From NCBI GenBank assembly GCA_040905475.1, contig JBBDRM010000130.1, positions 1 to 34,909 of the forward strand: a stretch of 34,909 nt of DNA, given 5' to 3'. The translations under genes and the position numbers were made by a program. The notes beneath the pieces were generated by a model that searched no databases, was not told the DNA's origin, and worked only from the letters and a program-made list of their open reading frames with translations. The first letter of the stretch is position 1. Every line of letters begins with the position of its first letter. This document shows positions 1 through 34,909 of the stretch, one piece after another. Source of the DNA: Actinomycetota bacterium. GTDB taxonomy: Bacteria > Actinomycetota > AC-67.

Positions 1-54
1 AACCCGGTCCGCCGGGTTAAAAGCCCGGTGCTCTACCCGTTGAGCTAGCGGCCC
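1..54 (-). tRNA. tRNA-Lys (anticodon TTT), 3' end beyond the window
   Basis: Read on the minus strand the sequence starts with acceptor arm GGGCCGC, then TA, D-arm GCTC...GAGC, and an anticodon stem CCGGG/CCCGG around loop CTTTTAA, which gives anticodon TTT (Lys). The variable loop and the first bases of the T arm (CGGGTT) are present. The rest of the T arm and the 3' acceptor strand lie before base 1. The 5' end is at base 54. Confidence 0.93.
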
Positions 55-83
55 TACAACGGGGACTGTAGCAGTCTCGCTCG

Positions 84-545
84 TTAGCGCAGGAAGATGA
101 CCGTCACCCAGAGGCGACCGTTCTTCGAGGTCACCCCGACCCCGACCTTCTTGAAGCGCTTGTCGAGGTTATTGGCCCGGTGTCCGGGCGAGTCCATGAA
201 CGCCTTGTGAAGCCCGGTGATCGTGGGACCCATGCCCACGTTCTCGCCGAGGATCCTCCACTTGATACGCCTCATCGACTTCGCGAGCGACGAGTTATGG
301 AAGATCGTGTCCTTCGACATCATCTTCGCGCTGTGCTTGCGAGCCTTCTTAGACAGAAGACCCGACATCTTCAATGCCGGCCTCCCGGCCTGAGCGCGAG
401 CCTTGTTGATCAGAGCGACCATCTGTTTTTCGGTGGAGGAGGTCGCGGCTTCCGCCTTTGAGGGGATGAAGGAGACCAGCCCGATGACGAGCCCGGCAAC
501 AATTACGAACCGGGCGTAGCTGCGAAGTTTGACTGCTTGCTGCAT
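84..545 (-). CDS. Secreted CAP-domain (SCP/PR-1-like) protein
   Basis: 153-residue protein. Residues about 10-34 form a hydrophobic signal peptide ending in a plausible cleavage site (AEA|A). The rest is a minimal CAP domain: an N-terminal helix typical of bacterial SCP proteins (about 40-50), KKARKHS with the conserved His at 71, GENV at 100-103, and SPGHRANNL around 119-127. Bacterial CAP proteins are extracytoplasmic; most have no proven activity, and wall or lipid binding has been proposed. I chose the ATG at 543-545 because it leads straight into the signal peptide. An upstream in-frame start at 626 would add 27 charged residues. The gene lies downstream of glnA on the same strand, with a hairpin between them, so it is probably transcribed separately. 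The mature domain is very basic. Confidence 0.85.
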   Translation of the reverse strand: MQQAVKLRSYARFVIVAGLVIGLVSFIPSKAEAATSSTEKQMVALINKARAQAGRPALKMSGLLSKKARKHSAKMMSKDTIFHNSSLAKSMRRIKWRILGENVGMGPTITGLHKAFMDSPGHRANNLDKRFKKVGVGVTSKNGRLWVTVIFLR

Positions 546-668
546 CCCCAACACCCCGGCTGATCGATGGACGGCTACGTATTGGGAGTGTCGGCAGAGG
601 TCCGATTTTTCTCGAGCGTCCCGCACGAAGATGGGCCGACGGGTCCCTCCCTTTGGGAGATGCCTAGC

Positions 669-685
669 CCGAACGGGTGGTTCGG
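669..685 (-). terminator. Hairpin behind the glutamine synthetase gene
   Basis: Perfect 6-bp stem CCGAAC/GTTCGG with a 5-nt loop, starting 8 bases past the glnA stop on the minus strand. A second smaller hairpin (CTCCC-TTT-GGGAG, 647-659) follows. There is no clear U-tract, so termination is inferred from position and symmetry only. Confidence 0.4.
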
Positions 686-692
686 TGTCGTC

Positions 693-2009
693 CTAGAGGA
701 CGGGGAGCGAACGTTCGATCTCGAACGGGGAGACGTACGCTTTGTACGCCTCCCACTCGCCGCGCTTGTTGCGGATGAAGTGTTCGAAGACGTGGTCGCC
801 GAGGGTGTCGCGCACCAGCTTGCTCTTCTCCATGGCCTGGATGGCCTCCGAGAGGTCCTCGGGGAGCGTTTCGATGCCGGCCGCGGCGCGCTCGGCCGGC
901 GTCATGTCGTAGATGTTGTCGGACACCGGCTCGGGCAGGTCGGCATTCTGTGCGATCCCGTCGAGCCCGGCCGAAAGCATCAGGGCGAAAGCCAGGTACG
1001 GGTTGCAGGCCGGGTCGGGGGAGCGGAACTCCACCCTGATGTCGGTGCCGCCCATGGACGTCGGGATCCGCAGCAGCGCCGAGCGGTTCCGCCGGGCCCA
1101 CCCGATGTGGATCGGCGCCTCGTAGCCGGGAACGAGCCGCTTGTAGGAGTTCACCCATTGGTTGCAGACCGCGGTGATCTCCCGCGCGTGGGTGAGCATC
1201 CCGGCCAGGAACGCCCGCGCGACCTTGGACAGGTTGTGCTCGGAGTCGGGGTCGAAGAACGCGTTGCGGTCGCCTTCGTAGAGCGCCATGTGGGTGTGCA
1301 TGCCCGATCCGAACGCTCCTTGGATCGGCTTGGGCATGAAGGTGGCGTAGAGCCCCGCTTCCTGCGCGACCTCCTTGACCGCGAGCCGGGCGGTCATCAC
1401 GCCGTCCGCCATCGAAAGTGCGTCGGCGTCGCGCAGGACGATCTCGTGCTGGGAGGGAGCGACCTCGTGATGGACGGACTCGACCGAGATCCCCATCGAC
1501 TCAAGGTAGAAGACGGTCCGCTTGCGCAGATCGGAGGCGATGTCCAGCGGTGTCAGGTCGAAGTATCCGCCCTGATCGAGCGGCTCCGTGCCGGCGGAGT
1601 CCCGGAAATAGAAGTACTCGAGCTCCGGTCCGACGTAGAAGGTGAACCCCATCTCTTGCGCGCGAGCGAGCGCGCGCCGAAGCACGTACCGGGGATCCCC
1701 GGCGAACGGCTCGCCGTCGGGTGTCATCACGTCGCAGAACATCCGCGCGACGCCCTGCTCGCCCGGACGCCAGGGCAGGATCTGGAACGTTGCGGGGTCG
1801 GGCCGAGCCAGCATGTCCGACTCTTGGGTGCGCGCGAACCCTTCGATCGCCGAGCCGTCGAAGCCCATCCCCTCCTCGAACGCGGCCTCGAGCTCCGCCG
1901 GAGTGATGGCGAACGACTTGAGGAAGCCGAGGACGTCGGTGAACCACAGTCGGATGAAGCGGACGTCGCGCTCCTCGACCGTTCGGAGGACGTACTGCTG
2001 ATCCAGCAT
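693..2009 (-). CDS. glnA: Type I glutamine synthetase (GSI-alpha-like)
   Basis: 438 residues, the usual size of GSI-alpha enzymes (Bacillus GlnA is about 444). It makes glutamine from glutamate, ammonia and ATP. Visible family blocks are GFDGSAIEGF near 50, GPELEYFYF near 125, a HHEVAPSQHEI block near 180, GSGMHTHMAL near 233, the active-site flap NSYKRLVPGYEAP, and NRSALLRIP with RVEFRSPDPACNPYLA. The C-terminal block NIYDMTPAERAAAGI matches Bacillus-type enzymes and not the NLYDLP adenylylation loop of GSI-beta. The length leaves no room for the GSI-beta insertion, so control by adenylylation is unlikely. The start lies 3 bases after the glnR stop, so the two genes are very probably one operon. 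Actinobacteria often carry several GS genes; whether this is the main assimilatory one cannot be told here. Confidence 0.95.
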   Translation of the reverse strand: MLDQQYVLRTVEERDVRFIRLWFTDVLGFLKSFAITPAELEAAFEEGMGFDGSAIEGFARTQESDMLARPDPATFQILPWRPGEQGVARMFCDVMTPDGEPFAGDPRYVLRRALARAQEMGFTFYVGPELEYFYFRDSAGTEPLDQGGYFDLTPLDIASDLRKRTVFYLESMGISVESVHHEVAPSQHEIVLRDADALSMADGVMTARLAVKEVAQEAGLYATFMPKPIQGAFGSGMHTHMALYEGDRNAFFDPDSEHNLSKVARAFLAGMLTHAREITAVCNQWVNSYKRLVPGYEAPIHIGWARRNRSALLRIPTSMGGTDIRVEFRSPDPACNPYLAFALMLSAGLDGIAQNADLPEPVSDNIYDMTPAERAAAGIETLPEDLSEAIQAMEKSKLVRDTLGDHVFEHFIRNKRGEWEAYKAYVSPFEIERSLPVL

Positions 2010-2012
2010 GCG

Positions 2013-2678
2013 TCAGCGCCCCCGCGGGGGGACCTCGAGCTTGTAGCCGACGTTACGGATGGTGGCGATCATGGCTTCGTGCTCCGCTCCGAGCTTGGCG
2101 CGGAGGCGCCGGACGTGCACGTCCACCGTGCGCGTGCCTCCGAAGAAATCGTACCCCCACACCTCCTGCAGCAAGCGCGACCGCGAGAACACGCGACCCG
2201 GCCGCTCGGAAAGGTACAGCAAGAGCTGGAACTCCTTGAAGGTGAGGTCGAGCGGCCGGCCGCGCAGGCGCACCTGGTAGGTCTCGGGGTCGATCGTCAG
2301 CTCGCCAACGCGGATCGCCGCCGGCGCGTCGGTGATCGAGGCACCGATCGCAAGCCGCACCCGCGCGAGCACCTCGTCGACGTTGGCTCCGTCGATGACG
2401 AAGGAGCCGACGCCCCAGTCGGGGCCGACCGCGTCCAGCATGTCCGGCGCGACGATCGCGAGCTGGTGCACTCGAGGGGACGAGCCGTGGATGGCGCGAC
2501 ACGCGTCCCGGCCTCGGGAGAGATCCTTCGCGGCGTCGACGAACAGGAGATCGGGATCGGGGCCGCGGAGCGACTCGGTCAGCGCATCCACCGCGACCCG
2601 ATGTCCGCCCTGCTCGAGCGCGGCGACCAGCCAGCCGAGGTCCTCCGGCCGGTCGCTCAGGATCTCGATATCCGCCAC
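2013..2678 (-). CDS. glnR: GlnR-like orphan OmpR-family regulator
   Basis: 221 residues. The atypical receiver domain (1-110) has the phosphoacceptor-equivalent Asp48 in LLFVDAAKDL, but the usual acidic pair near residue 9 is reduced to one Asp (LSDRP). The C-terminal winged helix (about 125-217) is typical OmpR type: LTFKEFQLLLYL, VWGYDFFGGTRTVDVHVRRL, TIRNVGYKL. The receiver segment with DWGVGSFVIDGA resembles actinobacterial GlnR (AEWGIDDVLLD-type), the global nitrogen regulator that works without a partner kinase. Placement directly upstream of a glutamine synthetase supports this. The start is GTG (complement of 2676-2678), preceded by a G-rich stretch. A generic OmpR regulator is the alternative. 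Confidence 0.8.
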   Translation of the reverse strand: MADIEILSDRPEDLGWLVAALEQGGHRVAVDALTESLRGPDPDLLFVDAAKDLSRGRDACRAIHGSSPRVHQLAIVAPDMLDAVGPDWGVGSFVIDGANVDEVLARVRLAIGASITDAPAAIRVGELTIDPETYQVRLRGRPLDLTFKEFQLLLYLSERPGRVFSRSRLLQEVWGYDFFGGTRTVDVHVRRLRAKLGAEHEAMIATIRNVGYKLEVPPRGR

Positions 2679-2691
2679 GTCGCCCCCGATT

Positions 2692-2708
2692 GAAACGGGC
2701 CCGAAAAC
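2692..2708. promoter_or_regulatory. Possible GlnR box upstream of glnR
   Basis: GAAAC, six bases, then GAAAAC. Known GlnR boxes are two 5-mers (gTnAc and GaAAc) separated by 6 nt, so the spacing fits and one half-site matches well. It lies 14-30 bases before the glnR start, where it could serve autoregulation. The first half-site deviates from gTnAc, so this is tentative. Confidence 0.3.
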
Positions 2709-2715
2709 GGAAGAT

Positions 2716-2745
2716 CCCCAGGCAGCCGGGCTTCATTGCCTGGGG
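2716..2745. promoter_or_regulatory. Perfect 9-bp inverted repeat between divergent genes
   Basis: CCCCAGGCA (2716-2724) and TGCCTGGGG (2737-2745) are separated by 12 nt. It sits in the 142-bp gap between divergently transcribed glnR and the hydrolase gene. No terminator is needed here, so an operator or leader hairpin is more likely. Confidence 0.4.
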
Positions 2746-2820
2746 TCGCCGCCGGTTGCGGACCCCGGCGACTCGTGCGCAAAGTAGCAGACGACGGCTC
2801 CCCCCTCAAGGAGGTTCCGG

Positions 2821-3708
2821 TTGAAAGGCCGTCCTCGGACACGTCGCGAGCACTGGCGAACCCACGGCCTGCTCGGCGGTGGCTCGCGCGTGCGCGGCGG
2901 CTTCCGGGCGCCGCATTCGCAGGTCTGGTTCGACACCTCAGACGGCATCCGGCTGGCTGCGTCCCTGCTCGCCGAAGCCGGCGGCGATACCTGCGTCGTG
3001 TTCGTCCACGGGTTCAACGGATACCGCACGAAGCCGAAGATCCGGCTCCTGGTCGAGGGCCTGGCGCGGCGATTCCCCGTCCTCGCGTTCGACCTTCGCG
3101 GGCATGGGCAATCGCAAGGCTGGTGCACCGGTGGGGAGCTGGAGTCGCTCGACGTCCACGCCGCGGTCGGGTTCGCGCGGGCTCGCGGCTTTGCGCGCGT
3201 CGTGACCGTCGGTGCGTCGCTCGGTGGCATCGCGGTGATCCGCGCTGCTGCTGATGTGGTCGATGGGGGCGACGCCGACGCCGTCGTTGCGATATCGACG
3301 CCGTCCCGGTGGGGGACGAGCGACACCAAGGCCGTGCGCCGCATGACGTGGATCTTCACGAGCCCGTTCGGCAGGCGTGTCGTCCGGCGGTTGTTCGGCA
3401 CGCGCATCGATCTTAAGTGGGGGGATCCCGAGCCGCCGATGGACGCGGTGGCGAAGATCCGGGCCCCGATCCTGATCGTGCATGGAGCCGACGACCACTT
3501 CTTCCCCGTGGCCGAAGCCGAGCTCCTCCATCAACGCGCGCCCGAACCGAAGCGGCTGATCGTGATCGAGCGGTTCGGCCACGCCGAGGACGGCTTCACC
3601 CAGCCGTTCGCGGCGCGCCTCGTCACCGAGATCGAGGACCTCCTGCGAAGGGCGACCGAGCGCTCGCCGAGTGTCATCGTCGATCCGGGGTCCGCGCCGG
3701 CCGATTGA
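2821..3708 (+). CDS. Alpha/beta hydrolase
   Basis: 295 residues with the alpha/beta-hydrolase order: oxyanion-loop motif HGFNG (63-67), DLRGHGQS (91-98), nucleophile elbow GASLGG with Ser133, acid in HGADDHFF (Asp225 likely), and catalytic His254 in RFGHAED. It is probably a serine esterase or lipase-like enzyme; the substrate is unknown. The start is TTG, chosen because AAGGAGGT at 2808-2815 is a near-perfect Shine-Dalgarno 5 bases upstream. The first 35 residues are Arg/Gly-rich and precede the first predicted strand. They do not look like a cleavable signal peptide. The gene is divergent from glnR. Confidence 0.85.
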   Translation: MKGRPRTRREHWRTHGLLGGGSRVRGGFRAPHSQVWFDTSDGIRLAASLLAEAGGDTCVVFVHGFNGYRTKPKIRLLVEGLARRFPVLAFDLRGHGQSQGWCTGGELESLDVHAAVGFARARGFARVVTVGASLGGIAVIRAAADVVDGGDADAVVAISTPSRWGTSDTKAVRRMTWIFTSPFGRRVVRRLFGTRIDLKWGDPEPPMDAVAKIRAPILIVHGADDHFFPVAEAELLHQRAPEPKRLIVIERFGHAEDGFTQPFAARLVTEIEDLLRRATERSPSVIVDPGSAPAD

Positions 3709-3734
3709 CCAGGCACCCGGCTCCTCCGCACGAG

Positions 3735-3766
3735 TGTCCGACAAGTTGACGTCGTCTTGTCTGACA
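3735..3766. promoter_or_regulatory. 32-bp imperfect palindrome, candidate repressor operator
   Basis: Arms TGTCCGACAAG (3735-3745) and CTTGTCTGACA (3756-3766) are inverted with one mismatch, and the palindrome GACGTC sits at the exact centre. Each arm holds the 9-mer TGTCNGACA, itself symmetric. A dimer-of-dimers operator of TetR type would look like this. It lies about 107 bases before the MMPL gene, in the 164-bp gap after the hydrolase. No TetR gene is in the window. Confidence 0.5.
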
Positions 3767-3872
3767 CCGCTGGGAGCAGGTATCGGTTCCGAGCGCCTTT
3801 CGCCCGGTTTGCGAGGAGCACCACCAGGCGATATCAAGCGGCAGACCCGCTCGCTCTCCTTGGAGGCTTCCC

Positions 3873-5027
3873 GTGTTCGATAGGCTCGGCCGCTTCGCGG
3901 CGCGACGCTACGTCTGGATCATCCTCGTCTGGATCGCGCTCGCCGGGGTCGTGAGGACGGTCGCGCCGTCGCTCCGCGACGTCGCGACCTACGACGAGAC
4001 CGCCTTCCTCACCGCCGACGCCGAGAGCGTGCGCGCCGCGCAAGCGCTGGTCGACGGGTGGCCCGAGGACGAGTTCGGCAACTCGGCGGCGGTCGTGTTA
4101 TCGCGGGTCCCGAAGCTGACGGAAAGCGATCTCGCCTATCTGGCCGAGCTTGAAGCCTGGTTGCGTTCGGACGCCGCGCCCGACGTCGTCAAAGGGACGC
4201 AGTCGGTGAGGACGCGGCCCGAGCTGGCCGACGTGCTGACCGCGAAGGACGGGACGACCATGATCATGATCGTTTCGTTCTCGACGCCCCCGTTCGAGCC
4301 TCCGACGAACGATGCCGTCGTCGAGGTCCGAAAGCACATCAAGGACACCGATCCGGCCGGACTCGCCGTGCACGTGACGGGGAACGCGGGCGTCGCGGCC
4401 GATCAGTCCAATTCGATCCAGGAGTCGATCGATCGCACGACGTTCATCACGCTCGGGCTGGTGGTCCTGATCTTGCTCTGGGTGTATCGATCGCCGGTGA
4501 CGCCGGTCGTTCCGCTGATCACCATCTCGCTCGCGCTCTTCGTCTCGCAAGGAATCATCGCGCTGCTCGCACAGGCGGGGATGCGGGTGTCCTCACTCGT
4601 CGAAACGTTCATGGTGGTGATCATCTTCGGCGCCGGCACCGATTACTGCTTGTTCCTCATCTCTCGATTCCGGGAGGAGGTCGGACGCTCGCACGAGTAC
4701 CGCGCGACGCTCGCGGCGACCGTGGCCGTCGTCGGCTCGGTCATCGCGTCGAGCGCGGGGACCGTGATCGTCGGGTTCTCGGCGCAGGGGGTCGCCAAGT
4801 TCGGCATGTTCCGGACGGTCGGGCCGGCGATGGCCATCGCGGTCCTCGTCACACTCGTCGCCGGGCTCACGCTGACGCCGGCGCTCGTCAGCGCGTTCGG
4901 CAGCAAGCTCTTCTGGCCGGCGCATCCCGAGCGCCTCGCCGATGCCGCCGCGCTGCACGAGCAGCAGCTATCCGAGGTGCTGGGCATCGCACCGCCCTAC
5001 GCCGAGCAGGCTCAGGCGCCGCGATGA
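3873..5027 (+). CDS. MMPL/RND transporter, N-terminal half as a separate protein
   Basis: 384 residues. TM1 is at about 13-30, followed by a short periplasmic porter domain (about 32-188) and five membrane segments (about 190-345). FGAGTDYCLFL holds the Asp257-Tyr258 pair that forms the proton relay in MmpL/RND proteins. MMPL proteins export lipids or other hydrophobic compounds across the inner membrane and normally carry two such halves in one chain of 700 residues or more. Here the chain ends after TM6 with a short polar tail. The GTG start has GGAGG at 3862-3866 with a 6-base spacer. The last 4 bases overlap the next gene, which supplies the other half. A palindromic site upstream suggests repressor control. 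Confidence 0.88.
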   Translation: MFDRLGRFAARRYVWIILVWIALAGVVRTVAPSLRDVATYDETAFLTADAESVRAAQALVDGWPEDEFGNSAAVVLSRVPKLTESDLAYLAELEAWLRSDAAPDVVKGTQSVRTRPELADVLTAKDGTTMIMIVSFSTPPFEPPTNDAVVEVRKHIKDTDPAGLAVHVTGNAGVAADQSNSIQESIDRTTFITLGLVVLILLWVYRSPVTPVVPLITISLALFVSQGIIALLAQAGMRVSSLVETFMVVIIFGAGTDYCLFLISRFREEVGRSHEYRATLAATVAVVGSVIASSAGTVIVGFSAQGVAKFGMFRTVGPAMAIAVLVTLVAGLTLTPALVSAFGSKLFWPAHPERLADAAALHEQQLSEVLGIAPPYAEQAQAPR

Positions 5028-6907
5028 GGTGGGCTCGCATCGCCCGGCTCGTTCGCGACCATCCGGTGCGCGTGTTCATCGTGTCGTTCCTGTTGCTCGC
5101 CGCGCCGGCGTTCGCGACGACGAAGGCCAAAGTCACCTACAACGTGCTGTCGGAACTCCCGCCCGACGCCGACTCGATCCGCGGATACGATCGTCTCGCC
5201 GGACACTTCGAGCGCGGACAGGTCAGCCCCGTGTTCGTCGTGCTCCGTCACGACTCGACACTGTGGACGCCTGAGGCCTTCCGCGCGATCAACGACGTAA
5301 CGGTCGCGATCGGCAAGGTTCCCGGAGTCGCGATCGTCCGATCGCTCACGCAACCCACCGGCGGCGTGTTTAGTGAGGAGCAGCTTGAGGCTGCCGGCGT
5401 CTCGGAGCTGATGGAGTTCCCCGACCGCCTCCAGGAAGGCGCCGACGGGGTCGGTCAAGTGATCGGCGGCCTCGAGCAGATACGCGCCGGGCTCGTGCGC
5501 ATGCGTGACGAGCTTCCGCGGCTCGCCGACGGGCTCGAGGAAGGCGCCGCCGGCGTCGCGCGCCTGCGCGGCGGCGTCCGGCAGATGCGCGATGGGATCA
5601 CGGGCCTCCGGTCGGGCCTGCGCGAAGCGGCCGACGGGCTCTCCAAACCCGGCGCGGAAAACGACCTCGCCGACCAGGCGGCCGGAGCCGCGGCGGCGCT
5701 GCGCGCTGCCCTGCCGACCAGCAGGATCGATCCGAAGGTGATCGAGGCGTACGGACGGCTGACCGGAAAACAGTTCGACGGCGACTATGCGCGGCAAGAC
5801 CCCGAAACCAAGGAGTACGCGGACGCCGGGGGCATGGAGGGACTCCTCCGCACGATCTCGGACGGCCTGACGAAGGCGATCGACGGTCTCGGGCAGCTCG
5901 ACGACGGCCTGGTGCAGATGGACGCCGGCCTCGCGAAGCTCGGGCTCGGACTGCAGGACGGCGCGACGGCCGTCGATGCGACCGTCGACGGCGCGCGCCG
6001 GATGATCGAAGGCCTCGATGAGATCCTGCCCGGGCTGGCGCAGCTCAGGGCGGGGCTCGCCGAAGGCGCTGCACGCGTTCGATCCTCCGGGATCGGCGAC
6101 ATCCTGACCGCCGGGAACCTCGGACTGACGCCCGCGCTCGTCGAGTCGATCCCCGGCCTCCGCGAGCAGCTCGCGTTCTTCATCACCTCCGACGAGCGTC
6201 AGACCCGGCTGCTCGTCACGCTCGACCGCGAGCCGTACGCGGCGGAATCGCTCGACGCCGTCACGATCTTGCGGGAGCAGGGTCGCTTCGCGTTGAACGA
6301 GACGCCGCTCGAGGACGCCGAGCTCCTCGCCACCGGCTCGGCGGCGTTCTTCGACGACATCCGTCAGCTGTCGTCGGCGGATCTCAAAACGATCATCGTC
6401 GCGGTGCTCGTCGGGATCTTCATCGTGCTCGCGATCCTGCTCCGCAGCTTGGTCGCGCCGGCGTACTTGATCTTCACCGTGTTGTTGTCGTTGCTGGCGA
6501 CGCTCGGGCTCACGACGTTCGTGTTCCAGATCATCGCCGGGCAGCCCGGCGTCGCGTGGTGGTTGCCGCCCTTCCTGTTCGTGATGCTCGTCGCGCTAGG
6601 CGCCGACTACAACATCTTCCTGATGAGCCGGATCCGCGAGGAGGCGCGCGTCCACACCACCGCCGACGCGACGGCGCGCGGGCTCGCGCTCACCGGCCAC
6701 GTCATCACCTCGGCCGGGTTGATCCTCGCCGGAACGTTCGGGGCACTGATGCTGGCGCCGCTGCGGAGCCTCCAGCAGTACGGCTTCGCCGTCACGGTCG
6801 GGATCCTCCTGGACACGTTCGTCGTCCGGAGCCTGCTCGTCCCGTCGATCGCAGTGATCCTCGGGCGCCACAACTGGTGGCCTTCGCGCCGGGCGCACGC
6901 GAGTTGA
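5024..6907 (+). CDS. MMPL/RND transporter, C-terminal half with a long periplasmic repeat region
   Basis: 627 residues. It begins like an MMPL half (RLVRDHPVRV followed by a TM at about 16-32), then has a large periplasmic part. This contains two stretches of repeating L..G...L..G pattern (about 134-206 and 271-352), resembling the helical repeats in YhgE/Pip-type and some Gram-positive MMPL proteins. Five membrane segments follow (about 455-615), with LVALGADYNIFLMSR carrying the Asp528-Tyr529 relay pair. Together with the previous gene this makes the full 12-TM, two-porter architecture. The start ATG overlaps the upstream stop (ATGA), which favours translational coupling. The overlap and the proper N-terminus argue against a sequencing frameshift. 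The substrate is unknown; neighbouring cdsA and LmeA-like genes point to envelope lipids. Confidence 0.88.
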   Translation: MRWARIARLVRDHPVRVFIVSFLLLAAPAFATTKAKVTYNVLSELPPDADSIRGYDRLAGHFERGQVSPVFVVLRHDSTLWTPEAFRAINDVTVAIGKVPGVAIVRSLTQPTGGVFSEEQLEAAGVSELMEFPDRLQEGADGVGQVIGGLEQIRAGLVRMRDELPRLADGLEEGAAGVARLRGGVRQMRDGITGLRSGLREAADGLSKPGAENDLADQAAGAAAALRAALPTSRIDPKVIEAYGRLTGKQFDGDYARQDPETKEYADAGGMEGLLRTISDGLTKAIDGLGQLDDGLVQMDAGLAKLGLGLQDGATAVDATVDGARRMIEGLDEILPGLAQLRAGLAEGAARVRSSGIGDILTAGNLGLTPALVESIPGLREQLAFFITSDERQTRLLVTLDREPYAAESLDAVTILREQGRFALNETPLEDAELLATGSAAFFDDIRQLSSADLKTIIVAVLVGIFIVLAILLRSLVAPAYLIFTVLLSLLATLGLTTFVFQIIAGQPGVAWWLPPFLFVMLVALGADYNIFLMSRIREEARVHTTADATARGLALTGHVITSAGLILAGTFGALMLAPLRSLQQYGFAVTVGILLDTFVVRSLLVPSIAVILGRHNWWPSRRAHAS

Positions 6908-6936
6908 GCTCGGACGGGCCCCCAAGCGGCGCGTCG

Positions 6937-6942
6937 GTAGAC
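6937..6942 (+). promoter_or_regulatory. Candidate -10 element for leaderless cdsA
   Basis: TAGACT ends 9 bases before the GTG at 6952, and no Shine-Dalgarno is visible. This fits a leaderless or near-leaderless transcript. A clear -35 is not seen. Confidence 0.35.
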
Positions 6943-6951
6943 TTGCGCGCC

Positions 6952-7767
6952 GTGGAGCGGACGGACGTTCAGTCGAAGGTCCTCGTGGGTGTCGCACTCG
7001 GCGGCATCGCGCTGGCCTGTCTGTTCTACAGCCGGTTCACGCTCTTGATCCTCCTCCTCGTCCTCGCGCTCATCGCCGGGGGCGAGCTCTTCCGGCTCGC
7101 GCGCTCGCGCGGCGCGCGTCCGGTGCCGCTCGTCGGGCTCGCCGGCGTTGCCGCCGCGTACATCGTCGCGTACCGGCAAGGCCCGGCAGCGCCCGAGGAT
7201 CTCCCGCTGGTCGTCGCGGCAACGGTCGTGCTCACCGCGGCCGCCGTGCTGATGCGGCGGGATCGGGACGGCGCCGTCATCAGCATCGCGAGCTCGGTGT
7301 TCGTCGTGATCTACGTCGGAGTGATGGGCTCGTACATGATGGCGATGCGCAGCGTGCCGGACGGGTTCCGCATCACGCTCACCTTCGGGCTGATGGTGGT
7401 TCTCAACGACGTAGGATCGTGGGCCGTCGGAAAGGCGATCGGAAAGCGACCGCTGGCACCGCGGATCAGCCCGAGCAAGACGTGGGAAGGCGCGCTCGGT
7501 GGGGCATCGGTGACGTTGGTCGTGGGGCTGCTCACGGGGATCGGGTTCGATCCGCCGATCACTGTTGGGCGAGGGCTGGTGCTCGCGGCGCTGGTCGTGC
7601 TGACCGCGCCGCTCGGCGACCTGTTCGAGTCGATGCTCAAGCGTGACTTCGGCGTCAAGGACACGGGCCGCGTCATCCCGCAGCACGGCGGGGCGCTCGA
7701 CCGCCTCGACAGCCTTCTCTTCACCGCGCCGCTGTTCTTCTACGCCTATCGAGCTGTGGCCGTTTAG
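6952..7767 (+). CDS. cdsA: Phosphatidate cytidylyltransferase (CDP-diglyceride synthase)
   Basis: 271 residues, polytopic. It converts phosphatidic acid and CTP to CDP-diacylglycerol, the precursor of phosphatidylinositol, phosphatidylglycerol and cardiolipin. The diagnostic C-terminal signature is intact: LKRDFGVKDTG followed by IPQHGGALDRLDS near the end. About seven hydrophobic segments precede it. SPSKTWEGALGG, the conserved cytoplasmic loop, is also present. I chose GTG 6952; TTG 6943 is in frame just upstream and cannot be excluded. The stop TAG is followed at once by the ATG of the next gene, so the two are co-transcribed. In many actinobacteria cdsA lies in a different (frr/pyrH) neighbourhood, so this placement beside MMPL and LmeA-like genes is notable. 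Confidence 0.93.
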   Translation: MERTDVQSKVLVGVALGGIALACLFYSRFTLLILLLVLALIAGGELFRLARSRGARPVPLVGLAGVAAAYIVAYRQGPAAPEDLPLVVAATVVLTAAAVLMRRDRDGAVISIASSVFVVIYVGVMGSYMMAMRSVPDGFRITLTFGLMVVLNDVGSWAVGKAIGKRPLAPRISPSKTWEGALGGASVTLVVGLLTGIGFDPPITVGRGLVLAALVVLTAPLGDLFESMLKRDFGVKDTGRVIPQHGGALDRLDSLLFTAPLFFYAYRAVAV

Positions 7768-8481
7768 ATGTTCATCATCCGGCGGATCGTCTTCTTGCTT
7801 GCGATACCCCTCCTGTTGTTCCTCGGCGGCAGTGCCGTGATCGAGTCGTTCGCCGAATCGCAGCTGTCCAACGGGATGCGCTCGACCCTCGGACTGCGGG
7901 AGCGGCCGTCGGTCCAGATCGAAGCGTTCCCGATCATCCTTCGCGTCATCCAGGGTCGCATCCCTCGGATCACCGTCGAGGCTCACACCGTCGTTATCGA
8001 AGGGCTCGAGATCGCGGAGCTGTCGATGGACATGGAGGGCGTGGAGGCATCGGTCGATGTGCTTGTGCGCCAGAACAAGTTCGATCTCACGGTGGAGAGC
8101 GGCACCGGGTTCGCGCGCATCACCGAGGGTTCGATCAACGCCTTCATCGAAAGCGAGAAGAAGGACGTCACCGTGGCACTCCGCGCGGACGGGACCGTGG
8201 CCGTGACGGCCGACGAGGTCGTCGGCGGAACCCGTCGTCGTTTCGGTGCGACCGGGACCCTGGCCCTCGGAGGGCGCGTGCTCACCTTCAAACCCACGAG
8301 CTTCACGATGGACGGTAAGCCGGTCCCGCAGGCGTTCCGGGCGCGCGCGCGCGGCGAGACGACGTTCTCGGTCGAGATCCCGAAGCTCCCCGCCGGGATC
8401 GTGCCGAGCGAGGTGGTCGTGAACGAGGGGGAGCTGAGGCTGGTCGCGAACTTCGACACCTTCATCTTGAAGGTTCGTTAG
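7768..8481 (+). CDS. LmeA-like (DUF2993) phospholipid-binding protein
   Basis: 237 residues. An N-terminal hydrophobic segment (about 6-24, lipid anchor absent) exports or anchors the protein. The rest is a DUF2993 domain, a tubular lipid-binding fold: a short ESFAESQLSNGMRSTLGL segment, then alternating beta strands to the C-terminal NFDTFILKV. In mycobacteria LmeA binds phosphatidylinositol lipids in the periplasm and is needed for lipoglycan maturation. That function is inferred here from family and context, because cdsA, which feeds phosphatidylinositol synthesis, is directly upstream with zero spacing. Paralogues with other roles are common in actinobacteria, so I give no symbol. Confidence 0.8.
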   Translation: MFIIRRIVFLLAIPLLLFLGGSAVIESFAESQLSNGMRSTLGLRERPSVQIEAFPIILRVIQGRIPRITVEAHTVVIEGLEIAELSMDMEGVEASVDVLVRQNKFDLTVESGTGFARITEGSINAFIESEKKDVTVALRADGTVAVTADEVVGGTRRRFGATGTLALGGRVLTFKPTSFTMDGKPVPQAFRARARGETTFSVEIPKLPAGIVPSEVVVNEGELRLVANFDTFILKVR

Positions 8482-8527
8482 CCGCCCGGATCCGAGTTGT
8501 TGACCGAGCCCGCGAGCATTTATATCA

Positions 8528-8541
8528 TTGCAATAGTGCAA
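8528..8541. promoter_or_regulatory. Palindrome TTGCA-N4-TGCAA before the HTH regulator gene
   Basis: The sequence TTGCAATAGTGCAA is a perfect 5-bp inverted repeat with a 4-base centre. It lies 27 bases before the TTG start inside an AT-rich stretch (about 8519-8543) that is very unusual in this GC-rich window. Position and symmetry suggest the promoter/operator for autoregulation by the downstream winged-helix protein. Confidence 0.5.
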
Positions 8542-8567
8542 ACCCACCCTGAACAGGGGGAAGATAG

Positions 8568-9260
8568 TTGGCGTCACTGACAGGGGAACGGGATTCAAAG
8601 GTCGCGAAGGCCCTCGCGGCACCGACGCGCGCGTCGATCCTGGACCTGATCCGCGCCGAGGGGCCGCTCACCGCCAAGGAGGTCGCTGCTCGCGCCGGGC
8701 TCCATCCGAACGTCGCGCGCGGGCATCTCGATGTGCTCGTGGACGCGGGGCTCGCGACCGTGAAGTGGCGTCGGCTTCCGGCCGGCGGACGTCCGGCGAA
8801 GCTCTACGAGACGGCGCCGGCCCACCTCGAGCACGGAACGACGCTCGTCGCCGACATGCTCGCGACGCTGATCGAGCAGACCGGTTTCGTGTCCGAGCCG
8901 GCGCGCAAGGTCGCGTTCGAGACCGGCCAGCGTCTGGGCCGCCGCCACCGCCCGAGCTCCGAGCATCCGACGTTCGAGGAGCAGGTGATCTCGCTCGTCC
9001 GTGCGCTGTCCGAGGTGTCGGGCGCCACGCGGATCGCCGGCCGCGGCGAAGGCTGGGTCGAGCTCGAAGACCACGACTGCCCGTTCCGCGGCATCGCCTC
9101 GGGCCACCCCGAGCTCGCGTGCTCGCTCGACAAGGCGCTGAAGGAAGGGATCATGCAGGCGCTGGGGGCAGACACGTTCGTCGAGCAGGTGACGAGCGTC
9201 GCGTGGGGCGACGATGCGTGCCGCGAGGTCGTGCGTCTGCAGGTCGAGGGAAAGGTCTGA
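8568..9260 (+). CDS. SufR/COG2345-like winged-helix regulator with conserved cysteines
   Basis: 230 residues. The N-terminal ArsR/MarR-like winged helix (about 10-83) is LAAPTRASILDLIR, then a recognition helix around HPNVARGHLDVLVDAGL, and a wing with GGRPAKLYE. The C-terminal sensory half has Cys171 (DHDCPFRG), Cys185 (LACSLDKAL) and Cys218 (DDACREV). SufR-like relatives bind an Fe-S cluster through cysteines in this region and control Fe-S or sulfur genes. The first spacing (C-x13-C) resembles that pattern. The TTG start is preceded by GGGGGA at about 8556-8561. Genes for DUF4395, thioredoxin and DsrE-like proteins follow, so redox or sulfur sensing is a reasonable inference. Confidence 0.8.
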   Translation: MASLTGERDSKVAKALAAPTRASILDLIRAEGPLTAKEVAARAGLHPNVARGHLDVLVDAGLATVKWRRLPAGGRPAKLYETAPAHLEHGTTLVADMLATLIEQTGFVSEPARKVAFETGQRLGRRHRPSSEHPTFEEQVISLVRALSEVSGATRIAGRGEGWVELEDHDCPFRGIASGHPELACSLDKALKEGIMQALGADTFVEQVTSVAWGDDACREVVRLQVEGKV

Positions 9261-9261
9261 G

Positions 9262-9696
9262 ATGGCCTCGCGGATGATCGATCGCAACGCGCATCGCTGG
9301 GGCGCAGGGATCTCGGCGGTCGCGCTCCTGATCGGATACGCGCTCGACCTATCGTGGATGGTCCCGCTCATCGGCGGCGCTTTGGCGATCGGCGTCTTCT
9401 TCGGGCTCCGCTACTCGCCGCTCGGCGCCGCATACCGCTTCGCCAAGCGTACCTTCAAGCTGGACATCCCCGTGATCCCGGAAGAGGAGCCTCCGCCGCG
9501 CTTCGCGCAGGTCATGGGTTTCGCGATGCTCGCGCTCGGCTCGATCGGGTTCTACATCCTGGACAACCCTGCGATGGGGTGGACGTTCGGGCTGATCGTC
9601 GCGGCGTTGCAGACGCTGCTCGCGGTGACCGGGATCTGCGTCGGCTGCGAGATGTATCTGTTCGGGAAGCGACTCTCCGCGAAAGGTGCCGCGTGA
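9262..9696 (+). CDS. DUF4395 membrane protein
   Basis: 144 residues. It starts with the family motif IDRNAHRWGAG, has two hydrophobic segments (about 15-49), a cytoplasmic loop around 50-80, then two more (about 83-124). It ends with TGICVGCEMYL, whose CxxC (Cys126, Cys129) is the hallmark of DUF4395. The family has no established biochemical role; in actinobacteria it is commonly next to thioredoxin-like and sulfurtransferase genes. The ATG is one base after the upstream stop, and the stop overlaps the next gene's GTG (GTGA), so the three genes form one unit. I infer a part in transmembrane thiol or sulfur chemistry. Confidence 0.83.
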   Translation: MASRMIDRNAHRWGAGISAVALLIGYALDLSWMVPLIGGALAIGVFFGLRYSPLGAAYRFAKRTFKLDIPVIPEEEPPPRFAQVMGFAMLALGSIGFYILDNPAMGWTFGLIVAALQTLLAVTGICVGCEMYLFGKRLSAKGAA

Positions 9697-10220
9697 TCAC
9701 ACGGCTCCTCGTCATCGCGGGCGTCCTGGCCGCGTGCGGCGCGTTCGCGATGTGGTGGCGCAGCCGCGAAGGCCGGATGATCGCGGCGGACGGGTTCTTC
9801 GAGCCGGCCGACGTCGGGATCGGCGCAAAGGAGCGTCCGGCCGCGGTGCTCGTCGAGTTCTCCGGTGAGAATTGCGCGCCGTGCCGGATCGTCGAAGGAC
9901 GTCTCCATAAGCTGGCCGGCGAGCTGCCCGACGTTCGCGTCGTCTCGATCGATGCGGGGCAGCGGCTCGACCTCGCCGATCGCTACCGAGTTCGGCGCGT
10001 GCCGACCGTGTTCGTCACCGACCCGCAGCTGCACGTGATCTGGCGGGCGAGCGGCGTCGTGAGCGAGGAAGCGTTGCGCGGCGCGCTGCTCGGCCCCGAC
10101 TGGGCCGGGCGGCCGCACCCGACGATGGTGGATGCCGAACGTCCGCAGCTCAGAAGTCGAGGCAGGTCGCGCCGTCCTCGGCGAGCGAAGCAACGAACGC
10201 CGGCGCGCCCGCCTGCGTAA
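9693..10220 (+). CDS. Membrane-anchored thioredoxin-like protein
   Basis: 175 residues. Residues 2-22 form one membrane anchor, placing the domain outside the membrane. The thioredoxin fold has active site CAPC at 61-64 (ENCAPCRIVEGRL) and the cis-proline in RRVPTVF (Pro104). Its likely role is thiol-disulfide exchange, possibly with the CxxC of the co-translated DUF4395 protein. The start is GTG, overlapping the upstream TGA. The last 25 or so residues are Arg/Pro-rich and run antisense into the end of the convergent DsrE-like gene (71-bp overlap). They probably lie outside the folded domain. Confidence 0.85.
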   Translation: MITRLLVIAGVLAACGAFAMWWRSREGRMIAADGFFEPADVGIGAKERPAAVLVEFSGENCAPCRIVEGRLHKLAGELPDVRVVSIDAGQRLDLADRYRVRRVPTVFVTDPQLHVIWRASGVVSEEALRGALLGPDWAGRPHPTMVDAERPQLRSRGRSRRPRRAKQRTPARPPA

Positions 10221-10512
10221 CGCCCTGCCGCAGGTCCTCGACGTCCATGCCTCGGCGCATCAGACACTGGGTGCACGCGTAGATCGGCGTGCCCTCTCGT
10301 ACGGCTTCCCACAGATCGATCAGCGGGGGTGAGTGCGCGAGCTTCAACTCCTCGATGGCGCCGGGGCGCGCCAGCTCCACGCCGTCACCCATGAGCCATA
10401 GCTCGACGGCGACGCCGGAAACCAACGCCGTGGATGCGATCGTGAGCGCCTGTCCCACCGGCTCGGGCTCGCCGGAACCGTGCGTTAACCGAACGACGAA
10501 CTTGCTGGCCAT
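10150..10512 (-). CDS. DsrE-like small sulfur-relay family protein
   Basis: 120 residues with the DsrE/DsrF-like Rossmann-type pattern: a first strand KFVVRLTHG, a helix with PVGQALTIASTALVSG, strand VELWLMGDGVELAR, then TPIYACTQCLMRRGM with Cys80 and Cys83, and a C-terminal Cys117. Proteins of this family carry sulfane sulfur as a Cys persulfide or have related redox roles. The start ATG is supported by AAGGAG (complement of 10518-10523). The gene is convergent with the thioredoxin gene, overlapping it by 71 bp, and divergent from the small membrane protein gene. It fits the sulfur/redox theme of this segment. Confidence 0.78.
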   Translation of the reverse strand: MASKFVVRLTHGSGEPEPVGQALTIASTALVSGVAVELWLMGDGVELARPGAIEELKLAHSPPLIDLWEAVREGTPIYACTQCLMRRGMDVEDLRQGVTQAGAPAFVASLAEDGATCLDF

Positions 10513-10552
10513 GGGGTCTCCTTGGGACGGCTTTTGGTAGTGTAGCCGCGCC

Positions 10553-10714
10553 GTGACGATCGAGATCTCGTTCATCATCCTTCTCCTTTTCATGCTCGGA
10601 CTCTCCGGCGTGATCGGGCTCGTCGTCGTCGCGCGTATCGTCGAGCCGCGCGGCCTGAAGGTCCTTTCGCAGCGGCTGATCGGCCTCCCTCGTGAGAAGA
10701 AGAAGAGATCATGA
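10553..10714 (+). CDS. 53-residue single-span membrane protein upstream of an acyl-CoA dehydrogenase
   Basis: GTG start, 53 codons, TGA at 10712-10714 overlapping the ATG of the dehydrogenase gene (ATGA). The protein starts MTIEISFIILLLFMLGL, continues as one long hydrophobic helix to about residue 30, and ends with a basic tail (PREKKKRS). It would be an N-out or N-in single-span protein with a cytosolic basic tail. I recognise no family. Support is the coding-like composition, the stop-start overlap, and a TAGTGT hexamer at 10538-10543, 9 bases before the start, as in other leaderless genes here. It could recruit the following enzyme to the membrane; that is only a guess. Confidence 0.65.
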   Translation: MTIEISFIILLLFMLGLSGVIGLVVVARIVEPRGLKVLSQRLIGLPREKKKRS

Positions 10715-11871
10715 GCCTTTCCTTCGCGTTCTCCGAGGAGCAGCTCGCGTTCCGGAAGTCCGTCCAGGAATTCGCCGAGAAGGTCGTGGCGCCGGGCGCG
10801 GACGAGCGCGATCGCGAGGGCCGCTTCGACATGGACGTGTGGCGGGCGTGCGGCGAGTTCGGTCTGTGCGGCCTGCCGATCCCCGAGGAGTACGGCGGTT
10901 CGGGCGCCGACATCATCACGACCAACCTCGCGATCGAGGCGCTGGAGGAAGGCGGGCGTGACTCGGGGCTGCTCCTCTCGCTAGGCGCGCATATCTGTAT
11001 CGGCGCGGTGCCGATCTGGCTCCACGGCACCGAGGAGCAGAAACGCGAGTACCTCCCGAAGCTCTGCAGCGGTGAGTGGATCGGCGCGTTCGCGATCACC
11101 GAGCCCGAAGCCGGCTCGGACGCGGCCGGGATCAAGACCCGGGCGGTGCGCGACGGCGATAACTGGGTGCTCAACGGATCGAAGACGTTCATCACCAACG
11201 GTCCGACGGCCGAGATCATCAACGTCGTCGCGGTGACCGACCCCGAGGCCGCGTCGGGTCAGCGGATGTCGTGCTTCATCGTGCGCAAGGACACCCCGGG
11301 GCTCGAGATCGGCAAGCACCTCGACAAGATGGGCAATCGTTCCTCGCCGACGTCGGAGCTCTATTTCCGAGACATGGTCGTGCCGCACTCGAGCATGCTC
11401 GGGCCCGAGGGATCGGCGCTGTGGAAGGTCGGCTTCGAGTGCTTCGACTGGGAGCGGTGCACCATGATCGCCTCGGGGATCGGCGGGATGGAGGCTCAGC
11501 TTCGGGGCTGCATCGAGTACGTGAAGCAGCGCACGGCCTTCGGTCAGCCGATCGGCTCCTTCGAGATGATCCAGGACAAGCTCGCCCGGATGCGGGTCAA
11601 TATCAACACGGCTCGATGGGTGCTCTACCACGCGGCCTGGCTCAAGCAGGAAGGCCTGCCGCACCAGCAGGAAGCCTCGATCGCGAAGTATCACGTCGCC
11701 GAGGTCTCGATGCAGAACGCGCTCGAGGCGGTGCAGATCTTCGGCGGCTACGGCTACCTCAAGGAATTCCCCGTCGAGCGCTCGATCCGCGACGCGAAGC
11801 TCGCGTCGATCGGCGGCGGGACCAGCGAGATCCAGAAGCTGATCATCGCGAGGACCCTGCTCGGGGAGTAG
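10711..11871 (+). CDS. Acyl-CoA dehydrogenase (IVD/LCAD-type catalytic site)
   Basis: 386 residues, full-length. It is an FAD enzyme introducing the alpha-beta double bond into acyl-CoAs. Visible blocks are YGGSGAD (61-67), AFAITEPEAGSD (126-137), WVLNGSKTFITNG (152-164), the R-T-A-F-G motif near 274, QIFGGYGYL (342-350) and DAKLASIGGGTSEIQ (361-375). The usual catalytic Glu of MCAD-like enzymes (in YEGT) is Gly369 here. A Glu at the alternative helix-G site, FDWER (Glu248), is present, as in isovaleryl-CoA and long-chain dehydrogenases. Short branched or long acyl chains are therefore possible substrates. Coupled to the small membrane protein upstream; a cyclase gene starts 5 bases downstream. 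Confidence 0.93.
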   Translation: MSLSFAFSEEQLAFRKSVQEFAEKVVAPGADERDREGRFDMDVWRACGEFGLCGLPIPEEYGGSGADIITTNLAIEALEEGGRDSGLLLSLGAHICIGAVPIWLHGTEEQKREYLPKLCSGEWIGAFAITEPEAGSDAAGIKTRAVRDGDNWVLNGSKTFITNGPTAEIINVVAVTDPEAASGQRMSCFIVRKDTPGLEIGKHLDKMGNRSSPTSELYFRDMVVPHSSMLGPEGSALWKVGFECFDWERCTMIASGIGGMEAQLRGCIEYVKQRTAFGQPIGSFEMIQDKLARMRVNINTARWVLYHAAWLKQEGLPHQQEASIAKYHVAEVSMQNALEAVQIFGGYGYLKEFPVERSIRDAKLASIGGGTSEIQKLIIARTLLGE

Positions 11872-11876
11872 CGGTC

Positions 11877-13073
11877 GTGTCGTCCGGTCTCCCGAGTCAT
11901 CCCATACTTGCGGCAGTCGCCGGTCAGCTCGAGCGAGTCAGGATGGCGGCCATTATCGCCGACCAAGACATGCGGATGGCCTGGTTCTCTTCGGAGTTCG
12001 AACGGCTGTTCGGCGAAGGCGTCGTCGAGGGTTGGCATGGGCTGCACTACGCAGAGTTCAGCCTGAGCAAAGAGTTCCTGGCCAAGTCATCCCAGAGGAG
12101 CGTTCAGCGCAGCGGTCTCGACCTTCTTCCCATGTTGATCGACCACACTCCGGGAGGGCGGGAAGGGATGCGGAACATCCTGACGTCGATGCTCGGCGCG
12201 GAGGCTGCAGCCATCGTCGATCAAGTGGCCGAGCGGCAGGATCCGTTGTGGATGACGTCGGTCAAGTTCACGCCGGGCGAGGGGATGGCCCCAGTAAATA
12301 CGACTGGACTGACGGCGGAGATCCACGACAGAGAGGGTCGCTTCATCGGGGCGGCAGCCGTCTTCTTCGCGCCGCTGCCGTTTCGGCTCGTCTCTTTCCT
12401 TGCGCGCGGCGACGAAGCGGCCCTCGAACGAATGGCGCGCTTGACGAAGCCCGGCCGGCATTCGGCTGCGATCTTGTTCGCGGACCTGCAATCGTCGGGC
12501 GTATTGTCGCGCCGCCTCCCGAGTGCCGTGTATTTCAGTCTGGTGAGGGCACTCGTCACGGCGATCGACCGGGTCGTCATCGACCATCAAGGGGTCGTGG
12601 GACGACATGCGGGAGACGGGGCGACATCATTCTTCCTAACGGATGATCTCGGCTCTCCGTCATCGAGCGCACGAGCGGCGATCGGGGCTGCCCGCGAGAT
12701 CCGGAAGGTTGTTCAAGACGTGGCAGCAGGATTCGAAGGGGAGACGAACGGCCTGATCTCGGCCAAGGGCTGTCCGATGAACGTTGGAATTCACTGGGGC
12801 AGCTCTCTGTACATGGGTCAACTGGTGACCGATGGACGCCTCGAGGTCACGGCGCTCGGTGACGCGGTCAACGAATGTGCTCGCATCCAGGAGACGGCGA
12901 GGGACGGACAGATCCTCGCCTCAAAGGCAGTCCTGGAGAACCTCGGGTCGAGCGACGCAGCAGCGCTCGACGTCGACCCCGATGCTCTGTCCTACTCGTC
13001 GATCGCCGAGATCCCAACCGCGTCCGAAAAGGCGATCCGCGACGCCGGCGGCATCGCCGTAGCTTCGCTCTAG
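11877..13073 (+). CDS. PAS-like domain plus class III nucleotidyl cyclase
   Basis: 398 residues. The N-terminal region (about 15-170) has a PAS-like beginning (AAIIADQDMRMAWFSSEFERLFG) and a second part ending in EIHDREGRFIGAAAVFF, suggesting a sensory domain. The cyclase homology domain runs from about 195 to 375. The metal Asps are Asp203 (ILFADLQSSG) and Asp247 (HAGDGATSFF), and the transition-state pair Asn332/Arg336 is in ALGDAVNECARI. The positions that read the base look like Arg243 (usual Lys) and Thr325 (Asp in many adenylate cyclases, Thr in class IIIb). ATP use is likely but not certain. The protein is soluble, with no TM segment. GTG start 5 bases after the dehydrogenase stop, so co-transcription is likely. 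Confidence 0.83.
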   Translation: MSSGLPSHPILAAVAGQLERVRMAAIIADQDMRMAWFSSEFERLFGEGVVEGWHGLHYAEFSLSKEFLAKSSQRSVQRSGLDLLPMLIDHTPGGREGMRNILTSMLGAEAAAIVDQVAERQDPLWMTSVKFTPGEGMAPVNTTGLTAEIHDREGRFIGAAAVFFAPLPFRLVSFLARGDEAALERMARLTKPGRHSAAILFADLQSSGVLSRRLPSAVYFSLVRALVTAIDRVVIDHQGVVGRHAGDGATSFFLTDDLGSPSSSARAAIGAAREIRKVVQDVAAGFEGETNGLISAKGCPMNVGIHWGSSLYMGQLVTDGRLEVTALGDAVNECARIQETARDGQILASKAVLENLGSSDAAALDVDPDALSYSSIAEIPTASEKAIRDAGGIAVASL

Positions 13074-13125
13074 TCCCGAAAGCTCTGCCCGTTCATCCCG
13101 AGTCGGCGAGGCGCGTTCCCAGAAG

Positions 13126-13152
13126 TGTCAGACATGTCAGACGTGTCAGACG
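13126..13152. repeat. Three tandem 9-bp repeats TGTCAGAC(A/G)
   Basis: TGTCAGACA, TGTCAGACG and TGTCAGACG follow one another without spacing. The unit TGTCNGACA is the same symmetric 9-mer found twice in the palindrome at 3735-3766. The array lies in the 110-bp gap between the 3' ends of the cyclase and ParB-like genes, enclosed by an inverted pair TTCCCAG (13116-13122) and CTGGGAA (13170-13176). Too short for CRISPR. Confidence 0.7.
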
Positions 13153-13164
13153 CTTCCGAGAAGC
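13152..13164. terminator. Small hairpin between convergent genes
   Basis: GCTTC-CGA-GAAGC is a perfect 5-bp stem with a 3-base loop, located between two convergent gene ends and inside the outer TTCCCAG/CTGGGAA pair. It may act as a bidirectional terminator. There is no T-run on either side. Confidence 0.35.
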
Positions 13165-13183
13165 ACCGCCTGGGAAAGGCCGG

Positions 13184-14014
13184 TTAGTCGCCCCCGGCGC
13201 GCAGCGCCTTCTCGGGATGGTCCTTCAGTTCTTCGAGCTTCGCGAGCATCTTCTCGAACGTCTCGTCGAACGACGCCTGCTTCCGCGTGCGTTTCAGCGG
13301 GTTCGCGTACGAGATGATCTGTGCACCGACGAACTGGTGCCAGGCGCCGATCTCCTTGAGCTTGTTCGCGACCTCCTTCACCGCCGCGTCGGCCGCGAGC
13401 ACCTTGGCCGCGCGCTCTTCGCGCAACGGGAGCGTTTCCGCTAGGGGTCGTTCCTGGAAGCCGTCGCACTTCTTCAAGATCGGCTCGAAGGAGCTGCCCG
13501 CCAGCCGTCCCGACCTCTCGTACGCGATGCCGAGCGTCACGTAGTGCGCCTGCTCGATCGAATCGAGGATCTGGCCGTCGTCCTCCGGCAGGTCGGGCTC
13601 GGCCTCGACCATCTCTCGGTAGATGGAGAGCGCGACAGACGAGCGCTCGCGGATGTTCGGTTCCTTCTCCACGTTGAGGCCGAGCATCTTCCGGGCGACC
13701 TCGAACGGAACCACGACCGCCGGCATCTCCTTCATGCCGAGCGCCTGCGCGGCGAGGAACCGGTGCTGGCCGTCCACGATCAGGTAGGGATCACCGGCGT
13801 CGGCCGGCGGCACGACGACCACCGGGGCGAGGAAGCCGATGCGCTCGATCGATGCCACGACACGCTTAACGTGCGTGTCGCTGGGCTTGCGCTGATGGGA
13901 GATAACCTGCATCTCGTTCGTCGGCAGCACCATGAACGTCAGGCCCTGTTTCTTGTGCGGCTCGACGAACGCGAGACCTTCGGGCTCCTTCTTGCTCTGC
14001 GTCTTCGTCGTCAT
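13184..14014 (-). CDS. ParB-like nuclease-fold protein
   Basis: 276 residues. The N-terminal ParB/Srx-type domain (about 28-120) has the pattern HVKRVVASIERIGFLAPVVV and the conserved motif YLIVDGQHRFLAAQALG (DGQHR corresponds to the catalytic or CTP-contact box). The C-terminal part is helical and charged, ending in KMLAKLEELKDHPEKAL, perhaps for oligomerisation. No ParA partner or parS-like site is nearby, so it is not the chromosome partition protein; a solitary ParB-domain regulator or a nuclease are alternatives. ATG start, 7 bases after the hydrolase stop on the same strand; no clear Shine-Dalgarno, suggesting coupling. Confidence 0.8.
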   Translation of the reverse strand: MTTKTQSKKEPEGLAFVEPHKKQGLTFMVLPTNEMQVISHQRKPSDTHVKRVVASIERIGFLAPVVVVPPADAGDPYLIVDGQHRFLAAQALGMKEMPAVVVPFEVARKMLGLNVEKEPNIRERSSVALSIYREMVEAEPDLPEDDGQILDSIEQAHYVTLGIAYERSGRLAGSSFEPILKKCDGFQERPLAETLPLREERAAKVLAADAAVKEVANKLKEIGAWHQFVGAQIISYANPLKRTRKQASFDETFEKMLAKLEELKDHPEKALRAGGD

Positions 14015-14021
14015 CGATGCG

Positions 14022-14807
14022 TCAGTTGGCTCGCAGGAACTCCAGGATCACGCGGTTGAACTCCTGCGCGTTCTCGGCGGAGAACGCGTGACCGCCGTCG
14101 AGCATCTCGAGCCGCGATCCGGGGATCGACTTGTGCACGATCTCGGCAAGTTCTGGCGGAACCATGAAGTCCCGCCGCGCGCCCATCACGAGCGTCGGCG
14201 CTTCGACTTGTGCGAGCTGCTCGCGCGTGTCGTGGGCGTGAACGGCCGCGATCTGGTTGGCGAACGTGTCCGGCGGGGGCGGCTCCGCGAGGATCAGCTG
14301 CTCGATCGTCGCGACCACGTCGGGCTGGTTGATGATCATGTTCGGGGTGAACAGCCACAGCAGCACGGACCGCGCGAACGCCTCGCGATCGAACTCGGTG
14401 GCCATGTGGCCCATCTCGCCGAGCCGCTCGAGCCACTGGTTCGGATGACACCAGGTCGCGGCCAGCGTCAGCGAGCGGATCCGCTCCGGCACCTTGAGCG
14501 CGACGTGCTGCGCGATCGCGCCGCCCATCGAGATCCCGAGCACGTGCGCGCGCTCGATCCCCGCGTCGTCGAGCACGGCGATCGCGTCGGTCGCCATCTG
14601 CTCCATCGTGTACGGACCGGGCGGACTCGACGACCGGCCGACCCCGCGGTTGTCGAACGTGATGCAGGTGTAGTGGGGAGCGAACGCGGCCGTCTGGAGG
14701 ATCCACATCCGGGCGTCCGACAGGAACCCCATGATCATCAGCAGCGGGTCGCCCTGACCGGTGAGGTCGTAGGCGATATCGGCGTCTCCGGATCGAACCA
14801 TCGGCAT
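14022..14807 (-). CDS. Alpha/beta hydrolase
   Basis: 261 residues. Motifs in order are FDNRGVGRSS (51-60), nucleophile elbow GISMGG with Ser93, acid Asp213 in GARRDFMVPP, and His240 in LDGGHAFSAE. The overall pattern (IAYDLTGQGDPLLMIMG at the start) is that of esterases or ring-product hydrolases of the 3-oxoadipate enol-lactonase/haloperoxidase-like type; the substrate is not predictable. The ATG is preceded by AGGAGGT (complement of 14814-14820), a strong ribosome site. It is upstream of the ParB-like gene and divergent from the YgfZ-like gene. Confidence 0.87.
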   Translation of the reverse strand: MPMVRSGDADIAYDLTGQGDPLLMIMGFLSDARMWILQTAAFAPHYTCITFDNRGVGRSSSPPGPYTMEQMATDAIAVLDDAGIERAHVLGISMGGAIAQHVALKVPERIRSLTLAATWCHPNQWLERLGEMGHMATEFDREAFARSVLLWLFTPNMIINQPDVVATIEQLILAEPPPPDTFANQIAAVHAHDTREQLAQVEAPTLVMGARRDFMVPPELAEIVHKSIPGSRLEMLDGGHAFSAENAQEFNRVILEFLRAN

Positions 14808-14847
14808 GGGGGTACCTCCTCGGGAAGGTGACTCTACCGGGCGGCGT

Positions 14848-14853
14848 TACAGT
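14848..14853 (+). promoter_or_regulatory. -10 element for leaderless ygfZ-like gene
   Basis: TACAGT is followed by 7 bases and the ATG at 14861, with no proper Shine-Dalgarno. The arrangement predicts a transcript starting at or next to the ATG. Confidence 0.5.
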
Positions 14854-14860
14854 GGGAGAA

Positions 14861-15751
14861 ATGACCGCAGGCGCCGTCGCGCTCCGCTCCGCCGCCGCCC
14901 TGGTGCGGCCGCTCCCGCGCGCCGTTTTCCGGCTGACGGGGGAGCGTCCGCTCGCGTACTTGCAGGACGTGCTGGCGCAGGAGGTCGCCGGGCTCGTGCC
15001 CGGCCGGGGTGCGCTGGCCGTCGCGCTCTCGCCCAAGGGCCGCATCTCTGCGGAGGTGCGCGTGCTTCCGATGCTGGGCGGCGCGATCCTGCTCGACGCA
15101 GAGCCCGAGGCGCGCGCGGGCATCGAGGAGCGGATCGGCCGCCACGCGGGCCTCGCCGGTTGCGAGCTCGAGCCGATCGACGTGCCGGTCGCCGCCTTGC
15201 GAGGCCCGCTCGCCGACGAGGCGCTCGCCGCCGCCGGGATCCCGGTTCCCCACCGCGGAGAGGCGATGTTCGTCGAGCGCGACGGCTTCCTCGTCGTTCG
15301 GGTGGTGTGGGGTGTGCCCGGCGTCGATCTGTTCGGCGAGCCGCCGGCCGTAGACGCTCCCGCTGCATCCCTCGAGGAGCTCGACGTCGCTCGCGTCGAG
15401 GCCGGCCGTCCGCGCTTCGGGCGCGACGTGAGCGAGGAGGTGTTGGTCAACGAGACGCCTCTGCTCGATCACGCGGTCGCGTCGGACAAGGGCTGCTACC
15501 CCGGTCAGGAGTCGGTCGCGCGAGTGCGCAACCTCGGCGGGGTCCGCCGCGTGCTCCGAGGATTGCGCGCGGCCGGCGCGTTGCGTGAGGGAGCCGAGGT
15601 TCGCACGGACGCCGGGGTCGCCGGTGCGATCTCGAGCGCCGCACCGCTCCCGGACGGAGGCAGCGCCGCGATCGCGCTCCTTCGATCCGAGGTCGAGCCG
15701 GGCGACGACGTGGACGCGGACGGCGTGGCGGCGACCGTCACTGCGATCTGA
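14861..15751 (+). CDS. ygfZ: YgfZ/GcvT-like folate-binding protein
   Basis: 296 residues. The N-terminal half resembles the GcvT fold (FRLTGERPLAYLQDVLAQEV). The diagnostic motif KGCYPGQESVARVRNLG is present at about 211-227; it matches the K-G-C-Y-x-G-Q-E signature whose Cys is needed for YgfZ function. YgfZ (Iba57-type) proteins use a folate to help make or repair certain Fe-S enzymes. DETPLLDHAV-like NETPLLDHAV precedes the motif, as in relatives. The ATG at 14861 was preferred over an upstream in-frame ATG at 14828 because of the -10 element 7 bases before it. A strong hairpin follows the gene, making it a single-gene unit. Confidence 0.87.
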   Translation: MTAGAVALRSAAALVRPLPRAVFRLTGERPLAYLQDVLAQEVAGLVPGRGALAVALSPKGRISAEVRVLPMLGGAILLDAEPEARAGIEERIGRHAGLAGCELEPIDVPVAALRGPLADEALAAAGIPVPHRGEAMFVERDGFLVVRVVWGVPGVDLFGEPPAVDAPAASLEELDVARVEAGRPRFGRDVSEEVLVNETPLLDHAVASDKGCYPGQESVARVRNLGGVRRVLRGLRAAGALREGAEVRTDAGVAGAISSAAPLPDGGSAAIALLRSEVEPGDDVDADGVAATVTAI

Positions 15752-15760
15752 CGAAAGACC

Positions 15761-15793
15761 GGAAGGCGGCGACCGTCCCGGCCGCCGCCTTCC
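15761..15793 (+). terminator. 11-bp perfect hairpin after ygfZ-like gene
   Basis: GGAAGGCGGCG (15761-15771) and CGCCGCCTTCC (15783-15793) form a perfect GC-rich stem with an 11-base loop, starting 10 bases after the stop. The tail is TCCCGTG, so the U-tract is weak, as is common for actinobacterial terminators. Confidence 0.7.
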
Positions 15794-16006
15794 TCCCGTG
15801 TGGGGACGGGGATTCGTTCAAGCTCTGCGGGTGGCTCGAGGGCTGTGGCCGACGATACGCGCTTGGGATGGAGCGTCAATTCTGCGCAATACGAGAAGAA
15901 TGCGTCGGTCGCAGCCCGTTGTGCTTGCCCGGCTCATTCGTTATCCAATGGGCGTTCACGGATTGCGGATGCTTGACCCACGCGACGTGTCGAGGAGACT
16001 GAGCGG

Positions 16007-16579
16007 ATGCGGACGACGATGACATCGCGGCGCCGGGTCGTCGCGGGGATCTTTCTGGCCGCGATCGCCGCGATCGGGCTCGGTTTCTTCCTCACCCGGA
16101 ACGACGGGGGGAGTGCGGTGCTCGGCAGCAAGGTAACGCGGTGCCGGACTGCCGACGGAACGGACGTGAGCGGGGCTCGCCGCCTGACCGCTGAGAACGC
16201 ACCGTTGACCGTCACGGTGTCGGGTGGCCGGGTGACCGCCGTACTCGCGCCGGCGTCCAAGATCGAGCCCGGCTCGCCGAAGGAGCACCCCGCAGCGTCG
16301 TTCACGATCGGACGGCCGGAGATCTCCGCCGGCAAGCTCATCGCCGACGTCGCGATCCGTAACTTGACCGATTGCCCGGCGCAGATGGGTGGGGCGACAG
16401 CCGTCGCCTGGCGAAGCGGATCAGGCGCGGTCTCGTCCCCGATCCTCTTCGGCGCTTCGGATCGTGTCGTCGTTACTGCCGGGCAAGGCACGGACGGGAG
16501 CTTCTCGATGCAGATCGATGGAGACGGAACGTACGAGATCTCCGCTTCGACCGAGACGCAGTTCGGCCAGGTTCGCTAA
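16007..16579 (+). CDS. Membrane-anchored or secreted protein of unknown function
   Basis: 190 residues. A basic N-terminus (TSRRR) and a hydrophobic segment at about 11-29 form a signal anchor. The remainder is beta-rich and polar, with two Cys (46 and 123) that could form a disulfide outside the cell. I recognise no family. AGGAG at 15993-15997 lies 9 bases before the ATG and supports the start. The next gene begins 30 bases after the stop with its own -10 element, so this gene may be monocistronic. The preceding 255-base gap holds the ygfZ hairpin and no other gene. Confidence 0.7.
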   Translation: MRTTMTSRRRVVAGIFLAAIAAIGLGFFLTRNDGGSAVLGSKVTRCRTADGTDVSGARRLTAENAPLTVTVSGGRVTAVLAPASKIEPGSPKEHPAASFTIGRPEISAGKLIADVAIRNLTDCPAQMGGATAVAWRSGSGAVSSPILFGASDRVVVTAGQGTDGSFSMQIDGDGTYEISASTETQFGQVR

Positions 16580-16595
16580 CCCCCGCCCGGCGTTC

Positions 16596-16601
16596 TATCA
16601 T
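16596..16601 (+). promoter_or_regulatory. -10 element for leaderless acyl-CoA dehydrogenase operon
   Basis: TATCAT is followed by 8 bases and the ATG at 16610; no Shine-Dalgarno is visible. It would drive the four-gene lipid-catabolism operon. Confidence 0.5.
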
Positions 16602-16609
16602 CCGCGGAA

Positions 16610-17776
16610 ATGCCTGCCGCGGCACCCACGATCGTCTCCTCATTCTTCACCCCGGAGCATGACGCGCTCCGCGCTACCATCCGATCTTTCGTCGAGCGCG
16701 AGCTCCAGCCTCACGCAGAGGAATGGGAGCGCGAAGGCAACTTCCCCGACTGGGTCTTCACCAAGATGGGCGACGCGGGCCTACTGGGCCTTTCCTACCC
16801 CGAGGAGTACGGCGGTTCGGGCGGGGATCACATCTCGAGCCTCGTGCTGAAGGAAGAGATGGCGCGCTGCGGCTCCGGCGGCGTGGGGATGGCGGTGGCC
16901 GTGCAGACCGACATGGCGACGCCGCCGGTCTTGAAGTTCGGGACCGAGAAACAGAAGCAGGAGTGGCTGGTTCCGGCGATCAAGGGAACGAAGATCGCCT
17001 GTCTCGGCATCACCGAGCCGAACGCGGGATCGGACGTCGCCAACATCGAGACGACCGCGGTTCGCGACGGCTCCGACTGGGTCGTCAACGGCCTCAAGAT
17101 CTTCATCACGAACGGATGTCGCGCGCACTTCTGCACGCTCGTCGCGCGAACCGACAAGCCGAGCGGCTACCACGGCTTCAGCCTCTTCCTCGTTCCGACG
17201 GACACGCCGGGTTGGCAGGTGACACGCCGGCTCGACAAGCTCGGCATGCACTCGTCCGACACCGCCGAGATCGTGATGGAGGACATGCGCCTTCCGGCCG
17301 ACGCGCTGCTCGGCGAGGAGGGGAAGGGCTTCTACCAGATCATGTGGGAGCTGCAGGGCGAGCGTCTCGTCGCCGCGGCCGGAGCGGTGGCCGGCTCGCA
17401 GCTGTTGCTGGAACGGTGCATCCAGTACGCGAAGGAGCGCCACGCGTTCGGTCGCCCGATCGGAGCGAACCAGGTGATCGCCCACCGCCTCGCTGAGATG
17501 GCGACCGAGATCGAGGCAGCTCGCGCGCTGGTCTACGATGCGGTCTGGAAGTTCAACAAGGGCGAGTACCCGGTCAAAGAGACCACGATGTGCAAGCTCT
17601 ACACGGGTCTGGTCATCAACCGCGTCACGAACAGCGCGATGCAGATCTTCGGCGGCGCGGCGTACCTGATGGACGTGCCGATCCAGCGCGCCTGGCGCGA
17701 CTCGCGACTGATCCGGATCGGCGGCGGCGCAGACGAGGTCATGCGCGAGATCCTGGCCAAGATGCGAGGACTCTGA
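16610..17776 (+). CDS. Acyl-CoA dehydrogenase (first of an adjacent pair)
   Basis: 388 residues. Conserved blocks are YGGSGGD (67-73), LGITEPNAGSD (132-142), WVVNGLKIFITNG (157-169), the R-x-A-F-G motif near 277-281, QIFGGAAYLMD (345-355) and RIGGGADEVMRE. The MCAD-position Glu is Gly372; the alternative base Glu251 is in LQGERLVAAAG. This predicts a dehydrogenase of the IVD/LCAD class. It overlaps the next dehydrogenase gene by one base (TGATG), and four genes run without gaps. Substrate pairs such as branched or long-chain acyl-CoAs are plausible; the two enzymes could also form a heteromer, as steroid-degrading FadE pairs do in mycobacteria, though both here keep full-length domains. Confidence 0.92.
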   Translation: MPAAAPTIVSSFFTPEHDALRATIRSFVERELQPHAEEWEREGNFPDWVFTKMGDAGLLGLSYPEEYGGSGGDHISSLVLKEEMARCGSGGVGMAVAVQTDMATPPVLKFGTEKQKQEWLVPAIKGTKIACLGITEPNAGSDVANIETTAVRDGSDWVVNGLKIFITNGCRAHFCTLVARTDKPSGYHGFSLFLVPTDTPGWQVTRRLDKLGMHSSDTAEIVMEDMRLPADALLGEEGKGFYQIMWELQGERLVAAAGAVAGSQLLLERCIQYAKERHAFGRPIGANQVIAHRLAEMATEIEAARALVYDAVWKFNKGEYPVKETTMCKLYTGLVINRVTNSAMQIFGGAAYLMDVPIQRAWRDSRLIRIGGGADEVMREILAKMRGL

Positions 17777-18924
17777 TGGCCGACACGCGCTACGAGTTGT
17801 TCACGGAGGAGCACGACGCGCTCCGGGCTTCCGTGCGCGACTTCGTCGGCCGCGAGATCCGGCCCAACGTCGAGGAGTGGGAGGCGCAGCGCGACTTCCC
17901 GCGCTCGCTCTACGAGCGCGTCGGGGAGCTCGGACTCTTCGGCCTCAAGTACGAGGAGGAGTACGGCGGCTCCGGGCCCGACCTGATCGCCGACGCCGTT
18001 GTGACCGAGGAATTCACGCTGTGCGGCGCCGGCGGGGTAGCGGCCGGTCTCGGCGCGCACAAGGACCTCGGGTCCTACTACGTCTACCGGTTCGGGAACA
18101 ACGATCAGCGTAAGGAATGGCTGGTCCCCTCGATCCGCGGCGAGCTGATCTCCGCGCTGGCGGTGACCGAGCCCGGCGCCGGATCGGACGTCGCGTCGAT
18201 CGTCACGCGCGCCGTCAAGGACGGCGACTCGTACATCCTGAACGGCCAGAAAGCGTTCATAACCAACGGGTCCAAGGCCGACTACGTGGTCGTCGCCGTC
18301 CGGACCGGCGGCGAGGGATACTCCGGGATCTCGCTGATCGTCGTCGACAAGGACACGCCCGGCTTCCGAACCAACCGCATGCAGACCGTCGGATGGTGGA
18401 CCTCGCACACCGGCGAGCTCTTCTTCGACGACTGCCGCGTCCCCGCGGAAAACCTGCTCGGCGAGGAGGGCCAGGGCTTCGTCTACATCATGAAGAACTT
18501 CCAGTGGGAGCGGGTCGTCATGGCGCTCGGCGCCGTCGCCGCCGCGGAGAAGACGCTCGAGCTCGGCATCGAGTACGGCAAGGAGCGCAAGGCGTTCGGC
18601 CGTCCGATCGCCAAGTTCCAGGTGTGGCGCCATCGGTTCGCCGACCTCGAGACCGAGATCCATGCCGCGCGCTGCCTGACCTACCACGCGCTCCGCAAGA
18701 TGATGGCCGGCGAGGACGCATTGCGCGAAGTGTCGATGGCGAAGTGGCTCGCCTGCGAACTGGACTGGAAGGTTGCCGACGAGGTGCTCCAGATCCACGG
18801 CGGATACGGCTACATGATGGAGTTCCCGATCCAACGCGCGTGGCGCGACTCGCGCCTCGGCCCGATCGGCGGCGGCACGACCGAGATCATGAAAGAGATC
18901 ATCTCGAAGACCTACGGCCTATGA
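17776..18924 (+). CDS. Acyl-CoA dehydrogenase (second of the pair)
   Basis: 382 residues. Blocks are YGGSGPD (63-69), LAVTEPGAGSD (128-138), YILNGQKAFITNG (153-165), RKAFGRPI (271-278), QIHGGYGYMMEFP (339-351) and PIGGGTTEIMKE. As in the two other dehydrogenases of this window, the MCAD-type Glu is Gly (Gly366), and the candidate base is Glu245 in FQWERVVMALG. It starts one base inside the previous stop, and its own stop overlaps the VOC gene (ATGA). It is about as similar to its upstream neighbour as expected for different substrate subfamilies and is not a recent duplicate. Confidence 0.92.
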   Translation: MADTRYELFTEEHDALRASVRDFVGREIRPNVEEWEAQRDFPRSLYERVGELGLFGLKYEEEYGGSGPDLIADAVVTEEFTLCGAGGVAAGLGAHKDLGSYYVYRFGNNDQRKEWLVPSIRGELISALAVTEPGAGSDVASIVTRAVKDGDSYILNGQKAFITNGSKADYVVVAVRTGGEGYSGISLIVVDKDTPGFRTNRMQTVGWWTSHTGELFFDDCRVPAENLLGEEGQGFVYIMKNFQWERVVMALGAVAAAEKTLELGIEYGKERKAFGRPIAKFQVWRHRFADLETEIHAARCLTYHALRKMMAGEDALREVSMAKWLACELDWKVADEVLQIHGGYGYMMEFPIQRAWRDSRLGPIGGGTTEIMKEIISKTYGL

Positions 18925-19262
18925 CCATCCACATCGTCCTCGACTGCGCCGACCCGGAAAAGCTCGGTGAGTTCTGGTCGAAGGCCCTCGGCTACACGGT
19001 CTCCGGTTACGCCGAGCAGTGGGGGATGCTCAAAGGACCCAACGACGGTGAGGTCCTCCTCCTCCAGCGCGTTCCGGAACGGAAGGCCGGAAAGAACCGC
19101 ATGCACATCGACATCATCGCCTCCGACATCGAAGCGAAGGCGAAGGAGCTGGAGGCCCTGGGTGCCGAGCGCCTCGGCGACGCGCCGGCCGGCCAGTTCG
19201 GCATGACCTGGATCACGATGGCCGATCCCGAAGGCAACGAGTTCTGCGTCTGTCAGGAGTGA
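18921..19262 (+). CDS. VOC (glyoxalase-like) family protein
   Basis: 113 residues: one vicinal-oxygen-chelate module. IHIVLDCADPEKLGEFWSKALGY at the start and MADPEGNEFCVC at the end are typical of the Glyoxalase_6-like group, whose members are mostly uncharacterised. Possible metal ligands are His4, the His in MHIDI and the C-terminal Glu of GNEF. It is translationally coupled to the dehydrogenase (ATGA) and followed by the lipase, so a role on a fatty-acid-derived or reactive carbonyl intermediate is inferred from position only. Confidence 0.82.
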   Translation: MTIHIVLDCADPEKLGEFWSKALGYTVSGYAEQWGMLKGPNDGEVLLLQRVPERKAGKNRMHIDIIASDIEAKAKELEALGAERLGDAPAGQFGMTWITMADPEGNEFCVCQE

Positions 19263-19264
19263 GC

Positions 19265-20020
19265 ATGATCCCCCCGGTCACGACGAAGCAGCCCGACGGC
19301 AAAGCGGCCGGCACCGTCCTCATCGTGCACGGCCTCGCCGAGCATCGCGGCCGGTACGCGTACGTGCAGCAGAAGCTCGCCGACGCCGGGTACGTGTCGC
19401 ACGCCATCGACCTTCGCGGCCACGGCGAAGCCGAGGGCTTCCCCGGCAAGATCGGCTCGCCGGACGAATGGCTCGACGACGTCGAGGCAGGGATCTCGTT
19501 GGCGACCGGAGACGGCCCGCTGTTCCTATTGGCTCACTCCATGGGGACGCTTCCGGCACTCGCGTATCTCGGCGAGCGGAACCAGGGTGGCATCCGCGGT
19601 GTCGTGCTGTCCGCGTGTCCGATCTCGCCGGGGCAAGCGACGCTCGATTCGCTGGCCGACCCCGAGGCCCCCGGCATCCCCCCGGAGACCGTATCCCGCG
19701 ACCCCGAGGTGGTGCGCGCCTACGCCGAAGACCCACTCGTCTTCAACGCGAACGTTCCGCCGGAGTGCACCGCGGCCGTCATGCTCGTCTCGCAGCGCGC
19801 TTACGCCGCGGCGGGCGTCGTCAACGTGCCCGCGCTGCTCGTCCACGGCGGCGACGATCCGATCGCCGACGCATCCGGCTCGCAGGATCTGCTCGATGTC
19901 CTTGCGAGCGACGACAAGAGATTGAAGATCTACGACGGGCTGTTCCACGAGGTCTTCAACGAACCCGAGCGCGACGAAGTGCTCGGCGACGTCGTCGACT
20001 GGCTCGACGCGCATCGCTGA
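19265..20020 (+). CDS. Monoacylglycerol-lipase-like alpha/beta hydrolase
   Basis: 251 residues. VHGLAEHRGRY (21-31), AIDLRGHGEAEG (47-58), nucleophile in AHSMGTLPA (Ser92), acid in HGGDDPIAD (Asp198 likely), and His228 in LFHEVFNEPERDEVL, a phrase diagnostic of the monoacylglycerol lipase/lysophospholipase (serine aminopeptidase S33-like) group. It probably frees fatty acids that the dehydrogenases in the same operon oxidise. AGGAG at 19255-19259 lies 5 bases before the ATG at 19265. A GTG at 19259 overlapping the previous stop is the alternative, adding two residues. Confidence 0.88.
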   Translation: MIPPVTTKQPDGKAAGTVLIVHGLAEHRGRYAYVQQKLADAGYVSHAIDLRGHGEAEGFPGKIGSPDEWLDDVEAGISLATGDGPLFLLAHSMGTLPALAYLGERNQGGIRGVVLSACPISPGQATLDSLADPEAPGIPPETVSRDPEVVRAYAEDPLVFNANVPPECTAAVMLVSQRAYAAAGVVNVPALLVHGGDDPIADASGSQDLLDVLASDDKRLKIYDGLFHEVFNEPERDEVLGDVVDWLDAHR

Positions 20021-20093
20021 TCACGAAGATTGTCCGGCTTCGACCGCTCTCGGATTCCCATGGAGATGGCGTCCGCGCGAGGAGGGGCCTAGC

Positions 20094-20609
20094 ATGATGG
20101 CGATGCAGAACGGGAACCGCCGGTCCGACCGGATCCTCGACCCCTCGTATCTGGAGGGCCTCGACGGCCTCGACGAGGAGCGCCTCCGCGCCATGCGCGA
20201 GGAGTGCGAGGAAGAGGAAGGCGTCCTCTCCTACGAACGGAGCCTGATCCACAGCCGGCTCTCGATCCTGGGGGCCGAGCAAGCCCGGAGGGCGGACGGC
20301 GGCCCTTCGGGATCCTTGGTCGACCGCCTCCCGGAGATCCTCGCCGGCCACGGGCCGGCGAGCCATCGCGGATCCTTCCCGAAGCTGGAAGCGCCGGCCA
20401 TGTACGAGACGCCCCGACGCCGAGTCGAGAAACTCGTCAACGATGACACGCTGGCGCGTTTGCCCGAGCTGCCCGATGAAGAACTTCGGTCGATCATCGA
20501 CACGCTCGAGGCGACCGAGAGTGAGGTTTCTGCGGCACGGCACTCCATCCAAGTCGTGCTCGACAGGCTCATCGAAGAGCTCGGTCGTCGCCTCGCTCCG
20601 CGTACGTAG
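20094..20609 (+). CDS. rsiG: RsiG-like c-di-GMP-binding anti-sigma factor
   Basis: 171 residues, two long helices joined by a linker. The start RRSDRILDPSYLEGLDGLDEE matches the RsiG family. RsiG binds c-di-GMP through an antiparallel helix pair, each helix carrying E-x3-S-x2-R-x3-Q-x3-D, and then holds the sigma factor WhiG. The second helix has an exact copy: Glu142, Ser146, Arg149, Gln153, Asp157. The first helix has a degenerate copy in which the last two positions are changed: Glu42, Ser46, Arg49, His53, Ser57. This suggests altered ligand stoichiometry or a homodimer, as described for the single-motif Rubrobacter protein. GGAGG at 20081-20085 supports the ATG at 20094. The target sigma factor is not in the window. 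c-di-GMP-related genes follow downstream. Confidence 0.8.
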   Translation: MMAMQNGNRRSDRILDPSYLEGLDGLDEERLRAMREECEEEEGVLSYERSLIHSRLSILGAEQARRADGGPSGSLVDRLPEILAGHGPASHRGSFPKLEAPAMYETPRRRVEKLVNDDTLARLPELPDEELRSIIDTLEATESEVSAARHSIQVVLDRLIEELGRRLAPRT

Positions 20610-20742
20610 CCCGCGCATCCCGGGCGAACCGTTCCAGACCCCGGCGAATTCCAGGGTCACCGGTTCCTAGCCGGTACGTACTTCGGATCTCCTCCGGAAT
20701 GACTATGGACGGTCTAGCGCGTCCGGTTGCATAGATATCCCC

Positions 20743-21138
20743 ATGGCAATCTCCGCGGCCCGCGGATCCTCGCACAGGACCCGGGTGATGATCGTGGACG
20801 ACGATCCCTTGATCCGTGATGTCGTGCGCGCGGTTCTGGAGGACGGCTCGTACGAGCTGGAGGAAGCTGGTTCCGGTGAGGAAGCCCTCCGGCTCGCCGA
20901 ACAACGTCCGCCCGACGTCGTGCTGCTCGATGTGATGATGCCGGGGATGGACGGCTTCGAGGTCGCCGAGCGGATCAAGGGCGATCCGAAGCTCAAGGCC
21001 GCGCTCATCGTGATGCTGACGGCGAAGGACGCGCCCGAGGATCGTCGCCGCGGGATGAAGTGCGGTGCGGACATGTACTTCACGAAACCGTTCAGCCCTC
21101 TCGAGTTACTGACGACCCTCAACGGAGCACTGCGATGA
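20743..21138 (+). CDS. Stand-alone response-regulator receiver domain
   Basis: 131 residues, receiver only. Acidic pocket Asp19/Asp20/Asp21 (VMIVDDDPL), phosphoacceptor Asp63 (VVLLDVMMPGMDG), switch Thr93 (VMLTAKD) and Lys115 (FTKPFSP). The site is complete, so phosphorylation by an unlinked histidine kinase is expected. The 14-residue N-terminal extension is not part of the fold. The stop overlaps the HD-GYP gene (ATGA), so the receiver probably works as a separate subunit for that enzyme, equivalent to fused REC-HD-GYP (RpfG-like) proteins. ATAGAT at 20731-20736, ending 6 bases before the ATG, may be a leaderless -10 box. Confidence 0.9.
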   Translation: MAISAARGSSHRTRVMIVDDDPLIRDVVRAVLEDGSYELEEAGSGEEALRLAEQRPPDVVLLDVMMPGMDGFEVAERIKGDPKLKAALIVMLTAKDAPEDRRRGMKCGADMYFTKPFSPLELLTTLNGALR

Positions 21139-21890
21139 GCCAGGAGATCGCCACCGGGTCGACCGATCCGGTGGAAGAGCACCGTCTGCGCGAGCAGCTT
21201 CTCGCCTTCGCGCGCGACATCAACGAGGTGTACCGCCGCGAACGCGCGCGGACGGCGGAGCTCGAGCAAGCGCTCGAAGAGCTCGAAGAGTCCTATCTTG
21301 CAACCGTAAAGACGCTCGCGTTCGTGGTCGAAGCGAAGGACGTTCATACGCGCTCCCACCTCGATCGCGCCCACGACTACGCGGTGGCGCTCGCGTCCCG
21401 CGTCGCCCCAGAGCTCGCCTCCGATCAGACGCTGCGTTACGGGTTCTTCCTGCACGACATCGGCAAGATCGGGATCCCCGAACGGATCCTTTCCAAGCCC
21501 GGTCCGCTCACCGACGACGAGTGGGCGATCATGCGGACCCATCCGGTGCTCGGCGCGCAGATCCTTTCTCCGGTCAAGTTCCTGATCCCGGCGCTGCCGA
21601 TCGTCGAGGCCCACCACGAGAAGTGGGACGGCTCCGGGTACCCGCGCGGGCTCCGCGGCGAGCAGATCCCTCTCGGAGCGAGGATCTTCGCGCTCGTGGA
21701 CGCGTTCGACGCGATGACGTCCGACCGGCCCTACCGCCGGGCTCTCTCCTTCGAGCAGGCCCTCGATCAGATCAGCTCGTGTGCCGGCACACACTTCGAC
21801 CCCGAGGTCGTTCGCTCGTTCGTCGAGCTCTGTGAAGACGCAGAGAAGGGTCGCCTCTTCTCCGGCGAAGGCGCTCGGCACGTGAGCTGA
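21135..21890 (+). CDS. HD-GYP domain c-di-GMP phosphodiesterase
   Basis: 251 residues. A coiled coil at about 15-58 (HRLREQLLAFARDINEVYRR and following Glu-rich helix) leads into the HD-GYP domain (about 60-240). Metal ligands and signature: His71 and His75 (VHTRSHLDR), FLHDIGKIGIP with His107/Asp108, THPVLG, HH at 160-161, and DGSGYPRGL with GYP at 168-170. The family hydrolyses c-di-GMP to pGpG or GMP. All core residues are present, so activity is expected. It overlaps the receiver gene by 4 bases; the N-terminal coiled coil could bind the receiver. An RsiG-like c-di-GMP sensor lies 525 bases upstream. Confidence 0.92.
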   Translation: MSQEIATGSTDPVEEHRLREQLLAFARDINEVYRRERARTAELEQALEELEESYLATVKTLAFVVEAKDVHTRSHLDRAHDYAVALASRVAPELASDQTLRYGFFLHDIGKIGIPERILSKPGPLTDDEWAIMRTHPVLGAQILSPVKFLIPALPIVEAHHEKWDGSGYPRGLRGEQIPLGARIFALVDAFDAMTSDRPYRRALSFEQALDQISSCAGTHFDPEVVRSFVELCEDAEKGRLFSGEGARHVS

Positions 21891-21993
21891 CGATCCACTT
21901 CGCTCGAACTGGACCAACGTCTCGTTCGCGGAACATCGCGTGTGCGTCTTCGATGACCACATGCGCGGGACGCAAGTCCAAAGCTTCGGAAAC

Positions 21994-22021
21994 CTTGAGG
22001 TTGACCGGATCGCGCCTCAAG
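21994..22021. promoter_or_regulatory. 7-bp inverted repeat upstream of the first G8/CEMIP-like gene
   Basis: CTTGAGG (21994-22000) and CCTCAAG (22015-22021) enclose 14 bases that begin with TTGACC, a possible -35 box. It lies 67 bases before the chosen start. The remaining 21891-22087 gap shows no gene. Confidence 0.35.
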
Positions 22022-22087
22022 ACGCGACTACGTATTCCGATTCCTTAGATCGAGTTCGGTGACGCAGCCGAGTTGATGGGGGCAACG

Positions 22088-23794
22088 ATGCCACTGGGGA
22101 ACCGCCTGAACGGGCGCAGCACGTCCACGCTTGCTTTCGTGATCGCCGCTCTGATCGCCACGGGGCTTTGGGCTCGATCAACGATCCACTCCGATGAGCC
22201 CGCACGCGTCATGGGCGTCACGATCTGGTCGGGGGCGATGAGCTTCCCTTCCGGTTACACCGTCGCGGCCGGCCAGACGGTCGAGCTGAACCCGAACGCG
22301 AACACGACCATCGACCTCGGCGGGAACCTGCTCGTCCAGGGAACGCTCCGTTCGTGGCCGGCACCCGGCTTCACGCACGTCATCCGGTTCACGGGCATCA
22401 CCGAGACGAGCTTCGTGGGCGGCGGCGACGTTCCGCTCGCCTCCGACAAGGGTCTCTGGGTCGCGGGAGCGGGCAACCTCGATCTCAGCGGCACGCCGAA
22501 GCTCGCTTGGACCCGCGCGGCCGGGACGTTGGCGAAGGGCGCGACGACGGCGACGCTCTCGGAGGCTGCGGCAGGCTGGCAAGTGGGCGATGAAGTGCTC
22601 ATCTCGCCGACCGAGAACCCAAACGTTGCAGGATTCTCGACCCACCACGAGATCCGCACGCTTACCTCCGTGAGCGGCTCATCCGTCGGGTTCGCCGCGT
22701 TGACCTATCCCCACCCGCAGGTCACGGTGAAGGCGGGGACGACGTACGGGGCCGAGGTGGTCAACCTCACGCGAAACATGCGGATCGAGGGCACCGATAT
22801 CACGCACCGCACCCATGTCTGGATCAAGTCCTCCAAGCCGCAATCGGTGCGTAACGTGGCGATCCGGTACGTCGGACCGCAGAAGAGCGGGGACACGATC
22901 ATGGGCCGTTACGGTCTCCACTTCCACCGTTCCGGCGAGGGATCGCGCGGTTCGTTGATCGAGGGTGTCGTCGTGCGTCAGGCCGGAGCCTTCGCCTTCG
23001 TCCCCCACGCATCGAACGGCATCACGTTCCGCAACACCGCGGCCTTCGACACCCAGTCGGGGGCATACTGGAACGACCCCGGTGAGGCCGAGAAGCCGAG
23101 CGATACCGTCTACGACCGCGCGCTCGCCGGCTACGTGCGGCCCGCGCCGGCCGAGAACCCTTTCCGCACGACGGCGTTCTTCCTGGGCAGGGGCGATGGG
23201 AACAAGTGCCTCGGATGCGTGACGTTCGGCGTCCAGGGATCGAAGAACACCTCGGGATTCGGCTGGCCGGAGGGCGAGGTCGGCGTGTGGACCTTCGAGG
23301 ACTCCGTCGCCCACAACAATCTCCAGGACGGCATCTTCACGTGGCAGAACGGCCCCGCGACCCACACGATCGCGCGATTCGTCGCGTACTACAACGGGAA
23401 ATCCGGCATCGAGCACGGGGCGTACACCAACTCGTACGCTTATGACGATGTGATCCTGTACGGGAACAAGATCGCTGGTATCCAGCTCCATGCGGAGTCC
23501 AAGGCGCCTCCGATGACGAGGATGCAGTTCGCGCGAACATATCTGGACGGAGCAGGGATAACGAAGTACGGCTATCTGCTCGAGCGGCCGACGAACGTGG
23601 ATCAGCCGCCTGTGCTCGTGTGCCAGAACGTGATCCAGAGCCTGACGGGTCCGATGTACTTCGTGAATTACACGGGAGCGGACGCAACCGTCGCCGAGCG
23701 TCTTGAGATCACGGCATCGTGCTCGGGAGCACCCGCGCCCAGCGCCTCGCCGACGCCGACCCCCACCCCGAGTCCCCCTACGGGTTCACGTTGA
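22088..23794 (+). CDS. Secreted G8/CEMIP-like beta-helix protein, paralogue A
   Basis: 568 residues. A signal/anchor helix lies at about 13-30. A G8-like beta domain follows (about 45-160: TVAAGQTVELNPNANTTIDL, then GGNLLVQGTLRS, then AGNLDLSGTPKLAWTR). Next comes a WQVGDEVLISPT segment, then a right-handed beta-helix region with GRYGLHFHRSGEG at 273-285, which resembles the GRYPIHFH motif of CEMIP/TMEM2 proteins (vertebrate hyaluronan-degrading or -binding). The C-terminus is a Pro/Thr/Ser tail of about 20 residues without an LPXTG anchor. ATG 22088 is preferred because GGGGG at 22078-22082 precedes it by 5 bases; TTG 22073 and ATG 22076 are possible. Polysaccharide binding or cleavage is inferred. 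A paralogue follows in tandem. Confidence 0.75.
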   Translation: MPLGNRLNGRSTSTLAFVIAALIATGLWARSTIHSDEPARVMGVTIWSGAMSFPSGYTVAAGQTVELNPNANTTIDLGGNLLVQGTLRSWPAPGFTHVIRFTGITETSFVGGGDVPLASDKGLWVAGAGNLDLSGTPKLAWTRAAGTLAKGATTATLSEAAAGWQVGDEVLISPTENPNVAGFSTHHEIRTLTSVSGSSVGFAALTYPHPQVTVKAGTTYGAEVVNLTRNMRIEGTDITHRTHVWIKSSKPQSVRNVAIRYVGPQKSGDTIMGRYGLHFHRSGEGSRGSLIEGVVVRQAGAFAFVPHASNGITFRNTAAFDTQSGAYWNDPGEAEKPSDTVYDRALAGYVRPAPAENPFRTTAFFLGRGDGNKCLGCVTFGVQGSKNTSGFGWPEGEVGVWTFEDSVAHNNLQDGIFTWQNGPATHTIARFVAYYNGKSGIEHGAYTNSYAYDDVILYGNKIAGIQLHAESKAPPMTRMQFARTYLDGAGITKYGYLLERPTNVDQPPVLVCQNVIQSLTGPMYFVNYTGADATVAERLEITASCSGAPAPSASPTPTPTPSPPTGSR

Positions 23795-24181
23795 AGCGCG
23801 GTCCGCCTCAGCAGTGGCGGAGCGTCTCAACATCAAGTCCGTCTGTTGGCGCGCTCGTGCGATCCGACGGGGTCACGCGCGATACGGACAAGGGGTACAG
23901 CTGTACGGCAACGGCACGAATGATGCGCTCGTAACGCTACCAAGTCGGCCCAGTTCCGCTCGCGGCTCACATAGGACGCACCGAGACGTCTTCCGCTCTG
24001 CGCTACGCAAAGCGCGCGTATCGCGGCTCAACAAAAGTCGATGCGCGGCCGATACAAACCTGCCGGTGGTGAGGCCGAGCAGGTGATGAACCGCTGCGGC
24101 CTTCAGCCGTGATCGTTCTCCACCGGCCGACCATCGCCTCCCGACACAACGGTTCCGTCGATCGAGCACTGGGGGAGATCG
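23795..24181. other. 387-base intergenic region between the two paralogues
   Basis: No convincing gene on either strand. A short stem TCCGCC/GGCGGA near 23803-23822 just past the stop may end the first transcript. A perfect 12-bp palindrome occurs at 23895-23906. Composition is less coding-like than its flanks, and no similarity to the paralogue tails was noticed. Confidence 0.5.
23895..23906. promoter_or_regulatory. 12-bp perfect palindrome GTACAGCTGTAC
   Basis: It is fully self-complementary and lies 276 bases before the paralogue B start in otherwise featureless intergenic DNA. It could be a repressor site; no regulator in the window is an obvious match. Confidence 0.35.
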
Positions 24182-25990
24182 ATGCGTCCACGGGGAAACG
24201 CGTTCCGCTTTCTGCTCGGCGTCGTCGTTCGTGCTTCGTTCGTCATCGCCTTGGTATTGGGCCTCTTCACGTCGGCGATGCTCATCTCAGCGGAAACGCT
24301 GACCACCTTGTCCGGCTCGGTGAGTCTTACGGCAGGCCGCACGATCGCGGCCGGCGAAACGCTCGAGCTTGCTCCCGACGTCGACACGACCATCACGCTC
24401 GGCGGAAACCTGATCGTACAGGGCACGTTGCGGTCCAAGCCGGCGCCCGGCGTGACGCACGTGATCCGTTTCATCGGGATCGACGAGTCGAAGTTCGTCG
24501 GTGGAGGCAACGAACCCGTTGCCTCCGACGTCGGCCTTTGGGTTACGGGCGAAGGCAAGCTCGATCTGTCTGGCCCCGAGAAACTGGCATGGACGCGGGC
24601 TGCGGCGAGTCTTCCGGCCGGTGCCACGAGCGCCGTGCTCGAAGCCGTTCCCGCGGGGTGGCAGGCAGGAGATGAGATCCTGGTCGCGCCAACCGAGGCT
24701 CCGAACGTCGCCGGCTTCTCGACGCATCACGAGGTCCGGACGCTGACCTCGGTGAGCGGGTCGACGGTTGGATTCGGAAGCTTGTCATTCGCGCATCCCC
24801 GCGTGACGGTGAAACCGGACGTTTCGTACGGGGCGGAGATAGTGAATCTCACCCGCTCCGTCCGGATCGAGGGCCAGGATGCGACGCATCGCACGCACGT
24901 GTGGATCAAGTCCGGCGTGCCGCAATCGATCCGCAACGTGGCGATCCGTTACGCCGGGCCCCAGAAGGGCTCGCCTGCCGAATCGGTTTTGGGGCGCTAC
25001 GGCCTCCACTTCCACCGGATGGGAGAAGGGTCGGGCGGCTCGCTCGTCGAGGGTGTCGTCGTCCGGCAGACCGGTGGACCCGGATTCGCCGTTCATGCCT
25101 CGAACGGCGTGACGTTGCGGAAAACGGTCGCTCACGACATCCAAAGCGTCGCCTACTGGTACGACCCCGGCGCCACGGAGGCTCCGAACGATACGCTTTA
25201 TGACGGCGCGCTCGCCTCCCATGTCAGACCGACTCCCAAGCAGGGATCCGCTCACCGGCTGACGGCCTTCTTGCTGGGGCGTGGTACCGGAAACGCTTGC
25301 CTGGGATGCGTCGCATTCGGCGTCCAGGGAGGAAAGAACGCAAGCGGATTCAGTTGGCCGGAGGGTGAGGTGGGCATCTGGCGGTTCGAAGATGTACTCG
25401 CCCACAACAACGCTCGCAACGGCATATTCGTGTGGCAGAACGCGACCGGCGGGCACTTCGTCGACCGGTTCACCGCCTACTACAACGGGTCCGCGGGGAT
25501 CGAGCACGGCGCGTACACCAACGCGTATCACTACCGTGACAGCGTGCTCTACGCGAACAAGTCGGCTGGCGTCATCCTCTACGCTGCCTCATCCAACCAG
25601 GCTCCGCCCCTGTCGTTCGAACGGCCCTACATCGACGGCGGAGGCATCACATCGAACGCCGTTCTCCTTGCGAAGCCGACCAACTTGGACCAACCGCCGA
25701 CGCTTTGGTGCGGAGCAACGATCCTCGGTCTCAAAGCCGTCCCCTTCCTGGTGGGCTACACCGGCGCGGACGCCACGATCGTCGAGCGGCTCCTCATCCT
25801 GCCGGTGTGTCCGAGTGATCTGTCGCCGGACGAACCTTCCGTGCCGGTCCCGCCGCCTCCGTCGCCGCGAGGTGCGAAGAGCACTGCGCCTTCGCAGGGG
25901 CCATCGGCTCCGGCGAACCCGCCGCCGGCTCCGAGTCCGTCGGCCGCGCCGGGCCGCGGCGGAACGCCGCCGCCCAAGCAAGGGCGATAG
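24182..25990 (+). CDS. Secreted G8/CEMIP-like beta-helix protein, paralogue B
   Basis: 602 residues with the same layout as paralogue A. Signal/anchor helix about 10-37, G8-like domain about 43-150, WQAGDEILVAPT at 160-171, then the beta-helix with GRYGLHFHRMGEG at 271-283, DIQSVAYWYDPG, ASGFSWPEGEVG and a repeated AHNN...G.F.WQN pattern. Matching blocks run collinearly along the whole length of A, so the pair arose by tandem duplication and has since diverged. The C-terminal 60 residues are Pro/Ser/Ala-rich and basic at the end, longer than in A, perhaps for wall association. GGGGGAG at 24171-24177 precedes the ATG. Function as for A: extracellular glycan interaction is inferred, with catalysis unproven. 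Confidence 0.75.
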   Translation: MRPRGNAFRFLLGVVVRASFVIALVLGLFTSAMLISAETLTTLSGSVSLTAGRTIAAGETLELAPDVDTTITLGGNLIVQGTLRSKPAPGVTHVIRFIGIDESKFVGGGNEPVASDVGLWVTGEGKLDLSGPEKLAWTRAAASLPAGATSAVLEAVPAGWQAGDEILVAPTEAPNVAGFSTHHEVRTLTSVSGSTVGFGSLSFAHPRVTVKPDVSYGAEIVNLTRSVRIEGQDATHRTHVWIKSGVPQSIRNVAIRYAGPQKGSPAESVLGRYGLHFHRMGEGSGGSLVEGVVVRQTGGPGFAVHASNGVTLRKTVAHDIQSVAYWYDPGATEAPNDTLYDGALASHVRPTPKQGSAHRLTAFLLGRGTGNACLGCVAFGVQGGKNASGFSWPEGEVGIWRFEDVLAHNNARNGIFVWQNATGGHFVDRFTAYYNGSAGIEHGAYTNAYHYRDSVLYANKSAGVILYAASSNQAPPLSFERPYIDGGGITSNAVLLAKPTNLDQPPTLWCGATILGLKAVPFLVGYTGADATIVERLLILPVCPSDLSPDEPSVPVPPPPSPRGAKSTAPSQGPSAPANPPPAPSPSAAPGRGGTPPPKQGR

Positions 25991-26033
25991 CCGGACGAAC
26001 TCTTCGACCCGCTCCGCGCTTGCGCCGGTGCGT

Positions 26034-26039
26034 GATAAT
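26034..26039 (+). promoter_or_regulatory. -10 element for leaderless metallophosphoesterase gene
   Basis: GATAAT (within TGATAATG) is followed by 7 bases and GTG at 26047. No Shine-Dalgarno is present. Confidence 0.5.
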
Positions 26040-26046
26040 GCTCGCC

Positions 26047-26775
26047 GTGCGCGTGGCGGTGATGTCCGACGTCCACTCCAACCTGGAGGCACTCGACGCC
26101 GTTCTGGCGGCCGCCGACGAGCAGGGCTGTGACCGGTTGCTGGTGCTCGGCGACCTGGTCGGCTACGGGGCCGATCCGGATGCCGTCATCGCCCGTTTGG
26201 TCGAGCGGGGTGCCGTAGCCATCGCCGGGAACCACGACCTCGCGGCGATCGGCCGATTCGACGCCACCTGGTTCAACGAAGTGGCCTCCTCGGCGATCGC
26301 GTGGACCGCCGAGACCATGTCCGCCGACACCCGAGCGTTCCTGGCCGAGCTCGAGCCACGCCGGGACGAGCCCGACGCGCTGCTCGTGCACGGCTCGGTC
26401 CGCGATCCGGCGGCCGAATATCTCCTGACCCTCGAGGACGCAAAGGCAAGCTTCGAGCTGGGTGACTTCGCGGTCGCATTCTTCGGTCACACCCACCTCC
26501 CGTCGATCTTCCGAAGCGACGAGCGCGGCCGGGTCGACGGAAGGATCCTTCCCGAGGGATCACCGATCGATCTCGAGCCCGGCGCGCGATACATGCTGAA
26601 CCCCGGCAGCGTCGGACAGCCTCGCGACCGTGACCCTCGCGCCGCGTTCATCGTGTGGGAGGACGGCCGGGTGCTCGGCCACCGTGTCGCGTATCCGATC
26701 GAGAAAACCGCCGCCAAGATCAACGCCGCCGGGTTACCGCGCTGGTTGGCCGACCGCCTTTCGCTCGGCGAATGA
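26047..26775 (+). CDS. Calcineurin-like metallophosphoesterase (YfcE-like)
   Basis: 242 residues. The full dinuclear-metal motif set is present: SDVHSN (7-12), GDLVGYGADP, GNHD, HGS, GHTHLP, and the closing NPGSVGQPRDRDP. This is the YfcE/MJ0936-like phosphodiesterase group; natural substrates are mostly unknown. The GTG at 26047 is chosen because it is 7 bases from the -10 element and the protein then begins MRVAVMSDVHSN like relatives. The stop overlaps the asparaginase start (ATGA), so the two are one unit, with no evident functional link. Confidence 0.88.
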   Translation: MRVAVMSDVHSNLEALDAVLAAADEQGCDRLLVLGDLVGYGADPDAVIARLVERGAVAIAGNHDLAAIGRFDATWFNEVASSAIAWTAETMSADTRAFLAELEPRRDEPDALLVHGSVRDPAAEYLLTLEDAKASFELGDFAVAFFGHTHLPSIFRSDERGRVDGRILPEGSPIDLEPGARYMLNPGSVGQPRDRDPRAAFIVWEDGRVLGHRVAYPIEKTAAKINAAGLPRWLADRLSLGE

Positions 26776-27725
26776 GCTCCGGGGAGCCGTTCGTCGTCGA
26801 GGTCGATCGCTCGGGCCTGATCGAGAGCATCCACCTCGTCGACGTCGCCGTGGCCGGCTCGAACGGCAAGCTCGTCGCGTGGGCCGGCGAACCCGACACC
26901 GTTGCGTACCTCCGCTCCTCCGCCAAGCCGATCCAGACGCTGGCCTGCCTCGAGAGCGGATGGCGAGCGCCCGGAACCGAGCAGGTGGCGGTCGCCTGCG
27001 CCTCCCACAACGGCGAGCCGCGCCACGTCGAAGCGATCCGCGTCACGCTCTCCGCGGCCGGGTTCTCCGAGGACGCGCTGCGATGCCCGGCGGCCTGGCC
27101 GTTCCGCCCGGAGGACGCCGCGGCCGTCAACGGTTCCGCCCCGATCCTGCACAACTGCTCCGGAAAGCACGCCGCGATGCTCGCGACCGCCAAGGAGAAC
27201 GGCTGGACGCTCGAAGACTATCGCGCGGCCGAGCACCCGATGCAGCGTGCGGTCGCGACCCAGGTCGAGCGCCTCGCCGGCGCTTCCGTTCGACACACCG
27301 GCGTCGATGGCTGCGGCGTGCCCACGTTCGCCTTGTCGCTCACCGAGTCGGCTCGCCTCTTCGCCCGGCTGGCCGAAGACGGACGTGATGTGCTCGACGC
27401 GATGGCAGATCACCCGTTCCTCGTGGCGGGAACCGGCCGGCTCTGCACCGCGGTGATGAGCGCGCGTCCCGGCGTCGTGATCAAGATCGGTGCCGAGGGA
27501 CTCTCGTGCGGCGTTCTCCGCGACCAGGGCCTCGCGTTCGCGTTGAAAGCCCGTGACGGCACGCAGCGGGCGCGCGACATCGCGACCGTGGCGACCCTGA
27601 AAGTGCTCGGATCCATCGACGACGACGTGCCGGAGATGCTTGCTCCGCACGCGGCTCCTGCCGTCCTGGGCGGGGGGGAACCCGCCGGCTCGATCCGGTG
27701 CACGGGCGTTCTGGAACGAGCCTGA
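26772..27725 (+). CDS. L-asparaginase II family (Rhizobium-type) protein
   Basis: 317 residues. The family, unlike E. coli-type asparaginases, shows the blocks seen here: RSSAKPIQTLA near 47-57, ACASHNGE, NCSGKHAAML, GVDGCGVPTFA and KIGAEGLSCGV. SxxK (Ser-Ser-Ala-Lys) and the Cys residues match the catalytic and zinc-binding positions of characterised ReAV-type enzymes. It hydrolyses asparagine to aspartate and ammonia. Length is close to the family norm (330-360) but slightly short. Start ATG overlaps the previous stop. A hairpin (GCAGG/CCTGC, 27726-27745) immediately follows the stop. Confidence 0.9.
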   Translation: MSSGEPFVVEVDRSGLIESIHLVDVAVAGSNGKLVAWAGEPDTVAYLRSSAKPIQTLACLESGWRAPGTEQVAVACASHNGEPRHVEAIRVTLSAAGFSEDALRCPAAWPFRPEDAAAVNGSAPILHNCSGKHAAMLATAKENGWTLEDYRAAEHPMQRAVATQVERLAGASVRHTGVDGCGVPTFALSLTESARLFARLAEDGRDVLDAMADHPFLVAGTGRLCTAVMSARPGVVIKIGAEGLSCGVLRDQGLAFALKARDGTQRARDIATVATLKVLGSIDDDVPEMLAPHAAPAVLGGGEPAGSIRCTGVLERA

Positions 27726-27745
27726 GCAGGGCGTTCGCAGCCTGC
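27726..27745 (+). terminator. Hairpin right after the asparaginase stop
   Basis: GCAGG (27726-27730) and CCTGC (27741-27745) form a 5-bp stem with a possible inner GC pair. It lacks a U-tract, and a new promoter-like sequence follows, so it may separate two transcripts. Confidence 0.35.
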
Positions 27746-27766
27746 TAACGGGTGCTTGCTCCCAGC

Positions 27767-27795
27767 TTGCAGCAGTCCCTCTTTGACGCTAGCCT
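27767..27795 (+). promoter_or_regulatory. Candidate promoter for the XRE regulator gene
   Basis: TTGCAG (27767-27772), 17-base spacer, TAGCCT (27790-27795). The predicted start lies about 40 bases before the GTG, consistent with the Shine-Dalgarno GGGGG at 27832-27836. Confidence 0.4.
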
Positions 27796-27842
27796 GACCC
27801 GCGTGACCGGAGGCAGTGGCGAACCGGTGCAGGGGGCGATAG

Positions 27843-28361
27843 GTGAAGGTGCGAGAGCTCGGACGCTTCATCCGTGACCAGCGAGGCGCGTCGCGCCTCT
27901 CGCTGCGCAGGCTCTCGAAGCTGGCGGGGATATCCAACCCCTATCTCTCACAGATCGAGCGCGGCCTCCGCCGCCCGAGCGCCGAGATCCTCCAGGCGAT
28001 CGCGAAAGCGCTGCGCATCTCGGCCGAGACCCTCTACATCAAGGCCGGCATCCTCGAGGAGCGCACCGACACCGCGAACCTCCCGGCCGTCATCCGCCGC
28101 GACGAGTCGCTGACGGCAACCCAGAAGCAGCTCTTGCTCGACGTCTACCAAAGCTTCCAGGCCGGCGCGGAGCCGCGACGAACCCCGGTACGAAAGGTAG
28201 CCGCCGCGAAGAAGCCCCGCGCGGCTTCACCGAAAGTTAAGACGAAGGCCAAGCCCAAGCCCAAGCCCAAGACGACGACCCGGCCCCGCGGTGCGGGGAA
28301 GGGAAAGGCGGCCCCGAAGCGAGCGACGCGAGCGCGCCGCACCACACGGAGGACCGCGTGA
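27843..28361 (+). CDS. XRE-family regulator with a histone-H1-like Lys/Pro tail (Rv0474-like)
   Basis: 172 residues. Helix-turn-helix domain at about 5-66 (LGRFIRDQRGASRLSLRRLS, then ISNPYLSQIERGLRRPSAEIL, and ISAETLYIKAGIL), which closely matches mycobacterial Rv0474-type regulators. A short helix (about 89-110) follows, then a 60-residue tail of Lys, Pro, Arg, Ala and Thr with KPKPKPK repeats, like histone H1 or HU tails. The tail should bind DNA non-specifically. GTG start with GGGGG 6 bases upstream. In M. tuberculosis the orthologous gene precedes hbhA, and here an HbhA-like gene also follows, so control of that gene is inferred. Confidence 0.85.
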   Translation: MKVRELGRFIRDQRGASRLSLRRLSKLAGISNPYLSQIERGLRRPSAEILQAIAKALRISAETLYIKAGILEERTDTANLPAVIRRDESLTATQKQLLLDVYQSFQAGAEPRRTPVRKVAAAKKPRAASPKVKTKAKPKPKPKTTTRPRGAGKGKAAPKRATRARRTTRRTA

Positions 28362-28368
28362 CGACCTC

Positions 28369-28431
28369 GGCGGGAGGGCGGAGACACAGGCTCTCTGTGG
28401 CCCTCACCCGGCTCCCCTTCGCCCTCCCGCC
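28369..28431. promoter_or_regulatory. Long hairpin between the XRE regulator and HbhA-like gene
   Basis: GGCGGGAGGGCG (28369-28380) and CGCCCTCCCGCC (28420-28431) are perfectly complementary over 12 bp. Inside, CACAG-GCTCT-CTGTG (28385-28399) forms a second hairpin. It is 39 bases before the HbhA-like start and could be a terminator/attenuator or a protein-binding leader. Confidence 0.6.
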
Positions 28432-28469
28432 TCAAACGTCGATCTCGTTCGGGAAGGGGGTGTAAGAGT

Positions 28470-28925
28470 ATGAGTACGGCGAAGAAGGCGCTCTACGCTG
28501 CGGTCGGTGCCGGTGATCTGGCGCTCGAACAGGCGAAGGGCATTTCGAAGCGGGTCACGAGCCTCCCGACGCAGATCGTCGACTCGGCGAAGGACATCCG
28601 AGAGCTGCCCTCCAAGGCGGCATCGCTTCCACGCAAGTCCACGGAGCGCGCGACGTCCGTCGTGAAGTCGACACGAACCCGCTTGGAGAAGCGTACGAGT
28701 GGTCTGCGCAAGCAGACGACGAAGACGTACAAGGATCTCACCAAGCGCGGTGAGAAGCTCGTCAAGCGCGTCCAGCGCGCGGCGCCGACGAAGCGTGCGA
28801 TCGAGCAGACGAAAGTTGCTCGTTCCCGCGTGAAGGCGGCGACGACGTCGGTGCGCAAGGCGGTGAAGGCGGACGCTACGGCGGTCGCTTCCGCGGCCGA
28901 GACGGTCGTCGAACAGGCCGGCTGA
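28470..28925 (+). CDS. HbhA-like Lys-rich helical protein
   Basis: 151 residues, low complexity, rich in Lys, Ala, Thr, Arg and Ser. The N-terminus (KKALYAAVGAGDLALEQAK) and the early region resemble heparin-binding haemagglutinin HbhA of mycobacteria, whose coiled coil and Lys-rich C-terminus bind heparan sulfate and possibly other anionic partners. Here Lys/Arg repeats (RKSTERATSV, KKQTTKTYKDLTKRG-type) run through the middle and the last 20 residues are Ala/Val-rich instead of Lys-Ala-Pro repeats. No signal peptide is seen, as in HbhA. GGGGGTG at about 28457-28463 gives the ribosome site. A strong terminator follows. A histone-like DNA-binding role is the alternative. Confidence 0.65.
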   Translation: MSTAKKALYAAVGAGDLALEQAKGISKRVTSLPTQIVDSAKDIRELPSKAASLPRKSTERATSVVKSTRTRLEKRTSGLRKQTTKTYKDLTKRGEKLVKRVQRAAPTKRAIEQTKVARSRVKAATTSVRKAVKADATAVASAAETVVEQAG

Positions 28926-28943
28926 GCACCGCACGAGAACGGA

Positions 28944-28972
28944 GAAGAGCCCGGCATAAAGCCGGGCTCTTC
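28944..28972 (+). terminator. Strong intrinsic terminator after the HbhA-like gene
   Basis: GAAGAGCCCGGC (28944-28955), loop ATAAA, GCCGGGCTCTTC (28961-28972), a perfect 12-bp stem followed by a T-rich tail (TTTCGTTC). It is the clearest terminator in the window. Confidence 0.92.
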
Positions 28973-29026
28973 TTTCGTTCAGACCCGGCGATGGCTCCGA
29001 AAGCCCCTGCTACGCTTGCCCGCGCG

Positions 29027-30016
29027 ATGCGCACGGTCGTCCATGATGATCCTTCAGCGTTCTCGGAGCTCGTCCGCCCGTGGCGCGAGCTTGTCGAGAA
29101 GGACCCTGCGGCGAGTGTGTTCCAAACCCCGCAATACCTCGACGTCTGGTGGGCCGAGTTCGGCGCAGGTCGCGCGCTTCGCGTCGTGGAAGTGCTCGAA
29201 GGCGAGACGCTCCGAGGCATCGTGGGTCTGGTTGTGTCGGAGGACGGCCTCGTCTCCTTCGCGGGCGATCACGACACGACCGATTACCGCGGCCCGGTGT
29301 CGACGCCCGAGGATCGCGACGCGGTGGCCGTCGCCGTGCTGAACGCGGTCGACGGCGACGCGTGGCAGACGTTCGAGATGGACGGCCTCGCCGGAGACTC
29401 CGGATGGCCCGAAGCATTCGCGCGCGCGGCGAAGGCCGCTGCCTACGACGTCGGCGAAGGACAGACCGATGCGTGTCCACGCGTAGCCATCCCGGGTTCG
29501 TACGACGCCTATCTCGCCTCGCTCTCCGGGAAACTGCGCCATGAGATCAATCGGAAGGCTCGTCGACTTGAACGAGACGCCGGGCCGTACACCGTCCGGC
29601 TTGCAACCGAGCAGACCCTCGACGACGACCTCGAGGCCTTCTTCGAGATGCATCGTTCCTCCGACGGGCCGAAGGGCCGATTCATGCACGACGGCATGGC
29701 GACCTTCTTCGGCTCGTTCGCCTGGATGCTTTTCTCGCAAGGGTGGTTGCGGTTGGCCCTCTTGGAGATCGGGGGCGAACCCTGGGCCGGCGTGTACGCG
29801 TTCCGATCCTGGAACGATTGGGACGTCTGGAACTCGGCGTTCGACCATCGTCGGCGCGAGCTCTCTCCAGGGATGGTCCTGATGGGGGAGTGCATCCGGC
29901 TCGCGGCCGCGGAGGGGTGTACGACCTTCGACTTCCTTCGGGGCACCGAGCCCTACAAGTACCGCTTTGGGGCCGTGGACGAGCCTCTGATCAGGCTCGA
30001 GGTTCGGCGCGGGTAG
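29027..30016 (+). CDS. BioF2/FemAB-like GNAT-fold acyltransferase
   Basis: 329 residues. It belongs to the Acetyltransf_6 (CelD/BioF2-like) group: an N-terminal half containing FQTPQYLDVWWAEFG and a C-terminal GNAT half containing LRHEINRKARRLER, FFEMHRSSDGPKGRF, and the closing TFDFLRGTEPYKYRFGA, a family hallmark. Related proteins act in exopolysaccharide or cell-wall decoration, transferring acyl or aminoacyl groups; the substrate here is unknown. ATG 29027 is chosen because TACGCT (29011-29016) precedes it by 10 bases; an in-frame ATG at 28991 lies right after the terminator without a ribosome site. It ends 70 bases before mshA. Confidence 0.8.
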   Translation: MRTVVHDDPSAFSELVRPWRELVEKDPAASVFQTPQYLDVWWAEFGAGRALRVVEVLEGETLRGIVGLVVSEDGLVSFAGDHDTTDYRGPVSTPEDRDAVAVAVLNAVDGDAWQTFEMDGLAGDSGWPEAFARAAKAAAYDVGEGQTDACPRVAIPGSYDAYLASLSGKLRHEINRKARRLERDAGPYTVRLATEQTLDDDLEAFFEMHRSSDGPKGRFMHDGMATFFGSFAWMLFSQGWLRLALLEIGGEPWAGVYAFRSWNDWDVWNSAFDHRRRELSPGMVLMGECIRLAAAEGCTTFDFLRGTEPYKYRFGAVDEPLIRLEVRRG

Positions 30017-30086
30017 GGTACGGGAACATCCCGAGGCCTCCCTGCGTTCGACCGAACGCACGGACGGATGAGCCGGAGGGCAGCTT

Positions 30087-31388
30087 TTGCAAGAGATACG
30101 CGGGACGATGCCGCGCGAGGCCCCGAGCCGGGTCGAACGGGTCGCGCTCGTCAGCGTCCACACGTGTCCGTTGGACCAGCCGGGGATCGGCGACTCCGGT
30201 GGCATGAACGTCTACGTCCGATCGGTCGCGCGCCGGCTCGCCGAGATGGGCGTCGAGGTTGATATCTTCACCCGCGCCGCCGGCCCCGAGCAGCACGTCG
30301 TGGACGTCGACCCCGGTGTTCGGGTGGTTCACCTGGAGGCGGGCCCCGACCGTCCGGTTGAGAAAGAGGAACTCCCGAACTATCTCGGTGAGTTCCTCAC
30401 CTCGATGGTTCGCTTCGATTCCGAGGAGGCAGCGCGCCTCGGCGCGGACACTCCGATCTACGACGTCGTCCACTCGCACTACTGGCTATCGGGATCGATC
30501 GGGCGCCGCGCCCGCGAACGCTGGGGCGTCTCGCTCGTTCACTCCTTCCACACGCTCGGCGCCGTGAAGAACCTCACGCTTGCGGAGGGCGAGTCGCCCG
30601 AACCTCAGAACCGCATCGCAGGAGAGAAGAAGATCGCCCAGGTCGCCGACTGCATCCTCGCCCCGACGGTGGGAGAGGCGGCCGACCTCGTGAACCTGTA
30701 CGGAGCCGACCCCCGGCGTGTGCGCGTCGTGGCGCCGGGCGTGGACACGGACGTGTTAACGCCCGGAGACCGCGAGGCTGCGAAAGCCGCGCTCGGCCTG
30801 GCCGGACGAGCCGTCGTGCTTTTCGTCGGCAGGCTGCAACCTCTCAAGCAACCCGACGTCGCCGTCCGAGCCATCGCGCGGCTGGCGTCGTCGTCGTCCG
30901 GACTCGCTCAACGGCCGACGCTGGTCGTCGTCGGAGGACCGTCGGGCCGAGGCGGCGTGCAACCCGAGTCGCTCACCAAACTTGCCGCAGAGCTCGGCGT
31001 GGCCGATCTGGTTCGTCTCGAGGGAACGGTGCCCCACGACGTCATCCCAATCTATTACCGGGCCGCGGATGTGACGCTGATCCCTTCGCGGAGCGAGTCT
31101 TTCGGGCTCGTCGCGATCGAATCGAGCGCGTGTGGAACCCCCGTGATCGCCTCGGATGTCGGAGGGCTTCGGGTCGCCGTTCGCGACGACGTAACCGGAT
31201 GGCTCGTGCCGAGCTTCGCACCGGAGGCGTTCGCCGACGCGCTCGGGCGCGTGCTCGGCGACCCGGTGCACGCGGCGGCGATGGGAACGGCCGGCGCGCG
31301 GTTCGCCCGCCGGTTCGACTGGCGACGAGCCTCGATCGACCTGCTCGCGATCTACGAGGATCTGGCGGAGCCCGAACCCGCCGGCTAG
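30087..31388 (+). CDS. mshA: D-inositol-3-phosphate glycosyltransferase, mycothiol biosynthesis
   Basis: 433 residues, GT-B fold (family GT4). MshA joins UDP-GlcNAc to inositol 3-phosphate, the first step of mycothiol synthesis. The N-terminal block SVHTCPLDQPGIGDSGGMNV and VHSHYWLSG match known MshA proteins, as do LVHSFHTLGAVKN, VAPGVDTDVLTPGDR, FVGRLQPLKQPD and the donor-binding SRSESFGLVAIESSACGTP. TTG 30087 is preferred because GGAGG at 30075-30079 is 7 bases upstream; ATG 30108 is the alternative. In M. tuberculosis mshA (Rv0486) is also followed by a YbjN gene; here a GNAT gene lies between. Mycothiol is restricted to Actinobacteria, which fixes the phylum. Confidence 0.95.
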   Translation: MQEIRGTMPREAPSRVERVALVSVHTCPLDQPGIGDSGGMNVYVRSVARRLAEMGVEVDIFTRAAGPEQHVVDVDPGVRVVHLEAGPDRPVEKEELPNYLGEFLTSMVRFDSEEAARLGADTPIYDVVHSHYWLSGSIGRRARERWGVSLVHSFHTLGAVKNLTLAEGESPEPQNRIAGEKKIAQVADCILAPTVGEAADLVNLYGADPRRVRVVAPGVDTDVLTPGDREAAKAALGLAGRAVVLFVGRLQPLKQPDVAVRAIARLASSSSGLAQRPTLVVVGGPSGRGGVQPESLTKLAAELGVADLVRLEGTVPHDVIPIYYRAADVTLIPSRSESFGLVAIESSACGTPVIASDVGGLRVAVRDDVTGWLVPSFAPEAFADALGRVLGDPVHAAAMGTAGARFARRFDWRRASIDLLAIYEDLAEPEPAG

Positions 31389-31403
31389 AGCCCCGAACGG
31401 CGC

Positions 31404-31422
31404 CCACGCCGAGCCGGCGTGG
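31404..31422 (+). terminator. Hairpin after mshA
   Basis: CCACGCC (31404-31410), loop GAGCC, GGCGTGG (31416-31422): a perfect 7-bp GC-rich stem 15 bases past the mshA stop and just before a new -10 element. There is no U-tract. Confidence 0.45.
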
Positions 31423-31429
31423 CCCGCGA

Positions 31430-31435
31430 TACCAT
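31430..31435 (+). promoter_or_regulatory. -10 element for leaderless GNAT gene
   Basis: TACCAT is followed by 7 bases and the ATG at 31443. No Shine-Dalgarno. Confidence 0.5.
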
Positions 31436-31442
31436 GGCCGGG

Positions 31443-31976
31443 ATGCTCAAGGGCAAGCGCGTCACGTTGCGCAGGGTCGAACCGGCCGACTACGAGGCGA
31501 TCCGGCGGTGGCAGAACGAGCCGACGGTGTTTCGCTGGATGGACTACGTGCGCCCGTTCTCCCTCGCCGACATCAAAGAGTCTGAGGAGCGCGCCGTCGA
31601 GGAGGGCCACCCGTTCATCATCGAGGTGGAAGGCCGGGCGATGGGTCGGATCGGGCTCAACAACCTCCGACCCCGCGATCGCATGGCGTCGTTGTACGTC
31701 TTCCTCGGAGAGCGGGAGTCGTGGGGAAAGGGCTACGGACACGACGCGTTGATGGCGCTGCTGATCTTCGCGTTCGACGCGCTGAATCTCCGCCAGGTCG
31801 AGCTCTGGACGCTCGCGGACAACGACCGAGCCATCCGCATGTACAAGGGATGCGGCTTCGTCGAGGACGGGCGTCTGCGCGATCGCTCGTGGATCGAGGG
31901 GAACTACATCGATCACCTCGTGATGAGCATCACCGCTGAAGAATTCGCTCGCGCGCGCGTCGACTACGGCCTCTGA
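31443..31976 (+). CDS. GNAT N-acetyltransferase, RimJ/RimL type
   Basis: 177 residues. Starts MLKGKRVTLRRVEPADY as typical of the RimJ-like group, with conserved LYVFLGERESWGKGYGHDALMALL (acetyl-CoA loop, G-x-G-Y-G) around 91-114 and LWTLADNDRAIRMYKGCGFVEDGRLRD, the closing substrate block. It probably acetylates a protein N-terminus, an amino sugar or spermidine-like amine; the target is unknown. The ATG at 31443 was chosen because of the -10 element 7 bases upstream. It lies between mshA and ybjN, and an MshD-type role in mycothiol synthesis is unlikely because MshD has two GNAT domains. Confidence 0.88.
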   Translation: MLKGKRVTLRRVEPADYEAIRRWQNEPTVFRWMDYVRPFSLADIKESEERAVEEGHPFIIEVEGRAMGRIGLNNLRPRDRMASLYVFLGERESWGKGYGHDALMALLIFAFDALNLRQVELWTLADNDRAIRMYKGCGFVEDGRLRDRSWIEGNYIDHLVMSITAEEFARARVDYGL

Positions 31977-31981
31977 CGCCC

Positions 31982-32431
31982 GTGGCCGATCCGGCCGAGG
32001 TCATCGAGGAGTACTTGCGCGACCGCGACATCCGATACGAACGGTCGTCCGAGTCCGACTGGGTCCTCCAGCTCCACGGCGAGAAGAAGCACTCGATCAC
32101 CGTGCTGCTGGCCCTCCGCGAACGCACCCTCGCGCTGGAATCGTTCTTCATGCGCCGGCCGGCCGAGAACCACGCCGACGTCTACGCCATGCTGTTGCGC
32201 GCGAACATGCGGGCGTACGGGATCCGGTTCGCGCTCGACGACGTCGGCGACATCTTCATCGTCACGCGTCTCGCACTCGACGCCGTAACCGATGAAGAGC
32301 TCGACCGCCTCTTGGGGGCCGTCCTCACGACCGCCGACGAGATGTTCATGCCGGCTATCGAGGTGGGTTTCGCGTCCTATCTCGCGAGGGATCTCGCGTG
32401 GCGCGCGGCGCAAACGCAGACGCCGCGTTGA
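31982..32431 (+). CDS. YbjN-domain protein (Rv0487-like)
   Basis: 149 residues. One YbjN domain (about 5-130): VIEEYLRDRDIRYERSSES with WVLQLHGEKKHSITVLL and, further on, ENHADVYAMLLRANM and GDIFIVTRLALDAVTDEELDRLL. YbjN folds resemble type III secretion chaperones; the actinobacterial versions have no proven function. A gene of this family follows mshA in mycobacteria (Rv0487), so it may matter for mycothiol metabolism, though that is inference from synteny. GTG start, 5 bases after the GNAT stop. Confidence 0.85.
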   Translation: MADPAEVIEEYLRDRDIRYERSSESDWVLQLHGEKKHSITVLLALRERTLALESFFMRRPAENHADVYAMLLRANMRAYGIRFALDDVGDIFIVTRLALDAVTDEELDRLLGAVLTTADEMFMPAIEVGFASYLARDLAWRAAQTQTPR

Positions 32432-32542
32432 CGAGACCGTTCGAGGCGATCGGCGTGCTCGAAAAAATTCGCACCTGCGACCGGTACGACTCGACCAGGC
32501 GTTTTCCCTGTTTTTCCGCGACGACCAGGGGTTTTGCCGTTC
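32432..32542. other. Upstream intergenic DNA before the structured RNA
   Basis: No gene seen. It contains A/T runs (GAAAAAATT at about 32460, GTTTTCCC and GTTTTTCC between 32500 and 32520, GTTTTGCC at 32530) that could act as an UP element for the promoter at 32543-32570. Confidence 0.4.
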
Positions 32543-32570
32543 TTGACCGGCGAATCGTGGATGGTATCTT
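32543..32570 (+). promoter_or_regulatory. Promoter of the structured RNA
   Basis: TTGACC (32543-32548), 16-base spacer, TATCTT (32565-32570). The expected start (5-7 bases after the -10) falls at 32575-32577, exactly where the long closing stem of the RNA begins. Confidence 0.6.
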
Positions 32571-32574
32571 TCGC

Positions 32575-32802
32575 GTGCCCCGAGCGGCCAGAGCGGCCGA
32601 GTCAGGGAACCGACTGGGATCACTCCGGGCGGGCTGGCCGTAAGGAGCCCAACCGAGTGGGGGTGCACTGTCGGGCCGGTGGGATAGGCCGTTTCGCTGG
32701 TCCGGCGGGTAAACTACCAGAAGGGTAAGCGACCCAAAGCCGAACGTCTGCGGTGGTTACCATAAGGAAACCAAGACGGCTGCGGCAGGTTGCTCGGGGC
32801 AC
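32575..32802 (+). ncRNA. Large structured RNA of unknown class, main domain
   Basis: GTGCCCCGAGC (32575-32585) pairs perfectly over 11 bp with GCTCGGGGCAC (32792-32802), closing 206 nt. Inside, local helices can be drawn in order: GGCC/GGCC (32586-32598), AGTC/GACT (32600-32615), GGGCT/AGCCC with CC-GTAA-GG on top (32631-32650), AGTG/CACT (32656-32669), GCCGG/CCGGC (32675-32706), GGGT/ACCC (32723-32735), and AGCC-GTCT/AGAC-GGCT (32738-32781) carrying TGGTT/AACCA with CC-ATAA-GG. No plausible protein is encoded. Known hallmarks of RNase P RNA, tmRNA, SRP RNA and common riboswitches were not found. It may be a free RNA or the 5' leader of the LPNTG-protein gene. Confidence 0.65.
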
Positions 32803-32803
32803 T

Positions 32804-32888
32804 TAGAGTCCGAGAAGCTCGAGGGCTTCGCCAGGCGGGCGCCGCAAGGCGCAACGCGGGCAGAGCCGGTAGGGTCTCTCGGACTCTA
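32804..32888 (+). ncRNA. Second arm of the structured RNA
   Basis: TAGAGTCCGAGA (32804-32815) and TCTCGGACTCTA (32877-32888) form a perfect 12-bp stem enclosing 61 nt. Within are GCGCC-GCAA-GGCGC (32839-32852, GNRA tetraloop) and GGC-TTC-GCC (32824-32832). It begins one base after the main domain. It has no U-tract, so it is more likely part of the same structure than a terminator. Confidence 0.6.
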
Positions 32889-33213
32889 TGTAATTCACCT
32901 CGCACGATAGCCGCGCTCCTTCCGCTTACCTCTTCCTCCTTCTGAATCTCTCTCCCCCAGCGCGGCGCGCTCGCGACGTCCGGGGCGGTCGTCCCATAAA
33001 GGCCGTATCGCGCGAAGCGAGTGGGGGAGTCGCGACCGATCCGGTCGTCGTACTCGGGGGGTTACGAAGGATTTAGCCACCGAGGACTACACAGAATGGC
33101 CCACGTAGGGCATACCCCTGGGGCCGGGGTCCCAACGACAATCCTCCAAGCGCCAAGTGGTGCGCTCGGTAAATCAGGGCACAGATCGCCCGCGGCCTTA
33201 TGGAGGGTACGGA
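32889..33213 (+). other. Leader between the structured RNA and the LPNTG gene
   Basis: About 325 bases without a recognisable gene. 32916-32958 is strongly pyrimidine-rich (CTCCTTCC...CTCTCTCCCCC). Further small stems occur: GACCG-ATC-CGGTC near 33033-33045, and ACCCC/GGGGT near 33113-33129. GGAGGG at 33202-33207 is the ribosome site of the next gene. I saw no second promoter. Confidence 0.45.
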
Positions 33214-34878
33214 ATGAAGCGGATCGTCGGTTTTGCCACCGTTCTTATGGTGGCTCTCGTCCTTATCGCCACGCCTGGCTTCGCCGTATCCGGCGTTACG
33301 GGCACAGCGTCGACCGACAACACGATCGTCGCGGTCGCGGTCGGCAACACGCCCGTCAGGCTCGGTATCGACCTGGCCGATGTCCTCAATGGGTCGTCGA
33401 TCAAGTCGGTTTCCAGCCTCATCACCGGCAAGATCGGCTCCGCAACACTGCCGGGCGGCCAAAGCCGGACCGCCACCAAGGCGTCCGAAAGCGGTAAGGA
33501 AACCATCCAGCCGGGCACGCAGTCGGTGGCCGGTCTCGGCAGCCTGACGGTAGCCGGCCGCTTCATCCAGAGCACCGTCTCGGCGAGCAAGGTTTCCGCC
33601 GTGGTCGACTTCGCTGCGGGCGCGGCCGACGTGCTCGGCGGCCTCGTCGACATCGCCACGATGGACTCCGGCACCACCGCGAGCGTCGACGGGGACTCCT
33701 CCTCCGTGCAGCGTCTCCTGACGATCGGCGACGTCAACGTCGGGAACCTCGCGTCGCTGCTCGACAACCTCGGGATCAACCCGCTCGCGATCGCGTGCGA
33801 TGCGGTTGAAGACGCCGGAGCTGCTCTTGGTATCGGCGCGGTCGTTTCCGACGCGTGCAACCAGCTCAGCGCGGTCGACACCGACATCACGGGCGGCCTC
33901 GGCGAGATCGCCGACACCGAGACCGTGATCGGAACGCTCGAAACCCTCCTCGCCGTTCCCTGCGGGCTCCTTCCGGCAGGCACGTGCGACACGGTTCTCG
34001 GGCAGATCGACGCGCTTCAGCTCGACATCGATGACATCCAGACCGATGCTCCGGACATCTGCACCACGGCGCTCGCCGCCTTGGGCGACGTGTCCGGCCA
34101 GCTCGAGGACATCATCGCCAGCCTCGAGGCCATCGACCTTCTGACCGACATCGACGCCCTCATCGCCCCGATCACCGGTGCTCTGGGTGACGTCGATTCG
34201 GCCGGCTCCACGCTGACCGACGCGTGCAACACGCTCGTCGCAACGGTTGAGGGTCTGCTCGACACGGCGGTGTTGTCGCTCGACGGTATCCAAGTCGCAA
34301 TGGACCTCGTAGCCGACAAGACCCCGACCTCCAGCGTCGCCGGCACCATCGGCGCCTTGAAGATCGGTAGCCTCACGGTGGCCGACTCCGACGACCTCGA
34401 CGTCGTCCTCGACACGCTGCAGGAAACGATCGATGCGATCGAGACCCAGCTCGGCGGCGTGTTCAGCGCCCTCGGTCTGTCGGGCTTGCCGGTGCCGGAA
34501 CTGGACGTGCTCGATTTCACGAACGATGATGGCAAGAACGCTGACGGCACGTACTTCGCGAACGGCTCGATGCGGGCCCTGCACTTCGCGATCCCGTCCG
34601 CGGTGGTCGACATCCCGGCCAACCTTCCGCTGGACGTGCTGAGCGGGTTCGGTGGCTTCGGCCTCGCATCGTTCAAGGCGGCCGCGGTCAACACCCAGGC
34701 CGTGTCGGTTGACGCGGGTGTCTTCACGGGCGAGGCGACGTTCAAGGCCTCGGCTTCTGGCGGCACGGGCGGCGACACGCTCCCGAACACCGGTGTCGCC
34801 GGTGCCGGGCTCGCGTTCGCCGGCCTGATCACCCTCGCCGGGGCGCGCGTCCTGCAGCGAGTCAGGAAGTCGATCTAA
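33214..34878 (+). CDS. LPNTG cell-wall-anchored surface protein
   Basis: 554 residues. Signal peptide at 1-24 (MKRIVGFATVLMVALVLIATPGFA). The long middle is rich in Ala, Asp, Leu, Thr and Gly with a helical, repeat-like region (about 230-380) containing several TACNTLV/TACDTV-like Cys-bearing segments (DAVEDAGAAL, SDACNQL, GTCDTVL, DACNTLV). The C-terminus is a complete sortase signal: LPNTG at 523-527, hydrophobic 529-546, then RVLQRVRKSI. The protein should therefore be linked to peptidoglycan by a sortase encoded elsewhere. No enzyme domain recognised. ATG 33214 has GGAGGG 6 bases upstream. A very long structured leader precedes it. Confidence 0.85.
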   Translation: MKRIVGFATVLMVALVLIATPGFAVSGVTGTASTDNTIVAVAVGNTPVRLGIDLADVLNGSSIKSVSSLITGKIGSATLPGGQSRTATKASESGKETIQPGTQSVAGLGSLTVAGRFIQSTVSASKVSAVVDFAAGAADVLGGLVDIATMDSGTTASVDGDSSSVQRLLTIGDVNVGNLASLLDNLGINPLAIACDAVEDAGAALGIGAVVSDACNQLSAVDTDITGGLGEIADTETVIGTLETLLAVPCGLLPAGTCDTVLGQIDALQLDIDDIQTDAPDICTTALAALGDVSGQLEDIIASLEAIDLLTDIDALIAPITGALGDVDSAGSTLTDACNTLVATVEGLLDTAVLSLDGIQVAMDLVADKTPTSSVAGTIGALKIGSLTVADSDDLDVVLDTLQETIDAIETQLGGVFSALGLSGLPVPELDVLDFTNDDGKNADGTYFANGSMRALHFAIPSAVVDIPANLPLDVLSGFGGFGLASFKAAAVNTQAVSVDAGVFTGEATFKASASGGTGGDTLPNTGVAGAGLAFAGLITLAGARVLQRVRKSI

Positions 34879-34909
34879 GCACCAAGCACTGCAGCGAAGA
34901 GCCCCCCCC
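34879..34909. other. End of the window after the surface-protein gene
   Basis: 31 bases with no gene. The closing run of eight or more C after GAAGAG may begin a terminator stem that continues outside the window. Confidence 0.3.

Follow-up and report, generated by a model that had tools for sequence, protein, structure and literature searches.

The closest described relatives of the locus analysed here are the RsiG proteins of Streptomyces venezuelae and Rubrobacter radiotolerans. The S. venezuelae protein (6PFJ, 6PFV) has a two-helix fold with a linker and two copies of a c-di-GMP motif (E-x3-S-x2-R-x3-Q-x3-D), and residues K57, G61 and R62 of its cognate sigma factor WhiG also touch the nucleotide. 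The R. radiotolerans form is a single-motif homodimer (7LQ2-7LQ4), and in Rubrobacter the RsiG-WhiG switch is thought to govern pili. In homologues, the Asp of the motif recognises one guanine, which is splayed out, by its Watson-Crick face. Schumacher et al. 2021 (PMC8325347) describe both motifs as strikingly well conserved among 130 twin sequences, chiefly from Streptomycetaceae, Geodermatophilaceae and Pseudonocardiaceae, with the sole exception of motif 1, where Gln is often replaced by His, a residue able to make the same stacking contact. In Streptomyces, RmdB, an EAL/GGDEF phosphodiesterase, binds WhiG and thereby counteracts RsiG (PMC13232838).

A variant twin-motif RsiG and its neighbourhood

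The window, the whole of a 34,909-nucleotide stretch of DNA from an Actinomycetota bacterium, contains the following rsiG features:

20094-20609, + strand: rsiG, encoding a twin-motif protein of 171 aa, the predicted c-di-GMP-dependent anti-sigma factor of WhiG (PF22802, phmmer to 6PFJ chain T, AlphaFold2/Foldseek)
20175-20294, + strand: first coiled-coil helix, residues 28-67 (AlphaFold2 model)
20217-20264, + strand: motif 1, E42 S46 R49 H53 S57, with Ser for Asp (codon TCG at 20262-20264)
20475-20594, + strand: second coiled-coil helix, residues 128-167 (AlphaFold2 model)
20517-20564, + strand: motif 2, exact, E142 S146 R149 Q153 D157

The gene belongs to the known RsiG family and is a variant of the twin-motif type. 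Its product matches the Pfam RsiG family PF22802 in two stretches at 80 bits (curated cut-off 27) and aligns with S. venezuelae RsiG 6PFJ over residues 23-167, nearly the full length (phmmer E 1e-13). The AlphaFold2 model, computed from a 43-row alignment, has a mean pLDDT of 88.9, with 128 residues at 90 or above, and contains two long helices of 40 residues each that form an antiparallel coiled coil, the fold of the twin type. Foldseek returned S. venezuelae RsiG chains as its top four matches and as the only significant matches in the PDB (E 1.7e-5 to 8.1e-5, TM 0.62-0.71), at ~36% identity in the fold alignment. The original prediction that this is an RsiG is upheld by profile, phmmer match and fold, and a protein unrelated to the family is not the case. 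Helix 1 is homologous to the R. radiotolerans protein (phmmer E ~0.02), but the window RsiG, unlike that form, possesses a second helix with its own motif and a twin-type gene neighbourhood; at 171 aa and with both helices present, it falls outside the small, single-motif homodimeric type with its one motif helix. The genome also encodes a WhiG orthologue (G000:C100:23161-23838; 282.8 bits against a FliA_WhiG cut-off of 189.6), in which the residues aligned to the c-di-GMP contacts K57, G61 and R62 of the S. venezuelae sigma factor are identical.

The neighbourhood is made up of these genes:

20743-21138, + strand: stand-alone response regulator receiver domain (PF00072, 105.8 bits), adjoining rsiG in same-family genomes
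21135-21890, + strand: predicted HD-GYP c-di-GMP phosphodiesterase (PF13487 HD_5, 136.5 bits; HDIGK and HHEKWDGSGYP present)
26080-26775, + strand: calcineurin-like phosphoesterase (PF12850), part of the conserved rsiG neighbourhood
26796-27725, + strand: L-asparaginase II (PF06089, 334 bits, query 26775-27725), part of the conserved neighbourhood
27843-28361, + strand: XRE-type DNA-binding protein, conserved neighbourhood (matches in many twin loci; named from sequence appearance)
30087-31388, + strand: MshA-like glycosyltransferase, bounding the conserved neighbourhood on the right (matches in many twin loci; named from sequence appearance)

Relatives share, entirely or for the most part, the succession of rsiG, receiver, HD-GYP, phosphoesterase, asparaginase and XRE genes. 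The HD-GYP start codon (ATG at 21135) overlaps the stop of the receiver gene by 4 bases. At least one of the asparaginase II, XRE or MshA-like glycosyltransferase genes occurs within ~6 kb of rsiG at 20 of 24 twin loci and at none of 20 single loci; at one of the four twin loci with none of these neighbours, the contig ends close to rsiG. An HD-GYP gene adjoins rsiG in four families (f1, to which the window belongs, f8, f13 and f42), unlike in S. venezuelae, and the PNAS paper on RsiG makes no mention of HD-GYP. The loci with HD-GYP, often with the receiver gene, directly beside a twin rsiG are the window, L060, L062, L063, L125, L136, L137 and L139. In relatives the HD-GYP and phosphoesterase genes are contiguous; the window has a two-gene insertion between them (22073-23794 and 24182-25990), encoding two tandem related proteins that are probably secreted, the first with a weak match to the CEMIP beta-helix family.

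The altered first motif

Read directly from the sequence, motif 2 has E142, S146, R149, Q153 and D157 in exact spacing and helix 1 has E42, S46 and R49 followed by His53 and Ser57 where S. venezuelae has Gln and Asp, all as the original prediction had stated, and no other register of helix 1 contains an intact motif. When either Gln or His is accepted at the fourth position (E-x3-S-x2-R-x3-[Q/H]-x3-D), the second helix matches in full and the first departs only in its last residue, Ser57. The full Gln motif arises in 0.02% of composition-preserving shuffles of the protein, and E-x3-S-x2-R alone in 21%, so that the match of helix 1 rests on homology and not on the pattern. Across the 43-row RsiG alignment S46, R49, E142, S146 and R149 are invariant.

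The relatives were drawn from whole genomes of the phylum, and the distinct RsiGs (the window protein and 166 relatives) were classed as 103 twin and 64 single forms. His53, which had been called degenerate, proved to be ordinary: His occupies this site in 29 of the twin proteins (28%) and 44 of the single ones (69%), and is competent for stacking according to PMC8325347. What is unusual in the motif region is Ser57, a site where 83 of 103 twin proteins have Asp, along with a substitution that had been overlooked, Ser50, at a position that is Arg in S. venezuelae, in 100 of the 103 twin proteins and in every one of the 64 single ones. The surface of helix 1 is thus altered at two positions that hardly vary elsewhere, R50 and D57. 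Twin forms in general depart from Asp at position 5 in ~19% of cases and from Glu at position 1 in 28%, which makes a complete motif 1 unreliable as a defining feature; since the motif is incomplete in the window, its RsiG is claimed only as a variant of the twin type.

The nearest relatives place these changes. The window's class is represented in the sample by only five genomes, all of one family (f1) and all with a twin RsiG, and a search of named species produced one relative only (L003). The four other f1 proteins (L004-L007, from G001-G004) are 43-51% identical to the window RsiG (55% for L004 over the kept columns of the tree alignment), share mostly the same gene order, and all keep the Arg50 that is Ser in the window. 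Their first motifs read ESRHD (L004), ESRQD (L005) and ESRHA (L006 and L007), compared with ESRHS in the window, and the five form one clade in both maximum-likelihood trees, with support of 98 in the one built from 93 twin proteins and 96 in the one built from 103. Because Asp57 is present in two of the four f1 relatives and in 83 of the 103 twin forms, and because the window protein is nested within f1 and has a twin-type neighbourhood, the loss of Asp57 is, as judged from these comparisons, a late and derived change that followed the duplication within the window's own lineage. A single loss, with the losers as one clade, fits the data (AU p 0.67) equally well as two, and a count of two independent losses within f1 is not claimed. 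Ser at site 57 is also found in the unrelated family f7 (L182), and Glu in f8 and f16.

These observations bear on what the altered helix represents. The original prediction took it for an intermediate linking the homodimeric single-motif form and the two-motif form, a reading suggested by one intact and one altered motif and not formally rejected by a tree of the helix-1 region (73 columns; AU p 0.27). The grouping with single forms is, however, 27.6 log units worse in that tree and is contradicted by the full-length data, which nest the window protein in f1, where two of the four relatives have Asp57; the gene neighbourhood is of the twin type as well. Of the single forms, 63 of 64 keep the Asp that the window protein lacks. 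An internal duplication would yield two intact motifs, and a stepwise build-up predicts that the new helix is the incomplete one, while the altered helix is helix 1, the one to which the single forms align. Together with the ordinary His53, this makes an intermediate highly improbable.

The remaining readings concern function. With R50S, G54S and D57S all in one helix, motif 1 might be decaying, leaving an RsiG that no longer binds the c-di-GMP dimer normally and partners WhiG constitutively or blind to c-di-GMP, or one that binds a single c-di-GMP only; the adjacent HD-GYP gene might have removed the need for strict binding, and the change of both R50 and D57 might seriously weaken c-di-GMP binding. 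The retention of E42, S46, R49 and H53, of a perfect motif 2 and of the WhiG contact residues argues against this, and we consider decay unlikely. A switch of nucleotide specificity, for example to 3',3'-cGAMP, whose binding could dispense with a guanine-reading Asp on one side, is conceivable from the role that Asp57 has in homologues, as losing it could relax base choice at that site. It is scarcely to be expected given that Asp157 and both Arg residues are kept and that the neighbour is an HD-GYP protein, a group usually specific for c-di-GMP. The reading that we prefer, and regard as probable as a whole, is that of a monomeric twin RsiG that is still a c-di-GMP-dependent lock on WhiG, with a late loss of Asp57 and release through the HD-GYP protein.

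Constraints on the two motifs

The survey, broader than the sample of PMC8325347, revealed that the two motifs have relaxed in opposite ways, a pattern of which no statement was found in the available text of that study. The Ser and Arg of both motifs are invariant among the 103 twin proteins. In motif 1, Glu is lost in 29, the stacking residue (Gln or His) in none and Asp in 20, the Asp site being D in 83, E in 16, S in 2 and A in 2; in motif 2, Glu is lost in none, the stacker is Leu, Ile, Phe or Met in 46 and Asp is lost in 1. Single-motif proteins retain the three positions almost without exception (Glu 64/64, Gln or His 64/64, Asp 63/64). Counted by family (~30), any departure at the stacker occurs in 0 for motif 1 versus 12 for motif 2 (Fisher p 1e-4) and at Glu in 7 versus 0 (p 0.01), p-values that are rough because the families are partly dependent and the Arg in f8, f47 and f51 may be one event; departures at Asp (4 versus 1) are not significant. 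The fewest changes on the tree for motif 1 versus motif 2 are 4 versus 0 for Glu, 0 versus 7 for the stacker and 5 versus 1 for Asp.

These sequence counts suggest that the duplicated motifs divided labour, with the two halves of the protein under different constraints. The pattern is likely to have arisen because one chain that meets an asymmetric partner, WhiG, would not need every contact twice, and two copies of a symmetric site in one chain could therefore relax different contacts. In its specific form, with helix 1 having to keep Gln or His while free to lose Glu and Asp, helix 2 the reverse, and the window protein binding the c-di-GMP dimer asymmetrically as WhiG or motif 2 covers for Asp57, we would give this proposal an even chance. 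Taken alone, the Ser57 of the window protein is a small sequence variant, and it is the asymmetry between the motifs that is worth following: it extends a known homodimer-to-monomer case into a testable example of what comes next after duplication, shows which residues to mutate and leads one to expect helix 1 and helix 2 to be sensitive in opposite ways.

Two further observations come from the same survey. The whole of f8 (L071, L072 and others) has RSRQE as motif 1, with Arg for Glu and Glu for Asp, and an intact Glu and Asp in motif 2, so that this family too clearly deviates from the consensus in the literature. Genomes G062 and G110 have five and six RsiG-family matches, suggesting several copies, from which one copy each was taken.

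Proposed WhiG release and possible output

The preferred account starts from the computed family, fold, motif state, neighbourhood, nested tree position and presence of WhiG; from there we infer that the protein binds c-di-GMP and sequesters the sigma factor, how the phosphodiesterase is connected with it and what Ser57 does. The window RsiG would act as a monomer in which the helices of residues 28-67 and 128-167 pair as an antiparallel coiled coil. When c-di-GMP is abundant, it would bind a c-di-GMP dimer and keep WhiG (G000:C100) off RNA polymerase. Since the late loss of Asp57 in f1, the dimer is probably still held by E42, S46, R49 and H53, motif 2 and WhiG, perhaps more weakly or less symmetrically. 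The downstream response regulator and HD-GYP protein probably reduce the c-di-GMP level and thereby set WhiG free, a link drawn from their position, and the recurrence of HD-GYP genes next to rsiG suggests that the RsiG-WhiG complex has a local off-switch. RmdB, which is of another family, provides a precedent for the action of a phosphodiesterase on this complex.

It should be noted that the exact flagellar-type promoter (TAAA-N14-16-GCCGATAA) had no match in any of five genomes, and one mismatch at N15 gave 12 matches in total versus 8 in the control; with these numbers so close, no genome-wide WhiG regulon is claimed. The scan of the window yielded only a two-mismatch site at 24028 (+), no more than expected by chance. 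The genome encodes type IV pilus ATPases and no flagellin was found in it, a combination in which it resembles Rubrobacter. A WhiG-like site (TCAA-N16-GCCGATAT; L249 6185, G000:C84) with two mismatches is located in the type IV pilus cluster, 32 bases ahead of a prepilin-like ORF; chance alone would give 0.8 sites of this kind in these 20 kb. In addition, each of the five genomes of the class has a site of the WhiG/flagellar type, T[A/C]A[A/G]-N15-GCCGATA[A/C/T], directly ahead of one and the same small zinc-ribbon-like gene (L230, L241, L233, L234 and L251 (7860)), with one mismatch in four of them and two in the window's own genome.

Follow-up and report, generated by a model that had tools for sequence, protein, structure and literature searches.

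Evidence for a stand-alone gene encoding a structured RNA of no known family at the mshA-to-PRODH/proC locus of Actinomycetota

RESULTS

Architecture of the RNA and its promoter

The window, by which we mean the whole 34,909-nucleotide stretch of actinomycetotal DNA analyzed here (genome G000), very probably contains, in a 782-base gap between genes, a stand-alone gene for a structured RNA that belongs to no known family. The ~310-nt RNA would form one closed, branched domain, made up of helices P1 to P6 and conserved internal loops, and then a 3' hairpin. Sequence comparison shows it to be conserved as a structure, with its own promoter module and a stable place at the mshA-to-PRODH/proC locus. 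It is a new family without known relative or function; stand-alone structured RNAs are themselves a known kind. A structured RNA that occurs in several bacterial families and yet has no Rfam entry suggests an as yet unassigned function. The parts of the gene are as follows.

32494-32505 and 32524-32535, plus strand (32494-32535 overall): two ACCAGG..TTTT boxes spaced by 30 bases, ahead of the -35 element
32543-32570, plus strand: predicted sigma-70-type promoter TTGACC-16-TATCTT, from its consensus match
32575-32589, plus strand: P1 5' strand and expected transcription start; pairs with 32788-32802
32593-32599, plus strand: P2 5' strand; partner 32777-32783 by covariation
32600-32617, plus strand: conserved internal-loop strand AGTCAGGGAACCGACTGG, near-invariant across families f1, f8, and f47; faces 32759-32776
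32618-32621, plus strand: 5' strand of the long-range helix; partner 32755-32758, double changes in 4 of 4 pairs (alignment A12)
32631-32650, plus strand: P3 arm with GTAA loop; core 32638-32645
32670-32706, plus strand: P4 hairpin; strands 32670-32683 and 32693-32706, double changes in 12 of 14 pairs
32707-32735, plus strand: P5; strands 32707-32710 and 32732-32735
32739-32754, plus strand: P6; strands 32739-32742 and 32751-32754, read by eye from the alignment and outside the counted model
32759-32776, plus strand: conserved internal-loop strand with CC-ATAA-GG; GGAAACC[AG]AGA near-invariant in most sequences
32777-32783, plus strand: P2 3' strand, by covariation
32788-32802, plus strand: P1 3' strand; pairs with the P1 5' strand
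32804-32888, plus strand: 3' terminal hairpin; the orthologous hairpin in f8 and f47 covaries

Direct reading of the sequence recovered every element that a first-pass annotation of this DNA had listed: a perfect 11-bp stem (32575-32585, GTGCCCCGAGC, with 32792-32802, GCTCGGGGCAC), a perfect 12-bp stem (32804-32815, TAGAGTCCGAGA, with 32877-32888, TCTCGGACTCTA), a promoter (TTGACC at 32543-32548, a 16-base spacer, and TATCTT at 32565-32570), and two capped hairpins (CC-GTAA-GG at 32638-32645 and CC-ATAA-GG at 32760-32767). The 11-bp stem is present but longer than described, reaching 15 bp (32575-32589/32788-32802) once two G-U pairs are counted. The annotation had also judged such pairings very unlikely to arise by chance, which holds for the two stems together but not for each alone. 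When the 782-base gap was shuffled 1,000 times with dinucleotides preserved, a perfect stem of 11 bp or more turned up in 74 shuffles and one of 12 bp or more in 18, while none combined a stem of at least 12 bp with a second of at least 11 bp; a single such stem is therefore not very rare, whereas the pair is. The fold energy of 32575-32890 lay 6.7 standard deviations below that of shuffled sequences.

The promoter module recurs in relatives. The downstream box reads ACC[AT]G in almost every aligned mshA-locus orthologue, and many of these have the second box ~20 or 30 bases further upstream. TTGAC is kept in all but two aligned orthologues (TTGAA in G003 and G004), with a less regular -10 element. 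At the other end of the gene, a U-rich tract comes after the 3' hairpin in f8/f47, and this hairpin shows double changes in 11 of 27 pairs; the hairpin in the window and the rest of f1 has no U-run after it.

Conservation and covariation

The window genome belongs to a small Actinomycetota family, f1, and the RNA is present in all four other f1 genomes at 82-88% identity. Mean identity to these relatives was 0.79 over the RNA (0.87 over 32575-32802) and 0.70 over the promoter, compared with 0.33 in both flanks. Across 19 homologues, any given reading frame is open over the full RNA in 6 at most. Homologues were found in seven families of Actinomycetota; BLAST on a phylum sample supplied f8 and f47, and a class search supplied f58 and f51 (variant). 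All long-form homologues with names are uncultured assemblies, most of them labeled Actinobacteria.

Covariation among homologous regions was scored on two alignments. A8, a MAFFT alignment of 20 sequences that was not fitted to a structure model, had 93.7% of cells paired, double changes in 19 of 50 pairs, and a covariation score of 0.317 versus 0.165 when shuffled and at most 0.098 when slid. A12, which holds 22 sequences including two more families than A8, was fitted to a model that 20 of its 22 rows had trained; it had 96.1% of cells paired, double changes in 30 of 50 pairs (126 cells), and a score of 0.417 versus 0.168 shuffled and at most 0.092 slid. The signal is carried by P1 (double changes in 6 of 13 modeled pairs in A12), P2, the long-range helix, and P4. 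In P5, one of four pairs shows double changes (UA in f1, GC elsewhere) and two are invariant, and P6 occurs as GCC/GGC, GCA/TGC, and GCCG/CGGT among f1 sequences. The P3 core CC-GTAA-GG is identical in 22 of 22 A12 sequences, so the P3 helix offers no covariation test. The conserved bases sit in the internal loops between covarying helices. RNAalifold's first nested model of the middle of the RNA was replaced after all column pairs were scanned.

A covariance model trained on A8 (R3) matched the RNA in two untrained families, at 142 bits in G146 (f42) and 97 bits in G333 (f73). Together with the missing Rfam match and the stable locus with changing neighbors described below, the strong covariation and the conservation of RNA and promoter between unconserved flanks support the proposal of a new noncoding RNA with its own promoter.

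A stable locus with changing neighbors

Upstream of the RNA, the window encodes MshA (TIGR03449, above cut-off), a GNAT protein, and YbjN; beyond the genes that were scanned, gene names are from our reading of translations. Most copies with readable context (in f1, f8, f47, f51, f58, and f42, including the G146 copy) lie downstream of mshA or its GNAT neighbor, and beyond the RNA at this locus come PRODH (proline dehydrogenase) and/or proC. The G333 copy is at a contig end, where no mshA- or PRODH-type neighbors were found.

The RNA had also been proposed to be a riboswitch-like leader of an LPNTG surface protein. G000 and G001, and only those two genomes, do have an LPxTG-like gene next to it on this strand. 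Elsewhere its place is taken by an isochorismatase-like, TetR, ABC-F (convergent), or prephenate dehydratase gene, by PRODH itself, or by no gene, and so the conserved downstream gene of a cis riboswitch is not seen across orthologues. The U-rich tract after the f8/f47 hairpin and the 325 bases that separate the RNA from the LPxTG start in the window likewise speak against a cis-acting leader or riboswitch, which we consider highly improbable. Because the locus remains mshA-to-PRODH/proC while the next gene changes, we read the RNA as a stand-alone gene and not as an LPxTG leader. The 325 bases themselves (32889-33213) are apparently hairpin-capable and by eye unlike their G001 counterpart.

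Comparison with known RNAs

The proposed Rfam check returned no credible Rfam 15 match to the RNA. At gathering scores nothing matched; at E <= 10 over 32420-33240 the only match was a plant-virus element (E = 1.5, 17 bits versus a cut-off of 80), and at E <= 1 the RNA at six relatives' loci gave no match. A CRISPR-DR29 (RF01340) match at L112:1025-1061 scored 30.1 bits, under the cut-off of 39. Open-access literature yielded no paper on an RNA at the mshA-to-PRODH/proC locus or at the C-module loci described below.

RNase P RNA, tmRNA, and SRP RNA are likewise stand-alone structured RNAs, and the first-pass annotation had found none of their hallmark motifs here. RF00010, RF00023, and RF00169 had no match here, and the genome's own copies are located elsewhere, at G000:C17, G000:C55, and G000:C10, respectively. 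The promoter box was not found near the start upstream of these three genes. Y RNAs resemble the window RNA in their closed stem, conserved internal loops, and variable domain, but a TROVE (Ro60) gene was present in 0 of 12 genomes searched, ten of which carry the long form with either interior, and this identity was rejected. OLE, ROOL, and GOLLD are, like the window RNA and its type B relatives with many GNRA-capped arms (below), multibranched stand-alone RNAs; the window RNA is shorter and matches no Rfam model.

Like the window RNA, Ms1, 6S, and CoRP are stand-alone RNAs of ~200-500 nt, and those of Actinomycetota have low sequence conservation and were discovered late. The window RNA differs in lacking their rod-with-bubble fold, in its locus, and in having no Rfam match. 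Its covarying structure is branched, in place of a 6S-like rod with a large central bubble, and its neighbors are mshA, the GNAT gene, YbjN, and the LPxTG gene, whereas Ms1 lies beside a HAD hydrolase and an oxidoreductase (PMC9130861).

Type B relatives

Seven relatives, which we call type B (G106, G073, G084, G245, G039, and G117 of f8 and G170 of f51; loci L092, L093, L094, L095, L097, L098, and L100), keep the locus, promoter, P1, and 3' hairpin. Between P1 and the hairpin they have an interior of ~280-400 nt with a predicted star of mostly GNRA-capped arms; in five sequences, 27 of the 31 arm tips predicted are GNRA loops. Similar arm sequences suggest that type B may have arisen by duplication of the P3 arm. 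For a structured RNA it is unusual that the interior is exchanged in full while promoter, outer stem, and 3' hairpin stay constant.

Outside the mshA locus, G117 and G245 have in addition a type A core in which P1 is rewritten on both strands (GGTCCCAGGCGGC/GTTGCCTGGGACC). These second cores are at L096:1475-1658 and L099:386-569; ARAGORN placed a tRNA-Val near the one in L096.

A shared 3' module

The promoter module (boxes plus promoter) occurs at one further site in each f1 genome, and the reversed control pattern had no match in G000. The further f1 sites precede a ~78-nt RNA, the C module, which is absent from Rfam and in some cases is followed by a U-run. A model built from five C-module RNAs (R1) matched 46 of 397 sampled Actinomycetota genomes at E <= 0.01, and one built from 40 sequences (R2) matched 78 of 397 at E <= 0.001, the E-values of R1, R2, and R3 all being rough. 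In 45 aligned matches, double changes were found in 18 of 20 pairs (208 cells versus 52 shuffled), with a covariation score of 0.708 versus 0.218 shuffled; the alignment had been fitted to the model, and two of its rows are poor. A pseudoknot between a GGGG loop and CCCC in the C module was rejected on two grounds: the linker between the hairpin and the presumed partner is only about one base, with an 8-bp stem to be crossed, and one G001 copy has no CCCC.

C modules were found at loci L144-L173, L174-L191, and L194-L204, some with a further closed domain in front. Several copies lie between amidohydrolase and DUF4193/Lnt genes. In f19, presumably the genus Streptomyces, each match is weak on its own (E = 2e-4 to 9e-4), and in the three f19 loci that were read the module lies between a similar amidohydrolase and a Ppm1-like gene. 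The module's presence in about one-fifth of the Actinomycetota genomes sampled, some of them apparently Streptomyces-like, opens it to tests in a culturable species.

The 3' hairpin of the window RNA may be a diverged copy of the C module that ends other RNAs in the phylum, a step with weaker support than the preceding ones. R2 matched the mshA-locus 3' hairpin weakly at 18 loci of f8, f47, and f51 (17.9-27.8 bits, rough E-values of 1.5e-4 to 0.05) and gave no match to the hairpins of the window and other f1 genomes even at E <= 10. R3 in turn matched C modules weakly in several loci (rough E-values of 8e-5 to 0.04). These similarities are only suggestive of a link between the window RNA and the C module. 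We can put forward only tentatively, and think rather doubtful, a phylum-wide actinomycetotal RNA family whose common element is the C module and of which the window RNA is the elaborated member at the mshA locus; in such a family, several RNAs per genome would share the promoter type and the 3' module, and the 5' domain would be absent in some, a branched core in others, and a star of GNRA-capped arms in still others. If true, this would be a ribonucleoprotein RNA class with a reach comparable to that of 6S RNA elsewhere and present in Streptomyces.

DISCUSSION

We infer that the RNA acts in trans while bound to protein, with its conserved internal loops as docking sites, and that it works neither by pairing with mRNA nor by sensing a ligand in cis. 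A trans-acting, protein-bound RNA fits because the conserved bases sit in internal loops, several RNAs share a module, and there is no conserved target gene; the loops could equally be metabolite- or RNA-binding sites. Taken as one statement, a stand-alone ~310-nt RNA gene with a diverged C-module 3' hairpin and protein-bound action in trans is the account toward which we lean slightly.

The nearest functional idea comes from the published RNAs that bind RNA polymerase, namely 6S, Ms1, CoRP, and scr0792 (PMC9130861, PMC11077062). As a special case of a protein-bound RNA, the window RNA might be a regulator that does the job of 6S, Ms1, or CoRP in lineages from which these are not known. Actinobacterial RNAs of this kind differ greatly between groups and more are expected (PMC11077062), Streptomyces coelicolor has the ~85-nt polymerase-bound scr0792, and in a Streptomyces-like f19 genome, the sole one inspected, rbpA is three genes away from a C-module RNA. 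That neighborhood, however, belongs to a sister RNA and not to the window RNA, and with neither the 6S/Ms1-like rod nor Ms1's HAD-hydrolase locus (PMC9130861), we think this role unlikely; polymerase as the partner is a guess. Quite unlikely, too, is antisense action in trans, with exposed loops such as the P4 loop or the C-module GGGGAAGG loop pairing with mRNAs. Many C modules in several families retain GGGGAAGG, but the copies upstream of DUF4193 lack this loop and retain the internal loop, and internal loops hold the majority of conserved bases. The branched fold with invariant core bases and the interior swapped in type B could also suit a catalytic RNA or an RNA of a mobile or defense system (a retron or guide RNA), which the fixed locus and the flanking genes that were read, among which no reverse transcriptase, nuclease, or transposase was seen, make very unlikely.

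At window positions 1-54 on the minus strand, a tRNA is cut by the window end; it matched RF00005 of Rfam at 36.9 bits and was absent from ARAGORN output. In viral collections, a C pattern had 0 matches and a 16-base pattern had 30, of which only L125 matched the RNA by BLAST. This 2,437-base IMG/VR contig (3300024553_000086) carries a type A RNA, cut at both ends and joined to AT-rich sequence at the contig end, and it could be an assembly chimera.
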